Positions 1 through 64,000 of a stretch of DNA of 64,000 bases are shown here, piece by piece. Numbering within the stretch: the stretch's first letter is position 1; the number at the start of each line of letters is the position of its first letter. The notes beneath the pieces were generated by a model. That model saw only the letters and a list, made by a program, of their open reading frames with translations. It had not been told where the DNA came from and made no database searches. The DNA lies in NCBI RefSeq assembly GCF_030034735.1, contig NZ_CP125370.1:3100001-3164000 (forward strand). The letters run 5' to 3'. Origin of the DNA: Paenibacillus sp. RC334. Its GTDB lineage: Bacteria > Bacillota > Bacilli > Paenibacillales > Paenibacillaceae. A program made the position numbers and the translations under genes.

Positions 1-20
1 AGTACCCGAATTTTAGACAT
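1..20 (-). CDS. mutL: MutL, first codons only (partial)
   Basis: Only the first six full codons lie in the window. Read on the minus strand from the ATG at 20 they give M-S-K-I-R-V, the usual beginning of MutL (S/A-K-I-R-x-L-D). A strong GGGGGAGG ribosome binding site lies 8 bases upstream of the ATG. The position directly downstream of mutS on the same strand matches the mutS-mutL order of Bacillus and Paenibacillus. MutL is the mismatch repair ATPase that couples MutS recognition to downstream processing. The rest of the gene is outside the window. Confidence 0.75.
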
Positions 21-93
21 CCTTTTAACCTCCCCCTAACTTCAAAGTGTGATGAAAATAAAAATATAATATCGTTAACTACAGATATCGGTG

Positions 94-2910
94 CTACAGG
101 CCGTTGGCCTTGTTTTTCAGTTCATTTAACAACTGCATCGCCTGCAAAGGTGTCATATTCATGACATCAGCGTTTTTCACCTTGCGTAAAATCTGGCGCA
201 CAATCGGATTAACCTCGGCCGTCTCCAGCTGCGGCTTGGCAGGAGCAAGCTCTTGCTCTCCGAAAATGGACAGCTGTACGACTCCGGTAGCCGTATGGTC
301 CAGTACACTGGAGTCTTCCACCACCTGCTGAGTGTTTTCTTTTACAACGTTGGCTTGCTGTGACATAAGTGGAGCCTGCAACGCCACTTCCCTGCTTTCC
401 CGTAGCGTCTGGTCTGAATGGGTGCCGTCCGAAGAAGAAGCTCCAGCTCCTGAAACTGTGCGGTGAACAACATTTTCCTTCGCTACTGCAACAGCCTCGG
501 TGCCTGCCGTCACTTGGGCAGCCGCGTGCTCAAAGCCATGCAACAGCCCGTTCGCACGTTCAATGATATTATCCGGCAAACCCGCAAGACGGGCACAATA
601 GATACCGTAACTGCTACTGGCCGCGCCCGGTATGAGCTTACGCAGGAAATTCACCTTGTCGCCGCTTTCCTGTACCGCCATGGAGTAGTTCCGCAGCGAG
701 GACAGGCTTTGCTCCAAATGAGCCAGCTCATGAAAATGCGTAGACACCAGCGCCTTACAGCCGATCGTGTCATGGACAAATTCAATCACAGCTTGAGCAA
801 TCGCCATCCCCTCACTGGTGGACGTACCGCGTCCCAACTCGTCAATAATGATCAGGCTTCGCGGAGTCGCTTTGTCTGTCATGACCTGAATATCAGCCAT
901 TTCCACCATGAACGTACTCTGCCCGCCGATCAGGTCATCCGCCGCACCGATGCGCGTGAAAATGCGATCCAGCATCGGCACTTTCGCATGTGCAGCCGGA
1001 ACGAAGCAACCGATCTGCGCCATAATTGCGATCAGCGCAACCTGACGCATATACGTACTTTTCCCGGCCATATTCGGACCGGTGATTAGCAAAATATGCG
1101 CATCTGCTTCCTCCAGCGCCGTACCATTGGCGATAAAGCTGCCATCCTTCATCACAGCTTCCACAACGGGATGCCGCCCCTGCTCCACCACGAGATCATA
1201 TCCCGTTGTCAGCTCAGGCTTCACGAAGCCACGCTCTGCGCTGACCGATGCCAGGGACTGGTACACATCAATTTCTGCCACCCGCTCTGCCAGCTTTTGC
1301 AGGCGTGGAATTTCAGTATTTAGTTTACTGCGAAGCTCAGAGAAGAGAGAGTACTCCAGATCTACCATCTTATCCTCGGCTTCCAAAATCAGAGATTCCT
1401 TTTCCTTCAGCTCCGGTGTAATATATCGTTCCGCATTCGCCAGCGTTTGCTTGCGTTCATATCGTCCTTCCGGCAATGAAGCCAGATTGGATTTGGTTAC
1501 CTCGATATAATAACCAAATACTTTGTTGTACCCGATTTTGAGCGACCGAATACCAGTCGCTACACGTTCCTTGGCCTCCAGCTCGGCGATCCAGCGCTTG
1601 CCGTTCACACTCGCCTCCCGCAGTTCGTCCAGACGCTGATGGTAGCCTTCCTTAATGAGACCCCCGTCCCTTACAGAAATAGGCGGCTCGTCCGCTACGG
1701 CTTCCTCAATCAACGCACACAAGTCTGTACAGCTATCCAGCGTCTGGGCAACTCGGCGCAGTGTCTCCGATTCCGATTCTGCGCATAGCTCACGCAAAGC
1801 CGGAATTCGGGTTAATGACAGCTTGAGTGCAATCAGGTCGCGTGCATTGGCGCTGCCAAAGGCAATTCGCCCAACCAAGCGCTCCAGGTCGTAAATTTCT
1901 TTAAGCTGTGCACGCACATCCTCACGAAAAATAAACTGGTGGTACAGCTTATCAACCGCCTCCAGCCGTTCCTCGATCAGATGGCTGCTAAGCAGCGGCT
2001 TGTCGATCCAGCGTCGCAGCAACCGCGCTCCCATCGACGTCTCCGTCCGATCCAGCAACCACAGCAACGATCCCTTCTTGGAGCGCTCACGAACCGTCTC
2101 CACCAGTTCCAGATTACGGCGGGTAAATGGATCAAGAATCATAAAATGGTTTGGCTCATAAACGGAAATCTGGGTCAACTGGCCTAACGATCTTTTTTGC
2201 GTTTCATTCAAATAAGCAATCAGACGCGATACACACTGCCTACGTTCCTCGTTGAGCCTTGCCCACGTTGCTTCACCAAATTGACCACGCACAAGATCAT
2301 CCTTAGACTTGTCCCAGGCTGTGTAGACAACACGACGCCCAACGGGTGACATTCGGGAGGTTACGAAATCGAGCAGATGACCATCCCCCAGCATTTCTGA
2401 CGGCTCATAAATATTAATTTCATCCAACAGCCATTCTTTCGAATCAGGTACAGAGGTCACATACAGCTCACCTGTTGACAAATCGCAGGCCGCCAGTGCC
2501 AGCATCCCGTCCGTCTCGGTGACACATACCATGTAGTTGTTGGATTTGTCACCCAGCACCTTGCCTTCCATCACCGTACCCGGAGTGACGACACGGACAA
2601 TATCTCGCCGTACCATCCCCTTCGTAGCCGAGGCTTCCTCCATCTGTTCGCAGATGGCAACCTTATAACCCTTTTCAATAAGGCGCTGTATGTAATTTTC
2701 CGCCGAATGATAAGGCACGCCGCACATTGGAATTTTTTCCGTGCCGCCACCCTCGCGTCCGGTAAGTGTAATCTCCAGCTCCTTCGATGCAAGAATCGCA
2801 TCATCAAAAAACATCTCGTAAAAATCCCCTAGGCGGAAAAACAAAAACGCATCCTGCGCCTGGTCTTTTATGGATAAATATTGCTCAATCATCGGTGTAT
2901 ATTTGGCCAT
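94..2910 (-). CDS. mutS: DNA mismatch repair protein MutS
   Basis: MutS recognises base mismatches and small loops and recruits MutL. The mismatch-reading Phe-x-Glu motif is seen near the N-terminus in GDFYEMF, about residue 35. The core and clamp domains follow, then the ATPase: Walker A TGPNMAGKST (about residues 615-625), Walker B with LIIIDELGRGTST, and the conserved STHFHEL. About 938 residues, slightly long because of a low-complexity linker before the C-terminal helix-turn-helix region. The frame can be opened to a GTG at 2931, but the ATG at 2910 begins the family-typical MAKYTPMIEQY, with a GGGGG-type Shine-Dalgarno upstream. It is followed by mutL and preceded by the amidoligase-like gene and cotE, all on the minus strand. 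No frameshift or lost motif is visible. Confidence 0.97.
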   Translation of the reverse strand: MAKYTPMIEQYLSIKDQAQDAFLFFRLGDFYEMFFDDAILASKELEITLTGREGGGTEKIPMCGVPYHSAENYIQRLIEKGYKVAICEQMEEASATKGMVRRDIVRVVTPGTVMEGKVLGDKSNNYMVCVTETDGMLALAACDLSTGELYVTSVPDSKEWLLDEINIYEPSEMLGDGHLLDFVTSRMSPVGRRVVYTAWDKSKDDLVRGQFGEATWARLNEERRQCVSRLIAYLNETQKRSLGQLTQISVYEPNHFMILDPFTRRNLELVETVRERSKKGSLLWLLDRTETSMGARLLRRWIDKPLLSSHLIEERLEAVDKLYHQFIFREDVRAQLKEIYDLERLVGRIAFGSANARDLIALKLSLTRIPALRELCAESESETLRRVAQTLDSCTDLCALIEEAVADEPPISVRDGGLIKEGYHQRLDELREASVNGKRWIAELEAKERVATGIRSLKIGYNKVFGYYIEVTKSNLASLPEGRYERKQTLANAERYITPELKEKESLILEAEDKMVDLEYSLFSELRSKLNTEIPRLQKLAERVAEIDVYQSLASVSAERGFVKPELTTGYDLVVEQGRHPVVEAVMKDGSFIANGTALEEADAHILLITGPNMAGKSTYMRQVALIAIMAQIGCFVPAAHAKVPMLDRIFTRIGAADDLIGGQSTFMVEMADIQVMTDKATPRSLIIIDELGRGTSTSEGMAIAQAVIEFVHDTIGCKALVSTHFHELAHLEQSLSSLRNYSMAVQESGDKVNFLRKLIPGAASSSYGIYCARLAGLPDNIIERANGLLHGFEHAAAQVTAGTEAVAVAKENVVHRTVSGAGASSSDGTHSDQTLRESREVALQAPLMSQQANVVKENTQQVVEDSSVLDHTATGVVQLSIFGEQELAPAKPQLETAEVNPIVRQILRKVKNADVMNMTPLQAMQLLNELKNKANGL

Positions 2911-3018
2911 ACCGTTTACTAACCCCCACACATTGTTCCGTTTAAACTTACATTACCTTTCATTATAGCAAAAATGACAGTCGATAACATGCAAGCATCG
3001 CAAACAACATCACAGATT

Positions 3019-4254
3019 TTACGAAAGCTTCCAAAACGGACGTAAATCCCGCGATTCATCCCATTGTTTCCCCTGACGCAGGCTGTCCAGCAAAGGCCCT
3101 ACATAAGCTTTATATTGCGGATATACATCCAGTGAAACGATATCCAAAATAAGAGGCTCCATATATTCCCCCAGCACAATCCGATTTCCTTCATAAAAAG
3201 CTCTATGGGCCTCTTCCTCATCCAGTGGCCTACGCTCCAAGCGCGGATATTGAGACGCGATGAGAAAGGTCAATCCAATCACGCCTTTCGCGAGCTGCGG
3301 CGAAACAAGAAAGCTGGGTAGTGTACGGTATTCAAAACCTCCGTACGGTTGGCGGCGAAAATCGCCCAAATTGCCGTAATGCGGTCTGCGCCGGGCTGCG
3401 CGTTTGTCTTCTAACAACGCCAAAGGCAGCGCTAAATAATTGTCCAGCGCACGTAGCAGAGACCCGTTCAGCGGAATTCCGCTAAAATGCAGATGCCCTC
3501 CCAGCGGAAAACCGGACTGCGGCATCCCGCCTGCTTGCCAAATTAGCGTACGATCGGCAATGCGCCGGGCTGCTGCCGCAAAGGCACGGCGTAAATGGGT
3601 CAGCAAAAGAGCCGGATCGCCACTTGGTGCGGGTCGAAGCTCAGCGACCGGGTACAACGTCCGCCCCCGGCGCGTAACCGCATCGCATCCCGCCACGCCA
3701 AGGCGGCCCAAATATCGCGAAGCCGGTACAACCCGTCCTTCCGGCATGCGGACCAGTACAAATTCAGGGTCCATTCCGATTAGCAGCTGTTTATCCCCTT
3801 GTACCGCTGGAAGGCCCTGCTCCTGAACATCCACTTCGCGAGCTGCGGCTTCATATAGCGTGTCTAGGCGTCTATCATTAAGCCATGGCTGGGCCACGAC
3901 TTCACGCACCTGACAGCTGCGCTCGCCCAGCAGTGTCAGCGTCACCTCGCCACTGTCGAGGCCAAGTGTGTACAAAGTACGTACAGCCAGTCGCTCCATT
4001 CGGACGGACAGCTGAGAGCTGCTATCCAACGCAGACGGATCATAAGCGCGGACTTTGGAGTGTCCTTCAATCGTACGTCTTCGAATTTCCAGCATTCGTA
4101 GCTGATGGATCTGCACCGCATAGCCTACCGCAAAATCTGCTGCGTTGTCGTCAATCCAGCGAACCGATATGCCGGAGCGTTCCAGCCTGCGCTGCTTTTC
4201 ATCATCCGACATCTGTCTGAAGCGTCTGAGCGCCTGTCCCGCCTGCTGCATCAT
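3019..4254 (-). CDS. Amidoligase-like protein (phiEco32-type COOH-NH2 ligase family)
   Basis: A 411-residue protein. From about residue 155 it carries the signature of the glutamine-synthetase/gamma-glutamylcysteine-ligase-like amidoligases: G-M-D-P-E-F (start of the active-site sheet), a later A-E-L-R-P, G-G-H-L-H-F-S, and G-G-F-E-Y-R-T-L-P-S-F. In this superfamily the acidic and His residues bind metal and ATP for carboxylate-amine ligation. The first 150 residues resemble nothing I recognise. The start is ATG ATG at 4254/4251, preceded by GGGAGGGG. Family membership is read from motifs; the substrate is unknown. Its position between cotE and mutS, which are adjacent in Bacillus subtilis, suggests a peptide- or spore-coat-linked role, but that is inference. 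Confidence 0.7.
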   Translation of the reverse strand: MMQQAGQALRRFRQMSDDEKQRRLERSGISVRWIDDNAADFAVGYAVQIHQLRMLEIRRRTIEGHSKVRAYDPSALDSSSQLSVRMERLAVRTLYTLGLDSGEVTLTLLGERSCQVREVVAQPWLNDRRLDTLYEAAAREVDVQEQGLPAVQGDKQLLIGMDPEFVLVRMPEGRVVPASRYLGRLGVAGCDAVTRRGRTLYPVAELRPAPSGDPALLLTHLRRAFAAAARRIADRTLIWQAGGMPQSGFPLGGHLHFSGIPLNGSLLRALDNYLALPLALLEDKRAARRRPHYGNLGDFRRQPYGGFEYRTLPSFLVSPQLAKGVIGLTFLIASQYPRLERRPLDEEEAHRAFYEGNRIVLGEYMEPLILDIVSLDVYPQYKAYVGPLLDSLRQGKQWDESRDLRPFWKLS

Positions 4255-4310
4255 CTTCCCCTCCCTACCAGATTACGGACGATTGAACGACTTCCCTTCC
4301 CTACAACAAC

Positions 4311-4377
4311 AAAAAGGAGGGCCTTTCCCCCCTGCGCAGTCTCAGCCGGCGCAAAAGAGTAAAGCGGCCCTCTTTTT
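4311..4377 (-). terminator. Terminator after cotE
   Basis: The arms AAAAAGGAGGGCC (4311-4323) and GGCCCTCTTTTT (4366-4377) pair with one bulge. Read on the minus strand, the stem is followed by a T-rich tract. It lies just after the cotE stop and separates cotE from the amidoligase gene. Confidence 0.6.
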
Positions 4378-4388
4378 GGTTACTTCCG

Positions 4389-4946
4389 TCAGAGCTCGTC
4401 GTCAATGAGGTCGGGGTCGAGCTCCTCATAGTCCCCTTCTTCCGCTCCAAAATCATAGTCCTTGTCAAAATCGTCACTGCTGCCATTCGGGAATACTTCT
4501 ACAACAATCTTCGTTTCTGCCACCAGTTCCACCGCAAATTCCCGCTCGACCCGGATAATTACGCTGCCGCCCCCTGAAGACACACTGGCCTCAACGCAGC
4601 TTGGCTCCTGTGTCGCCTCGGCGGATACTTCCACTGTAGACGCCCGGTGTTTCGGATCAAGATACGAGAGCGGCACGTTTTCCACGTACGACACCGTTTC
4701 CTTAGCCACATCGGTCTGCGAGTTTTTATCGTATGAGTACCAGATATTGATATCATACGTCCCCACGACCTCAATGCCGTCTCCAGCCGCCACAGCCTCA
4801 TACTGGTGGTTAATAATCCACGCCCCCAAAATGCTGGTCGGATTATTAGGCGGAGTTACGGTATGGGTTACGGTAGAGAATTTGCGACCTTTACCGCAGA
4901 TCGCTTTTGTAATAATCTCTCTACGATTTTTATGACTTAATGCCAT
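4389..4946 (-). CDS. cotE: Outer spore coat morphogenetic protein CotE
   Basis: CotE organises the outer coat layer of endospores during sporulation. The 185-residue protein has the family N-terminus (M-A-L-S-H-K-N-R-R-E-I-I-T-K-A-I-C-G-K-G), the conserved P-x-x-P-T-S-I-L-G-A-W-I-I-N-H block near residue 40, and the very acidic C-terminal tail (D-D-F-D-K-D-Y...), typical of the family. The reading frame extends seven codons upstream, but the ATG at 4946 has a GAGGAGG site eight bases before it and gives the normal length. The gene is upstream of mutS as in Bacillus, with the amidoligase-like gene inserted between them. Its presence shows that the organism is a spore former. Confidence 0.92.
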   Translation of the reverse strand: MALSHKNRREIITKAICGKGRKFSTVTHTVTPPNNPTSILGAWIINHQYEAVAAGDGIEVVGTYDINIWYSYDKNSQTDVAKETVSYVENVPLSYLDPKHRASTVEVSAEATQEPSCVEASVSSGGGSVIIRVEREFAVELVAETKIVVEVFPNGSSDDFDKDYDFGAEEGDYEELDPDLIDDEL

Positions 4947-4982
4947 ACTTGAACCTCCTCCATACAATCAATCATTCCATAC

Positions 4983-5012
4983 ATATGTATGCAGGTTGTG
5001 GGCGAATGTTGA
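4983..5012 (-). promoter_or_regulatory. Possible sigma-E-type promoter of cotE
   Basis: On the minus strand a CATACATAT element (4983-4991) resembles the sigma-E -10 consensus CATACA-T. About 13 bases upstream is TCAACATT (5005-5012), a partial match to the sigma-E -35 element. Known cotE genes are sigma-E dependent. Matching was by eye and no transcription start is known. Confidence 0.35.
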
Positions 5013-5072
5013 GTGAATAGGCGAAAAGGAAAAAATATTATTTGTATAAGCTTATGCCCTAATGGCTTGAAC

Positions 5073-5969
5073 TCATGCACGCCAATGTGTTACATGCTGC
5101 TCGACAATCCGTAAAAATTCGCTGAGCGCCGGGGATTTCCACTTTTTCGTGTGATAGGCGACCTGGGTAGCCACCTGCTGTTCGCTGTCATCCCAGCTTA
5201 AACGCGCCATCTTCCCTTCACGCAACTCATTTTGCACCGTAACCAGCGGAAGCAGCGCAACGCCCAATCCGGCCATGACACATTGCTTGATCGCTTCAAT
5301 ACTCCAAAACTCCAGACTCGGGTCTGCAAAAATACCGTGTCTGTTCAAATACTGCTCAAAAAGGATACGATAGGTGCAGCCCGCCTCCGTGTGCAAAATG
5401 GTTTCGTCCTTCAAGTCAGCTGGCTCCACCTTATTATAGGAAGCCAGTGGATGCCCCAGTGGCGCAACCAATGCCATCGGCTCATGAATGAGCGTAGTGA
5501 CATGCAGTTCTCTATCCTCTGTTTCCGGCTGAAGCAAAAAAGCCAAATCCAGCTCACCTGAACGGGTCATATCACGCAATTCCCAGCATTCACCGGGTTT
5601 AAGCACGATTTTTACCTTCGGATACCGCTCCCTGTACTCACGGATCAGGCTCGGCAGGCGGAAAGCCGCCAGCGACTCTGGCGCTCCGATTTTGAGCGTA
5701 CCCGTCAGCACCGTTTCTGAACGTAGCGCATCCTTAGCAAGGGCGTGCATCTTGGAAATCTCCTGCGCATAGGGCAGCAGGCGTCGTCCGGCATCTGTGA
5801 GCATGATTTTCTTACCTATGCGGTCAAAAAGAGGTGTGCCCAGCTCTGTCTCCAGCGTCTGAATTTGAGCAGTTATACTTGATTGTGCATAGTCCAGTAT
5901 ACGCGCCGCCCGGGTAAAACTGCCTGCCTCAACCACATTTAAAAACGTAAACAAATGCCGTGATTCCAT
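5073..5969 (-). CDS. LysR family transcriptional regulator
   Basis: A 298-residue LysR-type regulator. The N-terminal winged helix-turn-helix begins M-E-S-R-H-L-F-T-F-L and contains the recognition region A-A-R-I-L-D-Y-A-Q-S-S-I-T-A-Q-I, followed by the linker helix and a periplasmic-binding-protein-like effector domain from about residue 90. The longer frame would start at 6287 inside the divergent gene; the ATG at 5969 is chosen because it gives the family N-terminus and has GGAG upstream. It is divergent from the amino acid exporter gene at 6085, the usual arrangement for a LysR protein controlling its neighbour. The effector is unknown; an amino acid is a fair guess from the neighbour. 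Confidence 0.9.
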   Translation of the reverse strand: MESRHLFTFLNVVEAGSFTRAARILDYAQSSITAQIQTLETELGTPLFDRIGKKIMLTDAGRRLLPYAQEISKMHALAKDALRSETVLTGTLKIGAPESLAAFRLPSLIREYRERYPKVKIVLKPGECWELRDMTRSGELDLAFLLQPETEDRELHVTTLIHEPMALVAPLGHPLASYNKVEPADLKDETILHTEAGCTYRILFEQYLNRHGIFADPSLEFWSIEAIKQCVMAGLGVALLPLVTVQNELREGKMARLSWDDSEQQVATQVAYHTKKWKSPALSEFLRIVEQHVTHWRA

Positions 5970-6026
5970 AAGTTGCTCCTTCAATCGTTTTTTTCGATGC
6001 AAGCCATCGTTATATTCCGTTTTTCC

Positions 6027-6041
6027 GATAGATTGATTATC
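6027..6041. promoter_or_regulatory. Possible LysR operator
   Basis: GATA-N7-TATC (6027-6041) is a dyad in the short divergent space between the LysR gene and the exporter gene, of the size LysR proteins use. It is weak evidence, judged by eye. Confidence 0.3.
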
Positions 6042-6084
6042 TGATAAACTGAAGGAAATGACAAGAGAAAGAAGGCTTACCTGC

Positions 6085-7395
6085 ATGACAAATGAACATA
6101 AACTACAATCCACCATTGGTCTTCCACAGGCCATTGCGCTATATATCGGGGCGGTGCTGGGTTCGGGGATATTGATTGTACCCGGTCTTGCCGCCGAAAT
6201 GGCGGGTCCGGCATCACTACTGGCGTGGGGCTTTATGACCCTGCTCATTTTGCCAATGGCCCTGTCCATGGGACTGCTGTCCGCCAAATTCCCGAACGCT
6301 GGAGGGGTATCGCATTTTGTTACGCTGGCTTTTTCACCGCGTGCAGGCTCTTATATCGGGTGGTTTTTTCTGATGTCAGTTCCGATTGGGGCACCTGTTG
6401 CCGCACTCACCGGAGCTGGCTATATGACCGCCGCCATGGGCTGGGGAGAGGGATGCCGCATGGGATTGGCCGCCGCCATGCTGGCGGTTGGACTGATCAT
6501 TAACTGGATCGGTATGAAGGTTGCGGGACGTATCCAGATCGCCGTTGTCATTGCTATCGTTGCTGTCCTTATCTTCGCCATTGTCGCAGCGCTGCCACAA
6601 ATGAAATCGATACACTTCACACCGTTTGCTCCGCACGGTTGGCTTCCTGTCGGTCAGGCAGCCGCGATTCTGTTCTGGTGCTTCATCGGCTGGGAAGCCG
6701 TCTCTCATTTGTCGGAGGAATTCACCAATCCTCAGCGGGCGGCTGTTAAGGGTGTCACCGTTGCAGCCATCATCGTTGGCCTGCTTTATTTTCTTACTGC
6801 ACTGGCTACAGTCGGGACACAAAGCTACCTTGCAGGTGGATCAGACGCTTCGCTCGTATGGGTGATTAGCCGGGCTATTGGTCCGTGGGGTGCAGTGATT
6901 GCCGGCTTGACAGGCATCTTTATATGTACAGCTACGATTATTGCTTATGTGGGTGCTGCTTCACGCGTCGCGTATGCTTTATCCCGGCAAGGCCATGCCT
7001 TCCGCTGGATGGGTCTCTTGTCCCGGCGCTTTCATACGCCAATTGGGGGTATCGCGTTTCTCTTCCTTTGTTTCGTCGTCATTATGTCCCTTTACGGTAG
7101 CGGTACTGTTTCACTCACCAACCTGATTCAGTTCCCCAATGCCACTTTTATCCTGACCTATCTGGGCGGGTGTGCTGCGGGTATCAAGCTGCTACGAGGT
7201 AATCGCTGGGGTGTAGCCATCAGTTGGGTGTCGTTCATCTCGACTGCGGTGGTGTTTCCTTTTGTCGGCTGGGCCATGCTTTATCCTTGCTTGATCACCG
7301 TTGCCTTATGGATCGCAGGTCGAATTCGGCACAAACGACCCCTTCCTGCTGCGTCCGTCATCACTGAACAAGAAAAAGCTACTGTCCATCGTTAG
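6085..7395 (+). CDS. APC-superfamily amino acid transporter, YjeH-like exporter
   Basis: A 436-residue integral membrane protein with about twelve hydrophobic segments. The opening Q-A-I-A-L-Y-I-G-A-V-L-G-S-G-I-L matches the substrate-binding first helix of the APC superfamily. The stretches F-P-N-A-G-G-V-S-H-F-V and G-W-F-F-L-M-S-V-P-I-G-A-P resemble Escherichia coli YjeH, an exporter of methionine and branched-chain amino acids. Export is therefore the likely direction, by analogy only. The frame opens at an ATG at 6058, but that one has its GGAA only a few bases away; the ATG at 6085 has AGAAGG at a better distance and is preferred. It is divergent from the LysR gene, probably its regulator. 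Confidence 0.8.
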   Translation: MTNEHKLQSTIGLPQAIALYIGAVLGSGILIVPGLAAEMAGPASLLAWGFMTLLILPMALSMGLLSAKFPNAGGVSHFVTLAFSPRAGSYIGWFFLMSVPIGAPVAALTGAGYMTAAMGWGEGCRMGLAAAMLAVGLIINWIGMKVAGRIQIAVVIAIVAVLIFAIVAALPQMKSIHFTPFAPHGWLPVGQAAAILFWCFIGWEAVSHLSEEFTNPQRAAVKGVTVAAIIVGLLYFLTALATVGTQSYLAGGSDASLVWVISRAIGPWGAVIAGLTGIFICTATIIAYVGAASRVAYALSRQGHAFRWMGLLSRRFHTPIGGIAFLFLCFVVIMSLYGSGTVSLTNLIQFPNATFILTYLGGCAAGIKLLRGNRWGVAISWVSFISTAVVFPFVGWAMLYPCLITVALWIAGRIRHKRPLPAASVITEQEKATVHR

Positions 7396-7408
7396 ACAGT
7401 AGCTTTTT
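7373..7408. terminator. Bidirectional terminator between convergent genes
   Basis: A perfect 14-bp stem, AAAAAGCTACTGTC and GACAGTAGCTTTTT, surrounds an 8-base loop and overlaps the stop codon of the exporter gene. The A and T flanks let it work for both this gene and the convergent gene ending at 7426. Confidence 0.85.
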
Positions 7409-7425
7409 AGTTTGGGCCTTCGACT

Positions 7426-8382
7426 CTAAGCTTTGACTGGAGTGGGGGCCTTGTCCTTTTTGGCGATTTTCAAATACTGATGTAATTCATGTGTAAGCTG
7501 TAACAATGCCGAACGAATTTCGAATTCCTCCCGGGTTGAGGGGAGCTCCATTTTTTTGAATTCCTCACGTACCTGCTCCAGCAACTTCTCCGTCTGTCCC
7601 GTATAATGTCCGGCCAGAACGTCATTGCTGAGCTGATCGAATAGCTCGGCCAAAAGTTTGGCCTGCGGCATATGCTGGTACATCTGCGAGATCAGCTGCA
7701 TCATATTTTGAATAGAATCCAGCTGTTCCCTGCGCATATAAAAATACACATTCCAGCCTTCTTGCGGACGAAGCATCTGATTTTCCAATGAACGCCCTGC
7801 CTCGGTCACCCCTCTGGCTATGACGCTGTTCGCTTCTATAACTTCCTTGCCATCCCATATGTATGCCGGACTGCGTAATGTATTGGCCATATTTCTGAAT
7901 ATAATGGAAAACGTCCGGTCTACTTCCTGCCGGATTTGCTGCATGGTGTTATCGGAGCGCGGCATGTAGGCCAAATTGACGACCATCGCGGACCCCAGTC
8001 CGATGACCAGCAGACACAGCTGGGTCAGCAGCACTTGCATATCAATCACACCACCGCTGAACACGCGGAAAACCACAACCGAACCCGTGACGATTCCTTC
8101 CTTAAAGCCCACCCGTACAATGACCGGAAACGCCGATAAAATATATAATGCCAGTACCCAATCATGGAATCCGAATACAACAAACAAAACGCAAGCAAAA
8201 AGAAGCCCCACAACGGATGCAAAAAATCTCGCCGAAATGGTACGGAGGCTTCTCTTGCGCGTGACATCGACCCCCAAAATAGCCAAAAGCCCTGCCGAGG
8301 TGGCTCCATGAATACCAAAACCATCCGCAATGAGTACGGCCATTAATGCAGCAATAGCCGTTTTAATCGTACGAAAGCCCAT
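7426..8382 (-). CDS. Aromatic acid exporter family membrane protein (YqjA-like)
   Basis: A 318-residue protein with an N-terminal half of about five to six hydrophobic helices (from M-G-F-R-T-I-K-T-A-I-A-A-L-M) and a soluble, helical C-terminal half. This matches Bacillus subtilis YqjA and the ArAE_1 plus ArAE_1_C architecture of the FUSC-like aromatic acid exporters. The frame extends 27 codons upstream with charged residues atypical of the family; the ATG at 8382, just before the first membrane helix, is preferred, with GAGG about 13 bases upstream. The substrate is not known. Confidence 0.75.
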   Translation of the reverse strand: MGFRTIKTAIAALMAVLIADGFGIHGATSAGLLAILGVDVTRKRSLRTISARFFASVVGLLFACVLFVVFGFHDWVLALYILSAFPVIVRVGFKEGIVTGSVVVFRVFSGGVIDMQVLLTQLCLLVIGLGSAMVVNLAYMPRSDNTMQQIRQEVDRTFSIIFRNMANTLRSPAYIWDGKEVIEANSVIARGVTEAGRSLENQMLRPQEGWNVYFYMRREQLDSIQNMMQLISQMYQHMPQAKLLAELFDQLSNDVLAGHYTGQTEKLLEQVREEFKKMELPSTREEFEIRSALLQLTHELHQYLKIAKKDKAPTPVKA

Positions 8383-8518
8383 GAAAAAATTCTGTCCTCT
8401 CTGGATGAAATCTGTTTTCGTAAACTTTGAATCATTTTCATTTTCATGGTACTTTATTTTCACATTTTACACAAATGAGGAATTTGAAAAAATCCAGAAA
8501 TGTATAGAAGTTTGATTC

Positions 8519-9364
8519 TTATCGCTGAGGACGATCAGACAGCAACAGTCGCTCCACATACACGACCGCCTGATACATCAGTGTCGCTACGACCGCAATG
8601 ATAAGTAAACTGGACATCACCAGCGTGAAATTGAACACCTGAAAGCCGTAGATGATCAAGTAGCCCAACCCGTTTTTAGCTACCAGAAATTCACCGACGA
8701 TCACGCCAACCCAGGCCATGCCGACATTCACCTTTAGTGTAGAGACGATAGCCGGAAAGGACGCAGGCAAAATCACCTTGCTAAACGTATCGCGCCGCGA
8801 TCCACCAAATGTGCGAACCACCTTGATCAGATTCGAATCCACTTCCTGAAAGCTGTTATACACGACTAACGTCGTAATAATGACCGTAATCGAGAGGGTC
8901 GTCATTAGAATAGCGGTAAATCCGGCTCCGAACATGACGATAAAAATGGGCCCCAGCGCCACCTTGGGCATACTGTTGAAGACAACCATATAGGGATCCA
9001 GTACCTTCGACAGAAACGGCGACCACCAGATTAGCACAGCCAGTAATGTTCCCAGCAGCGTTCCCAGTAAAAAACCCGCCAACGTCTCTCCAACCGTGAC
9101 ACAGACATGCCCCCACAGCTCACCGCTGACCGCATCCTTGCCAATTTGGGTAAATATTTTGCTTGGATAGCTAAACAGTAGTACATCAATCCATTTCATC
9201 CGACCCGCAATTTCCCACAACACGAATAAAAACACTAAAATAGCTGTCTGTACACCCGTTACCAACCGCCGCTCCGAACGCCTTCTGCGTCGGTACTCCT
9301 GATACAGCCCTTGAATCCAGTGTTGTCCAAGCCGATCCGCTTCGCCCTTCATCCTTTGACTCAC
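8519..9364 (-). CDS. ABC transporter permease, SsuC/TauC type
   Basis: A 281-residue inner membrane permease of the binding-protein-dependent class. It has about six hydrophobic helices and the cytoplasmic E-A-A-like loop that contacts the ATPase, here the region around V-D-S-N-L-I-K-V-V-R-T-F-G-G-S. It overlaps the ATPase gene by 4 bases (9361-9364), so the two are translationally coupled. It is the last gene of a binding protein, ATPase, permease operon resembling the YtlABCD/SsuABC systems. No sulfonatase, nitrate or thiamine genes lie nearby, so the substrate cannot be assigned. Confidence 0.88.
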   Translation of the reverse strand: MSQRMKGEADRLGQHWIQGLYQEYRRRRRSERRLVTGVQTAILVFLFVLWEIAGRMKWIDVLLFSYPSKIFTQIGKDAVSGELWGHVCVTVGETLAGFLLGTLLGTLLAVLIWWSPFLSKVLDPYMVVFNSMPKVALGPIFIVMFGAGFTAILMTTLSITVIITTLVVYNSFQEVDSNLIKVVRTFGGSRRDTFSKVILPASFPAIVSTLKVNVGMAWVGVIVGEFLVAKNGLGYLIIYGFQVFNFTLVMSSLLIIAVVATLMYQAVVYVERLLLSDRPQR

Positions 9365-10173
9365 TCCTTTGCTCCCGAAGCCTCCAGTTCACCCCATATT
9401 TCATGAAAAAGCTCATTAAAGCCCGGCTGCTCGCGCGCATAAAAAGGCTGAACTTCCCGGATCGCATCCGGAATTGCAAAGGTACGCCGGATGTGGCCCG
9501 GATTTCGGCCCAGCACAATAATCCGGTCACTGACCGCAATCGCCTCGGCCAAATCGTGTGTGACCAAAATAGCCGTCTTCCCCCGCTCACGCAAGGTTTC
9601 GGCAATCAGGTCTTCCAGTTGGAGCTTGGTCTGATAATCCAGCGCGGAGAACGGCTCATCCAGCAGCAGCAGCCCTGGATTAGTCGCCAGCGTCCGTACC
9701 AGCGCCACACGTTGGCGCATCCCCCCGGATAACTGGGACGGATGCAGATGCTCCTTCCCTCCCAGCCCCATGCCTTCCAGCAGCAGTCGGGTCCGTTCAC
9801 GCGAGGCTTCATCTACCCGATTGCCCAGTTCCAGACCCAATAACGCATTATCCATGATCGTACGCCACGGAAACAGATAATCCTGCTGCAACATGTAGCC
9901 GACCTCGGGACTCGGACCGTTTACGGGCTGACCTTGCAGCAGCACCTGGCCCTTCGCCGGGCGCAATAACCCGGCGATCATGGACAGGATTGTCGTTTTG
10001 CCGCAGCCGCTTGGGCCAACCAAACTGATAAATTCTCCTGTCCCTACAGCGAAGTCGATATCCTCAACCGCCAGTGAGGCCTCCCGGTCTGTTACATACA
10101 CATGCGTCACTTGCTTCAGCGCCACCACCGGGACCGTTGCATCCGAAATAAGACAACTCCGTTCTTCTGTCAT
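9361..10173 (-). CDS. ABC transporter ATP-binding protein, SsuB/TauB type
   Basis: A 270-residue ATPase. Walker A is G-P-S-G-C-G-K-T-T, near residue 55; the Q-loop lies in M-L-Q-Q-D-Y-L-F-P-W-R-T; the signature is L-S-G-G-M-R-Q-R; Walker B is G-L-L-L-L-D-E-P-F; the switch His is in L-V-T-H-D. The LFPWRT Q-loop is usual for nitrate/sulfonate/taurine-type importers. The start overlaps the end of the binding-protein gene by 4 bases and the end overlaps the permease start by 4. Confidence 0.93.
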   Translation of the reverse strand: MTEERSCLISDATVPVVALKQVTHVYVTDREASLAVEDIDFAVGTGEFISLVGPSGCGKTTILSMIAGLLRPAKGQVLLQGQPVNGPSPEVGYMLQQDYLFPWRTIMDNALLGLELGNRVDEASRERTRLLLEGMGLGGKEHLHPSQLSGGMRQRVALVRTLATNPGLLLLDEPFSALDYQTKLQLEDLIAETLRERGKTAILVTHDLAEAIAVSDRIIVLGRNPGHIRRTFAIPDAIREVQPFYAREQPGFNELFHEIWGELEASGAKE

Positions 10174-11258
10174 GGCGAGCCTCCGGCGTCTACACCTGTA
10201 TCAGCGGCTCCATTTGTTCCCGCTTTTGCAGGCTGGTCGGCATTCCCCGATGAGCCTGCTGCAATCGCCTTCTCTGCAAAGCTTCGGTTCAACAGTTGAT
10301 CCAGCGCAACCGGACTTTTCAGCTCGCCCGCCGAAGTCATAACATCCTGCAAATTCTTCCATTCTTTTTCCTCAATTATTGGATTCAAGGCATAGGTGCC
10401 TTGTTCCTTATACCGCTTGACACTACTGGTCAGAACCGCCAGATCTGTGTCCTTGAAATAGGGCATAATGGCTTCGGCAATCTGCTCAGGTGAATGCGTC
10501 GCAATCCACTGCTGTGCCCGGTATACAGCCTTCGTAAATTTTTGTACGGCCTCGCCATTTTCGTTCAGATAGCTTCGTTTAGCCATATATACGGTATAAG
10601 GCAGCTCGCCGCTCTCCACACCAATGGAGGCCACTACCCGTCCCCGGCCTTCTTTTTCGAAAATAGATGCCTGCGGCTCGAATAACTGCACATAATCCCC
10701 TGTACCGGAACCGAAAGCAGAGGCAACATTGGCAAAATCAATATTTTGAATCAGCTTCAAATCCTTGTGTGGATCAATGCCGTGTTTGCGCAGTGCAAAT
10801 TCCAACGACATTTGTGGCATTCCGCCCTTGCGCTGTCCAAGAAAATTTTGCCCTTTCAGCTTTTCCCAGTCAAAGCTACCCTGCGTTTGCCGGGCAAATA
10901 GAAAGGTTCCGTCCGTCTGCGTCAGTTGGGCAAAATTAATGATGGGGTCCTCTGCCCCTTGCTGATACACATAAATAGATGTTTCTGCACCGATAAGCGC
11001 GATATCCGCCTGATTGGACAGCAACGCCGTCATCGTCTTGTCGCCACCGGGAATCGTCGCCAGTTGGACATTCAGTCCCTCCTGAGCAAACATCCCCTGG
11101 CTCAAGGCTACATACTGTGGCGCATAAAAGACCGTTCGAGCTACTTCGCCCAGTCTAATCTCAATCGTCTGCTCCCCTTTGGGTGCGCACCCGCCGAGCA
11201 GCAGCAACCCGAGCAGTGCCGCAGCCGCCACAGCTTTGAAACGAGCGCCGATGTTCAT
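10170..11258 (-). CDS. ABC transporter substrate-binding lipoprotein, NMT1/SsuA-like
   Basis: A 362-residue extracellular binding protein. The signal peptide ends in the lipobox L-L-G-G-C, so the mature protein is lipid-anchored by that Cys. The segment F-Y-A-P-Q-Y-V-A-L-S-Q-G-M-F-A-Q-E-G-L-N-V is typical of NMT1/SsuA-like proteins. The C-terminus is a low-complexity Gly/Ala/Asp tail. The frame can open at a GTG at 11276, but the ATG at 11258 has GGAGGG at the proper distance and begins a normal signal peptide. First gene of the three-gene importer operon. Ligand unknown; sulfonates or pyrimidine thiamine precursors are the usual ones for the family. Confidence 0.85.
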   Translation of the reverse strand: MNIGARFKAVAAAALLGLLLLGGCAPKGEQTIEIRLGEVARTVFYAPQYVALSQGMFAQEGLNVQLATIPGGDKTMTALLSNQADIALIGAETSIYVYQQGAEDPIINFAQLTQTDGTFLFARQTQGSFDWEKLKGQNFLGQRKGGMPQMSLEFALRKHGIDPHKDLKLIQNIDFANVASAFGSGTGDYVQLFEPQASIFEKEGRGRVVASIGVESGELPYTVYMAKRSYLNENGEAVQKFTKAVYRAQQWIATHSPEQIAEAIMPYFKDTDLAVLTSSVKRYKEQGTYALNPIIEEKEWKNLQDVMTSAGELKSPVALDQLLNRSFAEKAIAAGSSGNADQPAKAGTNGAADTGVDAGGSP

Positions 11259-11339
11259 CCCTGTTCCCTCCCCCACCTTTTTGCATTATAGACTTCATAT
11301 ATTGTTATGCGGCTGCCTACTCAATGGTTAATCGCACAC

Positions 11340-11371
11340 AAAAACCCCACGTTCGCCCAGGGAACGCGGGG
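11340..11371 (-). terminator. Terminator after the M32 carboxypeptidase gene
   Basis: Minus strand CCCCGCGTTC pairs with GAACGTGGGG, with one G-T wobble, around a short loop, and is followed by TTTTTG. It lies 35 bases after the stop at 11406. Confidence 0.75.
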
Positions 11372-11405
11372 TAGATGCACAAATGATGATATGACAGCTA
11401 GTAAA

Positions 11406-12923
11406 TCACAGCTTGTATATGGAGGTATATTTTTCTTCCAGATAATCAGCCAGATAGTCCGGGTTCAGATCCTCACCTGTAATGGCTACAATCAGCTCGG
11501 ACGGCGTCCGGCTCTTACCGTAACGGTAGATTCGTTCAGTCAACCATTGCTTGATCGGCTCCAGCTCCCCAGCAGAAATCAGCTCATCCAGATTTGGCAA
11601 CTCCTTGCGCAGTGTCGCCAAAATTTGCGCTGCATACATATTGCCAAGCGAGTAAGAGGCAAAATAACCAAAATCACCACCGGACCAGTGAACATCCTGT
11701 AGAACGCCATGCCCGTCATCCGGCGGGAGAAGTCCCAGATATTCCTTATATTTCGCGTTCCATACTTCTGGAAGGCGCTTCACATCCAGTTTTTCATTAA
11801 ACAGCATTTTTTCAATTTCATAGCGGATAATGATATGTAAGTTATATGTCAGCTCATCCGCTTCAATACGAATCAGTGAATTTTCCACACGATTAACGGC
11901 CAGGTAGAACTGTTCCGCCGTGACCTTTGCCAGACGGTCTGGAAAATGCTTTTGCAAGTCAGCATAATATCGATCCCAAAAAGCACGGCTGCGCCCAATC
12001 ATATTTTCCCACAAGCGAGACTGAGATTCATGTATCCCCATAGAGGTTCCTTCAGAAAGCAGCGATCCTGCCAGCTCAGGCGCAATATTTTGCTCATACA
12101 GCGCATGACCACCTTCATGCAATGAGCTGAAAATCGCGCTAGTCACATCATCTTGCAAATAATGTGTTGTTATGCGCACATCACCCGGATTTAATCCTGT
12201 CGCAAAAGGATGCACGCTCTCATCCAAACGACCTGCGTCGAAGTCATAACCCATCTGTCTCAAAATGAATAGGCCGAACTTCTCTTGCTGCTTCACATCA
12301 AACACACCATCCAGAAAGCTCTTGTCCGGCTGGTTTGGTGAAGCCTGAATTTTAGACAACAGCGGCACAAGGCGCTTTTTGAGACGATCAAACACAGCAT
12401 CCAGCTTCTCTACCGTCATATCCGGTTCATATTGATCCAAAAGCGTGTCGTATTCCGTGTTCTTGATTCCCCAATAACCGATAAACTCACGCTTCATCTC
12501 TACGATTTTAGACAAATAAGGCTCGAATCCGGCAAAATCGCTATGTTCCTTGGCATCCTCCCACTTGCTCTCCGCCTGAGCAGCGAGTACGCTGTATTCC
12601 CGATAACGGTCAGCCGGAACCGAACGGTTCAGCTCATAATTTTTGCGACTTTCCTCCACCAGTCTGCGATCATTGTCCTCCAGTTGCTCCAGTTTGTCTT
12701 CTGCGGTAAAAAATTGCAGCAATTGTCCCATTTCATCCGAAATAATCAGCTTGAACATCTCAGTGGACAACATACCCAACGTTTCCGAACGAATATCAAC
12801 GCCCTTGCGCGGAGCACCTGTCCGTAAGTCCCAGTGCATCAAGCCCACGGCCTCGCCATAACTTTTGATTTTGTGTGCTAATTCTTTTAAAGCTGCCAAT
12901 TGATCCAACGTCTGTTGCGCCAT
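11406..12923 (-). CDS. Metallocarboxypeptidase, M32 (Taq) family
   Basis: A 505-residue cytosolic zinc carboxypeptidase, as long as Bacillus subtilis YpwA. The zinc motif H-E-G-G-H (HExxH) is near residue 262, followed by the family signature E-S-Q-S-R-L-W-E-N, in which the downstream Glu is the third ligand. Other family blocks include N-P-G-D-V-R-I-T-T-H-Y and G-G-D-F-G-Y-F-A-S-Y. Such enzymes remove C-terminal residues from peptides and are broad in specificity. The ATG at 12923, with AGAGGTGA upstream, is preferred to a GTG at 12935. It is transcribed alone with its own terminator. Confidence 0.93.
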   Translation of the reverse strand: MAQQTLDQLAALKELAHKIKSYGEAVGLMHWDLRTGAPRKGVDIRSETLGMLSTEMFKLIISDEMGQLLQFFTAEDKLEQLEDNDRRLVEESRKNYELNRSVPADRYREYSVLAAQAESKWEDAKEHSDFAGFEPYLSKIVEMKREFIGYWGIKNTEYDTLLDQYEPDMTVEKLDAVFDRLKKRLVPLLSKIQASPNQPDKSFLDGVFDVKQQEKFGLFILRQMGYDFDAGRLDESVHPFATGLNPGDVRITTHYLQDDVTSAIFSSLHEGGHALYEQNIAPELAGSLLSEGTSMGIHESQSRLWENMIGRSRAFWDRYYADLQKHFPDRLAKVTAEQFYLAVNRVENSLIRIEADELTYNLHIIIRYEIEKMLFNEKLDVKRLPEVWNAKYKEYLGLLPPDDGHGVLQDVHWSGGDFGYFASYSLGNMYAAQILATLRKELPNLDELISAGELEPIKQWLTERIYRYGKSRTPSELIVAITGEDLNPDYLADYLEEKYTSIYKL

Positions 12924-13078
12924 AATTGAGGTCACCTCTTTATCTAAAAATGGATAAAACTTTATACTTCTTATACTTGATGATACTTATATTAAAAAGT
13001 ATAATCAACACACAACATTTGCGACCAGCTCCTGAAGGCTTTGAAAAACCGTCAGATAGTACATATTTGTAAAGGGGT

Positions 13079-13119
13079 AAAGCCTGATTTCCGGCCTGCT
13101 AAAACCTGGATTAGGCTTT
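13079..13119 (+). promoter_or_regulatory. Leader hairpin upstream of carbonic anhydrase gene
   Basis: AAAGCCTGAT (13079-13088) pairs with ATTAGGCTTT (13110-13119), with one wobble, and the stem is followed by only one more T before CC. It sits 60 bases before the carbonic anhydrase start. It could be a weak terminator or a leader structure; I recognise no riboswitch class in it. Confidence 0.3.
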
Positions 13120-13179
13120 TCCATGCTGGTCTGCTGCAAAAAATAGTTCAACATTAAATAGCATACGGAGGGAACAATC

Positions 13180-13743
13180 GTGGATCACATCAAAGAGATT
13201 TTGGAATACAACCGCGTTTTCGTGGAAAACAAAGAATACGAAGCCTATCGTACAGGCAAGTTCCCTAATAAAAAAATGGTCATCATTACCTGTATGGATA
13301 CGCGTCTGACCGAACTGCTACCCAAAGCCATGAACCTGCGCAATGGTGATGTCAAAATTATTAAAAATGCGGGTGCGATTATCTCCCAGCCTTTTGGAAG
13401 CGTTATGCGAAGCGTACTCGTTGCCCTGTATGAGCTGGGAGCGGATGAAGTGCTCGTCATAGGCCATTACGAATGCGGTATGGCCGCGCTGAATGCCGAC
13501 CACATGGTCAATGAAATGCTGGAGCGCGGGATTTCACAAGAGGTACTAAGCACTTTGGAAAATTCAGGGATTAAACTAAACAAATGGCTGAAAGGTTTTG
13601 ACAACATCGAGGAAGGGGTTAGAAGTACCGTAAAGCTTATTAAGAATCACCCCTTGCTCCCGCCTAATGCGCCTGTTCACGGTATGGTCATCCATCCAGA
13701 CACCGGGGAGCTAACGCTGGTTGTTGATGGAAATAAGCAGTAA
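13180..13743 (+). CDS. Beta-class carbonic anhydrase, YtiB-like
   Basis: A 187-residue enzyme that interconverts CO2 and bicarbonate. The beta-class zinc site is visible: Cys in C-M-D-T-R-L (about residue 39, with the Asp-Arg dyad), and His and Cys in G-H-Y-E-C-G-M (about residues 97-102). Length and sequence pattern match Bacillus subtilis YtiB. The start is a GTG at 13180 with ACGGAGGG eight bases upstream. It is monocistronic, with a leader hairpin before it and a strong terminator after it. Confidence 0.92.
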   Translation: MDHIKEILEYNRVFVENKEYEAYRTGKFPNKKMVIITCMDTRLTELLPKAMNLRNGDVKIIKNAGAIISQPFGSVMRSVLVALYELGADEVLVIGHYECGMAALNADHMVNEMLERGISQEVLSTLENSGIKLNKWLKGFDNIEEGVRSTVKLIKNHPLLPPNAPVHGMVIHPDTGELTLVVDGNKQ

Positions 13744-13764
13744 AATCATAATTAACGTTAAAAA

Positions 13765-13812
13765 GGGTATCTTTGGGTCATAAAATACGACCTAAAGATA
13801 CCCTCTTTTTTA
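13765..13812 (+). terminator. Terminator after carbonic anhydrase gene
   Basis: A 15-bp stem, GGGTATCTTTGGGTC with GACCTAAAGATACCC (one wobble), around a 9-base loop, followed by TCTTTTTT. Confidence 0.9.
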
Positions 13813-13989
13813 TGAAAATAAGCACATATGAGTGTATGGTGATCGGAGTTAATTTTGGCTAACCTGTGAACGGCCTATCTGAAAGTTGTCAAACCATACA
13901 GTTTCAGTGTACACTTTTCATGAAGCGGCAGAACACCTGCCGTAGAGCCGTTATAACCGTTACTAAGATGGATGAAGGAGATAAAATCT

Positions 13990-14556
13990 ATGAATTTACT
14001 ATCTTATGGTCTGCTGGGCCTTCTCGCCAGAGAAGAATCCTCCGGCTATGATCTGATGCTGCGTATCCAGCCTTTTTGGCAGGCCAAGCACAGCCAGATC
14101 TATCCACTGCTAGCGCGTATGGAAAGCAAGGAATTGCTTGCTTCCCGCTGGATTCAGCAGTCCGACAAACCTGATAAAAAAATGTATACCATTACAGACA
14201 AGGGAATTCATATGCTTCAGCAATGGTCCCAGGAATCACTGGCCGCTCCGGTCACACGGGACGAATTAAGCCTGCGGCTGTTCTGTCTCTGGCTGACGGA
14301 CAAAAGCAGTGCCAACCGTATGCTGGAGGAACGCAAGCGTCATTTTATTCAGCGAATACGGCACCTTGAGGATATTCTGAACGACATTCCTGACGAGGAT
14401 CTGCATTTTGGCAGCAAAAACTTCGGTGATTACATTCTCGTGCAAAAAGGGCTTATGAATGCCAAAGCGGGTCTGGAGTGGTGCCAAATGGTACTGCGTA
14501 TGCTGCTCGCCGGAGATGTAAGAGCGGACACTAATCCATTTTCACTTAAACCGTAA
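13990..14556 (+). CDS. PadR family transcriptional regulator
   Basis: A 188-residue regulator. The N-terminal winged helix has the PadR features L-S-Y-G-L-L-G-L-L-A, S-S-G-Y-D-L and the recognition segment S-Q-I-Y-P-L-L-A-R-M. The second half is the helical dimerisation domain (Vir_act_alpha_C-like), containing L-F-C-L-W-L and A-G-L-E-W-C. The ATG at 13990 is preferred over one at 13972 because AAGGAG lies nine bases upstream of it. No target operon is adjacent on the same strand except the Gly-rich membrane protein gene 156 bases downstream. Family known for phenolic acid and multidrug responses; the effector here is unknown. Confidence 0.88.
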   Translation: MNLLSYGLLGLLAREESSGYDLMLRIQPFWQAKHSQIYPLLARMESKELLASRWIQQSDKPDKKMYTITDKGIHMLQQWSQESLAAPVTRDELSLRLFCLWLTDKSSANRMLEERKRHFIQRIRHLEDILNDIPDEDLHFGSKNFGDYILVQKGLMNAKAGLEWCQMVLRMLLAGDVRADTNPFSLKP

Positions 14557-14712
14557 GACAGAATGCTTTAGTCCATTCAGGCATAGGATTTATATATCAA
14601 TAAAATTTGAATGTTTTAATTTTTTTGAAACCCTTTTCTATCCGTTTCGTATTACTGGTAAGCGGCTGTTTGACCTATATCAAACCAACATACCAAGGGG
14701 GATATATTTAAC

Positions 14713-15168
14713 ATGAAAAAAACTTTTACTTTGAAAAATATGATGATGCTGATGATGGCTTTTACCCTGCTGATTGTTATGGTCGCACCATCTACAGCTG
14801 ACGCGAGGCGAGGCGGCGGATTTAAATCCGGGCAAAAAACGTACCAATCTACACCGAGCAAGGCCACTAACAGCAACGGCGTCAATAAGTCTGATAGCGG
14901 AACCAAATCCAGTGCAACTGCGGGTAATGCAAGCAGAACGGGTGGGTTCCTTGGCGGTGGCGGCGGGTTCCTGAAAGGAATGATGCTGGGTGGTTTGGCA
15001 GGTATGCTCTTCGGCGGACTGTTCGGTAATATGGGCGCACTGGGCAGCTTGCTTGGCCTTGCGGTCAACGTTCTCGCTATATACGTCCTGATCATGGTCG
15101 GAGTAGGTATCTACCGTGCTATTAAAAATCGTCGCAGACCTGATGATTCCCGTGGAGGACGTTACTAA
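14713..15168 (+). CDS. Gly-rich membrane protein, Tim44-N-terminus-like
   Basis: A 151-residue protein of the type often labelled preprotein translocase Tim44 in Bacillales genomes, although no Tim44 domain is present. It has an N-terminal signal or first membrane helix (residues 10-35, ending before A-D-A-R-R-G-G-G), a Ser/Thr/Asn/Lys-rich linker, a Gly-rich block (F-L-G-G-G-G-G-F-L-K-G), and two hydrophobic segments ending in a basic tail (N-R-R-R-P). The function is unknown. A ribosome binding site AAGGGGG lies upstream. The next gene begins 3 bases after the stop, so the two form an operon. Confidence 0.65.
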   Translation: MKKTFTLKNMMMLMMAFTLLIVMVAPSTADARRGGGFKSGQKTYQSTPSKATNSNGVNKSDSGTKSSATAGNASRTGGFLGGGGGFLKGMMLGGLAGMLFGGLFGNMGALGSLLGLAVNVLAIYVLIMVGVGIYRAIKNRRRPDDSRGGRY

Positions 15169-15171
15169 GTT

Positions 15172-15450
15172 ATGATTTTAAGTATGGATGAAATTGTAAA
15201 TGCCATCTGTCTGCATATGGCTGAACGCAAAGGCGTCCAGCCCACTGATGTGACTGTAGAATTAAGCTGGGAAGAGGATACAGGATATTCGGCAGAAGTC
15301 CATGTACAAGGCCGCAGCCAGTATCTGGTGGAAGCCAACATGATTGAGGCCATCCTGAGATACCTGCATTCCGAGTACAATATCCGTGCCTATCGCGAGC
15401 AGGTCAGACTGGATCTGGACGAAGAAATTACGGCCATTGTCCAGACTTGA
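15172..15450 (+). CDS. YxcD-like (DUF2653) protein
   Basis: A 92-residue acidic cytosolic protein that resembles the Bacillus subtilis YxcD family of unknown function: M-D-E-I-V-N-A-I-C near the start, then W-E-E-D-T-G-Y-S-A-E-V, then A-I-L-R-Y-L-H. Two starts are possible, ATG at 15172 or at 15184; the nearest GGAGG is inside the end of the previous gene, 13 bases before the first ATG. It is in an operon with the Gly-rich membrane protein, which suggests a shared but unknown job. Confidence 0.7.
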   Translation: MILSMDEIVNAICLHMAERKGVQPTDVTVELSWEEDTGYSAEVHVQGRSQYLVEANMIEAILRYLHSEYNIRAYREQVRLDLDEEITAIVQT

Positions 15451-15495
15451 TGGAATAACGCATAGAGTCACCTAACAGAATAAGCATTGAAACGG

Positions 15496-15536
15496 AAGAA
15501 CCGACCTTCGCTTGATGCAAGGGTCGGTTCTTTTTT
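15496..15536 (+). terminator. Terminator after YxcD-like gene
   Basis: An 11-bp perfect stem, AAGAACCGACC with GGTCGGTTCTT, then a run of T to 15536. Confidence 0.85.
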
Positions 15537-15555
15537 GCGTTCTATAGGACATTAG

Positions 15556-16434
15556 CTAAATGTGTGGAACTGACGATACCGTAACCTGGGGCGCCCTTTC
15601 GAGCAGACCACTGCCGTACATTTCCCGAAACGGTTGCTCCTCCATATGAATGTACCCGATATAACAGCCGCATTCCTTCATACGGCACGGACGCTTGGCA
15701 CTTAGTCCTTCAAGGCCATCTCTGTACAAGTGACCAAGCACTCGCCGATCCTGGTAGCAATGTTTTACACGTCCGTCACCCTGTACGTAAAATACATCCT
15801 CCCCAGCACGACACGCCCGCCCCTGACTGCTGTAATCCTGCAAATTCCATTGGAAATAGGGATCTATAGCCGTTAATTCATCAATCTCGGCATCGGTATA
15901 ATAATGTGGTCGATCCTTGTAAGCGTTGACCCACAAATAAACATCCTTCGGAAGCTGTGATCGCAAGGAATGAATAGCGGGAAAAGCCTGTCTCAGTCCC
16001 ACGGTGCCGACACTGTAGGAAATACCAAGTTCATATAGCTTCATACCTTGAGATATAAAAGCCGGCTCCTTCGTCTCTCCCGGATGATACGTCGCCCACA
16101 GCGCAGCCGTCCTCGGGTTCAGTTCCCTGGCCCAATCCAGCTTAGTGGACAGATTCGTCTGTACAGCCACTTTATCCACATGCGTCATATGGGAAAACTC
16201 AATCATGGCCTTGCGGTACCAGGAATGAATGAGAGCTTCTCCATACGGATTAAAAAATATGGATAGTCGATGCCCCAAAGTTCCCTGTTCCCGTACCCAA
16301 TCAGCAAAACGATCCAGCTGCGCCCGATCCTTGTTCAATGTTTCACGGCTATCCACGTTTTTGCTGAACGGGCAGTAAGGGCAAGCATAGTTGCACGAAG
16401 TCAACGAGCCACGATAATATAGGGTTGCTCTCAT
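15556..16434 (-). CDS. Radical SAM protein, STM4011 family
   Basis: A 292-residue radical SAM enzyme. The [4Fe-4S] motif C-x3-C-x2-C is C-N-Y-A-C-P-Y-C near residue 14. The C-terminal part has a Cys cluster (H-C-Y-Q at about residue 235, then C-R-M-K-E-C-G-C-Y) that could bind an auxiliary cluster, as in SPASM-type enzymes. It overlaps the STM4012-like gene by 4 bases (16431-16434) and is the last gene of the five-gene cassette. The family is named after Salmonella STM4011; reaction and substrate are not established. Family assignment rests on the motif plus the exact gene order of the cassette. Confidence 0.85.
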   Translation of the reverse strand: MRATLYYRGSLTSCNYACPYCPFSKNVDSRETLNKDRAQLDRFADWVREQGTLGHRLSIFFNPYGEALIHSWYRKAMIEFSHMTHVDKVAVQTNLSTKLDWARELNPRTAALWATYHPGETKEPAFISQGMKLYELGISYSVGTVGLRQAFPAIHSLRSQLPKDVYLWVNAYKDRPHYYTDAEIDELTAIDPYFQWNLQDYSSQGRACRAGEDVFYVQGDGRVKHCYQDRRVLGHLYRDGLEGLSAKRPCRMKECGCYIGYIHMEEQPFREMYGSGLLERAPQVTVSSVPHI

Positions 16435-17855
16435 GCGCCTACGTAGCCTTCCATCCGCTCCCGTACTGCCGTAGATATCATCCAGTCGCCAATCGCATCG
16501 GAATAAGCCATTCCTTCCTCGGTCAGTCGCAGTGTGTCGTCTACAACCACCGCCATACCAGATTCCAATAACAAGGACATTCCTGCAAAATCATCCGCCA
16601 GAGACGCATCGAAGCGCGCGGTGTAAGCAGATAGCTCCAGACCTTCACGATGGAGAAGTGCCTTCAGAATAAAACGCCGCTTGCTCTCCTCCACATTTAA
16701 AATAAAGCCGTAATCAGCCAGATCATGACGCTCGGCGGCGACATAATCAGCAATAATACCGCGCGTTGCGGCTGCACTAACACCGTATCGGCTGGCATAG
16801 TGGACATTACGCGTATAGGAGCGCGCACCGCAGCCCAGACCGGCCATGCCTTCCTCCTGACAGCTGTATGGCAGCAGCTCCTTGCCGGGTGCATCATCAT
16901 TTTTGGCAAAACGGCGCATGGAATATTGTACATATCCCGCCTGTTTGAGTCTTTCACGTGCTACTTCGTACAAGCTGAGACGAATATCATGATCCAGCCC
17001 AGTATAGCCCGGCTTTAAAATCGTATTTTCCCGAATGTATAATGGGTAAATAAAAATTTCACCCGGTGCGTAAGATAATGCCTCTTCCAGAGAATACAGC
17101 CACGTTTCCGCCGTTTGACCGGGGAGACCATAGATCAGATCTACGTTCAACAGCGGAAAATCGTACTCCACCAGCCGCGCAAGCGCTTCACGCACAAGCT
17201 TGGGCTTCTGAGGGCGGTATATGGCCGCACTCTCCGACTCCACAAAGCTCTGAATCCCCATGCTGACACGGTCCGTTCGGCGGCGCTTGAGCACCTCCAG
17301 CCGATCTTCGGTTACCGTATCCGGCGACGTTTCCACCGAAATGGAAGCATGTTCAGGGTCTAAACCCATCAGATTTTCCGCAATGTCAAACAATCGTTCG
17401 ACCAAAGGAGCCTCCAGCAAGGTTGGCGTACCGCCGCCGATGGCAAAGCGTGAAAACGGCCGACCACCCATGATTGGCGCCCATTGTCGGGCTTGTCTTT
17501 CAAGCGCATCCACATACTCCTTATGCACATCCAGCCGCTTGTCGGGCAAAGTGAACAGGTTACAGAATCCACAACGAGCCGCGCAAAACGGAATATGCAT
17601 ATACAAAAAATAGCTCTCCAGCTCCTCCTTCTCCCACAACTCTTGCAGTGAGAGCGGTGTATCAAAAGGCCGATAGGCCGTTTTATGCGGGTAAGAGTAC
17701 AAATAGGAGCGGTAGGGAGCTTCACGGATCGTGCGTGCCCATTCAACAGGGTTCTCAGGCCATAGAGACCTTGATGTTGAGCCTGTGTCCAGCCCCGCAG
17801 GGGGATTGGCTCCTGCTCCCGTTAGAAGCGAGTGATTCAGATTCATGGCTTTCAT
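16431..17855 (-). CDS. HemN-like radical SAM protein, STM4012 family
   Basis: A 474-residue protein with a HemN-like radical SAM core: H-I-P-F-C-A-A-R-C-G-F-C (C-x3-C-x2-C, about residue 91), G-G-G-T-P-T-L-L, E-T-S-P-D-T-V, R-V-S-M-G-I-Q-S-F, and N-V-D-L-I-Y-G-L-P-G-Q-T. A C-terminal HemN-type helical domain follows. HemN-like proteins include coproporphyrinogen dehydrogenase, heme chaperones and methyltransferases, so the chemistry is open. The ATG at 17855 has GGAGGG seven bases upstream. Fourth gene of the cassette, 68 bases downstream of the hydrolase gene. Confidence 0.85.
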   Translation of the reverse strand: MKAMNLNHSLLTGAGANPPAGLDTGSTSRSLWPENPVEWARTIREAPYRSYLYSYPHKTAYRPFDTPLSLQELWEKEELESYFLYMHIPFCAARCGFCNLFTLPDKRLDVHKEYVDALERQARQWAPIMGGRPFSRFAIGGGTPTLLEAPLVERLFDIAENLMGLDPEHASISVETSPDTVTEDRLEVLKRRRTDRVSMGIQSFVESESAAIYRPQKPKLVREALARLVEYDFPLLNVDLIYGLPGQTAETWLYSLEEALSYAPGEIFIYPLYIRENTILKPGYTGLDHDIRLSLYEVARERLKQAGYVQYSMRRFAKNDDAPGKELLPYSCQEEGMAGLGCGARSYTRNVHYASRYGVSAAATRGIIADYVAAERHDLADYGFILNVEESKRRFILKALLHREGLELSAYTARFDASLADDFAGMSLLLESGMAVVVDDTLRLTEEGMAYSDAIGDWMISTAVRERMEGYVGA

Positions 17856-17923
17856 TTCTGCTCCCTCCTCGCGCTGGATTGATTCTTTACATTTTACCAG
17901 TGCAATCTAAAATTTCTTGTACC

Positions 17924-18706
17924 CTACAACACAAATTCGCGGTAAGGCACATTCCATACTACCTCATGAGCTAGGCGATGCCCTTCGTAGCCATCTTCCC
18001 CATAAGCCGTACCATGATCGGAAAAGGCCATGCAAAATGTCTTCCCCCGGTTTCGTAAAGCGTCGAACAAACGCCCAAGCTGCCCATCCACATAACGCAA
18101 GGCTGCACGTTGGGACTCCACCGAATCCTTGGCTGAGCCCTCCAGAAAATAGTGATTAGGGCCATGAATAGCTGACACATTCAGGAACAAAAACAGCCGC
18201 TGCGCCGGGTCTGCCTTCTCCAGCAGCTTTAGGGCATGATTCACCTGATGCTCGGTTGAACGGGGATTCGTAACGCCGAAGGTCATACGCCAGTAGCTTT
18301 CCTGAAAATACCCCGGCAGCACCTTGGCAAGCTTGTTTTTTTTCGTGAAAAAAATAACACCGCCGATGCAAATAGTCCGGTAACCTTCACACGCCAGCCC
18401 GGATACAATATCCGGTGCATCAAACAGCCACGTATGCGGATGTGTACGCAGTCCCGTATCTTTAGTATGAAACAGCCGTATGTGAGAAGCCTTATCCGTA
18501 TTAGCCGGTGTAGGCAAGAATCCGCCAAAAAACGCATGATGTGCAGCATAGGTAAAGCTGCCCGGCGTATGGCGTTTTTCCCACGGCCCGGAGCCACACA
18601 GGTTCGGACAGTTTTCTTCCTCCAGCTTGGCTACATCGTAACGCAGCGTGTCAAGCGTAATCATGACAATATCATGAGAACCGACAATCTGGTTCATATC
18701 GGTCAT
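17924..18706 (-). CDS. Alkaline-phosphatase-superfamily hydrolase, STM4013/SEN3800 family
   Basis: A 260-residue protein of the sulfatase/phosphodiesterase fold. The N-terminal metal-binding Asp lies in V-M-I-T-L-D-T-L-R-Y-D; the C-terminal metal motif is S-D-H-G-T-A-Y-G-E-D-G, followed by G-H-R-L-A-H. The segment H-T-P-G-S-F-T-Y-A-A-H-H offers Ser/Thr candidates for the nucleophile. It has no signal peptide, so it is cytosolic, unlike most sulfatases. Its ATG at 18706 overlaps the stop of the ATP-grasp gene (ATGA), so the longer upstream frame to 18763 is rejected. Third gene of the cassette; substrate unknown. Confidence 0.82.
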   Translation of the reverse strand: MTDMNQIVGSHDIVMITLDTLRYDVAKLEEENCPNLCGSGPWEKRHTPGSFTYAAHHAFFGGFLPTPANTDKASHIRLFHTKDTGLRTHPHTWLFDAPDIVSGLACEGYRTICIGGVIFFTKKNKLAKVLPGYFQESYWRMTFGVTNPRSTEHQVNHALKLLEKADPAQRLFLFLNVSAIHGPNHYFLEGSAKDSVESQRAALRYVDGQLGRLFDALRNRGKTFCMAFSDHGTAYGEDGYEGHRLAHEVVWNVPYREFVL

Positions 18707-20040
18707 AATAAGCCTTTCCTTTCCAAAGTTGCAGTCCCATTGGCGAGATGCAGCATTTCCCATTCATATGGATTCCACCCCTGATGTTTCACCCGGTATA
18801 ACAGATCGCCGAACGGATTTACATCCAGCACGTAGGGACGACCACCATGTGCAGGAACCAGCACATCCAGCCCGGCAACCATAGAGGCCGGAAAAGCGCT
18901 CATCGCGGCTTCCGCAATTTGCCGAACCGATTCTACCGTATCCTGCAGCAACCCGGCGTCCTCCAGCAACAGCCGTTCATTGCGCAAATGCAGATTCGTA
19001 ATTGGGCTTCGGCTTAAACGTAAAACGGCATGACAAGCCTCTGATTCGCAAACAAGCTGGCGTACATCGTAAACACGTCCGTTCAGACTCGCTTTAGGTA
19101 TCCAGCGTTCCACATGCACCCCTTCCGAGCATAGCCAGCCCAGGATGGCATGAATGTCCTGCTTGTCCGTATAACGGCGCAAGCGTCCGGCATTGTAATA
19201 CACACGCTGTCCGTGTACGATTTCCGTTCCAATGGTGGTTACTGCCAGCTCTGCCCGTGTCCGCGGATGCATCTGATAGGCTATTACACCAGAAGCACCG
19301 GACCCGCAAAATATTTTCACAAACAGACGGTGAACCCCGCTCTCCTTCATCGCTGTGTGTAGATCAGCAACATCACGAAAGGTACCGTCTGGTGGTGCAA
19401 GCACAGGCGGAACCCTTATGCCCGCCTTGTCCAATACGGCGCTGCAACGCCGTTTGTCGAACATCACAGCCACTTCCGCCGGATCATTCATCCAGCGCGA
19501 CGAGGGCCATAGCAGGGCTGCTTCTTGCCGTAGCCACGCCAGCAGACGGCAATAGCCCCGGAACCATTGTGCCGGGTGCCAAATACGACCGTGCTGCTCC
19601 AGCAGGCCTCGCGCTTCTGCCGCCAATATACCTGGGCCATGTGCTAATTCCGCCCACGGCAACAAAGAATCGTCTCCCTCCGTATCCGGGGCTCCCAAAG
19701 CAATCAATTCACGTTCTACCTCAAAGCGTTCACCCGGTGCATCCAGACGAAGCAGCGGACTAATGTCCGCCCGCCCCGTCTGTAACTGACGGATGCTCTC
19801 TTGCACATAAACACTAGCATTTACGCTGTCTGGCGCAGCCTGTGCAGCTATTCGGGCCAATAACTCCCCCAGACTTTGCTTCTCCCGGATGGCTTCCAGC
19901 ACATTTTTATAGGAAATCTCAACAGCGGGCGGCAGCTTCAATCTGCTTCGCGCCTCCTGTAGTCCTGTGGTCCGCCGATTCCCCGGATTGCCGAACAAAA
20001 TAAACGGCTCGCTGATATTGCTGTCTGATATCCCAACCAT
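18703..20040 (-). CDS. ATP-grasp protein, STM4014 family
   Basis: A 445-residue protein with an ATP-grasp ligase domain in its second half: the ATP-binding Lys in L-F-V-K-I-F-C-G-S-G-A-S-G (about residue 245), and the metal-binding end of the fold in V-L-D-V-N-P-F-G-D-L-L (about residue 415). The N-terminal 200 residues begin F-I-L-F-G-N-P-G-N-R-R and match no family I know. ATP-grasp enzymes join a carboxylate to an amine or thiol through an acyl phosphate. Start ATG at 20040 with GAGG upstream. Second gene of the cassette, 58 bases after the LRR gene. Confidence 0.82.
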   Translation of the reverse strand: MVGISDSNISEPFILFGNPGNRRTTGLQEARSRLKLPPAVEISYKNVLEAIREKQSLGELLARIAAQAAPDSVNASVYVQESIRQLQTGRADISPLLRLDAPGERFEVERELIALGAPDTEGDDSLLPWAELAHGPGILAAEARGLLEQHGRIWHPAQWFRGYCRLLAWLRQEAALLWPSSRWMNDPAEVAVMFDKRRCSAVLDKAGIRVPPVLAPPDGTFRDVADLHTAMKESGVHRLFVKIFCGSGASGVIAYQMHPRTRAELAVTTIGTEIVHGQRVYYNAGRLRRYTDKQDIHAILGWLCSEGVHVERWIPKASLNGRVYDVRQLVCESEACHAVLRLSRSPITNLHLRNERLLLEDAGLLQDTVESVRQIAEAAMSAFPASMVAGLDVLVPAHGGRPYVLDVNPFGDLLYRVKHQGWNPYEWEMLHLANGTATLERKGLL

Positions 20041-20098
20041 AAAGCCGCCTCACTTTAATTTTTGAATAAACTTGATCGTAAAGGATCTTTTTTATGGA

Positions 20099-20941
20099 TT
20101 ACTCGGTCAACGATGGATAACGCCAATCATCTTCCTCGTCCGCTTGCTGCTGATCTTCTACATTCACAGACAGTCCGAAGTTTTTCCAACGTTTTACCAT
20201 TTCATCCGACATATAATGATAGCTCAAATCCAGATGCTTCAGCCCTTTGATACTTTCACTAGCGAGCAGTGCCTCAGCCCCTTTATCGGACAACGTGCCT
20301 TGAGACAGATCCAGTACCTCCAGTTGTCCAATCACAGGTGCGTTTGCCGCAGCAATCGCGATTTCATCCTGTATTTCACTATCCTTCAGCCCCAAATAGG
20401 TCAGCTTTGGAAAAAGATTGTCGTTCAGGAACGGTAATACATCCTTTAGGCCACCATCAAAGCCGTATTGATCCACGCCCAAATACAACTCCAGCTTGCG
20501 CAGCTCAGGCAGCTCGGCATTACGAATTTCCTGAAGGACACTCGCAGGCAAACCCCCGCAAATAATAACCAATTCCTGAAGGTTTTTATGCCGTAACGGC
20601 TCCAGGCTCAGGTCCTGACTTCCTTTGACATAAAAGGATTCCAAAGCTGGAAACGCCTCCAACAGCGGAGACAGATTCGTCTGGTTAATCCACGAAACCT
20701 CACACTCATCATATTCCATATCCCCGATAAACAGCTTACGCAGCTTCGGAAATTGATCTTTGTGCTTCACCAGCACCGGTATAAAATCCTCCGGCGATTG
20801 TTCATAGGCTCCGCCCCAGTCTCCAATAATCAAATCCGTTATTTCTGCGCTCTCTGGCTTGACTGCCAGTTCTTCAATAGAATTAGCCATCGTTTGACCC
20901 TTCTCATAAGCTTCATAATCCACAACCAGCTTTACTTCCAT
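20099..20941 (-). CDS. Leucine-rich-repeat-like protein, STM4015 family
   Basis: A 280-residue cytosolic protein with irregular leucine-rich repeats from about residue 60 to 255: L-R-K-L-F-I-G-D, L-E-S-F-Y-V-K-G, L-Q-E-L-V-I-I-C, L-R-K-L-E-L-Y-L, L-T-Y-L-G-L-K-D, L-E-V-L-D-L-S, L-K-H-L-D-L-S. It ends in an acidic tail followed by D-D-W-R-Y-P-S-L-T-E. GGAGG lies 11 bases before the ATG. First gene of the cassette in the order of Salmonella STM4015 to STM4011. LRR proteins normally bind partners, so it may be scaffold or substrate for the four enzymes; that is inference. Confidence 0.82.
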   Translation of the reverse strand: MEVKLVVDYEAYEKGQTMANSIEELAVKPESAEITDLIIGDWGGAYEQSPEDFIPVLVKHKDQFPKLRKLFIGDMEYDECEVSWINQTNLSPLLEAFPALESFYVKGSQDLSLEPLRHKNLQELVIICGGLPASVLQEIRNAELPELRKLELYLGVDQYGFDGGLKDVLPFLNDNLFPKLTYLGLKDSEIQDEIAIAAANAPVIGQLEVLDLSQGTLSDKGAEALLASESIKGLKHLDLSYHYMSDEMVKRWKNFGLSVNVEDQQQADEEDDWRYPSLTE

Positions 20942-21013
20942 CTCGTAATACCTCCGATCACTGATCTGAAAATGTAATAAATCCCTATCTCGTAAACTAT
21001 CTATTTCCAGTTT

Positions 21014-21043
21014 AGTCTATCCTATCATACCAATGTTCGTCAA
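21014..21043 (-). promoter_or_regulatory. Possible promoter of the STM401x cassette
   Basis: On the minus strand TTGACG (21038-21043) is followed after 18 bases by TAGACT (21014-21019), a fair sigma-A match, 73 bases before the LRR start codon. The -10 is weak. Confidence 0.35.
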
Positions 21044-21100
21044 AAATAGACCCCTGACGACATCAATCCTATGTAAAATGTAAGCGATGAAATTAAACAA

Positions 21101-21129
21101 GGCAGCCCGGTAAACTGCTCCGGTCTGCC
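21101..21129 (-). terminator. Terminator of the efflux operon
   Basis: Minus strand GGCAGACCGG pairs with CCGGGCTGCC, with one mismatch, around a 9-base loop, and is followed by TTGTTTAATTT. It lies 60 bases after the stop of the lipoprotein gene. Confidence 0.65.
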
Positions 21130-21188
21130 CTGCGCTTATACTCCCTAATAAATCTCTACTATATAATACAAGAGATTTTGAAGCCGAA

Positions 21189-22655
21189 TTATTGGCTAAT
21201 GGTGATCGGTGAGTTATCAGACAGCAACGCCAGATTATTTACGATTACATTCTCTTCGTTGCTCAAGCCACTGGTAACCAGTGTTTGTGAGCCTGTCGTC
21301 TGAACCGTCTTCACTTCCTTGCGTTTCGCATGGTCACCATTCACAACGTATACATATTGCTTACCTTGATCCTTTTGAATCGCTGCGGTAGGAACGACAA
21401 TACCTTCTTGTGCATTCGCAGCGACAAAGCTGATATCAGCCAGCATACCGGATTTCAGTTTCACGTCCGGATTAGCCACCGAAATTTTCACAGGATATCC
21501 TTTTCCACTTGCGTCCAACGGGCTTACATTTTTAACTGTACCTGTTGTCACAATATTCGAAGCTGCTACACGTACCTGTACCTTGTCGCCTGCTTTTACA
21601 TTGTTGATCTGCTCAGCCGGTACATAGATCAGTGTATTAACTGTACTCAGGTTGGCAATGACTAGCGCAGGAGCCTGAGCGGATACCATTTCGCCTACTT
21701 CTGCATTTTTCGTACCTACAATACCGTTAATCGGTGATGTAATCACTGTATCGTCGAGTGCGTCCTGAGCGATGCTCACATTTAGCTGAGCCTGCTTGAG
21801 AGACTGTTGGCTGGACTCGATAACGGCTGTATTTTGAGATACCTTCAGTTGATTTTGCGCATTGCTGTAGCCGCTGTTGGCATTACTGTAGCTGTTTTTT
21901 GCTGAATCGTAGCTGTTACGGGCCGTAGTGAGCGCCTTCTGAGCAGCCACCAGTTGGTCCTGGGCATTAGCCTGTGCGTTCTGCGCATTGTTGTATGCCG
22001 CTTCTGCGTTCACAACGGCTGTTTTTGCTTGTTCCAGTTGTGCTTGAGTACTCGCACCCGCATCAAACAGGCTTTGAGTACGCGTTACATTTTTCTGAGC
22101 ATCCGCCAGCGCTTGCTGCGTTTGCTTCACCGTATTGGCCGCCGAGGAGACGCCGTGTGTCGCCTGTTCTACGGCTGTAGTAGCCTGATTAATGGCTCCC
22201 TGCGCCTGATTGATTGCGCTTTGGGACTGAATCACGCCGCTTTTGGATTGTACTACGCCCGAGTTGGCTTGAACCATCGTCGATTCATGGGATGCCTGAG
22301 CAGAACTCACTCCTGCTGCTGCCGCACCTGCTGCGGCGCGGGCCTTCGCTACATTATTCCGCATGTCCTTGTCATCAAGCTTGAACAGCACTTGACCTTT
22401 TTTGACCTCTGAGCCAATATCCACAGGCAGTTCAACTACTTTACCGCCCACTTTTGGAACGATATTCACTGTCTCCGAAGGAGTTACCGTTCCTGTATAA
22501 ATGTTCCCTTGCCCAATGATACCCTGCTGCGCTTGGCTGATCTTGACAGGAACGACCATATCCTGCGCCGCTCCACTATTACTGGAGCAGCCTGCCAGCA
22601 CTGCGCCGCCGAGCACTAAGACCGCTAATGTACTTTCTACTCTCAATATTTTCAT
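21189..22655 (-). CDS. Efflux periplasmic-adaptor-type lipoprotein with long coiled coil (HlyD/MacA class)
   Basis: A 488-residue membrane fusion protein. The signal peptide ends in the lipobox L-A-G-C, so it is anchored outside the membrane. A lipoyl-like half (I-V-P-K-V-G-G-K-V-V-E-L-P-V-D-I-G-S-E-V-K-K-G) is followed by a very long Ala/Gln/Asn-rich helical hairpin (about residues 90-285), the second lipoyl half (I-T-S-P-I-N-G-I-V-G) and a beta-barrel domain. In Gram-negative bacteria such hairpins meet TolC; here there is no outer membrane. The frame runs upstream to 23147 across the MFS gene, which is a false extension; the ATG at 22655 has AAAGG upstream. Third gene of an operon with HlyD and DHA2 genes. 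Confidence 0.85.
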   Translation of the reverse strand: MKILRVESTLAVLVLGGAVLAGCSSNSGAAQDMVVPVKISQAQQGIIGQGNIYTGTVTPSETVNIVPKVGGKVVELPVDIGSEVKKGQVLFKLDDKDMRNNVAKARAAAGAAAAGVSSAQASHESTMVQANSGVVQSKSGVIQSQSAINQAQGAINQATTAVEQATHGVSSAANTVKQTQQALADAQKNVTRTQSLFDAGASTQAQLEQAKTAVVNAEAAYNNAQNAQANAQDQLVAAQKALTTARNSYDSAKNSYSNANSGYSNAQNQLKVSQNTAVIESSQQSLKQAQLNVSIAQDALDDTVITSPINGIVGTKNAEVGEMVSAQAPALVIANLSTVNTLIYVPAEQINNVKAGDKVQVRVAASNIVTTGTVKNVSPLDASGKGYPVKISVANPDVKLKSGMLADISFVAANAQEGIVVPTAAIQKDQGKQYVYVVNGDHAKRKEVKTVQTTGSQTLVTSGLSNEENVIVNNLALLSDNSPITISQ

Positions 22656-22720
22656 GATAATTTCCTTTCTTTCTGTCCGTGGAAATAATGTAAGCCATCC
22701 AGTCGATATTTTGTAGTTCT

Positions 22721-24241
22721 TTATAAAGCTTCCGGCTGTGTCTTTGCTTTCTTCCTCTGAATAAACAAAAAGATTAGTGGAATCGTGCAAAACAGCGGTA
22801 TGGATGAAATGAGGAAGGTATCCGCAATTCCTCTTGATGTGGCATCCAGCGTGATTAAACCACTTATAGATGACACCCAAGAGCTGCCCAACGTCGCTTG
22901 CAGCGCATGAGCCGCGTCCGGTGTAACAGTCTCCGAAATTTGTTGGGCATGAGCTGCCGAACGGCTTTGCATAATCGCTGTCAACACTGCTATGGCCATA
23001 GATGCTGCAACGGTACGCACCAGATTGGATGCTGTAGACGCATTCGCTACCTTGCTCGGATGAACAGCGTTCATACCAACGGTAGACAATGGCATCATAC
23101 AAATACCAATTCCCAGGCCCCGAAATGCCATTACGGTTTCCAGCCAAATATGCGGTGTGTCTGGCGTAAGTTGATGCAAATGATATGTCATGAAGCTGGT
23201 CAGCGTCAGGCCAACAAGTCCCAGGGGCACAATGCCGAATTTATCAAATAACCGCCCGGCAATCGGCATCATAGCCGCCATTGCAATCGCCTGTGGAATG
23301 AGGATGATTCCGGTATCAATCGGTGACACATGCTGAATATTTTGCAAAAATAACGGTGTCAAAAACGTTCCTCCATACATCCCCATCATGACCAGACTGG
23401 AGGCAATGACACTAATCGTATATTTTGAGTTTTTAAATAATGAAATTTCAATTACAGCATTGTCTTTTCCGCTTTCCACATAAATAAGAAAGACAAGCGC
23501 CCAGAAGGCGACGAACAGTAGAGATATAATTTTAAAAGAAGTCCAGCCATCATGCTGACCGTTTGTCAGTGCGTACAAGAGTGTTCCTGCGCAAGTTGCG
23601 GCCAGCAAAAAACCTGGCAAATCAAACGGCTTTGGTGTTGCTTTAGGCGGTTCCTTGATCAGAAGAATAACCATTAAAATTGCAAATAAAGCTACCGGCA
23701 CACTGACAATAAACAAGAAACGCCAGTTAAACCATTCAATCAAGTACCCACTCAGTGTAGGTCCAACGGCTGGAGCCGCCATTGCGGCGATCCCCCATAT
23801 CCCGAGGGACATACCGATTTGTTCACGCGGCATGATTTTGTAAATAATCGTCATACTCAGCGGCATAATGACACCGCCTCCCAGTCCAGCCAGTACCCGT
23901 GCTGCGATCAGGGAAGAATCACTCCATGCAAAAATACATATTCCCGTTCCCAGCGAGAACACGCTGAGCGCAAGTATTAAAAACTTTTTGTATCCAATGC
24001 GCTGCTCCATATATCCGGTAATCGGGACGATTACACCAGATGCAAGCGTGTAACCTGTAATAACCCACTGAATACGTGTCGTCGTTGATCCTAAGTCCGT
24101 CGTCAATCGAGGAATGGCGACATTGATCAGACTGTTGTTCAGAATGGCGACAAAGGCGCCTAAAACGATGGCAAAAAAAGCAAGCCAGCGTTCTTTGGAA
24201 GAATCTGTCGAAGGAGCAGCAGCAGTTTCATTGGCAGCCAC
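22721..24241 (-). CDS. DHA2 (14-helix) MFS multidrug efflux transporter, EmrB/QacA type
   Basis: A 506-residue drug-proton antiporter with about fourteen hydrophobic helices. Motif D1 is visible in helix 1 (L-N-N-S-L-I-N-V-A-I-P), and motif C (G-P-x-x-G-G/S) in A-P-A-V-G-P-T-L-S-G. The start is a GTG at 24241 with AAGGAGGGG upstream; an ATG two bases earlier is out of frame. It is 15 bases after the HlyD gene, so the pair resembles EmrA-EmrB. The substrate range cannot be told from sequence. Confidence 0.9.
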   Translation of the reverse strand: MAANETAAAPSTDSSKERWLAFFAIVLGAFVAILNNSLINVAIPRLTTDLGSTTTRIQWVITGYTLASGVIVPITGYMEQRIGYKKFLILALSVFSLGTGICIFAWSDSSLIAARVLAGLGGGVIMPLSMTIIYKIMPREQIGMSLGIWGIAAMAAPAVGPTLSGYLIEWFNWRFLFIVSVPVALFAILMVILLIKEPPKATPKPFDLPGFLLAATCAGTLLYALTNGQHDGWTSFKIISLLFVAFWALVFLIYVESGKDNAVIEISLFKNSKYTISVIASSLVMMGMYGGTFLTPLFLQNIQHVSPIDTGIILIPQAIAMAAMMPIAGRLFDKFGIVPLGLVGLTLTSFMTYHLHQLTPDTPHIWLETVMAFRGLGIGICMMPLSTVGMNAVHPSKVANASTASNLVRTVAASMAIAVLTAIMQSRSAAHAQQISETVTPDAAHALQATLGSSWVSSISGLITLDATSRGIADTFLISSIPLFCTIPLIFLFIQRKKAKTQPEAL

Positions 24242-24256
24242 ATGGACCCCTCCTTT

Positions 24257-24910
24257 TTAAGGTGTATGGATTTTAACTTCCACGTTCGTTCCTGGAATGA
24301 GCTTCATATCCTTCGGCTTGTTAACAGCTATTTCTACAGGCACACGCTGGGTCACCTTGTTAAAGTTACCGCTTGTGTTTACCGCAGGAATGAGCGAGAA
24401 CACCGCATTTGAGGCTTCGCCCACTTTGCGAACTTTGCCTTGAATCGTCTTGTCACCTGCTGCATCAAGCGTAATGTCAACAAGCTGTCCCGGTTTAATG
24501 CGGTCAATATCGGTTTCTTCAATATTCGTGGAGACATACAGACTGTTCATATCAACCATGGTCGCAACAGCACTGCCCGGAGAACCGATTTCATGCTCTT
24601 TCGAATAAATCTTAATAACGGTACCATTGATCGGCGCACGCAGTACGGACTTGCTGATCATGCTGGAATCCAGCCCCGATACATCCTGCTCTGCAATCGG
24701 TTCATTGCGCTGAAGAACATCGCCTTCCTCCACATCAATGTGTGTAATCTCTCCGGAAATTTGCGGCATTACCTTATATTGATCCGCTTGAATACGCGCA
24801 TCGTCACTCTTAACAAAGTGTGTTGCCTGATACCAATAATAGTAGCCAATGGTTCCGCCGCTCAGAATGAGCAGTATGATGAGAATTGGCAGTACGGTTT
24901 TCTTACTCAC
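24257..24910 (-). CDS. HlyD-family adaptor, EmrA-like
   Basis: A 217-residue membrane fusion protein with one N-terminal membrane helix (V-L-P-I-L-I-I-L-L-I-L), the barrel-sandwich start S-D-D-A-R-I-Q-A-D, a lipoyl-like domain (I-S-G-E-I-T-H-I-D-V-E-E-G-D) and no coiled-coil hairpin, so it is short for the family. A GTG start at 24910 fits the AGGGG eight bases upstream; an upstream start at 24949 would add 13 non-conserved residues before the helix. First structural gene of the operon, preceded by the leader described at 25048. Confidence 0.8.
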   Translation of the reverse strand: MSKKTVLPILIILLILSGGTIGYYYWYQATHFVKSDDARIQADQYKVMPQISGEITHIDVEEGDVLQRNEPIAEQDVSGLDSSMISKSVLRAPINGTVIKIYSKEHEIGSPGSAVATMVDMNSLYVSTNIEETDIDRIKPGQLVDITLDAAGDKTIQGKVRKVGEASNAVFSLIPAVNTSGNFNKVTQRVPVEIAVNKPKDMKLIPGTNVEVKIHTP

Positions 24911-24952
24911 TTCTTCCACCCCTGTTGTCCAAAAAATTTTATTATTCAACGC

Positions 24953-24976
24953 TAATATTTTAATTTTGAAATATTA
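24953..24976. repeat. A/T inverted repeat before the efflux operon
   Basis: TAATATTT and AAATATTA are separated by 8 bases, about 45 bases before the HlyD start codon. It could be an operator or part of the leader structure. Confidence 0.4.
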
Positions 24977-25011
24977 GGCCATCAAACCAAACCGTGAACG
25001 TAAAATAAGCA

Positions 25012-25075
25012 CATAGCAGGATACCATGCATAAAGAAAGAACATTATCTATGTACGTAGGTAATCCTTGTCTATG
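25012..25075 (-). promoter_or_regulatory. Leader stem-loop overlapping a short ORF, upstream of efflux operon
   Basis: The arms CATAGCAGGATACC (25012-25025) and GGTAATCCTTGTCTATG (25059-25075) pair with small bulges around a 33-base loop. One arm lies inside the short leader ORF at 25048-25086, so ribosomes on that ORF would change the folding. This layout resembles leader-peptide attenuation of resistance genes. The T tract after the stem on the minus strand is poor, so it may act on translation rather than termination. Confidence 0.4.
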
Positions 25076-25086
25076 CTCACACACAT
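25048..25086 (-). CDS. Putative leader peptide of the efflux operon
   Basis: A 12-codon ORF, M-C-V-S-I-D-K-D-Y-L-R-T, or a 10-residue form from the GTG at 25080. The AAAGGAG site is 3 bases before the ATG and 9 before the GTG, so the GTG is better spaced. It lies 138 bases upstream of the HlyD gene and overlaps one arm of a stem-loop. Only the ribosome binding site, the position and the pairing support it. Confidence 0.35.
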   Translation of the reverse strand: MCVSIDKDYLRT

Positions 25087-25198
25087 CGTCTCCTTTTATA
25101 TTTAAATATTTTCATATAAATATCGTACATTGAAGTATTATAGTTATATTTATCTATTCAGGCAATATAAATTTTCAGTTTTTCAAAAAAAATTTCAT

Positions 25199-25226
25199 AA
25201 AAAAGAGCCTTGTTTTCCAAGGCTTC
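25199..25226 (-). terminator. Terminator after the unknown gene at 25273
   Basis: Minus strand AGCCTTG and CAAGGCT form a 7-bp stem with a 5-base loop, followed by CTTTTTTT. Confidence 0.75.
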
Positions 25227-25272
25227 TTCAACGAAAAGGGATTATTCACATTTAAAGGGTTTAAAAAATGTA

Positions 25273-26091
25273 CTAAGAGAAAAGCAAAGGTCCCAATAAC
25301 CGTTCTTTACGGTTTTTGGCCTCCTGCTGTTCTTTTTTGTTCTTATCCATCCTGTTGCTATTGCCCTGTGATCGTTGTTCCCCTATGCAGGCTCCACAAC
25401 GACATCGTTCTGTTGTCGCGTGTACATCCTCTCTGGAGTCCCGCAATAACCGAACGTAATCCAGAGATTGCTGTAAAGAAGCAGGACCCGGGATAAAGCG
25501 GACTTTTTTGCCTTCCAGCAAACAGTAGACCTCAGTAAGCTGCGGAAGAGCGCCAAATGCATAATAACAAAAAACATTCGTCAAATGTTGAAATGTATGA
25601 ATAACGTTGGGATTATAATCCACGATGTACTTCTGAATCAGTAAGGAATCGGCTCCAGCTGACAGTTGCCAGGCAGCCTGCACAATAAGCGAAATGTCGA
25701 CCTCAAGCTCAGGGACCGGCGTGCAAAATTGCTCGTACAACATCACTGGCACTGACAAGTCCCTATTTAACGCACAAATTTTAGACAGCTCGCCTGACAC
25801 TTTATTTTTGACATCCCAGTAATGGAACAACGATTCGAAGCCGGTTGGCTGTGTGGGCCACCATTTCTCCAGCACATACTGGACGGGGATTTCCCGCCGC
25901 ACCTCTACTTCCATTCCAAAGTATTCATTTAGCGCATGCCCTACCGCATATTGAACCCGTTGCCTCCAATTCCAGCCTTCACGCCCGCGTTTTCCCTGCG
26001 ATTGACGGGTAGACTGCGGAGTTCTCCACATCTCCTCAAGCTGATAGTCGTGCAGAAGAGGAAAGCCGCTTAAGCTATCGCTGTTGCGCAT
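25273..26091 (-). CDS. Protein of unknown function with C-terminal Cys motif
   Basis: A 272-residue protein I do not recognise. The N-terminal 40 residues are polar; the middle is mixed alpha/beta. The segment L-E-V-D-I-S-L-I-V-Q-A, followed by L-L-I-Q-K-Y-I-V-D-Y-N-P, has the general look of a PD-(D/E)XK nuclease core, but the proof is thin. Near the C-terminus C-R-C-G-A-C could bind metal, and the last 35 residues are very basic and Glu/Lys/Gln-rich. The ATG at 26091 is preferred to 26163 because GAGGGATAGG precedes it. The longer frame would overlap the flavodoxin gene. It lies 20 bases downstream of the flavodoxin and may share its Fur control. Confidence 0.55.
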   Translation of the reverse strand: MRNSDSLSGFPLLHDYQLEEMWRTPQSTRQSQGKRGREGWNWRQRVQYAVGHALNEYFGMEVEVRREIPVQYVLEKWWPTQPTGFESLFHYWDVKNKVSGELSKICALNRDLSVPVMLYEQFCTPVPELEVDISLIVQAAWQLSAGADSLLIQKYIVDYNPNVIHTFQHLTNVFCYYAFGALPQLTEVYCLLEGKKVRFIPGPASLQQSLDYVRLLRDSREDVHATTERCRCGACIGEQRSQGNSNRMDKNKKEQQEAKNRKERLLGPLLFS

Positions 26092-26111
26092 ACCTATCCC
26101 TCGCTCTCTTC

Positions 26112-26564
26112 TCAGGACACCCCAATACCAGCCTGTGCAAATTGTCTTCCGTAAGCCCGGCAATTTTCCTTCTCATCGTCCAGTGGGTTGAATTCGATCT
26201 TCAAGCTCTCCTGAATAACAGTTGCGCCACGTTCTTTGACTTTTTCCTCTACCAGGTCAACCGCGCCGCAGAATAGTGTATAGGATGTATCTCCGCTGCC
26301 AAATACAGCGGTCTTTTTACCGGATAGATCAAGCTCATCCAGTTCCTCGTAAAAATCTAAAAATTCATCAGGAAGCTCACCATCTCCCCATGTATATACA
26401 CCCAACAGGAACCCGTCATAACCGAGCAGTTCCTGCGCGCTGCAATCATACGAAGCCTTCAACTCCGCCTCATGTCCTGCCTGGCGGACGCCTTCGGCGA
26501 TCAATTCTGCGATTTCCTCTGTATTACCAGTCATACTGGCATAAGCAATCATGATTTTACCCAA
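26112..26564 (-). CDS. Flavodoxin, short chain
   Basis: A 150-residue FMN-binding electron carrier. The phosphate loop is S-M-T-G-N-T-E-E near residue 11; the FMN ring loops are G-V-Y-T-W-G-D-G-E-L and G-S-G-D-T-S-Y; length fits YkuN/YkuP of Bacillus subtilis. Three starts are possible: ATG 26570 sits directly against GAGGG, TTG 26564 has GAGGG six bases upstream and is chosen, ATG 26552 has no good site. A near-perfect Fur box lies upstream, so it probably replaces ferredoxin when iron is scarce, as YkuN and YkuP do. Confidence 0.88.
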   Translation of the reverse strand: MGKIMIAYASMTGNTEEIAELIAEGVRQAGHEAELKASYDCSAQELLGYDGFLLGVYTWGDGELPDEFLDFYEELDELDLSGKKTAVFGSGDTSYTLFCGAVDLVEEKVKERGATVIQESLKIEFNPLDDEKENCRAYGRQFAQAGIGVS

Positions 26565-26627
26565 GTTCATCCCTCACTTTTGTTTGACATATGGAATGCA
26601 TTCATTCCCTATTACTCAAATAATATT

Positions 26628-26648
26628 TGATAATGATTCTCATTGTCA
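26628..26648. promoter_or_regulatory. Fur box upstream of flavodoxin
   Basis: GATAATGATTCTCATTGTC (26629-26647) matches the 19-bp consensus GATAATGATAATCATTATC at 16 positions, and the dyad extends into flanking AATATTT and AAATATT. It sits about 60 bases before the flavodoxin start, where Fur would block transcription in iron-rich cells. Confidence 0.85.
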
Positions 26649-26692
26649 AATATTAATTTAAAATAAGTGTTTTACACATGGTGCAACATACG

Positions 26693-26719
26693 CAAAACAG
26701 CCGCATAGCATGCGGCTGT
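26693..26719 (-). terminator. Terminator after araA
   Basis: A perfect 10-bp stem, ACAGCCGCAT with ATGCGGCTGT, around a 3-base loop; on the minus strand it is followed by TTTTGCG. Confidence 0.8.
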
Positions 26720-26780
26720 TCGCTGATAAACCCTATGAGTAAGCTGCTTCAACAAGCAACTTGTTTATTTATTGCATCCA

Positions 26781-28262
26781 TTATTTATTACGCCAGTACA
26801 GTTCATTCCATTGCAGCTCCTGACGGAACTGACGGATGTTCGTGTTGTTGTCAATGACGACGGCTTCTATGCCTGTCAGCTCTGCGTAATCCAGCAATTG
26901 CTCAGTGGTTACAGCATAGGACAACACCGTATGATGCGCTCCACCCGCATGAATCCATGCTTCTGCGGACACTTCCAGCGAAGGCTCTGGTTTCCACAAA
27001 ACGCTGGCTACAGGCAGTTTCGGCATTTGGTTTTTATTTTCCACAGCATGGATTTGGTTAATGATCAGACGGTAACGTCCTCCCAGCTCAATGATGGATG
27101 CTACGAGCGCCTTACCCGGTTTGCCTTCAAAAATAAGACGAGCCGGATCGGCTTTGCCGCCAATACCCAACGGTTGAACATCAATACGCGGTTTGTTCAC
27201 AGCAATTGTCGGACATACCTCCAGCATATGAGAACCCAAATTCAGTTCATTGCCCGGCTCCAAATGATATGTGTAATCTTCCATAAAGGAGGTATCCACA
27301 TTATTCGCCATCAGCTTCATCAGGCGCGTCAACGCTGCCGTTTTCCAGTCACCCTCGCCGCCGAATCCGTAACCTTGGGCCATCAAACGCTGCACCGCCA
27401 AACCAGGCAGTTGTTTCAGACCATGCAGGTCTTCAAACGTTGTCGTAAAGGCTCCAAATTCTCCGTCCTGCAAAAACTTTTTCAAGCCCAGCTCAATACG
27501 AGCCTGCTCCAAAATAGAATCACGTACTGCACCCGGTTGCTTGGCTTCTGCGGACAACTCATACAGGTCGTGATACTCCTCGAACAGAGAGTTGATATCC
27601 CCCTCTGACACGCTATTAACGACCTCAACCAGATCACCCACACCATAGCCGTTGATGGACCAGCCCAACTGGGCCTGAGCAGATACTTTGTTGCCGTCGG
27701 TTACAGCTACTTCACGCATATTGTCACCAAAACGGGCTACTTTGAGATTTTGGCTTTCGCTATAAGCAGCAGCCGTGGACATCCAGCCTCCGATGCGTTT
27801 CTGAACGCCTTCTTCCTCCCAATAGCCTACGACGACTTTGCGAGTTACACCCAGACGGGCACCGATAAAGCCAAATTCACGGTCACCATGCGCGGATTGG
27901 TTCAGGTTCATAAAGTCCATATCAATACTATCCCAAGGGATATCACGGTTAAATTGAGTATGCAGGTGCAACAAAGGCTTTGCCAAACGCGTCAAGCCAG
28001 CAATCCACATTTTCGCCGGAGAAAATGTATGCATCCAGGTAATAATCCCTGCACACAGGTCATCTCCGTTCGCATCAATAATGAGACGACGAATCGCGTC
28101 GGAATTTGTCAGAACCGGCTTGAGTACCACTTCAAACGGTAAATGACCACTACGGTTCAATCCCTCTACAATTTGACGAGAATGCTCTTGTACCTGATCG
28201 AGCGTCTCGGGTCCATACAAATGCTGACTTCCTGTAGCAAACCAAAATTTAAACGGTTTCAT
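26781..28262 (-). CDS. araA: L-arabinose isomerase
   Basis: A 493-residue enzyme converting L-arabinose to L-ribulose, the first step of arabinose use. Sequence and length agree with AraA throughout: the N-terminal [12 protein letters not shown], then [12 protein letters not shown], and the metal/active-site residues in [10 protein letters not shown] and H-M-L-E-V-C-P. AGGAGG lies 11 bases before the ATG. There is no araB or araD next to it in the window; it appears to be transcribed alone, with two AraR boxes and a cre site upstream. Confidence 0.97.
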
Positions 28263-28326
28263 AATTAAAAATTCCTCCTGTCAGGAAATAAGTATAGTTG
28301 CAGCTGTATTCTTAGATAAACTATTA

Positions 28327-28336
28327 TGTACGTACA
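28327..28336. promoter_or_regulatory. AraR box, proximal
   Basis: The palindrome TGTACGTACA is the core of the Bacillus AraR operator. It is 65 bases upstream of the araA ATG and 51 bases (about five helical turns) from the second box. Confidence 0.75.
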
Positions 28337-28377
28337 ATATAATATTTTTATCAATATTATGATGAAAAATGATTAGT

Positions 28378-28387
28378 TGTACGTACA
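28378..28387. promoter_or_regulatory. AraR box, distal
   Basis: TTGTACGTACAA, an identical core with two extra matching flank bases. The in-phase pair suggests cooperative AraR binding with looping, as reported for Bacillus subtilis ara promoters. Confidence 0.75.
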
Positions 28388-28410
28388 AGTGGGATTGACT
28401 TCATTTTAAT

Positions 28411-28425
28411 ATGGAAGCGCTCTAA
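28411..28425 (+). promoter_or_regulatory. Possible cre (CcpA) site
   Basis: ATGGAAGCGCTCTAA matches the relaxed consensus WTGNAANCGNWNNCA with one mismatch. It lies upstream of the AraR boxes and would add glucose repression. The stretch from here to 28546 shows nothing else. Confidence 0.45.
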
Positions 28426-28546
28426 TTACAAGTGTATTCGGCAAAAAAATATTTTTTATCTGGAAACTGAGCACTTCTCCTAGGTTAATGTCCTAAGCAT
28501 CTTAGTAAACAAGCACGTAAGCCCTAATAGTCATGACATATCAAAC

Positions 28547-28578
28547 AATGCCAAGCCCTATAATTAGGACTTGGCATT
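28547..28578 (-). terminator. Hairpin after the NRPS/MFS operon
   Basis: AATGCCAAG and CTTGGCATT form a 9-bp stem, with 4 more internal pairs after one mismatch. The T run after it on the minus strand is short (GTTTGAT), so termination may be weak. Confidence 0.5.
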
Positions 28579-28643
28579 GTTGTGAGAAAATTCCCACACA
28601 AAGTTGATCATCTATTTTACATGAAAAACAGACATTAAAACTT

Positions 28644-29909
28644 TTAACTTACTTCATTTGTTGCATGAGGATGCCCCAACCCACCTGCCTTCTCTAATGG
28701 AATTTCAAACTGACGAACTGTCTTGATAAAGAACATGATTAGTCCAGACAATACGGTAATCAGGGCGCTGAAAAACAAGACCTCAGGCAGTGAGAATCGC
28801 AAAGCTAACGCGCCGCCAATCAGAGCTCCCAGCGGAAGGGCCGCATTCGAGAGGGTATTCGTAAAGGCGATCACACGTCCTAACAGCGGTAAGGGAGTAA
28901 TAATTTGGATCAAAGACATTTGCAATACATTAATTATACCTGTAAAAGCACCTATTAGGAGAGCCGCCAGTAGTTTCATCCACATCTGGGGCATCACAGA
29001 AAACAGGAAAATGGCAAGTCCTGTAGCTACCCATGCAGCTGCAATGGTAAGACCGTTCCTTTTAAGCACATTTACCAGAAAAGAACCTACAAAAATGCCG
29101 ATGAAATAAGAAATATACAGCAAACTGTAATAGATTGGCGAACCGTAATCGACAGCAATGGAGGGCATAGTAATAATCAGAAAAGCCATTGAAAAGTTGG
29201 CAAGAGCAAAGAATGGCAACATAATTCGCAAAAAGGTGTGGCGTTTTACAAAGGTATATCCTTCTTTCAGTTCTCTCCAATAGTGCCCTAATGTTAGCGA
29301 GCCCTCGCTATGTGTCCCTTCCGTTGAATGAGTGTCGAGCTGTTTGCTGAGTCTAATATATACGACACCTGCAAGGAACAGCATACCGCTGGCCAGTAAA
29401 AAGGTGTTTTGCATACCCATAGCGATAATGAGCGAAGCTCCAGCCAAATAACCAACGATATTAATGATCTGGTCCGACGATGAAATCATAGAGTTCGCCC
29501 TAATAATTAAATCTGGTACACGAACAAGTTGAGGCAGCATTTTACTGTTAGCAGGATAGAACAGCATGGAGAAGCAAGACGCTATAAAAACGATCGCGAG
29601 GATAATTATCAAATTGGTCATCCCGTCTCGAATAAGAAACGGGACAATCGAAATTAGAATCGCCTGCGCAAACAAAGCAATGCTGGCCAAGCGTGCGGGT
29701 GAATAGCGATCTACGAGTGGGCCAACAAAAAAGCTGAAAATAGATGCTGTAGATACCGCCGCATACGTGAAGCTGGTAAATGCCACTGACTGCGTCGATT
29801 GCTGAACAAAATATAACAACACAATGGAATAAATGCTATCCGCTATATTTGCCACCGTACGTGAAGCAAAAAAGCGGACAAACCGATTGTCTTTGAATAA
29901 ATGATTCAC
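28644..29909 (-). CDS. MFS transporter, EntS/MFS_3-like, NRPS-associated
   Basis: A 421-residue, 12-helix major facilitator protein. It starts N-H-L-F-K-D-N-R-F-V-R-F-F-A-S, common in the EntS-like MFS_3 group that exports siderophores and peptides; the cytoplasmic loop P-L-V-D-R-Y-S-P follows helix 2. The start is a GTG at 29909; its GGGAG site overlaps the NRPS stop codon, and only 12 bases separate the genes, so it is cotranslated. It is the likely exporter of the NRPS product, or the self-resistance pump. Confidence 0.82.
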   Translation of the reverse strand: MNHLFKDNRFVRFFASRTVANIADSIYSIVLLYFVQQSTQSVAFTSFTYAAVSTASIFSFFVGPLVDRYSPARLASIALFAQAILISIVPFLIRDGMTNLIIILAIVFIASCFSMLFYPANSKMLPQLVRVPDLIIRANSMISSSDQIINIVGYLAGASLIIAMGMQNTFLLASGMLFLAGVVYIRLSKQLDTHSTEGTHSEGSLTLGHYWRELKEGYTFVKRHTFLRIMLPFFALANFSMAFLIITMPSIAVDYGSPIYYSLLYISYFIGIFVGSFLVNVLKRNGLTIAAAWVATGLAIFLFSVMPQMWMKLLAALLIGAFTGIINVLQMSLIQIITPLPLLGRVIAFTNTLSNAALPLGALIGGALALRFSLPEVLFFSALITVLSGLIMFFIKTVRQFEIPLEKAGGLGHPHATNEVS

Positions 29910-29921
29910 GTTTTCAGCTCC

Positions 29922-32900
29922 CTACTGCCGTATGGCTAGGTCAGAAATAATCTTATCGTTAGCAGCTTGCAATATTCGATAGATATCCTCATGTTTCTCT
30001 TCATATGGTAGGCGCAGGAATATTTGAAGTACTGCTCCAGTATGGGCAGCTTCAAAGAAAATCACTTCTTCTCCGTCAACTAAGGTTGTACTTCTGTTTA
30101 AGGTGCTCAACATCTTCGAGGCCTCTTGCATTTCTCCCAGGTAATTGAACACGATTGGTAATTGTCCAAGTCCCTTTTTTAGCATACTGCTTGCTTGCGG
30201 ATAGATAGGCTCCATTTCTTCATTAAAAATTAAATTAAAGAAGTTTAAATGATGATTTGCAGCAACGCTTAATTGTTTTTTGATCACCGCATGATAAGAT
30301 GGCATTTCTTCCTTATGGAGTAACACGGGAATATGATCAATGTATTCTCCCACGGATTCAAAGTAATTCCGATCCCCATACTGTCTTCCATACTGCGTTA
30401 ACCATAACGGAATTTCTGATTTTTGGAAATAAATACTAAAAAATCGGAATGCCATTTGGAGCGAAATCTCCCATAGGTTTACAGAATCATTCTGCATTGA
30501 AATACTCGGTAGTGTTATATCCCATTGATACGTTGTCATTTGTCCATATTTGAATTCCCGGGTCAGCTTATAAATTTGACTTGTATTCTCAACAAATGAC
30601 TGGAGCTTATATTGCTCAACAATTTGCTGATCACTCATCCCCTGTGGTCCTTGACGGATATGTTTGACATAGTCCATATAATGGAATACCTCTGCTGTAT
30701 GCTCCAGTTGTGGATCCTCATATTCTTCAAGTAACTGACTCTCCAAAATCATGCTACTCGTGCCATCGAAAATAATGTGTGAGCACGGCAGAAGCAATAA
30801 GTGTTCCCGCAAATTCAAGCGAATCAACGCAATTCGGTATTGCAAAGATTTCGTCTGCTCATACGGTTCAAAATAAAGATGCGACATGATAGACGAAAGG
30901 AGCTTGCGCTGGGTTGGTATCGGATATGCCGATAGATCCACCATAGGTAAAGATAAGTTCTCCGGGATTGATCGGACTTCCCAAGCCCAACCCCCATCCG
31001 ATTGAATCAATACGCTACGCAGTAATTCATGCCTGCGCATGAGCTGCTGAACAGCTGTGGACAGACGTTGCTTATCTACATAGTGATTCAGATGAATCAC
31101 CGTGCCAGAAGAAGCAGGATGCTGCAAATGATAATGTTGAGCAGGTGCCGGTGGAAACTGTCCGATCGCCTCTGAGCTTAGCAAACTACCATTCCAAGTT
31201 GCATTCATTTCATCAATTATTGAAATAAATTCCATTGATTGAGAGTGAAGAACGTCTTCCTGTTCATCATCTGTTATTGTAATCATCGTGAGCAGAGCTT
31301 CAATCGACTGGCCTGCATCCTCTCCACCCATAGGCACAATGTAATGCGGATGCAGGTCAGGATGTACATGAGACGGAATGAAAGCAACGATCTTATCAAC
31401 CTGATCTGCTCGAAATGGATGTACTTGTAGAAACAGATAGTCTTGCTCATCAACCGACACAAATTGAAGCAAAGCTTGTACATCAAAAGTGTTGCTAATC
31501 CACTGTTCAGCTTCCGTGATACTGGAAATCCATGATGTGTTATGGTGTGTGTCACAACGTTCAGCTTGCAACAAATCAGACAAACCACGAATAGTTTGAT
31601 GTTGTAATACCTGATGGATTCCTAGATAGATACCTTTTTCCTGTGCTTTAGAGACAAGCAGTATAGCCTTTAGAGATTGACCTCCGAGTTCAAAAAAGTT
31701 ATTGTCAATGCCTACCTTTTCCGCACCAAGCACCGTTTGCCAAAGCTCAACAAGTTGTTGTTCTAATGCATTTCTCGGGGCAACGTATTCTTCATTCCAA
31801 CTACCTGTCCCTTTCGGTAAGGGTAGCGCTTTGCGGTCGATTTTCCCATTTGGGGTCAGGGGCATATACTGCAACTGCATAAGGTATGAAGGAACCATGT
31901 AATTGGGTAAATTTTTCAGCAACGTGTTGCGCAGTTCGCTTACACTTACTTCACGTTCTGCCACATAGTATGCGACCAGTTGGTCTGGCCCCTGTTCATC
32001 CGTACTTGCCAGCACAATGACCTCTTGTACAGACTCCATTTTCAAAATTTGCGCCTCGACCTCGCCCAATTCAATTCGATACCCTCGGATTTTTACCTGA
32101 TGGTCGATCCGGCCCAAATACTCAATGTTGCCATCCGGCATCCATCTTGCCAAGTCACCCGTTCGGTACATCCGTTCATAACTTGCTTCTCCGCTACTAA
32201 ACGGATTTTTCACGAATTTTTCAGCAGTCAACTCCGGACGATCCAGATAACCCCGCGCTAACCCCGGACCGGATACGCACAGTTCACCTGGTACACCCAC
32301 CGGCGCTAGACGACCATGCGCATCCACCATGTACACGCGATGATTCGGTATAGGACGCCCGATTGTAATCAGATCCTCAGCTCGCGGATCTTCAGACACG
32401 GACCATACCGATGTCGCGACCGAGTTTTCTGTTGGACCGTAAGCATTGTAATACGCCACTTTCTCCTTCCACTTAAGCACCAGCTCTATTGAGGCTGCTG
32501 AGCCTGCTGTGACCAAAATGCGTAAGTCTGGCATACGTGCTGGTTCCAGATACACCGTATAGGTAGGTGGGAGTGTGGCCACTGTAATTCGATGTTCCGA
32601 CATGTACTTCTCAAACCACTCATAATTCAAAATCGTCTCTTGTGTCGGTACGTACAATGTCGCTCCACTGAATAGCCCCTGGAAGATTTCCCAGCAGGAT
32701 GCATCAAACGAATAGCTGGCGAATAACAACACATGATCTGATGAGATAATCTGTAGCGTTTGATCAAAATACGTTTTCAGATTGGACAATCCTCGGTGTT
32801 CCAGCATAACTCCTTTCGGCTGTCCCGTGGTTCCCGATGTATAAATAACATACGCGAGGTTATTTGAACCACTTACCGAATCTAGGTTTGAACCATCCTT

Positions 32901-35900
32901 GTGATATATGGATGTTTTCCCATTCAGGACCAGCACCTGACCCTCAAACATCCCTTTTTCCACCAGATGACTTTGCGTCAACAGCAGTTTTGTTCCGGAA
33001 TCTTCCAGCATGTATTGGATTCGCTCCTGCGGATACGTCGGATCAATTGGCACATAAGCCCCACCAGCCTTGAGCACTGCCAATATGCTTACGATCATCT
33101 CAATAGAACGTTCAACAAGTAAACCAATTCGCTGATCTGACTGCACTCCATAAGATCGCAGCGTTCTTGCCAATTGATTGGCGCGCTTATTCAGCTCACG
33201 GTAGGTCAACTGCTCTCCTTCGAAATACAAGGCGATCTGCTCTGGCGTCTGCAACACTTGCGCTTCAAACAAACCGTGAATCGTCTGCTCGTGCGCGTAC
33301 TCTGCTGCCGTATCTCCCCAAATCGCCAGAATTTGTTCGCGCTCCTGCTCCGTCACAATGTCCAACTCGCGCACTCGAATGTCCGGTTTCGCCACCACTT
33401 GCTCCAGCAGCTGTACTAGATGGCCCTGAATTTGTTCTACACTCGTACGGTCAAACACCAATGCATTGTAGCTAAAGCTCATTTGGATCGTTTTTCCTGG
33501 CAACACCGCCAGATTAAAGTCGTCGGTCGTTGACTTGGCTACCTTTGCTGTCCATAGGCTGAGGTCGAATTCTTCACCATCACTCATATGCTCCACTTCT
33601 TCCTCGACCAGAACATCTGCAAAAATCACGCTATGATTGATCCAATCCTGAATGAGCTCAGATAGCCCCTGATTCTCATGGGGTGGATATGTGGCATGCA
33701 CACGTGCATACTTGAGTAACTTTTCGTTTTGCTTCATTAATTCTGTGAACAAACTGTTTTCTCCGCCTTGGATACGCACAGGCATCGTGTTTATAAATGC
33801 CCCCGTCACTGCTTCTGTATTTGCCATATCAGCCGCCTGACCTACTAAATGTACGCTGCCGAACACAACGTCCTCAGTTCCGTTATATCTTTGCAGTAAA
33901 ATCCCCCATGCCGCCTGTAGTAACGTACTGACCGATACCTCTTCCTGCTCGGCGATTCGTCGTATTCCGGCGGTCAGCTCCATACCCAGATCCAGGTTTA
34001 CATACTCCGCCTGATATGTTGTCTGATTCTGCTTTTTAGCCTGCGGTAAATGGGCTTGTTCCTCGTACCCGGCCAGATAGTTGCTCCAGTAGCGTAATGC
34101 TTTTTGGCGTTCTTGATGCTCTTTCAGAACAGGCACCGTTTCTTCCGTTGTGACCCATTCCAGCTCTCCAAGTGATAGATCCGGGTTCACCACAACAGTC
34201 TCCACCAATCGTACAAAGTGGCGCGTCATCTGCTCTACTGTTTCCCGCTGATATAGCGATGTCGCATACTCTAATCCGAACTGAATACCCGCTTCTCCCT
34301 CACTGGCTTCCAGCGTCAAATCAAACTTTGCCGGGGCTTGCTCCATCCCATATGGACGGAAGCTCAGGTCAGCCAGCTTCAACTCGTTTTGCTCCGTGTT
34401 TTGCAACACAAACATCGTATCAAACAGCGGATTGCGGCTCATGTCACGCTTCACCTTCAGCTTGTCCACCAGTTCCTCAAATGGATAGTCTTGATGCTCA
34501 TACGCCTTCAATGCATGTTTCTTCACATTCTCCACATAGCTACGGAATGTTTGCCCTGCGGTTGGGTAATTACGCATAGCCAGCGTCCCAACGAACATTC
34601 CAATGACTGGCTCCAGATCCGCATGCGGTCGGCCGGCTATCGGGCTACCTACAATAATATCCTCCTGCCCGGTGTACTGATGCAGCAATGCTGTATAGGC
34701 TGCCAACAGCACCATGTACAGCGTCGAGCCTGTTTCGGCCGCCAGCTCTTTCAGGCGCTGGCTGACCTTCCCGTCCAATTCGAATTCCACTGTAGCCCCT
34801 GCTGTACTTCGCACCTCTGGACGAGCAAAATCAGTCGCCAGGTTCAAGACGGGTAACTCACCATCAAAGGTGTCTAGCCAATACGCTTCCTGACGTTTTA
34901 TCCACGCTTGCTGCGCTTCATTCTGCTGCCATACAGCATAATCCTTGTATTGAATTCGTAGCGGAGACAGCTCCTCACCGCTGTACAGACGTACAAACTC
35001 GTCGGTCAGCCCCCCTGCTGATACACCGTCCGAAATAATATGATGCATATCCAGCATTAAGAAATGCTGAGCTTCTTGCTTTGTTCCATGTTCCCCAAGG
35101 TCCAATAAAGCCACCCTCAGCAGCGGAGCCGTTTCTAAGTTGAATGAGCGCACAAAAGCTTGAATCCGCTCTTGGACTTTCTGGTTTACAGCCTGCGCGT
35201 GTGCTACATCGCGGGGGTCACCTTCTACCCGTATTTTCGCATATTCTACTTCGAACGACACCCCGTCCTCAATAAGCTGTACAGGCTCGTTCCCTATCAT
35301 TTCAAAGCGGGTACGCAAGGATGCATGTCGTTCAATTAATTGACAAAACACCTCTTCCACACGCTCCACATTAAGCGGTCCACTTACCTGAAGCACAGCC
35401 GGCATATTATAGTTCACATTGTTCGATTCCAATTGTTGGAGCACATACATCCGTTTCTGTGCCGAGGACAGCGGATAGAACGAGCGCTCTTCTGCCAACG
35501 GAATGGACGCGTATGCCAGCTGATCCAAACCGTCCATCACTTCCGCCAACTGCTCAATTGTTGGAGCTTCAAAAATGCTGCGCAGTGGAAGCGACTTATT
35601 CAGTTCTTTATGAATTTTCGAAACCAGCGTCGTCGCTCGCAGAGAATGCCCACCTATTTCAAAGAAGTTATCTTTCACACTGACCTGCGCTAGATCTAAA
35701 ATTTCCTTCCAGATCATCGCTAACTTCGATTCTACCCACGTCCTAGGTGCAATATGTTCTATTCCATCTTGCAATTTGCCCTCTGGTGCTGGCAGTGCCT
35801 TCCGATCAATTTTGCCGTTCGGGGTCAGCGGGATGTGCTCTAGTTGTACAAAGTACGTAGGCACCATGTAGTTTGGAAGCTCTTTAGCCAGCAAGCTACG

Positions 35901-38900
35901 TAATTCACTTGAGCTGACTTCCCGCTCCGCCACATAATAGGCGACCAGTTGGTTTTCTCCCTGCTTGTCCTCATGAGCCAGCACGACGGCCTTTTGCACA
36001 TCTTCCATTTTCAAGATTTGTGATTCAACCTCGCCAAGCTCAATTCTGAACCCGCGAACCTTCACCTGATGATCAATACGTCCAATAAATTCCAGACTAC
36101 CATCTGGATTCCAGCGAGCAAGATCCCCCGTTCTGTACATTCGTGTCCCCGGTGAAAACGGGTTGTTCACAAACTTCTCCGCTGTCAGATCCTCCCGATT
36201 CCAATACCCACGCGCGAGGCCTTCCCCTCCGATACATAATTCGCCAGGAATACCAACCGGCTGCAATCGACCCTGCGTATTAATGATGTATATTTGCGTG
36301 TTAGCGATGGGACGTCCAATATCAATCCGGTTCGCAGTCGTCAATTCTTGCACTGTCGACCAAACCGTCGTTTCCGTCGGACCATACATGTTATAAATAC
36401 GCAGTCCGTTAATAGATTGCAGTCTGTTTAGAAGCTTCGGAGAAATTGCCTCTCCCCCGACTAAAACCTCCTGTACACCTTGTAGCGCATGAGCGCCTTC
36501 ATCATGATCAAGTAGCATTTGCAGCCGGGACGGCGTCATTTGCAGCATATCGATATGATGAGTGGCGATCAACTCCCCAAGCTCCTGTGGGTCTGTCTGA
36601 TGACGACGGTCACCAATTACAACTGTCATCCCACTAAGCAATGGCAGGATTGTTTCCAGCACGAAGATATCAAAGGAAATCGTCGTTAGCGATAAAATTG
36701 TTTTGTCTGCTGCGATGTCAAAGACTCCTTGCATCCCTGTTATAAAGTTCAGAACCGACCGATGCTGAAGCATGACCCCTTTCGGATTACCAGTCGAGCC
36801 TGACGTATAGATTACGTAAGCTAGGTGATCTGGCTGAGCGATTACTTCCAGATTCGTTGTTTCCCCTTGGTACAACTCTTCATCTTCAACAAAATAAGTG
36901 TTAGCACTATAGCTATGTCCTTCAACCAGATCACGGGAAGTTAAAAGTACAGTAGCTCCACTGTCTCCAAGCACATATTCAATTCTAGCTGACGGATATT
37001 CAGGATCAATCGGCACATAAGCACCGCCTGCTTTAAGTACAGCCAGCAGACCGATCATCATCTCTGCCGAGCGCTGTACCATCAAGCCTACCAATTTGTC
37101 GGGTCCCACCCCTTGCGTTCGAAGCACCCGTGCCAGCGAGTTGGCGCGCTCGTTCAGCTCGCGGTAGGTCAACTGCTCTCCTTCGAAATACAAGGCTACC
37201 TTCTCTGGCGTCTGTAGCACTTGCACTTCGAACAAATCGTGAACCGTCTGCTCGCGCGGAAACTCCATTGCCGTATTTCCCCATACCCTCAGGATTTGCT
37301 CGCGTTCCTGGGACGTCACGATATCCAGCTCATTGATCTGAATATTTGGGTTCGTCACCACTTGCTCAAGCAGTTGTACCAAGTGGCCTTGAATTTGCTT
37401 TACACTCGCGCGATCAAACGCCAGTGCATTGTATCCAAAGCTCATTTGGATCGTTTTACCTGATAACACCGCCAGATTAAAGTTGTCGTTCGTTGACTTG
37501 GCTACCTTTGCTGTCCATAGGCTGAGATCGAATTCTTCACCATCACTCATATGCTCCACTTCTTCCTCGACCAGAACATCTGCAAAAATGACGCTATGGT
37601 TGATCCAATCCTGAATGAGCTCAGATAGCCCCTGAATCTCATGGGATGGATACGTGGCATGCAAACGTGCATACTTGAGTAACTTTTCGTTTTGCTTCAT
37701 TAATTCTGCGAACAAACTGTTTTCTCCGCCTTGGATACGCACAGGCATCGTGTTTATGAATGCCCCTGTCACTGCTTCTGTATTTGCCATATCAGCCGCC
37801 TGACCTACTAAATGTACGCTGCCGAACACGACGTCCTCAGTTCCGTTATATCTTTGCAGTAAAATCCCCCATGCCGTCTGTAGTAACGTACTGACCGATA
37901 CCTCTTCCTGCTCGGCGATTCGTCGTATTCCGGCGGTCAGCTCCATACCCAGATCCAGGTTTACATACTCCGCCTGATATGTTGTCTGATTCTGCTTTTT
38001 AGCCTGCGGTAAATGGGCTTGTTCCTCGTACCCGGCCAGATAGTTGCTCCAGTAGCGTAATGCTTTTTGGCGTTCTTGATGCTCTTTCAGAACAGGCACC
38101 GTTTCTTCCGTTGTGACCCATTCCAGCTCTCCAAGTGATAGATCCGGGTTCACCACAACAGTCTCCACCAATCGTACAAAGTGGCGCGTCATCTGCTCTA
38201 CTGTTTCCCGCTGATATAGCGATGTCGCATACTCTAATCCGAACTGAATACCCGCTTCTCCCTCACTGGCTTCCAGCGTCAAATCAAACTTTGCCGGGGC
38301 TTGCTCCATCCCATATGGACGGAAGCTCAGGTCAGCCAGCTTCAACTCGTTTTGCTCCGTGTTTTGCAACACAAACATCGTATCAAACAGCGGATTGCGG
38401 CTCATGTCACGCTTCACCTTCAGCTTGTCCACCAGTTCCTCAAATGGATAGTCTTGATGCTCATACGCCTTCAATGCATGTTTCTTCACATTCTCCACAT
38501 AGCTACGGAATGTTTGCCCTGCGGTTGGGTAATTACGCATAGCCAGCGTCCCAACGAACATTCCAATGACTGGCTCCAGATCCGCATGCGGTCGGCCGGC
38601 TATCGGGCTACCTACAATAATATCCTCCTGCCCGGTGTACTGATGCAGCAATGCTGTATAGGCTGCCAACAGCACCATGTACAGCGTCGAGCCTGTTTCG
38701 GCCGCCAGCTCTTTCAGGCGCTGGCTGACCTTCCCGTCCAATTCGAATTCCACTGTAGCCCCTGCTGTACTTCGCACCTCTGGACGAGCAAAATCAGTCG
38801 CTAGGTTCAAAACGGGTATCTCACCATCAAAGGTGTTCAGCCAATACGCTTCCTGTTGCTTTAACCAGCCCTGCTGCACTCCATTTTGCTGCCATACGGC

Positions 38901-39023
38901 ATAGTCTCTATATTGTATCCGTAATGGAGATAACTTTTCATCGTTGTACAAGCGGACTAATTCATTGGCCAAAATATTGGTTGATACGCCATCCGAAATA
39001 ATATGGTGCATGTCCAGCATCAA
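29922..39023 (-). CDS. NRPS, C-terminal part: end of Gly module, Phe module, terminal C/E-like domain
   Basis: 3033 residues, continuing the frame broken near 39042. Order with approximate positions: rest of the module 3 C domain (H-H-I-I-S-D-G at 39005), an extra C-domain C-lobe (38080-37270), A domain (37170-35800; pocket D-I-L-Q-L-G-M-V-W plus K, a glycine code), carrier (G-G-H-S near 35660); module 4 C domain (35470-34150; H-H-I-I-S-D-G near 35035), an extra C-lobe (34115-33310), A domain (33210-31830; pocket D-A-W-T-V-A-A-V-A plus K, like Phe codes), carrier (G-G-Q-S near 31680); then about 130 residues of unknown type (31555-31170) and a C/E-superfamily domain (31170-29922) with S-H-I-I-F-D-G and an epimerase-like F-N-Y-L-G. 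There is no thioesterase. The apparent start codon is internal; the true protein begins at 46192. Confidence 0.88.
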   Translation of the reverse strand: MMLDMHHIISDGVSTNILANELVRLYNDEKLSPLRIQYRDYAVWQQNGVQQGWLKQQEAYWLNTFDGEIPVLNLATDFARPEVRSTAGATVEFELDGKVSQRLKELAAETGSTLYMVLLAAYTALLHQYTGQEDIIVGSPIAGRPHADLEPVIGMFVGTLAMRNYPTAGQTFRSYVENVKKHALKAYEHQDYPFEELVDKLKVKRDMSRNPLFDTMFVLQNTEQNELKLADLSFRPYGMEQAPAKFDLTLEASEGEAGIQFGLEYATSLYQRETVEQMTRHFVRLVETVVVNPDLSLGELEWVTTEETVPVLKEHQERQKALRYWSNYLAGYEEQAHLPQAKKQNQTTYQAEYVNLDLGMELTAGIRRIAEQEEVSVSTLLQTAWGILLQRYNGTEDVVFGSVHLVGQAADMANTEAVTGAFINTMPVRIQGGENSLFAELMKQNEKLLKYARLHATYPSHEIQGLSELIQDWINHSVIFADVLVEEEVEHMSDGEEFDLSLWTAKVAKSTNDNFNLAVLSGKTIQMSFGYNALAFDRASVKQIQGHLVQLLEQVVTNPNIQINELDIVTSQEREQILRVWGNTAMEFPREQTVHDLFEVQVLQTPEKVALYFEGEQLTYRELNERANSLARVLRTQGVGPDKLVGLMVQRSAEMMIGLLAVLKAGGAYVPIDPEYPSARIEYVLGDSGATVLLTSRDLVEGHSYSANTYFVEDEELYQGETTNLEVIAQPDHLAYVIYTSGSTGNPKGVMLQHRSVLNFITGMQGVFDIAADKTILSLTTISFDIFVLETILPLLSGMTVVIGDRRHQTDPQELGELIATHHIDMLQMTPSRLQMLLDHDEGAHALQGVQEVLVGGEAISPKLLNRLQSINGLRIYNMYGPTETTVWSTVQELTTANRIDIGRPIANTQIYIINTQGRLQPVGIPGELCIGGEGLARGYWNREDLTAEKFVNNPFSPGTRMYRTGDLARWNPDGSLEFIGRIDHQVKVRGFRIELGEVESQILKMEDVQKAVVLAHEDKQGENQLVAYYVAEREVSSSELRSLLAKELPNYMVPTYFVQLEHIPLTPNGKIDRKALPAPEGKLQDGIEHIAPRTWVESKLAMIWKEILDLAQVSVKDNFFEIGGHSLRATTLVSKIHKELNKSLPLRSIFEAPTIEQLAEVMDGLDQLAYASIPLAEERSFYPLSSAQKRMYVLQQLESNNVNYNMPAVLQVSGPLNVERVEEVFCQLIERHASLRTRFEMIGNEPVQLIEDGVSFEVEYAKIRVEGDPRDVAHAQAVNQKVQERIQAFVRSFNLETAPLLRVALLDLGEHGTKQEAQHFLMLDMHHIISDGVSAGGLTDEFVRLYSGEELSPLRIQYKDYAVWQQNEAQQAWIKRQEAYWLDTFDGELPVLNLATDFARPEVRSTAGATVEFELDGKVSQRLKELAAETGSTLYMVLLAAYTALLHQYTGQEDIIVGSPIAGRPHADLEPVIGMFVGTLAMRNYPTAGQTFRSYVENVKKHALKAYEHQDYPFEELVDKLKVKRDMSRNPLFDTMFVLQNTEQNELKLADLSFRPYGMEQAPAKFDLTLEASEGEAGIQFGLEYATSLYQRETVEQMTRHFVRLVETVVVNPDLSLGELEWVTTEETVPVLKEHQERQKALRYWSNYLAGYEEQAHLPQAKKQNQTTYQAEYVNLDLGMELTAGIRRIAEQEEVSVSTLLQAAWGILLQRYNGTEDVVFGSVHLVGQAADMANTEAVTGAFINTMPVRIQGGENSLFTELMKQNEKLLKYARVHATYPPHENQGLSELIQDWINHSVIFADVLVEEEVEHMSDGEEFDLSLWTAKVAKSTTDDFNLAVLPGKTIQMSFSYNALVFDRTSVEQIQGHLVQLLEQVVAKPDIRVRELDIVTEQEREQILAIWGDTAAEYAHEQTIHGLFEAQVLQTPEQIALYFEGEQLTYRELNKRANQLARTLRSYGVQSDQRIGLLVERSIEMIVSILAVLKAGGAYVPIDPTYPQERIQYMLEDSGTKLLLTQSHLVEKGMFEGQVLVLNGKTSIYHKDGSNLDSVSGSNNLAYVIYTSGTTGQPKGVMLEHRGLSNLKTYFDQTLQIISSDHVLLFASYSFDASCWEIFQGLFSGATLYVPTQETILNYEWFEKYMSEHRITVATLPPTYTVYLEPARMPDLRILVTAGSAASIELVLKWKEKVAYYNAYGPTENSVATSVWSVSEDPRAEDLITIGRPIPNHRVYMVDAHGRLAPVGVPGELCVSGPGLARGYLDRPELTAEKFVKNPFSSGEASYERMYRTGDLARWMPDGNIEYLGRIDHQVKIRGYRIELGEVEAQILKMESVQEVIVLASTDEQGPDQLVAYYVAEREVSVSELRNTLLKNLPNYMVPSYLMQLQYMPLTPNGKIDRKALPLPKGTGSWNEEYVAPRNALEQQLVELWQTVLGAEKVGIDNNFFELGGQSLKAILLVSKAQEKGIYLGIHQVLQHQTIRGLSDLLQAERCDTHHNTSWISSITEAEQWISNTFDVQALLQFVSVDEQDYLFLQVHPFRADQVDKIVAFIPSHVHPDLHPHYIVPMGGEDAGQSIEALLTMITITDDEQEDVLHSQSMEFISIIDEMNATWNGSLLSSEAIGQFPPAPAQHYHLQHPASSGTVIHLNHYVDKQRLSTAVQQLMRRHELLRSVLIQSDGGWAWEVRSIPENLSLPMVDLSAYPIPTQRKLLSSIMSHLYFEPYEQTKSLQYRIALIRLNLREHLLLLPCSHIIFDGTSSMILESQLLEEYEDPQLEHTAEVFHYMDYVKHIRQGPQGMSDQQIVEQYKLQSFVENTSQIYKLTREFKYGQMTTYQWDITLPSISMQNDSVNLWEISLQMAFRFFSIYFQKSEIPLWLTQYGRQYGDRNYFESVGEYIDHIPVLLHKEEMPSYHAVIKKQLSVAANHHLNFFNLIFNEEMEPIYPQASSMLKKGLGQLPIVFNYLGEMQEASKMLSTLNRSTTLVDGEEVIFFEAAHTGAVLQIFLRLPYEEKHEDIYRILQAANDKIISDLAIRQ
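33480..34860 (-). repeat. Near-identical internal NRPS repeat, copy in module 4
   Basis: Matches 37443-38823 at a constant offset of 3963 bases. From about 33920 to 34838 I see no mismatch by eye; from 33480 to 33920 mismatches are few, and outside these limits the copies diverge quickly. It covers the C-lobe of the C domain and the extra C-lobe. Confidence 0.85.
37443..38823 (-). repeat. Near-identical internal NRPS repeat, copy in module 3
   Basis: Partner of 33480-34860. The flanking A domains (Gly and Phe type) are quite different, so only the condensation part was copied or converted recently. Confidence 0.85.
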
Positions 39024-42000
39024 CAGATACTGCGGTACTTTTTTTCTCCTTGTACGCCCAAATCCAATAATCCCACTCGTAGCAGCGGAGCGGATTGTAA
39101 ATCAAACGGACGCACAAAAGAACGAATACGTTTTTTTATGTTCGCACCTACAGCAAGCAAATCCTTTAAGGCACGATTTTCTAGTAATTTGCTATATTCG
39201 ACCTCGAACAATACAGTATCGTGAATCCGCTGCATCGGCTTGTTGTCCACCATTTCAAAACTAGTACGGAGGGTGGCATGACGTGAGATCAACTGATGAA
39301 ACACTTCTTCTAACCTTTTAACATTGAGGGGTCCACTCACCTGGAACGCAGCGTACATATTGTAATTCACATCGTTAGGATCAAGTTGTTGCAGCACATA
39401 CATCCGTTTTTGTGCCGAGGACAACGGATAAAAGTCACGTTCTTCCGTTACCGAAACCGACACATACGCCACCTGATTGAGATCTTTAAGCACTACCGCC
39501 AGTTGTTCAATTGTCGGCGCTTCAAAAATAACTCGTAATGAGATAGATTTGTTAAGTTCTTTGTGAATCTTTGAAACCAGCGTCATCGCACGTAGAGAAT
39601 GTCCGCCGATCTCAAAAAAGTTATCTTTAACACCAATTTTATCCAATCCAAGCACATATTGCCATATTTTTACCAACTTCGATTCCGCCTCCGTACGCGG
39701 CTCAGCATAATCTGCTCCGCTTTGCAGGCTGTCTTCCGGTGCTGGCAGTGACTTCCGATCAATTTTTCCGTTCGAGGTCAGCGGAATATGCTCCAACTGT
39801 ACGAAGTATGCAGGCACCATATAATTTGGAAGTTCCTTAGCTAGCAAGCTGCGCAATTCACCCGCATCCACATCTTGTTCAGCTACATAATAGGCAACCA
39901 GTTGGTTTTGTCCTTGATTGTCTTCATGGACTAATACGACGACCTCTTGCACATCAGCCACCTTCATCAGGTTGGTCTCAACTTCACCCAATTCAATCCG
40001 ATAACCCCGAATTTTCACCTGATGATCAACCCGGCCCAAATACTCTATATTCCCATCTGGTAGCCAGCGTGCTAAATCGCCCGTCCGATACATCCGTTCA
40101 TAGTTCGCTTCACCACCAGCAAACGGATTTGGCACAAATTTTTCAACCGTCAGCTCTGGTCGGTTCAGATACCCTCGGGCTACGCCAACACCGCTGATAC
40201 ATAGCTCACCGAGTACCCCTATTGGTTGAAGCTTCCCATGCTCGTTCAGAATATATGCGCGCGTATTGTGAATAGGTTTACCCAAATTTACTGCTATTTC
40301 TGGTTCACACACGGAAGCCAGTACATCAATGGTTGTTTCCGTCGGTCCATAATGATTATTCAGAATGTATCCTTTGCTCACTATTTTTTCCTTTAATGAA
40401 TCTTCCAACCGTTCTCCACCGCAGATTAACGTATCTAAGCAAGGTATTTTGGCATCTTCAGATAAAAATGCTCTCATCAGAGCCGGTGGAATGTCTAGTA
40501 CCCTGATATTATGAGTCTTAATATATTCGGTCAGTAGCTGCTTACTCAGCAGCGTTGCACGCCGGATACAATGCAGCTTGCCCCCATGCAGCAACGTCCC
40601 AAAGATCTGCTCAATACTTGGATCAAATGTATATTCTGCCGTCAGGATCATATCAAGTCCACCACTTATTGCGTAACGTTCCGAAAACCAGCTCACCGTA
40701 TTAATTGCACTACGATGGTTGACCATGACCCCTTTCGGCTGTCCAGTCGTTCCTGAGGTATATAGTACGTATATCAGATGATCCACCCTGTCTGTGGACA
40801 TCATCAAATTAGAGCCATCTGCACAATATATTCTGGAATCATCCAGTTCAAGAGTAATCCCGTTAAATGATATTCGTTCAGTAAATGCCCGTTGTGTCAG
40901 TACAATCTGCGCATCGAAGTCCTCCAACATATAATGGATACGTTCTGCTGGATATTCCGGGTCTATCGGTACATAAGCACCACCTGCTTTGAGAACTGCC
41001 AGTATACCAACGATCATCTCAATAGATCGTTCCACAAGTAGTCCAATTCGCTGCTCTGGCTGTACACCATAAGAACGGAGTGTTCTTGCCAATTGATTGG
41101 CGCGCTCATTCAACTCACGGTATGTCAGTTGTTCACCCTCAAAAAATAAGGCTACCTGTTCTGGCGTTTGCAAGACTTGCGCTTCGAACAAACCTTGAAT
41201 TGTTTGCTCGCTTGGATATTCCACCGCCGTATTTCCCCAAACATCCAAAATTTGCTCGCGCTCCTGTTCCGTCACAATATCCAGTTCATTCACCAGGATA
41301 TCCGGGTTTAGCACCACTTGCTTCAGCAGTTGCATCAAATGTCCCTGAATTTGCTCCATATGTTCGTGATCAAATACCAGGGCGTTATAAATAGCTCTCA
41401 TTTGTATCGTTTTTCCCGGCACTACAACCAGATTAAAGTCATAATTTGTCTGCTTTATCCAATCGATTTCGTCAATACAATAGCGATCCTCATCGCTATC
41501 ACCCAGTTGCTGAATTTCTTTCTCTACTGATACACGATCAAAAATAAGGATGTGATTAATTAAATCGTGATTTTGCTCTGACATCGCCTCAATTTCTTCG
41601 AGTGAATACACTTTATGGGCAAGGTTGGCCATAAAAAGCATTTGTTGTTGCTTGATCTCTTCCAAAAATCGACTATTATGACTAGTTCTAATGCGCACAG
41701 GTACAGTATTTATTTGCAGATCGAGGGCTTGCTCTTCATTCCGTACCACAGATGTGCTTTCTAAAGCCACACTACCAAACACTACATCATCCGTACTGTT
41801 ATATTTTTGCAGCAGAAGTCCCCACACCGTTTGCACCAGTATTTGGATGGTTACCTCATATTCCTGAGCAATCCGTTGCAGCCCGCCCATCATGTCTGCA
41901 TCCAAATGAAAGTCATGATGTTCGGTCTGACGACTCCATGTCTTATTCATTCGAGCCTGCGGTAAGCGAGATTGACCCTCGTACTCCTTCAAATACGCTC

Positions 42001-43243
42001 TCCAGTAATTCAAAGCGGCATTATGATCTTTGTAATCTGAATAATCAATATGTCTACTTTTGGCAAGTGTATTAAGTGTAGACATTTCATTTAACCTTGA
42101 TAAAATCAACTGTTCTTCATTATCAGACAAAATATTCATGTCAGCCAGTCGTAATCTACTATCCTGGGTGATTGTCTCCAAAATCTTTATATAATGCTCT
42201 GCCAACTTCCTGATTGTCTCTGGCTTAAATAACTTAGTAGCATATTCCCAAACAAGGGTCACTCGATCTTGTTCTTCAGTCACAAGCAATGAAAAATCGA
42301 CCTGGGCTACGCCAACATTATATTCCTCCGGTTTAAATTGGACCCCCTCGACCTCCAAAGTGTTCATCCCGACATTTTGCAAACTGAACATCGTATCGAA
42401 CACAGGATTTCGGCTGACATCACGAACCAGTTCAAGTTGATCTACCAGTTCATCAAATGGATATTCCTGATGCTCCAGTGCCAACAATGTGCTTTGCTTG
42501 ACCTCCTGTAAAAAGGACTGGAACGTCAGTGTCGAATGCGGGTAATTGCGGAGCGCCAGTGTATTGACGAACATCCCGATCATCGCTTGCGTATCCACAT
42601 GTTCTCTTCCAGCCACAGGCGAACCTACAATGATATCTTCTTGACCCGAATACTTGGCCAGCAACACGTTATACGCTGCTAAAAGCACCATGAAAAGCGT
42701 TGATTCGGTATTTTGGGCTAGTTGGTATAAGGATTTTGCCAACTTTCCATCCAATGTGACCGTCAAACTATCCCCTTCAAAACTTTGTGTCTGCGGTCGC
42801 GAAAAGTCTGTAGGCATTTGCAGAACGGGAAGCTCTCCATTCAAAGCCCCTAACCAATAGGGTCTATGCTCCTTCCATTTACTGCTAGTGATTTGCTGCT
42901 GCTTCCAAGCCACAAAGTCCTTGTAATGAAGCTGAATGTCAGCAAGCTCTCTGCCCTGATAACGCCGGATGATCTCATCCATCATAATGGTCATAGAAAA
43001 ACCGTCCGCAATGATGTGATGCATATCCATCAGGAGCATAAAACCGCCCTGAATAAATTCGAACAGTTTAATGCGGAGCAAAGGAGCTTTATCCAAGTAA
43101 AAGGGCCGAATAAACGAGATTCGGGCCTGCGCTGCCTCTTCTTGCGGAATCCGTGAGAACGGTATTTCAAACGTCATCGTGTCCCGGATTTTTTTGTACA
43201 ATCTCCCCAGCCTGCAGTTCAAAATATGTCCGGAAGGACTCAT
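39020..43243 (-). CDS. NRPS, middle part: module 2 and first half of module 3 C domain
   Basis: 1407 residues between two frame breaks. It holds most of the module 2 C domain (H-H-I-I-A-D-G near 43015), an extra C-terminal condensation lobe (42030-41230), a complete A domain (41130-39770) with Y-T-S-G-T-T-G-Q-P-K-G, Y-G-P-T-E-T-T and N-G-K-I-D, a carrier domain (G-G-H-S near 39610), and the N-lobe of the module 3 C domain. The pocket residues read D-P-E-D-I-G-H-I-D plus K; Glu and Asp at the third and fourth positions are usual for basic side chains such as Arg, but Pro at the second position is odd, so the substrate is a guess. The first 20 codons and last 5 are out of the true frame. Confidence 0.86.
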   Translation of the reverse strand: MSPSGHILNCRLGRLYKKIRDTMTFEIPFSRIPQEEAAQARISFIRPFYLDKAPLLRIKLFEFIQGGFMLLMDMHHIIADGFSMTIMMDEIIRRYQGRELADIQLHYKDFVAWKQQQITSSKWKEHRPYWLGALNGELPVLQMPTDFSRPQTQSFEGDSLTVTLDGKLAKSLYQLAQNTESTLFMVLLAAYNVLLAKYSGQEDIIVGSPVAGREHVDTQAMIGMFVNTLALRNYPHSTLTFQSFLQEVKQSTLLALEHQEYPFDELVDQLELVRDVSRNPVFDTMFSLQNVGMNTLEVEGVQFKPEEYNVGVAQVDFSLLVTEEQDRVTLVWEYATKLFKPETIRKLAEHYIKILETITQDSRLRLADMNILSDNEEQLILSRLNEMSTLNTLAKSRHIDYSDYKDHNAALNYWRAYLKEYEGQSRLPQARMNKTWSRQTEHHDFHLDADMMGGLQRIAQEYEVTIQILVQTVWGLLLQKYNSTDDVVFGSVALESTSVVRNEEQALDLQINTVPVRIRTSHNSRFLEEIKQQQMLFMANLAHKVYSLEEIEAMSEQNHDLINHILIFDRVSVEKEIQQLGDSDEDRYCIDEIDWIKQTNYDFNLVVVPGKTIQMRAIYNALVFDHEHMEQIQGHLMQLLKQVVLNPDILVNELDIVTEQEREQILDVWGNTAVEYPSEQTIQGLFEAQVLQTPEQVALFFEGEQLTYRELNERANQLARTLRSYGVQPEQRIGLLVERSIEMIVGILAVLKAGGAYVPIDPEYPAERIHYMLEDFDAQIVLTQRAFTERISFNGITLELDDSRIYCADGSNLMMSTDRVDHLIYVLYTSGTTGQPKGVMVNHRSAINTVSWFSERYAISGGLDMILTAEYTFDPSIEQIFGTLLHGGKLHCIRRATLLSKQLLTEYIKTHNIRVLDIPPALMRAFLSEDAKIPCLDTLICGGERLEDSLKEKIVSKGYILNNHYGPTETTIDVLASVCEPEIAVNLGKPIHNTRAYILNEHGKLQPIGVLGELCISGVGVARGYLNRPELTVEKFVPNPFAGGEANYERMYRTGDLARWLPDGNIEYLGRVDHQVKIRGYRIELGEVETNLMKVADVQEVVVLVHEDNQGQNQLVAYYVAEQDVDAGELRSLLAKELPNYMVPAYFVQLEHIPLTSNGKIDRKSLPAPEDSLQSGADYAEPRTEAESKLVKIWQYVLGLDKIGVKDNFFEIGGHSLRAMTLVSKIHKELNKSISLRVIFEAPTIEQLAVVLKDLNQVAYVSVSVTEERDFYPLSSAQKRMYVLQQLDPNDVNYNMYAAFQVSGPLNVKRLEEVFHQLISRHATLRTSFEMVDNKPMQRIHDTVLFEVEYSKLLENRALKDLLAVGANIKKRIRSFVRPFDLQSAPLLRVGLLDLGVQGEKKYRSIC

Positions 43244-43538
43244 GTCTTAAAATAACTTCCCTAGCAGCTTCAATAAACTTTGAAACTACCAAGTCTCCTT
43301 CTATGAGGAGCTGACCTGAAATATGGTAGGCTGTTCCGCCACCCAATTGATCCAGTGCGTACATCCTTTTTTGGGCTGAAGACACCGGGTAAAAAGGCTC
43401 GGAAGTCACAGGAACAATCGATTCATATGTTTGCTGCTGCCCTCCGACAATAAATGCAGAAAGTTCGGCAATCGTTTGCAAATCGAAAATGCGGCTGAGC
43501 GGGATATGTACACCCAACTCCTTGTTCACTTTGGACAA
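43167..43538 (-). CDS. NRPS, short fragment joining modules 1 and 2
   Basis: 123 residues of true frame between two homopolymer slips: the C-terminal helices of the module 1 carrier domain, then the N-terminus of the module 2 C domain (Y-P-V-S-S-A-Q-K-R-M-Y-A-L-D-Q-L, then L-R-H-E-S-F-R-T). The last 7 residues are out of frame. Not a separate gene; removing one A from the run at 43190-43196 joins it to the next fragment. Confidence 0.8.
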   Translation of the reverse strand: MSKVNKELGVHIPLSRIFDLQTIAELSAFIVGGQQQTYESIVPVTSEPFYPVSSAQKRMYALDQLGGGTAYHISGQLLIEGDLVVSKFIEAAREVILRHESFRTYFELQAGEIVQKNPGHDDV

Positions 43539-43552
43539 GATGACGGTCGCTT

Positions 43553-46192
43553 TTAATGAATCCCCCCCAATTGGAAAAAGGATTCATGACGGTTAACTTC
43601 GGACACATTCAAAACGTCCTTCCAAATAGTCGTCAGCTTCTCCTCAGCGGCATGTACCTCAGAACCAACATCCTTTGCTGCATTAACACTTGCATCTCCC
43701 ACTTCTAGCAGCGCCTGCAGATCCGGCTCTCCATTTGCTAAGAGAGGAATACGATCCATCTTAATGCACCAACGAGGCCGCGTATAATCCGGAAGGAGTC
43801 TATTCACAGCTTGCTTCAGCTCGGATTCTTCCCAAGGCTTTGAAGCGGCTGCCACAACATAGGCGGTTAAATGCAATACTTCACCGGCTTCATTCGTTTG
43901 CGGGGTAATCAAGCAATCACTTAGTTGGAAAGTTTGCAGCAAGTGTTTCTCCAGTTGTTCCAAATTCACTTGATGTCCGCGGATGCAGATGCTTCGGTCC
44001 AAATGACCGATATGTAAAAGCTTCGCTCCACCTTCCACGTAAGCCCATTCCCGGGTCGTTCCCAAAATTCCGTTGACTGCCGATGCCTGATAGACCTCCC
44101 CTGCTGTTCCGACAGGTGCTGGTTGCTTGTATGCATCAAGCACGCAAGGATAAATACCGTTAGAATCGACGTAATCAGTCCATGTAGCCCGAAGCCGCTC
44201 CTGTCCCACAACATCAAGTAAAGAAATCGAGGATACACGAATTTCCTCATTCTCCACAATTAAATGCAGCAGGTGAAGGAAGTATTCTGACCACGTTTTA
44301 ACGATATTTTCTTGAAAAATATCTGTATTATAGTCAAAGTCAAGACGCAACTGCTTCTGTATCTCCGTAACGTTCAAAAACAGCTCGTATTTACTGAAAG
44401 ATATTTCGTTTTCAAGCACTTCTACATCCAATTGGTGGAAGTAAAAACGAGGAATCGGCCGATCCATATTAAACACAACGTTCATTACTGGCAAATATTT
44501 TAATCCTAATGGGGCCAGTCCGGCAAAGCTGTATTTCTGGTAGGCTTCCAACTCATTCATCCGGTGTTTGACCGTTTGGGCAAATGAATTAAATGAAACG
44601 TCAGAACACACTTCGCTAATGACCGGAAGCATATTCACACAGTTACCAATCAGCGAAAAAGCATCCATTTGCGCTTGTCCTGCTGTCGGTACGCTTACCA
44701 TCACTTCTTTTTGGCCTGTCAGGCGATGCAGAAAAAGCTGAAATGCAGATAAAAGGGTGATGAATAAACTGTTTCCAAGTTTGATACTTACGTTTCTCAG
44801 CCGTTGAACTAACGGTGCCTCCAGAACCAAAGTATGTCTGCTTCCTTGGGAAGATGGCATCTGCAGCCCACGCACCGGAGAAGGTAAATCTAGCACAGGC
44901 AGAGACCTCTTTAGTACAGCCGACCAAAACGTAACAGCCTCCTCTCCTCCAGACCTCAACTGATCATGCTGCCAAACAGCATAGTTCCGAAATGATACCG
45001 GATCGGGTAGAGTAACAGCTTCATTGCGGACTAACGCGGAATAGATGTGCTCTAACTCCCGCATGAACACTCCCATCGACCAGCCGTCCGCAATCAAATG
45101 GTGGAAGGTAAATACACCAATGTGCTCTACGACTGATATTTTCAGCAATTGAACACGGAATAATGGCGTATAAGGTATTAATGGGAACGGAATTGTGCTA
45201 TCCTTGGCCAGCCAATTTCGGACGTGATGTTCCTGTTCATCTGGCGAGTAGTCGCTAAAATCATGCAATGGAACGCTAATCTTCATTGCAGATGTAATCA
45301 CTTGTGTCTCTCCATCATCATTCATAAAGGTACGCAAAGCTTCGTGGCGGTTCACGATGGTATGAACTGCCTCGGTAAAAGCTTCAGGCTGAAGCGGGCC
45401 ACAAAAACGTAGCAAAGCGGTTTCATGTAAAGATTGTGAGTCATTTCGTTCTGAAACCGTAGCGAACCAAAGCTGCTTTTGATCCGGGGTCAGTGCAATA
45501 ACAGTTTCCTGAGCGCCCAATGTCTCCGTTTCCGGAGGCATGGATACAGCTAAAGCTTGCTTTTCCAGACCTGGGCCGCTTCCGTTCGACGGCAGGTCGG
45601 GTAGGAAGGCTCCTTTACGAAGGTCACTTACGCTGTCCTTAACTGCTTGTACGATCTTTGCACTGTCTTCCTCGGGGTGATATACAGTGGTAGTGTTCAC
45701 ATGTGCTATGGTATGATCCCGCATCACCTCAAGCTGATGTGACATTAAATGAAGCTGTTGCTCCAAAATGCGTTCTAAGCCCACAGGCGCAGACATCGAA
45801 AGGTTCTGTTTTTCATACGTTTGTAACACATAAGGGGCCGTATGTTCTATCTCATTACCTGGGATCTCCACAGGACTTTCTACCACCTTCTGATTCGTAG
45901 ACTCAATGGGGATAACTACTCTTTCTCCCACATGATTTGTCAACAATTCCAACGTAGTTAGCGTATCAAAAAACTCATTCATAGGTATGTCAAATCCAAA
46001 CGCATCCTTGATGCTATGACGGACTTGAGATAGAGTAATGGAATCCAGCCCTAGCTCTAAAAAATGCGTTTGTGGCTCTATTTCATCTTCGTTAAGTTGG
46101 GTCACATTTCCAATTATCTTGACTAGTTTTTGTCTAACATGGGCTTTGTGCTGGTTAAGGGCTGATTCTGTCGCGGAATACTTGTTCGCCAT
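43553..46192 (-). CDS. NRPS, N-terminal part: ACP-like carrier and A-deficient module 1
   Basis: 879 residues from the ATG at 46192, which has AAAGGAG nine bases upstream; the frame runs on to 46273 but without support. Domains: a carrier at residues 15-85 with L-G-L-D-S-I, closer to acyl carrier proteins than to G-G-H-S carriers; a polar linker with a short amphipathic helix; a full C domain (45500-44230) with H-H-L-I-A-D-G; then about 150 residues matching only the C-terminal lobe of an A domain (H-I-G-H-L-D-R-S-I-C-I-R-G-H-Q-V-N) with N-G-E replacing the catalytic N-G-K; then the start of a carrier domain, cut by a frame slip at 43562. The first C domain resembles those following acyl or beta-amino-acyl carriers in hybrid synthetases. 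Confidence 0.85.
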   Translation of the reverse strand: MANKYSATESALNQHKAHVRQKLVKIIGNVTQLNEDEIEPQTHFLELGLDSITLSQVRHSIKDAFGFDIPMNEFFDTLTTLELLTNHVGERVVIPIESTNQKVVESPVEIPGNEIEHTAPYVLQTYEKQNLSMSAPVGLERILEQQLHLMSHQLEVMRDHTIAHVNTTTVYHPEEDSAKIVQAVKDSVSDLRKGAFLPDLPSNGSGPGLEKQALAVSMPPETETLGAQETVIALTPDQKQLWFATVSERNDSQSLHETALLRFCGPLQPEAFTEAVHTIVNRHEALRTFMNDDGETQVITSAMKISVPLHDFSDYSPDEQEHHVRNWLAKDSTIPFPLIPYTPLFRVQLLKISVVEHIGVFTFHHLIADGWSMGVFMRELEHIYSALVRNEAVTLPDPVSFRNYAVWQHDQLRSGGEEAVTFWSAVLKRSLPVLDLPSPVRGLQMPSSQGSRHTLVLEAPLVQRLRNVSIKLGNSLFITLLSAFQLFLHRLTGQKEVMVSVPTAGQAQMDAFSLIGNCVNMLPVISEVCSDVSFNSFAQTVKHRMNELEAYQKYSFAGLAPLGLKYLPVMNVVFNMDRPIPRFYFHQLDVEVLENEISFSKYELFLNVTEIQKQLRLDFDYNTDIFQENIVKTWSEYFLHLLHLIVENEEIRVSSISLLDVVGQERLRATWTDYVDSNGIYPCVLDAYKQPAPVGTAGEVYQASAVNGILGTTREWAYVEGGAKLLHIGHLDRSICIRGHQVNLEQLEKHLLQTFQLSDCLITPQTNEAGEVLHLTAYVVAAASKPWEESELKQAVNRLLPDYTRPRWCIKMDRIPLLANGEPDLQALLEVGDASVNAAKDVGSEVHAAEEKLTTIWKDVLNVSEVNRHESFFQLGGIH

Positions 46193-46311
46193 ATTTATAT
46201 ACTCCTTTATCGCTGAGTTTTTAGAAGCTCGTCTGGCATCTCGTAAATAAATGAGACAATCTTGTATGCTCAATTGGACGTAAAAAATTTCATATCGCGA
46301 ATTTTTTCCCC

Positions 46312-46452
46312 CTATTCAAAGCATCCTACATACCTTCGATAAAATTCAGTAACACACCCGATCCGGCTTTCTGACAAGAAACACCCGTATTCGAAGCTTG
46401 CGCCTTGGAGAGTCCGATATATACGCCAACCTTCCAAATTGTGAACGTTCAT
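46312..46452 (-). CDS. Possible 46-residue small ORF before the NRPS
   Basis: Minus-strand ORF beginning M-N-V-H-N-L-E-G-W-R-I-Y and containing Y-G-C-F-L-S-E-S-R-I-G-C and R-R-Y-V-G-C-F-E, three Cys in the second half. No good ribosome binding site is seen at its ATG. It lies in the leader between a TATAAT at 46507 and the NRPS start. It may be chance. Confidence 0.2.
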   Translation of the reverse strand: MNVHNLEGWRIYRTLQGASFEYGCFLSESRIGCVTEFYRRYVGCFE

Positions 46453-47276
46453 CGGTCTATGAACACATGATAAAGCTCTGGCTAATTGAGCTCACCTCCA
46501 TCCGAAATTATACGAACACTTGACAATTCATGGTTAGCTGCTGCTTAGAATTTAAAATATTCGAAAAAAATTTGTTAGACGAAGCGACCTCACTTTTTTA
46601 CCAACCCCAAATACAACGGTCGTTCAAAGACTCCCCACGCCTGTTCAACTGTTATGAATGTTTTTTCTTTATCAAACACCTTTCATTCGACAAGAAGGTG
46701 GCAAAACAAAAATATTTTCACAATTCGAGCGTTAACGTGGATATGTACGGAAATCGTTATTACTGACAGTAGAAGAATCATTTTAATAAAAAACAAGCTT
46801 TAAAAAGGAATAGAATGATGGAATAGCATTTCGTGGTGTGAGTAAAATATTGTGTGATCTTGGAAGTGGGTAAAACTGGAAGTATAGTGAAACCTTATAT
46901 TTACAGCTAAAGATTTCAGTATCATAGATAAAATTGATAACATAACGTCGAGGTAGGACAGGATGTTTTGTTTAATAAATAAACGTAACATATAACTATT
47001 TATTTACATGATAAAATATAAATTCGAAAAATGTCAATGATTTTTAAATTCCTTCAACATAAATAATTTGGAAAATAAACAATTCTGCTTCATAACACTT
47101 TTCGCATCTCAAAAGTCGCCATAAAGCGACAAAAAATGCTAGGATCTATAACGCTCAATGCCAACGTCTCCATGGAATCATTCGATTGTTGCTAAGGTTT
47201 GTTGTACAATAGACTCCATATGGGGATTTTTGCGCAGAGGACTGCCGGAATCCTGAATTGACTGCTGAAGGATGGA
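46453..47276. other. AT-rich gap between NRPS and methyltransferase
   Basis: About 820 bases, clearly richer in A and T than the flanks, with no ORF I can support. It holds a perfect TATAAT on the minus strand at 46507-46512 without a good -35 element, followed downstream by an unused GGAGGTGA. The promoters of both the NRPS operon and the divergent methyltransferase must lie here. The composition suggests a boundary of acquired DNA. Confidence 0.6.
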
Positions 47277-47282
47277 TTGTAC

Positions 47283-48146
47283 ATGTATGTAGCACAAGAA
47301 TGGAAAGATTATGAAGTAGTAGATACAGGCGGCGGTGAAAAGCTGGAGCGTTGGGGCGATATTGTCCTGCGGCGGCCTGATCCGCAAATTATATGGCCGT
47401 TGTCCCAGGAAACAGCCGAGTGGCGCGATGTTCATGGACATTACCACCGCAGTTCCTCTGGGGGCGGTAGCTGGGATATGAAAAAGCCTACTCCCGAGCG
47501 TTGGACGATCAGCTACGGGCCGCTTAAATTCCACATTAAACCGACCAGCTTCAAGCATACTGGTCTTTTTCCGGAGCAAGCAGCGAACTGGAGCTGGATG
47601 ATGGATAAAATTAAAGGCGCTGGCAGACCGATTTCGGTACTGAACCTGTTCGCCTACACTGGGGGAGCCACTACTGCCGCTGCGTATGCCGGGGCCAGTG
47701 TAGTTCACGTGGACGCCGCCAAGGGCATGGTACAGTGGGCGAAGGAGAACGTGCAATTGTCCGGCTTGGCCGACCGTCCGGTACGCTTCATTACGGACGA
47801 TGTGTTCAAATTCGTGCAACGTGAACAACGCCGGGGAAACCGATATGATGCGATCATTATGGACCCTCCTTCCTACGGGCGCGGACCAAACGGTGAAACG
47901 TGGAAGCTGGAAGAAAGCCTGTATCCGTTTCTGGAATCCTGCATGAGCATCATTTCCGATCAACCATTGTTCATGCTAATTAACTCCTATACCACAGGGA
48001 TTTCGCCTACCGTACTGCGCAACATGCTGAGTATGACGATGCAACAAAAGTACGGCGGTCAAATCAGCGCTGGTGAAATCGGATTGCCGATTACCCGCTC
48101 GGGGCTGAATCTGCCTTGTGGTATTCTCGGACGCTGGGAGGCTTAA
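47283..48146 (+). CDS. Class I SAM-dependent methyltransferase, RlmI/RlmK-like
   Basis: A 287-residue methyltransferase. The SAM-binding motif is V-L-N-L-F-A-Y-T-G-G-A-T-T (about residue 122), the acidic end of strand 2 is H-V-D-A-A-K, and the catalytic-type motif is I-M-D-P-P-S-Y-G, the D-P-P-x-(Y/F) usual for N-methyltransferases and for the RlmI-like rRNA cytosine methyltransferases. ATG at 47283 with AAGGA ten bases upstream; a TTG at 47277 is too close to it. Followed immediately by a pseudouridine synthase gene, which supports an RNA modification role. Confidence 0.82.
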   Translation: MYVAQEWKDYEVVDTGGGEKLERWGDIVLRRPDPQIIWPLSQETAEWRDVHGHYHRSSSGGGSWDMKKPTPERWTISYGPLKFHIKPTSFKHTGLFPEQAANWSWMMDKIKGAGRPISVLNLFAYTGGATTAAAYAGASVVHVDAAKGMVQWAKENVQLSGLADRPVRFITDDVFKFVQREQRRGNRYDAIIMDPPSYGRGPNGETWKLEESLYPFLESCMSIISDQPLFMLINSYTTGISPTVLRNMLSMTMQQKYGGQISAGEIGLPITRSGLNLPCGILGRWEA

Positions 48147-48154
48147 TTCCCCCT

Positions 48155-48901
48155 ATGACTCCAGATGAACTTACCCAGCACGGGCATGCCCAGCCGAATA
48201 TCCCTGTTCTATATGAGGACAACCATGTTCTGGCTGTTGTAAAGCCTGTCAACGTTCCGACCCAAGAGGACGCCAGCGGTGATCCTGATCTGCTGTCTTT
48301 ACTCAAGGAAGACCTCAAAATCAGACACGATAAGCCTGGTAATGTCTTTTTAGGACTGGTTCACAGACTGGATCGGCCTGTAGGCGGTGCCATGATCTTT
48401 GCCAAGACGTCCAAAGCTGCTTCCCGGCTGTCTGAGTCGGTTCGAGGTCGTAGTTTCCGCAAGATGTATGTAGCGGTTCTAAACGGTGTCCCCACGGCCT
48501 TACAAGGCCGTCTGACCCATCACCTGCTAAAGGACAGCCGCACTAACACTGTTCAGGTGGTTCGTCCCGGCACAGCTGGCTCCAAGGAGGCTATTTTGGA
48601 GTACCGCGTGCTTGGACAAGCAGATGGGCTCAGTCTTGTACAAATTGAGCTACACACCGGACGCTCGCATCAGATTCGTGTACAAATGCAGGCTATCAGC
48701 TGTCCTCTATACGGGGATCAAAAATACGGTGGCAGCCTGAGCCGCCCAGGTCAACAATTGGCGCTCTGGTCCCTGCTTGCCGGAGCACCGCATCCGGTTA
48801 GCAAGGAGAACATGAGCTTCCACTCGTTCCCTCCAGCCCAATTCCCATGGAGTGAGTGGCCTAAATCGCTTTATGAAAGCATGATCGAAGCTGAGAATTG
48901 A
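48155..48901 (+). CDS. RluA-family pseudouridine synthase
   Basis: A 248-residue RNA pseudouridine synthase. The catalytic Asp is in G-L-V-H-R-L-D-R-P-V-G-G near residue 70; other family blocks are V-L-Y-E-D-N-H-V-L-A-V-V-K-P and L-H-T-G-R-S-H-Q-I-R-V-Q. There is no N-terminal S4 domain, so it belongs to the short YlyB/RluA-like group. The ATG at 48155 is preferred over a TTG at 48116; a GGGAGG lies 14 bases before it. It begins just after the methyltransferase stop, so the two are one operon. Confidence 0.88.
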   Translation: MTPDELTQHGHAQPNIPVLYEDNHVLAVVKPVNVPTQEDASGDPDLLSLLKEDLKIRHDKPGNVFLGLVHRLDRPVGGAMIFAKTSKAASRLSESVRGRSFRKMYVAVLNGVPTALQGRLTHHLLKDSRTNTVQVVRPGTAGSKEAILEYRVLGQADGLSLVQIELHTGRSHQIRVQMQAISCPLYGDQKYGGSLSRPGQQLALWSLLAGAPHPVSKENMSFHSFPPAQFPWSEWPKSLYESMIEAEN

Positions 48902-48921
48902 GCAGGCATATACAAAAAGAA

Positions 48922-48968
48922 CCCGTAACGCATGTAATCAAACAAACATGCATTACGGGCTTTTTTTT
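48922..48968. terminator. Terminator between convergent genes
   Basis: CCCGTAACGCATGT pairs with ACATGCATTACGGG, with one mismatch, and is followed by eight T on the plus strand; on the minus strand it is followed by TTCTTTTTG, so it can serve both sides. Confidence 0.85.
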
Positions 48969-48996
48969 GTTAAAAATCTGAAAGTCCTCCCGTCCC

Positions 48997-50514
48997 TTAT
49001 GACGAGGAGACCACAGACTGCCCTTTCTTACTGTTCACCAACTGCTGACGGGGCCGAGCGTTTTGAGCATTCGTATTCTTGATGAAAAACGCCAAAATCA
49101 GGGCCGTCACACTCAACAGCGTCGCAATGATAAAGGCTGAGTTGATACCGTAAATCGTAGCCTGATTGCCTGCTGCCAGCATCTCTGCTTTATCTGTAAC
49201 AGATAATCCCTCAGATGCAACAATATTCGTCAGACGGTTGCTGCTTTGAGTCGACATCACCGTCACCAGAATTGCCGTCCCGATTGAACCGGAAATCATA
49301 CGCAGTGTATTACTCATTGCCGTACCATGCGCATTCAATCGTTGTGGAAGCTGGTTCAACCCGGCCGTTTGGATCGGCATCATCAGCAATGACATCCCGA
49401 ACATCCGAACCGTATAATTAGCCAGCAGTGTCATATAGGTCGTTGTTTCGGTCAAGCGTGTGAACTCCCAAGTGGTCACAGCCATGATCAACAATCCAAT
49501 CACAGACAACCAGCGCGCTCCGATCCGGTCAAAAATAGCCCCGGTTACAGGAGACATGAACCCCATCAGAATTGCCCCCGGCAACATCAGCATACCGGAC
49601 TCAATCGGTGAAAAGCCGCGAATATTTTGCAAATAAATCGGCAGTAATATCATACCGGCGTACAAAGCCATCGTCACAATGACATTAATGATTGTCGTCA
49701 AGCTATACACATCATATTTGAAGATACGGAACTCCAGCATAGGTTCATCAACCTTCAGCTGGCGAACAATAAACAGAATCAGCGCGATCGTCCCAACAAT
49801 AAGCGTAGACAGGACCGGAATACTTCCCCAGCCCGATGTTCCTGCATCACTAAAGCCATATAACAGACCACCGAAACCAAGCGTAGACAAAATGATGCCG
49901 GGAATGTCCAACTTAGGCTTGGACTGCTCCGTTACATTTTTCAGAAAAATAAATCCGATCGCAATCGAAATCACTGAAATCGGCAGGATGATCCAGAACA
50001 GTACCCGCCAGTCGTAATGCTGGACTATATAACCGGATAAGGTTGGTCCAATGGCTGGAGCAAAACCCATCGCAATCCCCAGTGTTCCCATTGCGCGGCC
50101 ACGACGCTCAATTGGGTAGATGTTCAAGATAACGACCATCATTAAAGGCATCATAATCCCCGCACCCGCGGCCTGAATGAGACGTCCGATCAGCAATATG
50201 CTAAAACTCGGCGCAATAGCGCACAACAGCGTGCCGATTGAAAAGATAATCATTGCACTAATAAACAATTTACGAGTGGAAAAACGCGCAATCAAAAATG
50301 CGGTCACCGGGATCAATACCCCGTTCACGAGCATAAAGCCCGTACTAAGCCACTGAGCCACATTGGTATCTACATTCAGATCATTCATCATTTTCGGTAA
50401 AGCCACACTTATCAACGTCTGGTTTAAAATCGCAACAAACGCGCCAATCAACAGAGCGGCCACAATGGGTGCTCTGCGTACATTACCTGGTAGTGTCATT
50501 TGAGGACTGCTCAA
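48997..50514 (-). CDS. DHA2 MFS multidrug efflux transporter, LmrB-like
   Basis: A 505-residue, 14-helix drug exporter with motif L-N-Q-T-L-I-S-V-A-L-P in helix 1 and G-P-T-L-S-G in helix 5, as in EmrB/LmrB proteins. It overlaps the end of the MarR gene by 32 bases, so it is cotranslated. A TTG at 50514 has AAGGGA at a usable distance, and an ATG at 50499 has only a weak site; either may be used. The pairing with MarR suggests induction by a toxic compound. Confidence 0.9.
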   Translation of the reverse strand: MSSPQMTLPGNVRRAPIVAALLIGAFVAILNQTLISVALPKMMNDLNVDTNVAQWLSTGFMLVNGVLIPVTAFLIARFSTRKLFISAMIIFSIGTLLCAIAPSFSILLIGRLIQAAGAGIMMPLMMVVILNIYPIERRGRAMGTLGIAMGFAPAIGPTLSGYIVQHYDWRVLFWIILPISVISIAIGFIFLKNVTEQSKPKLDIPGIILSTLGFGGLLYGFSDAGTSGWGSIPVLSTLIVGTIALILFIVRQLKVDEPMLEFRIFKYDVYSLTTIINVIVTMALYAGMILLPIYLQNIRGFSPIESGMLMLPGAILMGFMSPVTGAIFDRIGARWLSVIGLLIMAVTTWEFTRLTETTTYMTLLANYTVRMFGMSLLMMPIQTAGLNQLPQRLNAHGTAMSNTLRMISGSIGTAILVTVMSTQSSNRLTNIVASEGLSVTDKAEMLAAGNQATIYGINSAFIIATLLSVTALILAFFIKNTNAQNARPRQQLVNSKKGQSVVSSS

Positions 50515-50968
50515 GTTGATTCATTCCCTTCGGTGTCAATTTCATTATCATTTGTTTATGGATATCCAGGACCATGTCCAGATGCTCCTTCGGGATGTCC
50601 AGAATGGGCAAGACGCGCTCCATCCACATGGCGTCTACTTTTTGCATGATGTCTTTTCCTTCCGGCGTAAGCGTCAGCACTAAGGATCTGCGATCATGCT
50701 CATGCCGTCCACGAGCGATATATCCTGCCTTGGTCAAGCGGTCAACCACCCCGCTCATGGAGCTACACCCCATATGGGCTATGTCTGCCAGCTCAGTTAA
50801 CCCGATATTGGGTCGTTTATTCAGAATCGCCAAAGCCATATGCTGAACGGCTGTCAGATCCAAATGCTGCTCCTCATTCCAGAAGGCATAAAATATCGTT
50901 TTGTTAACCTCCCTTATCGACTGAATAATCCGGTACACCTCAAGTTTGTCTTCCTCTCTGTCACTCAC
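50483..50968 (-). CDS. MarR family regulator of the adjacent efflux pump
   Basis: A 161-residue MarR protein with a central winged helix: L-T-A-V-Q-H-M-A-L, then L-T-E-L-A-D-I-A-H-M-G-C-S-S-M-S-G-V-V-D-R-L, and the wing D-R-R-S-L-V-L-T. The frame is open to 51001, but the GTG at 50968 (S-D-R-E-E-D-K-L) has AGAAGG nine bases upstream. A Cys in the recognition region could be a redox sensor. First gene of an operon with the pump, very likely its repressor. Confidence 0.88.
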   Translation of the reverse strand: MSDREEDKLEVYRIIQSIREVNKTIFYAFWNEEQHLDLTAVQHMALAILNKRPNIGLTELADIAHMGCSSMSGVVDRLTKAGYIARGRHEHDRRSLVLTLTPEGKDIMQKVDAMWMERVLPILDIPKEHLDMVLDIHKQMIMKLTPKGMNQLEQSSNDTTR

Positions 50969-51027
50969 TGGAGCCATCCTTCTTCCCATTACCCAATTCA
51001 CATTCCATATACATAATCAAGCAACTA

Positions 51028-51039
51028 TTCGCATACGAA
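51028..51039. promoter_or_regulatory. Possible MarR operator
   Basis: TTCGCATACGAA has paired TTCG/CGAA ends; it lies about 20 bases after the -10 element of the promoter, a fit place for a repressor. Not a known box. Confidence 0.35.
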
Positions 51040-51059
51040 ATGTTATTTATGTATAACTA

Positions 51060-51087
51060 ATTTTATCATGTTATATGTAAATGTCAA
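51060..51087 (-). promoter_or_regulatory. Sigma-A promoter of the marR-efflux operon
   Basis: Minus strand TTGACA (51082-51087), 16-base spacer, TAAAAT (51060-51065). It is about 90 bases before the MarR start. Confidence 0.65.
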
Positions 51088-51198
51088 CATTAACCCCTGT
51101 AACAGATATTAGGTATTGAAAAGGGCAGCTGAAACTTGCAGGATACAACAAGTCATTTAAAAAGGTGACAACAGCTACAGTATGTGTTTTTTCAGCAC

Positions 51199-51243
51199 AA
51201 AAAACGCGGACATGTGTGGCCCTTTTGGGCAGCATTATCCGCG
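51199..51243 (-). terminator. Terminator after second MarR gene
   Basis: An outer stem CGCGGA/TCCGCG and an inner stem GCCC/GGGC around AAAA form a two-part hairpin, followed on the minus strand by TTTTTTG. Confidence 0.65.
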
Positions 51244-51275
51244 CATTTTTATTTAGAATATGAAAGAGGAGATGC

Positions 51276-51746
51276 TTACTCCGCTCGCTCTATTTGTTCC
51301 TTTACTCCCTTTGCCTCGTTTGCCGATGCAGAAGTTTTCGTTTTTGTGGTGATTTTACCTAACAAATAAACCAGCAGATTTTGATTATGCTGCGAAATGC
51401 GGTTTAGTGCAGAGCCCAGAAAATCATCCCTTATTTGCAATCCCCGTTCCGCTTCTTCTCTTCCTTGATCCGAAATGACAATCCATACGATTCTGCGATC
51501 CTTTACGTCTCTAAAGCGGGTGACCAGGCGATTCCGCTCCATCCGGTCTAGCAGCATCGTAACCGCCGCAGGTGTGGTTGCGAGATACGGGATCAGTTGA
51601 GACGGTTTCATGCGGCCGTATTCGTTCAGAACCTCCAGCACCGTAAGCTGGGCCTCAGTCAATGATGGAGCCAACTGCTGCTCCATATGAACCTTGTAAT
51701 CCTTAGCCATTCTGGACCAGATTTTCGCAAATTCGGTCGTTTGCAT
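51276..51746 (-). CDS. MarR family transcriptional regulator
   Basis: A 156-residue MarR protein: L-T-E-A-Q-L-T-V-L-E-V-L, then M-K-P-S-Q-L-I-P-Y-L-A-T-T-P-A-A-V-T-M-L as helix-turn-helix, and D-V-K-D-R-R-I-V-W-I as the wing. The C-terminus is a charged Lys/Glu tail. AAGGAGTGAGG precedes the ATG. It is alone, with a terminator after it and the parC terminator before it, so its targets are not obvious. Confidence 0.88.
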   Translation of the reverse strand: MQTTEFAKIWSRMAKDYKVHMEQQLAPSLTEAQLTVLEVLNEYGRMKPSQLIPYLATTPAAVTMLLDRMERNRLVTRFRDVKDRRIVWIVISDQGREEAERGLQIRDDFLGSALNRISQHNQNLLVYLLGKITTKTKTSASANEAKGVKEQIERAE

Positions 51747-51945
51747 TTTGCCTCACTCCTTTGAATAACAGGGTCAGTAAAAGCATCAAAGTTACCGTAT
51801 GGGCCACCGTCCGGATTGTATTTCATCACATTAAATTTTCGCCATTCAGCCCCGGTTTCCTGCCGTTTTTGGAGCATCAATTGAAAAGGGGAAGGAAGTC
51901 TCACTTCGGTTTTGGAGGCTGGTCAAGGTTCGACAGCATGACGGC

Positions 51946-51986
51946 AAAAAGGTCCTCATTCGTGCCGGAATGGCACGAGAAGACCT
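51946..51986 (-). terminator. Terminator after parC
   Basis: Minus strand: outer arms AGGTC/GGACCT and an inner stem CGTGCC/GGCACG around ATTCC, followed by TTTTTG. It is 36 bases after the parC stop. Confidence 0.7.
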
Positions 51987-52021
51987 CTCTTTTTCGAGCT
52001 AAAAAGCGCTTGACTTTCCTG

Positions 52022-54483
52022 TTATTCTATGGACTGGGAAGCCTGCGGCTCACTACGCGGCAGCACATTCACAATTTCGTCCTTCTTCTCCACAGGAGCC
52101 AGCAGCTTGCCTGTATCCTTGCGGTCGGTCAAAGGAGCTTTTTCCGAAAGGAAGGACATCGTCTGTCCATCTGCAGTGATCGCAAACAATTGAATAGCTT
52201 CACGGCAATAGAAGGCAGCCACAATCCGAGTTCCGTTCGAACGTACCCGTTTGCCTTCCTTGAATTCGAAGGTGGTGATTCCTTTACCGCCTCGTCCCTG
52301 AGCAGGATAATCCAGCAGAAGCGTACGCTTACCATAACCGGATTCGGTCAGCACCAGCACTTCTCCTTCATCCTCTTCCACCCACAGCGCTGCAACAATT
52401 TCATCGCCTTCCGCCAGCTGTATACCTTTGACACCAGCCGAGACGCGACCCATCGCATTAACCTCTTGCTCCTTGAAGCGTATGCTCATCCCAGCACGGG
52501 TAATCAACATAATATCCCGGGTGCCATCGCTTAGCGTTACCGATAATACTTCATCATCCCCTGCTACCTTGCAGGCTGCTACGGCACTGGAACGTTTCGT
52601 AGCATAGTCTTTCAGCTCTGTTCGCTTCACTTGACCCTTCTTCGTTACAAACACCAGACTTTTGCCGATTTCCTCCATGTTTTTGATAGGAATGACACTC
52701 ACGATCCGATCATCCTTGGTTAGAGGAATGACGTTAACAATCGGAGTTCCTGGCTCTTTCCACTTATACTCTGGCACCTGATGCACAGGCAATAAGAAAT
52801 ATTGTCCGCGCTGAGTGAAGACGAGCAACACATCAAGTGTGTTGACATCAAGCAACTGAGTGACATAATCTCCTTCCTTAACGCCAGAAGCTGAGCGCGC
52901 CCCACCGGAACGGGTGAAGGACAGCATACCTGTACGCTTCACATAGCCGTCTTTGGAAAGAGTCAGCAATACATCCTCTGCCCCAACCATGACTTCCAGA
53001 TTTACTTTAATCTCTTCAACCTCACCCTGTATGTCCGAACGGCGATCAATGCCGTACTTTTCACGAATTTCCAGCAGTTCCTTGCGAATCAAACTGATCA
53101 GCTTGCGATCACTTTCCAAAATAGAACGGTACTGTGTAATTTTTTTCTGGATTTCACTTAATTCCTTTTCCAGCGTAGTAATTTCCAAATTCGTGAGACG
53201 GTACAGCTGCAAGGTCAAAATAGAATCGGCCTGACGTTCGCTAAAGCCAAACATCCATTGCAAATTATTTTGCGCGTCCTGGCGGTTTTTGGAAGCTTTA
53301 ATGGCCGCAATGACCTCATCCAGAATGTTCAGCGCCTTGACCAAACCTTCCAGCACATGGGCGCGATCCTCCGCCTTTTCCAGCTCAAACTGGATACGGT
53401 GTGTGACAACTTCACGTTGATGGGCGATATATGCTTCCAAAATGGACTTCAATCCAAGCTGATGCGGCGCTTTGTTCACAATGGCTACCATGTTGAAGTT
53501 GTATGCCACCTGAAGGTCGGTTTTTTCAGCAAATAGGCCAAAATCCCTTCCGCATCGGCTTCCTTCTTCAGTTCCACCACAATTCGCAGACCGTTCCGAC
53601 CACTCTCGTCACGAACCTCGGCAATCCCTTCCACTTTTTTCTCCAGACGGATATTCTCCATGGCGGTTACGAGCCTTGATTTAACAATCTGGTATGGAAT
53701 CTCCGTAATGACCAGTTGCTGCTTACCTCCGCGCAAAGACTGAATTTCCGTTTTGGAACGGATATAAATACGCCCTTTACCTGTGCGATAAGCGTCTTTA
53801 ATGCCTTCGCCACCCATAATTAGTCCGCCAGTCGGGAAATCAGGACCTTTAATAAAGGTCATAATCTCTTCCAGCTCAATATCCGGCTTTTCCATCACAG
53901 CAATGCTGGCGTCAATGACCTCGCGTAAGCTGTGCGTCGGAATTTCAGTCGCAAATCCGGCCGAAATTCCGCTGGAGCCGTTTACTAGCAGATTCGGATA
54001 GCGGGAAGGTAGCACAACCGGCTCCTTTGCCGAGTTATCAAAGTTATCCTTGAACATAACCGTGCGTTTTTCGATATCACGCAGCATTTCCATCGCGATA
54101 GGAGACAGACGTGCCTCCGTGTACCGCATAGCGGCTGCCGGGTCATCGTCCTGGGAACCCCAGTTGCCGTGACCGTCCACCAGTACGTGACTCATTTTCC
54201 AAGGCTGCGCCATCCGCACCATACCATCGTAAATCGACGAGTCACCGTGGGGGTGATAATTACCCATCACATCCCCGACGGTTTTGGCAGATTTCCGATA
54301 AGCCTTATCCGGTGTGTTGCCGGAATCGTACATGGAGTACAGAATCCGGCGCTGTACTGGCTTTAACCCATCCCGCACATCGGGTATTGCCCGATCCTGA
54401 ATAATATATTTGGAATATCGGCCAAAGCGGTCACCGACCACTTCCTCCAGAAAAGCTGGCAAAAATTGCTCCGATAAGCTCAT
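52022..54483 (-). CDS. parC: DNA topoisomerase IV subunit A, split by a one-base slip
   Basis: ParC cuts and rejoins DNA to separate daughter chromosomes. The N-terminal frame (53485-54483) has the active-site Tyr in [10 protein letters not shown] (about residue 120) and the quinolone region [10 protein letters not shown]. The second frame (52022-53509) has the coiled-coil arm and the C-terminal beta-pinwheel with repeats such as D-G-Y-V-K-R-T. The frame breaks at the A run at 53521-53526: six A give a stop, seven A give [13 protein letters not shown] and an 820-residue protein of normal size. As parC is essential, this is very probably a sequence error. It follows parE by 22 bases. Confidence 0.93.
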
Positions 54484-54505
54484 GTATACACCTCATTTGA
54501 TAGCA

Positions 54506-56485
54506 CTACTCTACATACTCCGTAAAATCTACGTTTTCCACAATCCAGCGCTTGCGAGGATCAACCTTGTCGCCCATCAACGTGGACACACGGCGTTCAG
54601 CCTTGGCTGCATCCTCAATCTGGACGCGCAGCAAGGTACGTGACTCGGGATTCATCGTTGTTTCCCATAACTGATCAGGGTTCATCTCCCCGAGTCCTTT
54701 ATAGCGTTGAAGCTCAAAATTCCGTCCAAACTCCTTTAAGTAATTGTCAAGCTGCTCGTCAGTCCAGGCATAACGTACCGTTTCGAGCTTACCTGACTTA
54801 CGGGTTATTTTATACAATGGCGGTTGAGCGATAAATATGCGTCCCGCATCAATCAGCTCTTTCATATACCGATAAAAGAACGTCAGCAGCAACACTTGAA
54901 TGTGCGCGCCGTCTGTATCCGCATCCGTCATAATGATGATTTTGGAATAATTGCTGTCTTCCAGCGTAAATTCTGTTCCTACCCCTGCCCCGATTGCTGC
55001 TGTAATCGCGCGGTACTCATCATTTTTCATAACATCCGCCAGCTTGGATTTCTCCGGGTTCATCGGCTTGCCCTTCAATGGCAAAATAGCCTGAATTTTG
55101 GAATCCCGTCCCTGCTTCGCCGATCCTCCAGCCGAATCACCTTCCACGATAAACAGCTCGTTTCGTGTAAAATCCTTGGACTGCGCAGGCGATAGCTTGC
55201 CATTCAGATTAGAGCTTTCACTGCGTTTCTTGCCGGAACGCATTTCGTCACGAGCCTTACGTGCTGCTTCACGCGCTCTGGACGCCTGAACTGCCTTTTT
55301 GATTAACGTTTGCGCGACCTGCGGATTTTCCTCCAGAAAACGCTGCATCTGCTCCGATACAATTGCATCCACCGTACTGCGTGCGGAAGCGCTACCCAGC
55401 TGATCCTTCGTCTGACCGACGAATTCAACCTCGGCCATCTTGACACTGATTACGGCCATCATTCCCTCACGTAAATCATTGCCTTCCAGATTCTTATCCT
55501 TTTCCTTCAGCATTACCGTGCGTCGCGCATAGTCGTTCATGACACGGGTGTAAGCGGTTTTGAAGCCCGTTTCATGCGTACCCCCGCCGCGTGTCGGAAT
55601 GGAGTTGACAAACGAAGCAATCGTTTCGGTATAACCTGCGTTGTACTGAATGGCAATTTCCACCTCAACGTCTTCCTTCTCCGCGTTGAAGTGAATGACG
55701 TCATGCAGCACGTCCTTGCCTTCATTCAGAAAAGCGACAAACTGACTTGCTCCGCCCTCATAAAAATACTCATCCGACTTCCCGCTGCGTTCATCTTTAA
55801 GTTGGATACGAAGACCCGAGTTCAGAAAAGCAATTTCCTGAAGCCGTTCGGCCAGCGTATCGTAGTTGAAATGAATGCCTGCCTGGAATACGCGAATATC
55901 CGGTTTAAAAGTAATTTTGGTGCCCGTCTTGTTGGTATTGCCCAGCACTTCAAGGCCTGTGGTCGGTTCCCCAACATGCTCCACGCCCTTCTTGTCCTGC
56001 CAATATTCAAACCGCTGACGGTGAATCTTGCCGTCCCGGTAAATTTCCACTTCAAGCCATTCCGAAAGAGCGTTCGTTACGGACGCGCCCACACCGTGTA
56101 GACCCCCGGACTTTTTATATCCCGAACCGCCGAACTTACCTCCGGCGTGCAAAATGGTAAATACTACCTGCGGTGTAGGAATTCCCGTTTTGTGCATTCC
56201 CGTAGGAATACCACGTCCGTTGTCTGTTACTGTAACGGAACCGTCCTTATGCATTGCAATGTCAATGCGGGAGCAAAACTTGGCAAGATGCTCATCCACC
56301 GCGTTGTCCACAATTTCCCATACCAAATGATGTAGTCCCGAAGAACTGGTGCTCCCAATATACATGCCCGGCCGTTTGCGAACTGCCACAAGCCCTTCGA
56401 GCACTTGAATGTCGTCCACGCCATATTCCGAAGCTCCGTTCTGAGTGCCGGTCGCTCCCGCAGACAAGTCGATTTTGTCGACCAT
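54506..56485 (-). CDS. parE: DNA topoisomerase IV subunit B
   Basis: A 659-residue ATPase subunit. GHKL ATP-binding motifs: E-I-V-D-N-A-V-D-E near residue 51, D-N-G-R-G-I-P, and G-L-H-G-V-G-A. The TOPRIM domain has E-G-D-S-A-G-G-S-A, P-L-K-G-K and D-A-D-T-D-G-A-H. It differs from GyrB in genomic pairing with parC and in length. GGGGGAG lies five bases before the ATG. First gene of the parE-parC operon. Confidence 0.96.
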   Translation of the reverse strand: MVDKIDLSAGATGTQNGASEYGVDDIQVLEGLVAVRKRPGMYIGSTSSSGLHHLVWEIVDNAVDEHLAKFCSRIDIAMHKDGSVTVTDNGRGIPTGMHKTGIPTPQVVFTILHAGGKFGGSGYKKSGGLHGVGASVTNALSEWLEVEIYRDGKIHRQRFEYWQDKKGVEHVGEPTTGLEVLGNTNKTGTKITFKPDIRVFQAGIHFNYDTLAERLQEIAFLNSGLRIQLKDERSGKSDEYFYEGGASQFVAFLNEGKDVLHDVIHFNAEKEDVEVEIAIQYNAGYTETIASFVNSIPTRGGGTHETGFKTAYTRVMNDYARRTVMLKEKDKNLEGNDLREGMMAVISVKMAEVEFVGQTKDQLGSASARSTVDAIVSEQMQRFLEENPQVAQTLIKKAVQASRAREAARKARDEMRSGKKRSESSNLNGKLSPAQSKDFTRNELFIVEGDSAGGSAKQGRDSKIQAILPLKGKPMNPEKSKLADVMKNDEYRAITAAIGAGVGTEFTLEDSNYSKIIIMTDADTDGAHIQVLLLTFFYRYMKELIDAGRIFIAQPPLYKITRKSGKLETVRYAWTDEQLDNYLKEFGRNFELQRYKGLGEMNPDQLWETTMNPESRTLLRVQIEDAAKAERRVSTLMGDKVDPRKRWIVENVDFTEYVE

Positions 56486-56583
56486 TCATGCTCCCCCTTT
56501 GTCTAATCGTAACCGTGTTTTGCCTTATTCTTGATGATTTTCACCAAAAATGCAAACAGATGTTTTCTTTTACCTTGTCCATT

Positions 56584-57573
56584 TTAATTCAATATATCCC
56601 GTTTCGTAAAGACGGCGAATGAAACAATCAGCGCCGCAGCCCCCCAAATGCCCAATACAGCTAAAGAAAACGGCAAGGTCATCCCCTCAATCGGGGCGGG
56701 GCTTCCTGATAAATAATCGGTCAATTCGAGGTTAACCATAAATAAATATTTGGCGCTCTGCCAGGATGAGGCCATGTTCGTTAAAATTGTGCCCGAAATG
56801 AGCGCAGCCATCATCACCACAATGCTTGCCGCCGTACTACGTACCAGCACCGAAACCATAAAGGCAAGCGAAGCCACCACGAGGCTGACGAACCAGATCA
56901 ACCCGGCTTGCAGCATCAGATAGTGCCATTGCGGGATCGCATGTACCGCTGACACATCCACCGTGGAGCCAACAATTTGGAAGCCCGTAAATACCGGAAC
57001 GTTAAAGCCTTTAAAACCAAAAAACAGTCCCGATATAAGATAACTGATCACAAACACAGCCAAAATGATGAGCGAAACGAACATATACAGCGTTAGCAGC
57101 TTGCTCAGCAGCACCTTCCACCGCCTGACAGGACGAGTCAGCAGCATTTTTATCGTACCCGTCGTCCGTTCTCCTGAAACCAGATCGGAGGCAATCGCCA
57201 TAATGAGCAATGGAACGAACAAATTAATGGAATTGTCCATAAACTCTCTGGTAAAGGTTACACCACTTGGTTCATTCGGGTTCACGTCATTTTCCAGATA
57301 ATATTGCATTTGTTGAACAAATACTCGCCTGTAGGTCTTCCATTCCTCCGGAACCCGGTCGCTTCCCAGCGAATTTTGGTTATCCGTAATGGCCTGACGC
57401 AACTCCTGCCGCCAGTCATTGCCGAATTTTTCGCGGTTATTTTCCGCCACCTTCATCTGAGCGTACGTAAAAATCGGCACAAGCACAAGCAAAACAAGTA
57501 AAATGACATAAAATCGTTTCTTCTTGATGATTTTGAGTGTTTCATTTTGTACGAGCGGTAAAATGTTATTCAA
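56584..57573 (-). CDS. ABC-2 type transporter permease
   Basis: A permease of about 329 residues with an N-terminal helix, a large extracellular loop (residues 45-105), and five more helices, typical of ABC-2 permeases such as BcrB-like and YtrF-like proteins. The segment S-G-E-R-T-T-G-T-I-K-M-L-L-T-R-P follows the first helices and is characteristic. GTG 57582 is too near the GGAAGG site, so the TTG at 57573 is the better start. It overlaps the ATPase gene. Substrate unknown; export of peptides or lipids is usual. Confidence 0.85.
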   Translation of the reverse strand: MNNILPLVQNETLKIIKKKRFYVILLVLLVLVPIFTYAQMKVAENNREKFGNDWRQELRQAITDNQNSLGSDRVPEEWKTYRRVFVQQMQYYLENDVNPNEPSGVTFTREFMDNSINLFVPLLIMAIASDLVSGERTTGTIKMLLTRPVRRWKVLLSKLLTLYMFVSLIILAVFVISYLISGLFFGFKGFNVPVFTGFQIVGSTVDVSAVHAIPQWHYLMLQAGLIWFVSLVVASLAFMVSVLVRSTAASIVVMMAALISGTILTNMASSWQSAKYLFMVNLELTDYLSGSPAPIEGMTLPFSLAVLGIWGAAALIVSFAVFTKRDILN

Positions 57574-58642
57574 GAATCTCACCTTCCGTCATTTTCAGGA
57601 ATAGCTGCTCCAGTGTAGGGTTGATTTTGGTTACACCTTTAACGGAAATGCCGGAAGCCGTCATTTGTACGACCAGCTCCGCGATATGCTCTTCGTCCAT
57701 TTCTGTAAAAATAGCATCCGCTCCGCTGCCTGCAACAATGCTGTCATCAATCAGTTCATCGGCGTTCGTAATGATTTGTACATGCGGAGAGCCTTCTAAC
57801 AGGGCAAGACCCTGATCATGGGGCTCCAGTTGCCATACGGCCATACGCGAATGTGTTTCAACCAATTCCCTCACACCGCCAACAGCAAGCACTCGTCCTC
57901 GACTGATAATAGCGACACGATCACACAGCAACTGGATTTCACTAAGCAAATGACTGGAAACAAATACAGCCATACCCTCTGCCGCTAACAGACGGATAAA
58001 AGCTCTCATTTCCTTGATCCCTTTGGGGTCCAGCCCGTTCGTTGGTTCATCCAGAATAAGCAGCTTGGGTTTGCCAAGCAAGGCCTGGGCAATACCGAGA
58101 CGCTGGCGCATCCCGAGAGAATACGTACTTACTTTATCATGAATACGGCGATCCAGCCGCACCAGCTCCACCACTTCACGAATACGCTGTTCATCCACAC
58201 CCGGCTGCATCCGGGCAAAATGCTCCAGATTTTCCCACCCTGTCAGATAGCTGTATACCTCCGGATTTTCCACAATAGAACCGATATGCTGCAATGCCTG
58301 CTCCGGATCACGGTTTACATTATGACCACATACGGTAATGGTGCCCTCGGTAGGCTTGATCAGATCGACCAGCATACGGATGGTCGTTGTTTTTCCAGCT
58401 CCATTGGGACCAAGAAAGCCAAAAATTTCGCCCGCACGCACATCGAATGTTACATCGTGAATGATCATTTTTCGTCCGATACGCTTTTTGACGTGCTGAA
58501 CAGAGAGAACGGTTTCGTTGTTGCTTCTGCTTCCGTCTGCACTGCCGAACTGATTGTCGGAATGATAGCCGGATGCTCCATCTGTGGTTGTCGAAGTCCT
58601 TGCTACATCGGTCTCGGTCTTGTCAGCAGATTGGATACCCAT
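57566..58642 (-). CDS. ABC-2 transporter ATP-binding protein
   Basis: A 358-residue ATPase: Walker A G-P-N-G-A-G-K-T-T-T, signature Y-S-L-G-M-R-Q-R, Walker B L-L-I-L-D-E-P-T-N-G-L-D-P, and H-loop V-S-S-H. The first 45 residues are a polar Ser/Asp/Asn-rich extension absent from most relatives. The ATG at 58642 overlaps the stop of the hydrolase gene (TGATG) and has GGAGGG eight bases upstream. The C-terminal 100 residues form the regulatory domain common in this group. Confidence 0.92.
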   Translation of the reverse strand: MGIQSADKTETDVARTSTTTDGASGYHSDNQFGSADGSRSNNETVLSVQHVKKRIGRKMIIHDVTFDVRAGEIFGFLGPNGAGKTTTIRMLVDLIKPTEGTITVCGHNVNRDPEQALQHIGSIVENPEVYSYLTGWENLEHFARMQPGVDEQRIREVVELVRLDRRIHDKVSTYSLGMRQRLGIAQALLGKPKLLILDEPTNGLDPKGIKEMRAFIRLLAAEGMAVFVSSHLLSEIQLLCDRVAIISRGRVLAVGGVRELVETHSRMAVWQLEPHDQGLALLEGSPHVQIITNADELIDDSIVAGSGADAIFTEMDEEHIAELVVQMTASGISVKGVTKINPTLEQLFLKMTEGEILE

Positions 58643-59553
58643 CACTTGTTCCCTCCCTTCTTCACATCAGCAGGTTGGCTGCTCGTGGACTTTTGTCCAT
58701 CCTCCGTATTGTCGCCTTCCTTGGCCGCTACTACCGCAAACCCTTGAGCGATACGCTCAGCAATTGCCTGATAGCCCTGTCCGTTAGGATGAAAATGATC
58801 AGAGGATAAATAAACCGACAAATTTTGCTGAAATAAATCGAAGGTTGGAATCAGCGTCATATTACTGTTTTGATTGGTAATCGCCATAGCAGCCAGATTC
58901 CATTCCGTCACGACGAGATTTCCCGGAATTTTCATTTCCGGCAGGTCACTGAATGGATTATATAGTCCAACGTATATAATTTTAGCCTTCGGATTGATTT
59001 TTCCGACTTTTATCAGCACTTTTTGCAAACGCTTGGCTGCATCAGGCAGAGCCTTGCGCAAGCCATTAAGCGTAGGTGGCTCTTTGCCGGTTTGGGCAGC
59101 TTGTGCCCCCTGAAACAAATCATTTCCGCCAATGGACACAATAATAACATTGGCCTTTTTCAACACATAGGCCACGCCAGGCTCATCCAGTTTGGTCAAA
59201 AGTCCCTGAGTCGTCAGCCCGTTAATGCCCAGATTGTTAATGAGCTGAGCCTTATGGCCTTCCTGATCATTTAACAAGGTCACCGACCGTCGTACAAAAC
59301 CGCTGCCTGAGTCATCGCCAGTTCCTTTCGCCAGCGAATCTCCAATGGCAGCTACCCGAAACTCCCCCGTCTGAGTTGCAGCGGATGGCGCATTTTGTAT
59401 CTGCGATGAACCCGAATTTACAGGTTTGGTGCTAACGAGCGGCTCTGGAGCCGTAATGCTTCGTACTGCGGTAATAAATCCGTACAATAATAGCAGTGTG
59501 GCGGCGATGGACACGGAACCGACAGACCGCCAGATCCATTTTGATGAATTCAC
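58642..59553 (-). CDS. Membrane-anchored SGNH/GDSL hydrolase
   Basis: A 303-residue esterase-type protein. One N-terminal membrane helix (about residues 12-30) places the catalytic domain outside. SGNH blocks: G-D-S-L (Ser nucleophile), N-L-G-I-N-G-L-T-T, I-G-G-N-D-L, and D-H-F-H-P-N-G. The GTG at 59553 with AGGAGGG upstream is preferred to the longer frame to 59613. It is cotranscribed and coupled with the ABC-2 ATPase, so hydrolase and transporter probably act on the same envelope compound or antibiotic. Confidence 0.87.
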   Translation of the reverse strand: MNSSKWIWRSVGSVSIAATLLLLYGFITAVRSITAPEPLVSTKPVNSGSSQIQNAPSAATQTGEFRVAAIGDSLAKGTGDDSGSGFVRRSVTLLNDQEGHKAQLINNLGINGLTTQGLLTKLDEPGVAYVLKKANVIIVSIGGNDLFQGAQAAQTGKEPPTLNGLRKALPDAAKRLQKVLIKVGKINPKAKIIYVGLYNPFSDLPEMKIPGNLVVTEWNLAAMAITNQNSNMTLIPTFDLFQQNLSVYLSSDHFHPNGQGYQAIAERIAQGFAVVAAKEGDNTEDGQKSTSSQPADVKKGGNK

Positions 59554-59771
59554 TCGTGTTCCCTCCTGATAACTTGGTGAAATAAACATAAAGCTTCTCA
59601 TATCATTTTGCAAATAAACCGTTCTGAGTGTTATGAAGCATACATAGCATTTTGCAACAATCCCAAGAGCGATTTCAAATCAGCAATATAGAGATCGAAA
59701 CGGTTTAGTTCGTCTATTTATTGTACTTTCGAGCGTTGGGAATCGAATGATGCAAAATGCTGAAGTATGCT

Positions 59772-59800
59772 AAAAAGGATGGCATATCGCCATCCTTTTT
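59772..59800 (-). terminator. Terminator after AIM24-like gene
   Basis: AAAAAGGATGGC and GCCATCCTTTTT form a 12-bp stem with a 5-base loop; the T run serves the minus-strand gene ending at 59856. Confidence 0.8.
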
Positions 59801-59855
59801 ATTACGACTTTTTGGTTCGTACAGCTCATCCTTTACCTCTGCATAGATGAAAACC

Positions 59856-60536
59856 TCACTTGCTATCGGGTATAAAGCTTTTGATCCATTGTCCGAAGCT
59901 GCCCGGATTTCTGGTTTGGATCAATACCGTCCCCTCGCCGCGAAAACGGCATACAAGTGCTTCTCCGCTCGTTACACTGGACAACCAGCCTTTGGACGCT
60001 TTTTCAATTTTGTAATCCATATAGTCTGGCCATGCCACCAGATGAGCGTTATCAATAATACGCTCCTCTCCGGGTGCAACATAAATCGGATGAATGGCTC
60101 CGTAAGAGGATAAAAACACTGTTCCGCGACCGCTGATTTCAACGATAAAAAAACCTTCGCCCGAGAACAATCCTTTCATCAGATTCTGCATTTTAGTGCT
60201 GACCTCAATGCCCTCCGTACACGCCAAGAAGCCATCCTTTTGCACCAAAAGTCTATACGTACCGTCCAATTCTACTGCTTGTACATCGCCTATACTTGCC
60301 GGAGCAAGCAGCACTTCAGCTGGCCCTCGAGATGCTCTCAGCTCCTGAAAAAAGAATTTCTCCCCGCTCAGCATCCGGCCTAAACCGCGCAACAATCCAC
60401 CATCCACAGTCCCCTTTATATCCACGCTGGAAGACATGGAAACCATAGCTCCCATCTCCGCTTTAATCGTTTCTCCGGGGTTCATCTGTACCTTGAGCAT
60501 AGCAAAAGCACCTTCATGCACAATTTCGTAGCTCAT
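59856..60536 (-). CDS. AIM24/TIGR00266 family protein
   Basis: A 226-residue all-beta protein of the family with AIM24-like repeats. Visible blocks are M-V-S-M-S-S-S-V-D, G-L-L-R-G-L-G-R-M-L-S-G-E, and F-S-G-E-G-F-F-I-V-E. The family is widespread but without a known function in bacteria. The ATG at 60536 with AGGTGA upstream is preferred to an in-frame start at 60557. It is monocistronic. Confidence 0.8.
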   Translation of the reverse strand: MSYEIVHEGAFAMLKVQMNPGETIKAEMGAMVSMSSSVDIKGTVDGGLLRGLGRMLSGEKFFFQELRASRGPAEVLLAPASIGDVQAVELDGTYRLLVQKDGFLACTEGIEVSTKMQNLMKGLFSGEGFFIVEISGRGTVFLSSYGAIHPIYVAPGEERIIDNAHLVAWPDYMDYKIEKASKGWLSSVTSGEALVCRFRGEGTVLIQTRNPGSFGQWIKSFIPDSK

Positions 60537-60778
60537 TCGTTCACCTGACTTTCCCATAAGTTATTAGTTATCAATATAGCTTTGTGTTATCATACTATAC
60601 TTGCCGTACTTATGCCTGTTCTTGCATATAAGTAAAAGTGATAGATAAGCACACCCGTAGAGGGGCAAACAGCGTAAAAAGCCCGCTGAACGTGTCAGCA
60701 GGCCTTGAATTTAGCGTTAGGTTGTCAGTATAATGTCATAACATAATGACGTTTGAAACGCTTTTTTATGATCGACTT

Positions 60779-61516
60779 TTAGTTACGTGTAAATTCCTGT
60801 ACCCAGTATCCATTATAGTAAGCTACACCGATTTGTGTATATTCTGCCTTCAAAATATTTTCACGGTGTCCCTGACTGTTCATCCAGGCTTTCATAACTT
60901 CTTGCGGCGTTTGTTGTCCCATCGCAATATTTTCACCCGCATACGTATAAGTTACGCCGAATTTCTTCATCATATCAAATGGTGAGCCGTAAGTCGGTGA
61001 TGTATGGGAAAAGTAATTATTTGTACTCATATCCTTCGCCTTGGCCAAAGCTACTTCGGTAAGCTTCGCGTTAGAAGCGAGTGGGCTCAAACCTTTTTGG
61101 CTACGCTCGTTATTCACCAGTTTTACTACTTCTGCTGCAAATTGAGACTTACTGAGCTGTGCATCCGAACCGGCGGACTGACCTGCTCCTGAATTCGTAT
61201 TTTGAGCTTTCGACTGTTTGTTGGTAGCAGGCTGTGAACCTTTTTGGTTAGCCGGCTTTGCCACTTGCTTGTCGGAAGAAGGATTCGTCGTCTTTGTTTT
61301 CGCTTGATCCTGTCCGGACAAATCCTGAATTACGGTCTTCGTAATCGTAGTCGTTCCATTAGAGGTATTCACCGTAAATCCGTTATCCTTGAACCATTGT
61401 TGTAATTGGGCAGACAAATCGTCAGCTGGTGAAGCTGATGCCGGAACGATGAATCCTGCGGATAACATAGCGGTTAAACTTCCCATCACCAGTGTTTTTT
61501 TCAACATATTCTTCAT
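60779..61516 (-). CDS. Secreted CAP/SCP-domain protein, YkwD-like
   Basis: A 245-residue secreted protein. Signal peptide at residues 1-28 (A-S-A-S-P cleavage region), then a Ser/Thr/Gln/Lys linker to about residue 120, then the CAP domain: V-V-K-L-V-N-N-E-R, F-S-H-T-S-P, G-E-N-I-A-M-G and G-H-R-E-N-I-L. The His and Glu residues of the CAP cavity are present. YkwD-like proteins appear on spores and in the medium; the function is unproven. AAGGAG precedes the ATG. Confidence 0.88.
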   Translation of the reverse strand: MKNMLKKTLVMGSLTAMLSAGFIVPASASPADDLSAQLQQWFKDNGFTVNTSNGTTTITKTVIQDLSGQDQAKTKTTNPSSDKQVAKPANQKGSQPATNKQSKAQNTNSGAGQSAGSDAQLSKSQFAAEVVKLVNNERSQKGLSPLASNAKLTEVALAKAKDMSTNNYFSHTSPTYGSPFDMMKKFGVTYTYAGENIAMGQQTPQEVMKAWMNSQGHRENILKAEYTQIGVAYYNGYWVQEFTRN

Positions 61517-61720
61517 TTCGTCATCTCCTTGTTGTATAGTGCCTTGTTGTGAACCTGCCTGGTTACAACTTTGTAATCTTTACTCTAGCAGTATAACATG
61601 TTTCATAGCAGGATCAATGGTATAAAAGTTGGAAAAAAATAGCCCCGCTCGGCAATGGCCTAAACGGGACTGATCTATGGTAATGAGGCTCTGAATATAA
61701 TCCGGGCTTGTACAGGGCTG

Positions 61721-62182
61721 TTATTTAAGCTTTTTGCTAAAACGGTAGCCTTGCTTTTCAAAGCCGATTCGGTTGTAGAAAGCTTGGGCCTCTATTTGTT
61801 TGATGCGGTTATTCGCTCCGGTAATGAACAAATGAAAGCTTCCTTGTGCACGTCCCCACTCCTCACCGCAGGCCACCAAGCGCTTGCCGATGCCCTCGCC
61901 GCGATACTCCTTGCTCACGACCAGCATGGTGATTTGTACGGCAGGATCAGGATAAGCCAGGCTTTGAGCCGTATGCATGCCGATTACGCCGACAACACGA
62001 CCATCCATTTCTGCGACCATCATATTTGCTTGGCAGTCCTCCTGCGTAGTTCCCATAACTTCTTTCATCACACCACAAGTCATCGGATATCCGACTTCTC
62101 TTAGCAGTCCTGTTACGGCTTCGCAATCGCCAAGCTCTACGGAACGAATTGTCAGTACTGGAAACATCACATTGTTAGACAT
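61721..62182 (-). CDS. GNAT family N-acetyltransferase
   Basis: A 153-residue acetyltransferase. The acetyl-CoA-binding motif is [10 protein letters not shown], and the C-terminal [13 protein letters not shown] is typical. Its start overlaps the end of purT by 8 bases, so it is translated with purT. GGAGG lies six bases upstream. The substrate is unknown. Confidence 0.85.
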
Positions 62183-63359
62183 GATTTACCTCCACTTTCA
62201 GCATATTGGCAGCTTCTTTGGCCGTCTTCCGTGCTGTTTCCACATCTCCCGCAGCGCTAAGCGCTACAGCCATCCGGCGTCCCGGCTTGGTTTCAGGCTT
62301 CCCGAACACTCGCACCTGTGTCCGGGGTAGCAATAATGCATCATACAGACCACCGATTACAAAATCCCGCGTAGCTTGTTTTGCCTTCAAGGTAGCCGAA
62401 GCCCCAGGGGTTAGCAGTGTAACCGACAGTATCGGGAATCCGAGAATGGCCCGTACGTGAAGCGCAAATTCCGACAAATCCTGCGTAATCATCGTTACCA
62501 TTCCCGTATCATGCGGACGGGGGGATACTTCACTGAATACGACGCCATCAGCCGTTAAAAACAGCTCTACGCCAAACAATCCGTAACCACCCAGTTCATC
62601 CGTAATCGTACGGGCAATGTCCTCCGCGTCCGAAAGTTGCTTGTCCGTCATGCCATGAGGTTGCCAAGATTCGACATAATCCCCATCCTTTTGAATGTGG
62701 CCAATCGGTGGGCAAAAAGTCGTACCCGATACCGATCTGACAGTCAATAACGTAATTTCACTTTCAAACGGAACAAAAGCTTCAACAATGACACGTGTTG
62801 TTTTGGCACGTGCGCCTTCCAACGCCGTATTCCAGCAGGATTCCGCTTCCTCGGGTGTCCGGCATACAGACTGCCCTTTACCCGACGAACTCATCAAGGG
62901 CTTGACCACGCATGGCGTGCCCAGCTCATGAACCGCTGACCGCAACTGCTCAAAATGATCTGCAAAGCGGTAGGCGGCGGTCGGAAGTTGCAACTTCTCG
63001 GCAGCAAGCCTGCGAATGCCCTCCCGGTCCATCGTAAGACGGGCGGCCCGGGCCGTTGGAACTACGTAAAATCCCTCTTGCTCCAATTCTTCCAAAGCAC
63101 CCGTAGCAATAGCTTCGATTTCAGGTACAATTATGTCGGGCTTTTCCTTGCGAATCAGTGCCTTCAATGCCTCAGCATCCTGCATATCCAAACAATAAGA
63201 ACGATGAGCCACCTGCATTGCTGGAGCCAGTTCATAGCGGTCTACAGCAATACATTCCACGCCAAGCCGCTGAGCTTCAATAATGACTTCTTTTCCCAAT
63301 TCGCCGCTACCCAGCAGCAGCATCTTTTTAGCCCCAGCAGAAAAAGGAGCACCCCACAT
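62175..63359 (-). CDS. purT: Formate-dependent phosphoribosylglycinamide formyltransferase
   Basis: A 394-residue ATP-grasp enzyme that makes formyl-GAR from formate, ATP and GAR in purine synthesis, without folate. Seen: [10 protein letters not shown] at the N-terminal nucleotide fold, M-S-S-S-G-K-G-Q-S as the ATP loop, and [15 protein letters not shown], the family signature with metal ligands. GGGGGAAGAG precedes the ATG at 63359. It is cotranscribed with the GNAT gene. I see no PurR box upstream. Confidence 0.95.
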
Positions 63360-63487
63360 CTTGAACTCTTCCCCCTCTGAAGATATTGCTCTGATCTCTT
63401 TTCATCTTTATTTTCAGGGTTTAGCTCCAAGAATGCAATAGCGCTCCGCATTTAAATTTACAAAAATCGCGATTTTTTGATCTTTTT

Positions 63488-64000
63488 TTACAAAAATCTG
63501 AACTGTGCTTCCACCAGCCCCCGATAAATTCCATGTTTTTTCATCAATTGTTCATGATTCCCACTTTCTTGGATCTGCCCATGATCCAGCACGACGATAT
63601 GATCGGCATTCCGAATGGTGGACAAACGATGAGCAACCATGAAGGAGGTTCTGCCTTCCAGCAGCACCTGAAGAGCCTCCTGAATTTTCAGTTCTGTTTC
63701 CGTATCTATACTGGCTGTGGCTTCATCCAATATGAGAATTCGTGGATTAGCCAGTAAAGCGCGGGCAAAAGATAGCAGCTGGCGCTGGCCCATGGACAGC
63801 ATACCGCCCCGCTCCTCTACCTCTGTTTCATAGCCGCCCGGCAAATGAACGATGAATTCATGAGCATTGACTGCCTTCGCAGCCGCTTCAATTTCCTCAT
63901 CCGTTGCATCCAGTCGACCGAATCGAATATTATCGCGAATCGTACCTGAAAAAATAAATGTATCCTGAAGTACGATGCTAATTTGGCTACGCAAGCTCTC
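63488..64000 (-). CDS. ABC exporter, C-terminal ATPase part (partial)
   Basis: The last 170 codons of an ABC exporter of the MsbA/LmrA class, cut by the window end; the frame is open through 64000 (E-S-L-R-S-Q-I-S-I-V-L-Q-D-T). Seen: the Q-loop V-L-Q-D, an L-S-M-G-Q-R-Q-L signature (Ser-Met-Gly instead of Ser-Gly-Gly), Walker B I-L-I-L-D-E-A-T-A-S-I-D, and the H-loop A-H-R-L-S-T. The transmembrane half and Walker A must lie outside the window. Probably one half of a heterodimeric pair, but this cannot be seen. Confidence 0.9.
   Translation of the reverse strand, partial: ESLRSQISIVLQDTFIFSGTIRDNIRFGRLDATDEEIEAAAKAVNAHEFIVHLPGGYETEVEERGGMLSMGQRQLLSFARALLANPRILILDEATASIDTETELKIQEALQVLLEGRTSFMVAHRLSTIRNADHIVVLDHGQIQESGNHEQLMKKHGIYRGLVEAQFRFL

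Follow-up and report, generated by a model that had tools for sequence, protein, structure and literature searches.

A conserved five-gene STM4015–STM4011 cassette that looks like a modifier of the last residue of its own leucine-rich-repeat protein

The window analysed here, a stretch of 64,000 nucleotides from Paenibacillus sp. RC334 (NZ_CP125370.1, positions 3,100,001 to 3,164,000), carries at positions 15556–20941 the five minus-strand genes that the original prediction had assigned to the families named STM4015 to STM4011. All five open reading frames are present, and all five proteins score above the curated NCBIfam bit-score cut-offs that served as the threshold for family assignment. 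They are an STM4015-family leucine-rich-repeat (LRR) protein of 280 aa (20099..20941; NF038076, 370 bits versus a cut-off of 275), an STM4014-family ATP-grasp ligase of the LysX/RimK kind with 445 aa (18703..20040; NF038074, 461 versus 175), an STM4013-family alkaline-phosphatase-fold phosphoesterase or transferase of 260 aa (17924..18706; NF038075, 409 versus 250), an STM4012-family HemN-like radical SAM enzyme of 474 aa (16431..17855; NF006067, 586 versus 380), and an STM4011-family radical SAM enzyme with a C-terminal Cys cluster and 292 aa (15556..16434; NF038073, 398 versus 200). The two predicted 4-base overlaps are also there, both reading ATGA, between STM4014 and STM4013 (18703–18706) and between STM4012 and STM4011 (16431–16434), and at the remaining two junctions the genes lie 58 bp and 68 bp apart. 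Promoter and terminator scans gave nothing above shuffles, and Rfam gave nothing at gathering level in 14000–22000.

A conserved C-terminal tail of STM4015 is a new observation that was absent from the original prediction. The tail is nearly fixed, typically R-[Y/F]-x-A-V-x-E, and follows a variable acidic linker; in the window, it reads RYPSLTE (minus-strand codons 20102..20122), with the last Glu as the proposed attachment site, and is preceded by the poorly conserved linker (minus-strand codons 20123..20167). An exact terminal Glu, the C-terminal residue expected of amino-group carrier systems, was found in 102 of 105 STM4015 copies, in 73/73 of a second, partly overlapping set that includes the window copy, and in all 120 nearest homologues among the matches listed. 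Among 101 sequences, the linker contains 5.5 acidic residues per 15 versus 2.4 protein-wide, and its ungapped identity is 13–16% versus 58% for the last 7 residues. Arg-aromatic at −7/−6 together with Glu at −1 dominate the tails, and the terminal Glu is the sole near-universal residue: STM4015 of Methylobacterium and Salmonella has no aromatic residue at −6, and some Planctomycetota tails deviate. The ends of the cassette's enzymes are far less conserved. The tailed protein has a size of about 280 aa or more, with an LRR body and, in some phyla, an N-terminal WGR domain; its relative of solved structure is 2RA8, named Q64V53_BACFR. In some genomes the paralogues are scattered, and several divergent ones, some with WGR domains, carry one common tail. 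DUF6745 was rejected as a homologue, as hhalign gave no relation to STM4015.

Catalytic motifs had been noted in the four enzymes, and their likely catalytic residues are indeed invariant among aligned relatives (32–33 sequences each). In STM4014, these are D195-K196, K242, D325-x-R327, and N408 (33 sequences). Its predicted ATP-grasp fold is of the LysX/ArgX type and nearest to LysX, RimK, and ArgX among the matches listed, all of which attach amino acids to the C-terminal end of a protein. For STM4014, the second Foldseek row is the graspetide ligase PsnB, and close folds among the matches listed also include glutathione synthetase and inositol-pyrophosphate kinases.

STM4013 keeps D19, T52, D230-H231, and H243 in 32 aligned sequences, and its predicted fold is sulfatase/EptC-like among the matches listed. 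Judged from the alignment, the Thr is the probable nucleophile; it occupies this position in 32/32 aligned proteins, and a pattern search places it there in 89 of 91, with two non-matches to the pattern. Formation of formylglycine requires Cys or Ser, and a formylglycine (type I) sulfatase was thus rejected.

The C91-x3-C95-x2-C98 motif of STM4012 is invariant in 32 aligned sequences, and its nearest profiles are HemN (1olt, 4e-58) and then the methyltransferase NocN (9p2u, 1e-38). HemN needs the fourth Cys of CxxxCxxCxC, which is present in Salmonella HemN, whereas 82 of 83 STM4012 proteins match a pattern with Leu at this place (the 83rd is a 58-aa piece). A coproporphyrinogen III dehydrogenase was therefore rejected for STM4012. 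In STM4011, CxxxCxxC and five further Cys are invariant (32 sequences), and a weak profile match to SkfB (6efn, E 0.008) was obtained. In peptide-modifying enzymes, extra C-terminal Cys of this kind are ligands of an auxiliary Fe-S cluster. A Cof-type HAD is fused to STM4011 in Bacteroides and lies adjacent to it in Salmonella.

Judged from record titles, the cassette occurs in at least nine phyla, reaching beyond Salmonella and Paenibacillus to Actinomycetota, Myxococcota, Chloroflexota, Planctomycetota, Cyanobacteria, Deinococcota, and others. The original contrast between a Firmicute and enterobacterial type members was thus misleading, as the families are merely named after Salmonella. The proposal that the five genes act together is strengthened by two results. 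The three families profiled for co-occurrence, STM4011, STM4014, and STM4015, lie above cut-off in an identical set of 32 among the 98 genomes from the window's family. When pairwise distances were compared across 64 loci plus the window, every pair of the five families was correlated (r 0.65–0.94), and 0/500 permutations reached any of these values. Plain 4015-4014-4013-4012-4011 order is colinear in 37 of 91 loci, including one (L015) where 4013 and 4012 are present as pieces only, and 13 further loci keep this order behind a single additional 4015 at the front; the split form 4013-4012-4011 / 4014-4015 is seen in many Myxococcota and in some other taxa. Because the same arrangement recurs in many phyla, it is not due to chance. 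The families are sometimes found apart: seven of the 91 loci hold STM4013 only, two Streptomycetaceae clusters have STM4013 and lack the other four over the stretch examined, which goes part of the way towards the refuting condition named in the original prediction, and two of 30 streptomycete-type genomes have STM4015 without STM4011, one with the canonical tail intact and one with an altered tail. As for horizontal spread as a unit, patchiness speaks for it (32/98 genomes in the family; STM4013 above cut-off in 4/149 genomes of the phylum, all four from the window's family), but recent transfer is not demonstrated, since single clades are formed by five of the eight taxon sets that have two or more members.

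Other scans gave little. PADLOC returned PDC-M51A for STM4012 (2.8e-10) and pVip for STM4011 (0.0033), nothing for the other three proteins, and no specific match of the cassette to a known anti-phage defence system. In a phage collection, two records only matched STM4011, one a 5.9 kb entry named Salmonella phage and one named Salmonella enterica. A megablast search of 5,426 E. coli genomes with the Salmonella cassette found no match at the level of about 85% identity or above that such a search can detect. STM4013 or STM4015 are listed in tables without function in excerpts of two papers (PMC3844500, PMC2784778), and no published function for the cassette was found in the limited library of literature searched.

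Because STM4015 keeps nearly one tail ending in Glu across phyla, the cassette looks like a system for adding a chemical group to the final residue of its own LRR protein and remodelling it there. The protein-modifying pathway that had been proposed is thereby supported in a more specific form, with the C-terminal Glu of STM4015 as the probable site. With a probability of about 0.55, STM4015 serves the cassette as substrate or carrier: an amine is joined to its terminal Glu by STM4014, and the radical SAM pair and STM4013 remodel the group or the tail. We infer the tail as the substrate and Glu as the attachment point, and likewise the order of steps and all of the chemistry. In STM4015, a flexible acidic linker would connect the folded LRR body to a short tail with Glu last. 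STM4014 would activate the terminal Glu carboxylate with ATP and join it to an amine, be it an amino acid or some amino compound. The group thus tethered, or else the aromatic tail next to it, would then be remodelled by STM4011, possibly in an oxidative or cross-linking step, and by the HemN/NocN-like STM4012, possibly by C-methylation or a similar step, and STM4013 might remove or transfer a phospho-group.

It is unlikely that STM4015 is a pure carrier, on whose Glu a metabolite is built as on LysW and then released, with the LRR body merely recruiting enzymes. This would follow the logic of amino-group carrier proteins, and the phosphatase-type partners (STM4013, and the Cof-type HAD in Bacteroides and Salmonella) would suit a small-molecule route; it has the loading step in common with the preferred reading, and the odds of the two overlap and do not sum to one. 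However, the annotated plasmid tables, which are incomplete, show no recurring releasing peptidase, and divergent paralogues with one tail would be unexpected if the body were no more than a handle. Several divergent copies with one tail suggest a lasting modification, and because one cassette accompanies them, the modified protein itself is more likely as the end product than a released metabolite.

Maturation resembling that of RiPPs is likewise improbable. RiPPs are made from a short precursor peptide whose leader is cleaved. Here, no outside amine would be used; STM4014 would close an ester or amide bond within the tail, as in graspetides, or STM4011 would cross-link the tail Tyr to Glu, with the LRR body as an oversized leader. 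PqqE cross-links Tyr and Glu in PqqA, and the closeness of PsnB, the Cys layout of STM4011 with its weak SkfB match, and the dominant Arg-aromatic and Glu positions would fit. Against this, the terminal Glu alone is near-universal, Ser, Thr, and Lys are all missing from common tails such as RYVAVGE, and no recurring protease or exporter appears in the same incomplete tables.

It also seems doubtful that the tail is a docking or recognition peptide or a degradation signal, with enzymes that make a small molecule and STM4015 as a regulator or scaffold. The two orphan STM4015 copies, one of them with a canonical tail, the likeness of STM4012 to HemN and NocN, and the small-molecule enzymes near STM4014 in fold are in line with this, but a docking peptide does not need a free Glu as its exact end, and STM4014 is nearest in fold, among the matches listed, to enzymes acting on such an end. 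A sulfatase with its maturing radical SAM enzyme (anSME), suggested by the fold of STM4013 and by source annotations naming some STM4011 relatives 'sulfatase maturation enzyme', is contradicted by the invariant Thr.

If the preferred reading of a modified terminal Glu is true, the cassette, which occurs in many phyla and in Salmonella and is known so far by family names only, would use two radical SAM enzymes to modify a family of repeat proteins post-translationally. The free Glu and the LysX/RimK-type ligase turn a vague 'biosynthetic pathway' into a testable statement on the mass of the last STM4015 peptide. More tentatively, and with odds somewhat below even, LRR and WGR-LRR proteins may form a so far unrecognised class of carriers or tagged proteins, on whose C-terminal Glu the cassette builds a radical-SAM-modified group in at least nine phyla, one enzyme set serving a divergent LRR family per genome and giving it a common, chemically new tail.

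Among known systems, the NCBIfam STM4011–STM4015 families match all five window proteins but carry names only. Pearlins, according to excerpts of PMC9303977, are 3-thia-amino acids built on a carrier peptide, and chemistry at a carrier C-terminus with a radical SAM enzyme is a shared trait. The tmo pathway described there uses TmoB to append Cys and a protease, TmoG, for release of the product, whereas counterparts of these two were not recognised at the cassette, short of a systematic search. LysW and ArgW, in excerpts of PMC9303977 and PMC10433800, have an acidic C-terminal stretch with Glu as the end, as has STM4015; such carriers are loaded covalently at the gamma-carboxylate of this Glu. 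STM4014 is predicted to share the fold class of the ATP-grasp ligases LysX and ArgX. It differs from these in lacking the GSWGR motif (ligase motif reading EDWGE) in 72/72 proteins; the acceptor here is an LRR protein of about 300 aa, often in multiple copies, instead of a small Cys-bearing LysW body, and the partners are two radical SAM proteins and an alkaline-phosphatase-fold enzyme. RimK, in excerpts of PMC4741518, is an ATP-grasp ligase acting on the C-terminus of ribosomal protein S6 (RpsF), and STM4014 has the same D-x-R, [TS]NLH, and metal-binding stretches. In contrast to RpsF, the proposed acceptor is not a ribosomal protein but an LRR protein encoded beside its ligase, and the cassette adds further modifying enzymes.

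The five minus-strand genes at 15556-20941 of the window lie where the original prediction placed them and belong to the families it named, STM4015 (LRR protein), STM4014 (ATP-grasp), STM4013 (alkaline-phosphatase fold) and the radical SAM proteins STM4012 and STM4011: each protein scored above the curated NCBIfam cut-off. The two overlaps it had described were confirmed as ATGA, and the remaining two junctions are gaps of 58 and 68 bp. The closest homologues, at 91% for STM4011 (cluster labelled Paenibacillus sp. FSL L8-0663) and at 90% for STM4015 (P. kribbensis), identify the host as a Paenibacillus. Downstream, convergent plus-strand genes (14713-15450) encode a membrane protein, with a SARAF match below cut-off, and a DUF2653/YxcD protein; a 9-bp inverted repeat with a 15-nt loop was read by eye between them and the cassette (about 15498-15530). 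The Paenibacillus record pHD02 (NZ_CP013205, locus L008), designated a plasmid, also carries the cassette, flanked by genes resembling those of the window's chromosome, and may thus be a piece of chromosome.

STM4015 ends in a near-fixed tail of seven residues, typically R-[Y/F]-x-A-V-x-E. Among 105 STM4015 open reading frames, the terminal Glu is present in 102, Arg at -7 (counted from the C-terminus) in 97, Tyr or Phe at -6 in 96 and Val at -3 in 82. The three not ending in Glu, one with Asp (L039) and two extended (L071 and L076), come from loci that each have additional copies with the terminal Glu. This residue was also found in 73 of 73 members of a second set (distinct, uncut, above 60 bits, window included, two copies of locus L062 repeated), and in all of the best 120 of 1746 homologues, mostly from Paenibacillus. 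Ungapped identity is 58% over the last seven residues and 16% and 13% over the two preceding blocks, with an overall mean of 38% in aligned columns; the stretch preceding the tail has 5.5 acidic residues per 15 versus 2.4 protein-wide. The strict tail pattern occurred in none of the 13,369 other open reading frames of these loci, and a loose pattern in eight. For the four cassette enzymes, identity over the last seven residues is 9, 12, 33 and 9%.

Forty-eight loci hold one STM4015 gene and 23 hold two to four, and an actinomycete-type locus (L187) has six tandem copies upstream of one enzyme set. In Myxococcota, the tail is also found on paralogues around which the stretch analysed contains no further cassette gene. 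All paralogues of at least 170 bits in the comparison including these end in Glu; three weaker LRR frames (below 100 bits; L123, one in L125, and L126) do not. An N-terminal WGR domain was detected in 13 of the 105 frames with our own profile, and by Pfam in members from Myxococcota, Bacteroidota and Planctomycetota; HEAT was matched above cut-off by a single Myxococcales open frame (L121) and below cut-off by a single Nostoc copy (L088). In Fimbriiglobus and Singulisphaera MAGs, four LRR proteins linked to a cassette, of which three carry WGR, terminate in GD[WYMI]E; here the final Glu persists where the remainder of the tail does not. The tails of five other Planctomycetota loci are of the common type. 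The most parsimonious model is one in which a ligase and radical SAM system would modify LRR proteins at their C-terminal Glu, a scheme whose chemistry we infer throughout. Because several bodies share one tail, a product remaining on the protein is tentatively favoured over one being released.

Co-occurrence was followed in two families. In that of the window (98 genomes), STM4011, STM4014 and STM4015 are found in the same 32 genomes, all above cut-off; weaker ATP-grasp matches raise the total of the STM4014 search to 73. In that of Streptomyces luteolifulvus (L062; 61 genomes), STM4015 is above cut-off in 30 and STM4011 was counted in 27, all inside these 30; of the other three, G272 (L194) has a frame-broken STM4011, and G266 and G283 have an orphan STM4015. 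Short STM4011 pieces are present in two genomes without STM4015 (G276 and G302); these two and G272 are of the streptomycete type, and their cassette enzymes are frame-broken or fragmentary. Across 64 loci and the window, the distance matrices for all five families show correlations of 0.65-0.94, each value being reached by 0 of 500 permutations. A tree of four concatenated enzymes places the Actinomycetota, Myxococcota, Deinococcota, Methylobacterium-type and Janthinobacterium sets in single clades, and not those of Planctomycetota, Cyanobacteria and Chloroflexota.

Relatives of STM4013 were sought by tblastn of plasmids and one scan of genome contigs, which kept 80 of at least 567 loci. They occur in Alpha-, Beta- and Gammaproteobacteria, Myxococcota, Actinomycetota, Deinococcota, Chloroflexota, Planctomycetota, Cyanobacteria and Bacteroidota, as well as in a Capsulimonas MAG (Armatimonadota) and a Blastocatellia MAG (Acidobacteriota), with phyla as judged from record titles. 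Annotation with our own profiles covered 91 loci, 11 of them from plasmids and 80 from genomes; the counts exclude L008, which is near-identical to the window, as well as the small loci L001-L007. The plain order 4015-4014-4013-4012-4011 is seen in 37, and 13 more have one additional leading 4015; many Myxococcota carry 4013-4012-4011 on one strand and 4014-4015 on the opposite one. A 9.0 Mb genome labelled Comamonas (G259, locus L026), perhaps mislabelled or mixed, has a layout that also occurs in Myxococcota. STM4013 is alone in seven loci, including its distant relative in L016, and the stretch analysed shows 4013-4012-4011 only in nine and 4013-4012 only in two. Seventeen genomes, picked mostly from loci without STM4015 nearby, were searched for it elsewhere; 15 gave profile matches, above the curated cut-off in just two and no better than E 4e-11 to 2e-13 in G249, G251 and G258.

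A gene pair encoding a DUF6745 protein and a protein of about 100 aa, always both, adjoins the cassette in 36 of the 91 loci (L009, L010, L011, L012, L017, L018 and others); none was seen beside the window's cassette, and the literature searched yielded no mention of DUF6745. The DUF6745 protein ends in Y-x-P-x-x-[EQ]-[TA], and its partner has GEVTGH and HEEH motifs and a terminal Asp, their last-seven identities being 58% and 54%. An STM4013-family protein also lies in another cluster in Streptomyces albidoflavus (L013, 7860-11309) and Kitasatospora (L019, 9834-13253, by eye and own profile), with a MoaA-like radical SAM protein, a dTMP-kinase-like protein, a protein of about 160 aa and a NUDIX protein, possibly a nucleotide pathway. 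On Ti plasmids, the distant relative (L016, 5971-7451; 24.7% identity) adjoins a protein resembling, by eye, GTP cyclohydrolase II.

STM4013 has a fold of the sulfatase/EptC type. Thr is invariant in it at the position of the nucleophile, as are Asp/His where metal ligands are expected, roles that we assume from the superfamily; fold and residues make it a likely phosphoesterase or phosphotransferase. On a Bacteroides plasmid, STM4011 and a Cof-type HAD phosphatase form one fusion protein, and the gene following STM4011 in Salmonella belongs to the same Pfam family as this phosphatase, which hints at a phosphorylated intermediate. The Bacteroides finegoldii plasmid record with this fusion (L015, 7935-9890) has STM4013 and STM4012 reduced to pieces of about 59 aa. 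STM4012 lacks the fourth Cys of HemN, with which it aligns over 395 columns, and also aligns with NocN. STM4011, with CxxxCxxC and five further invariant Cys, matches SkfB weakly.
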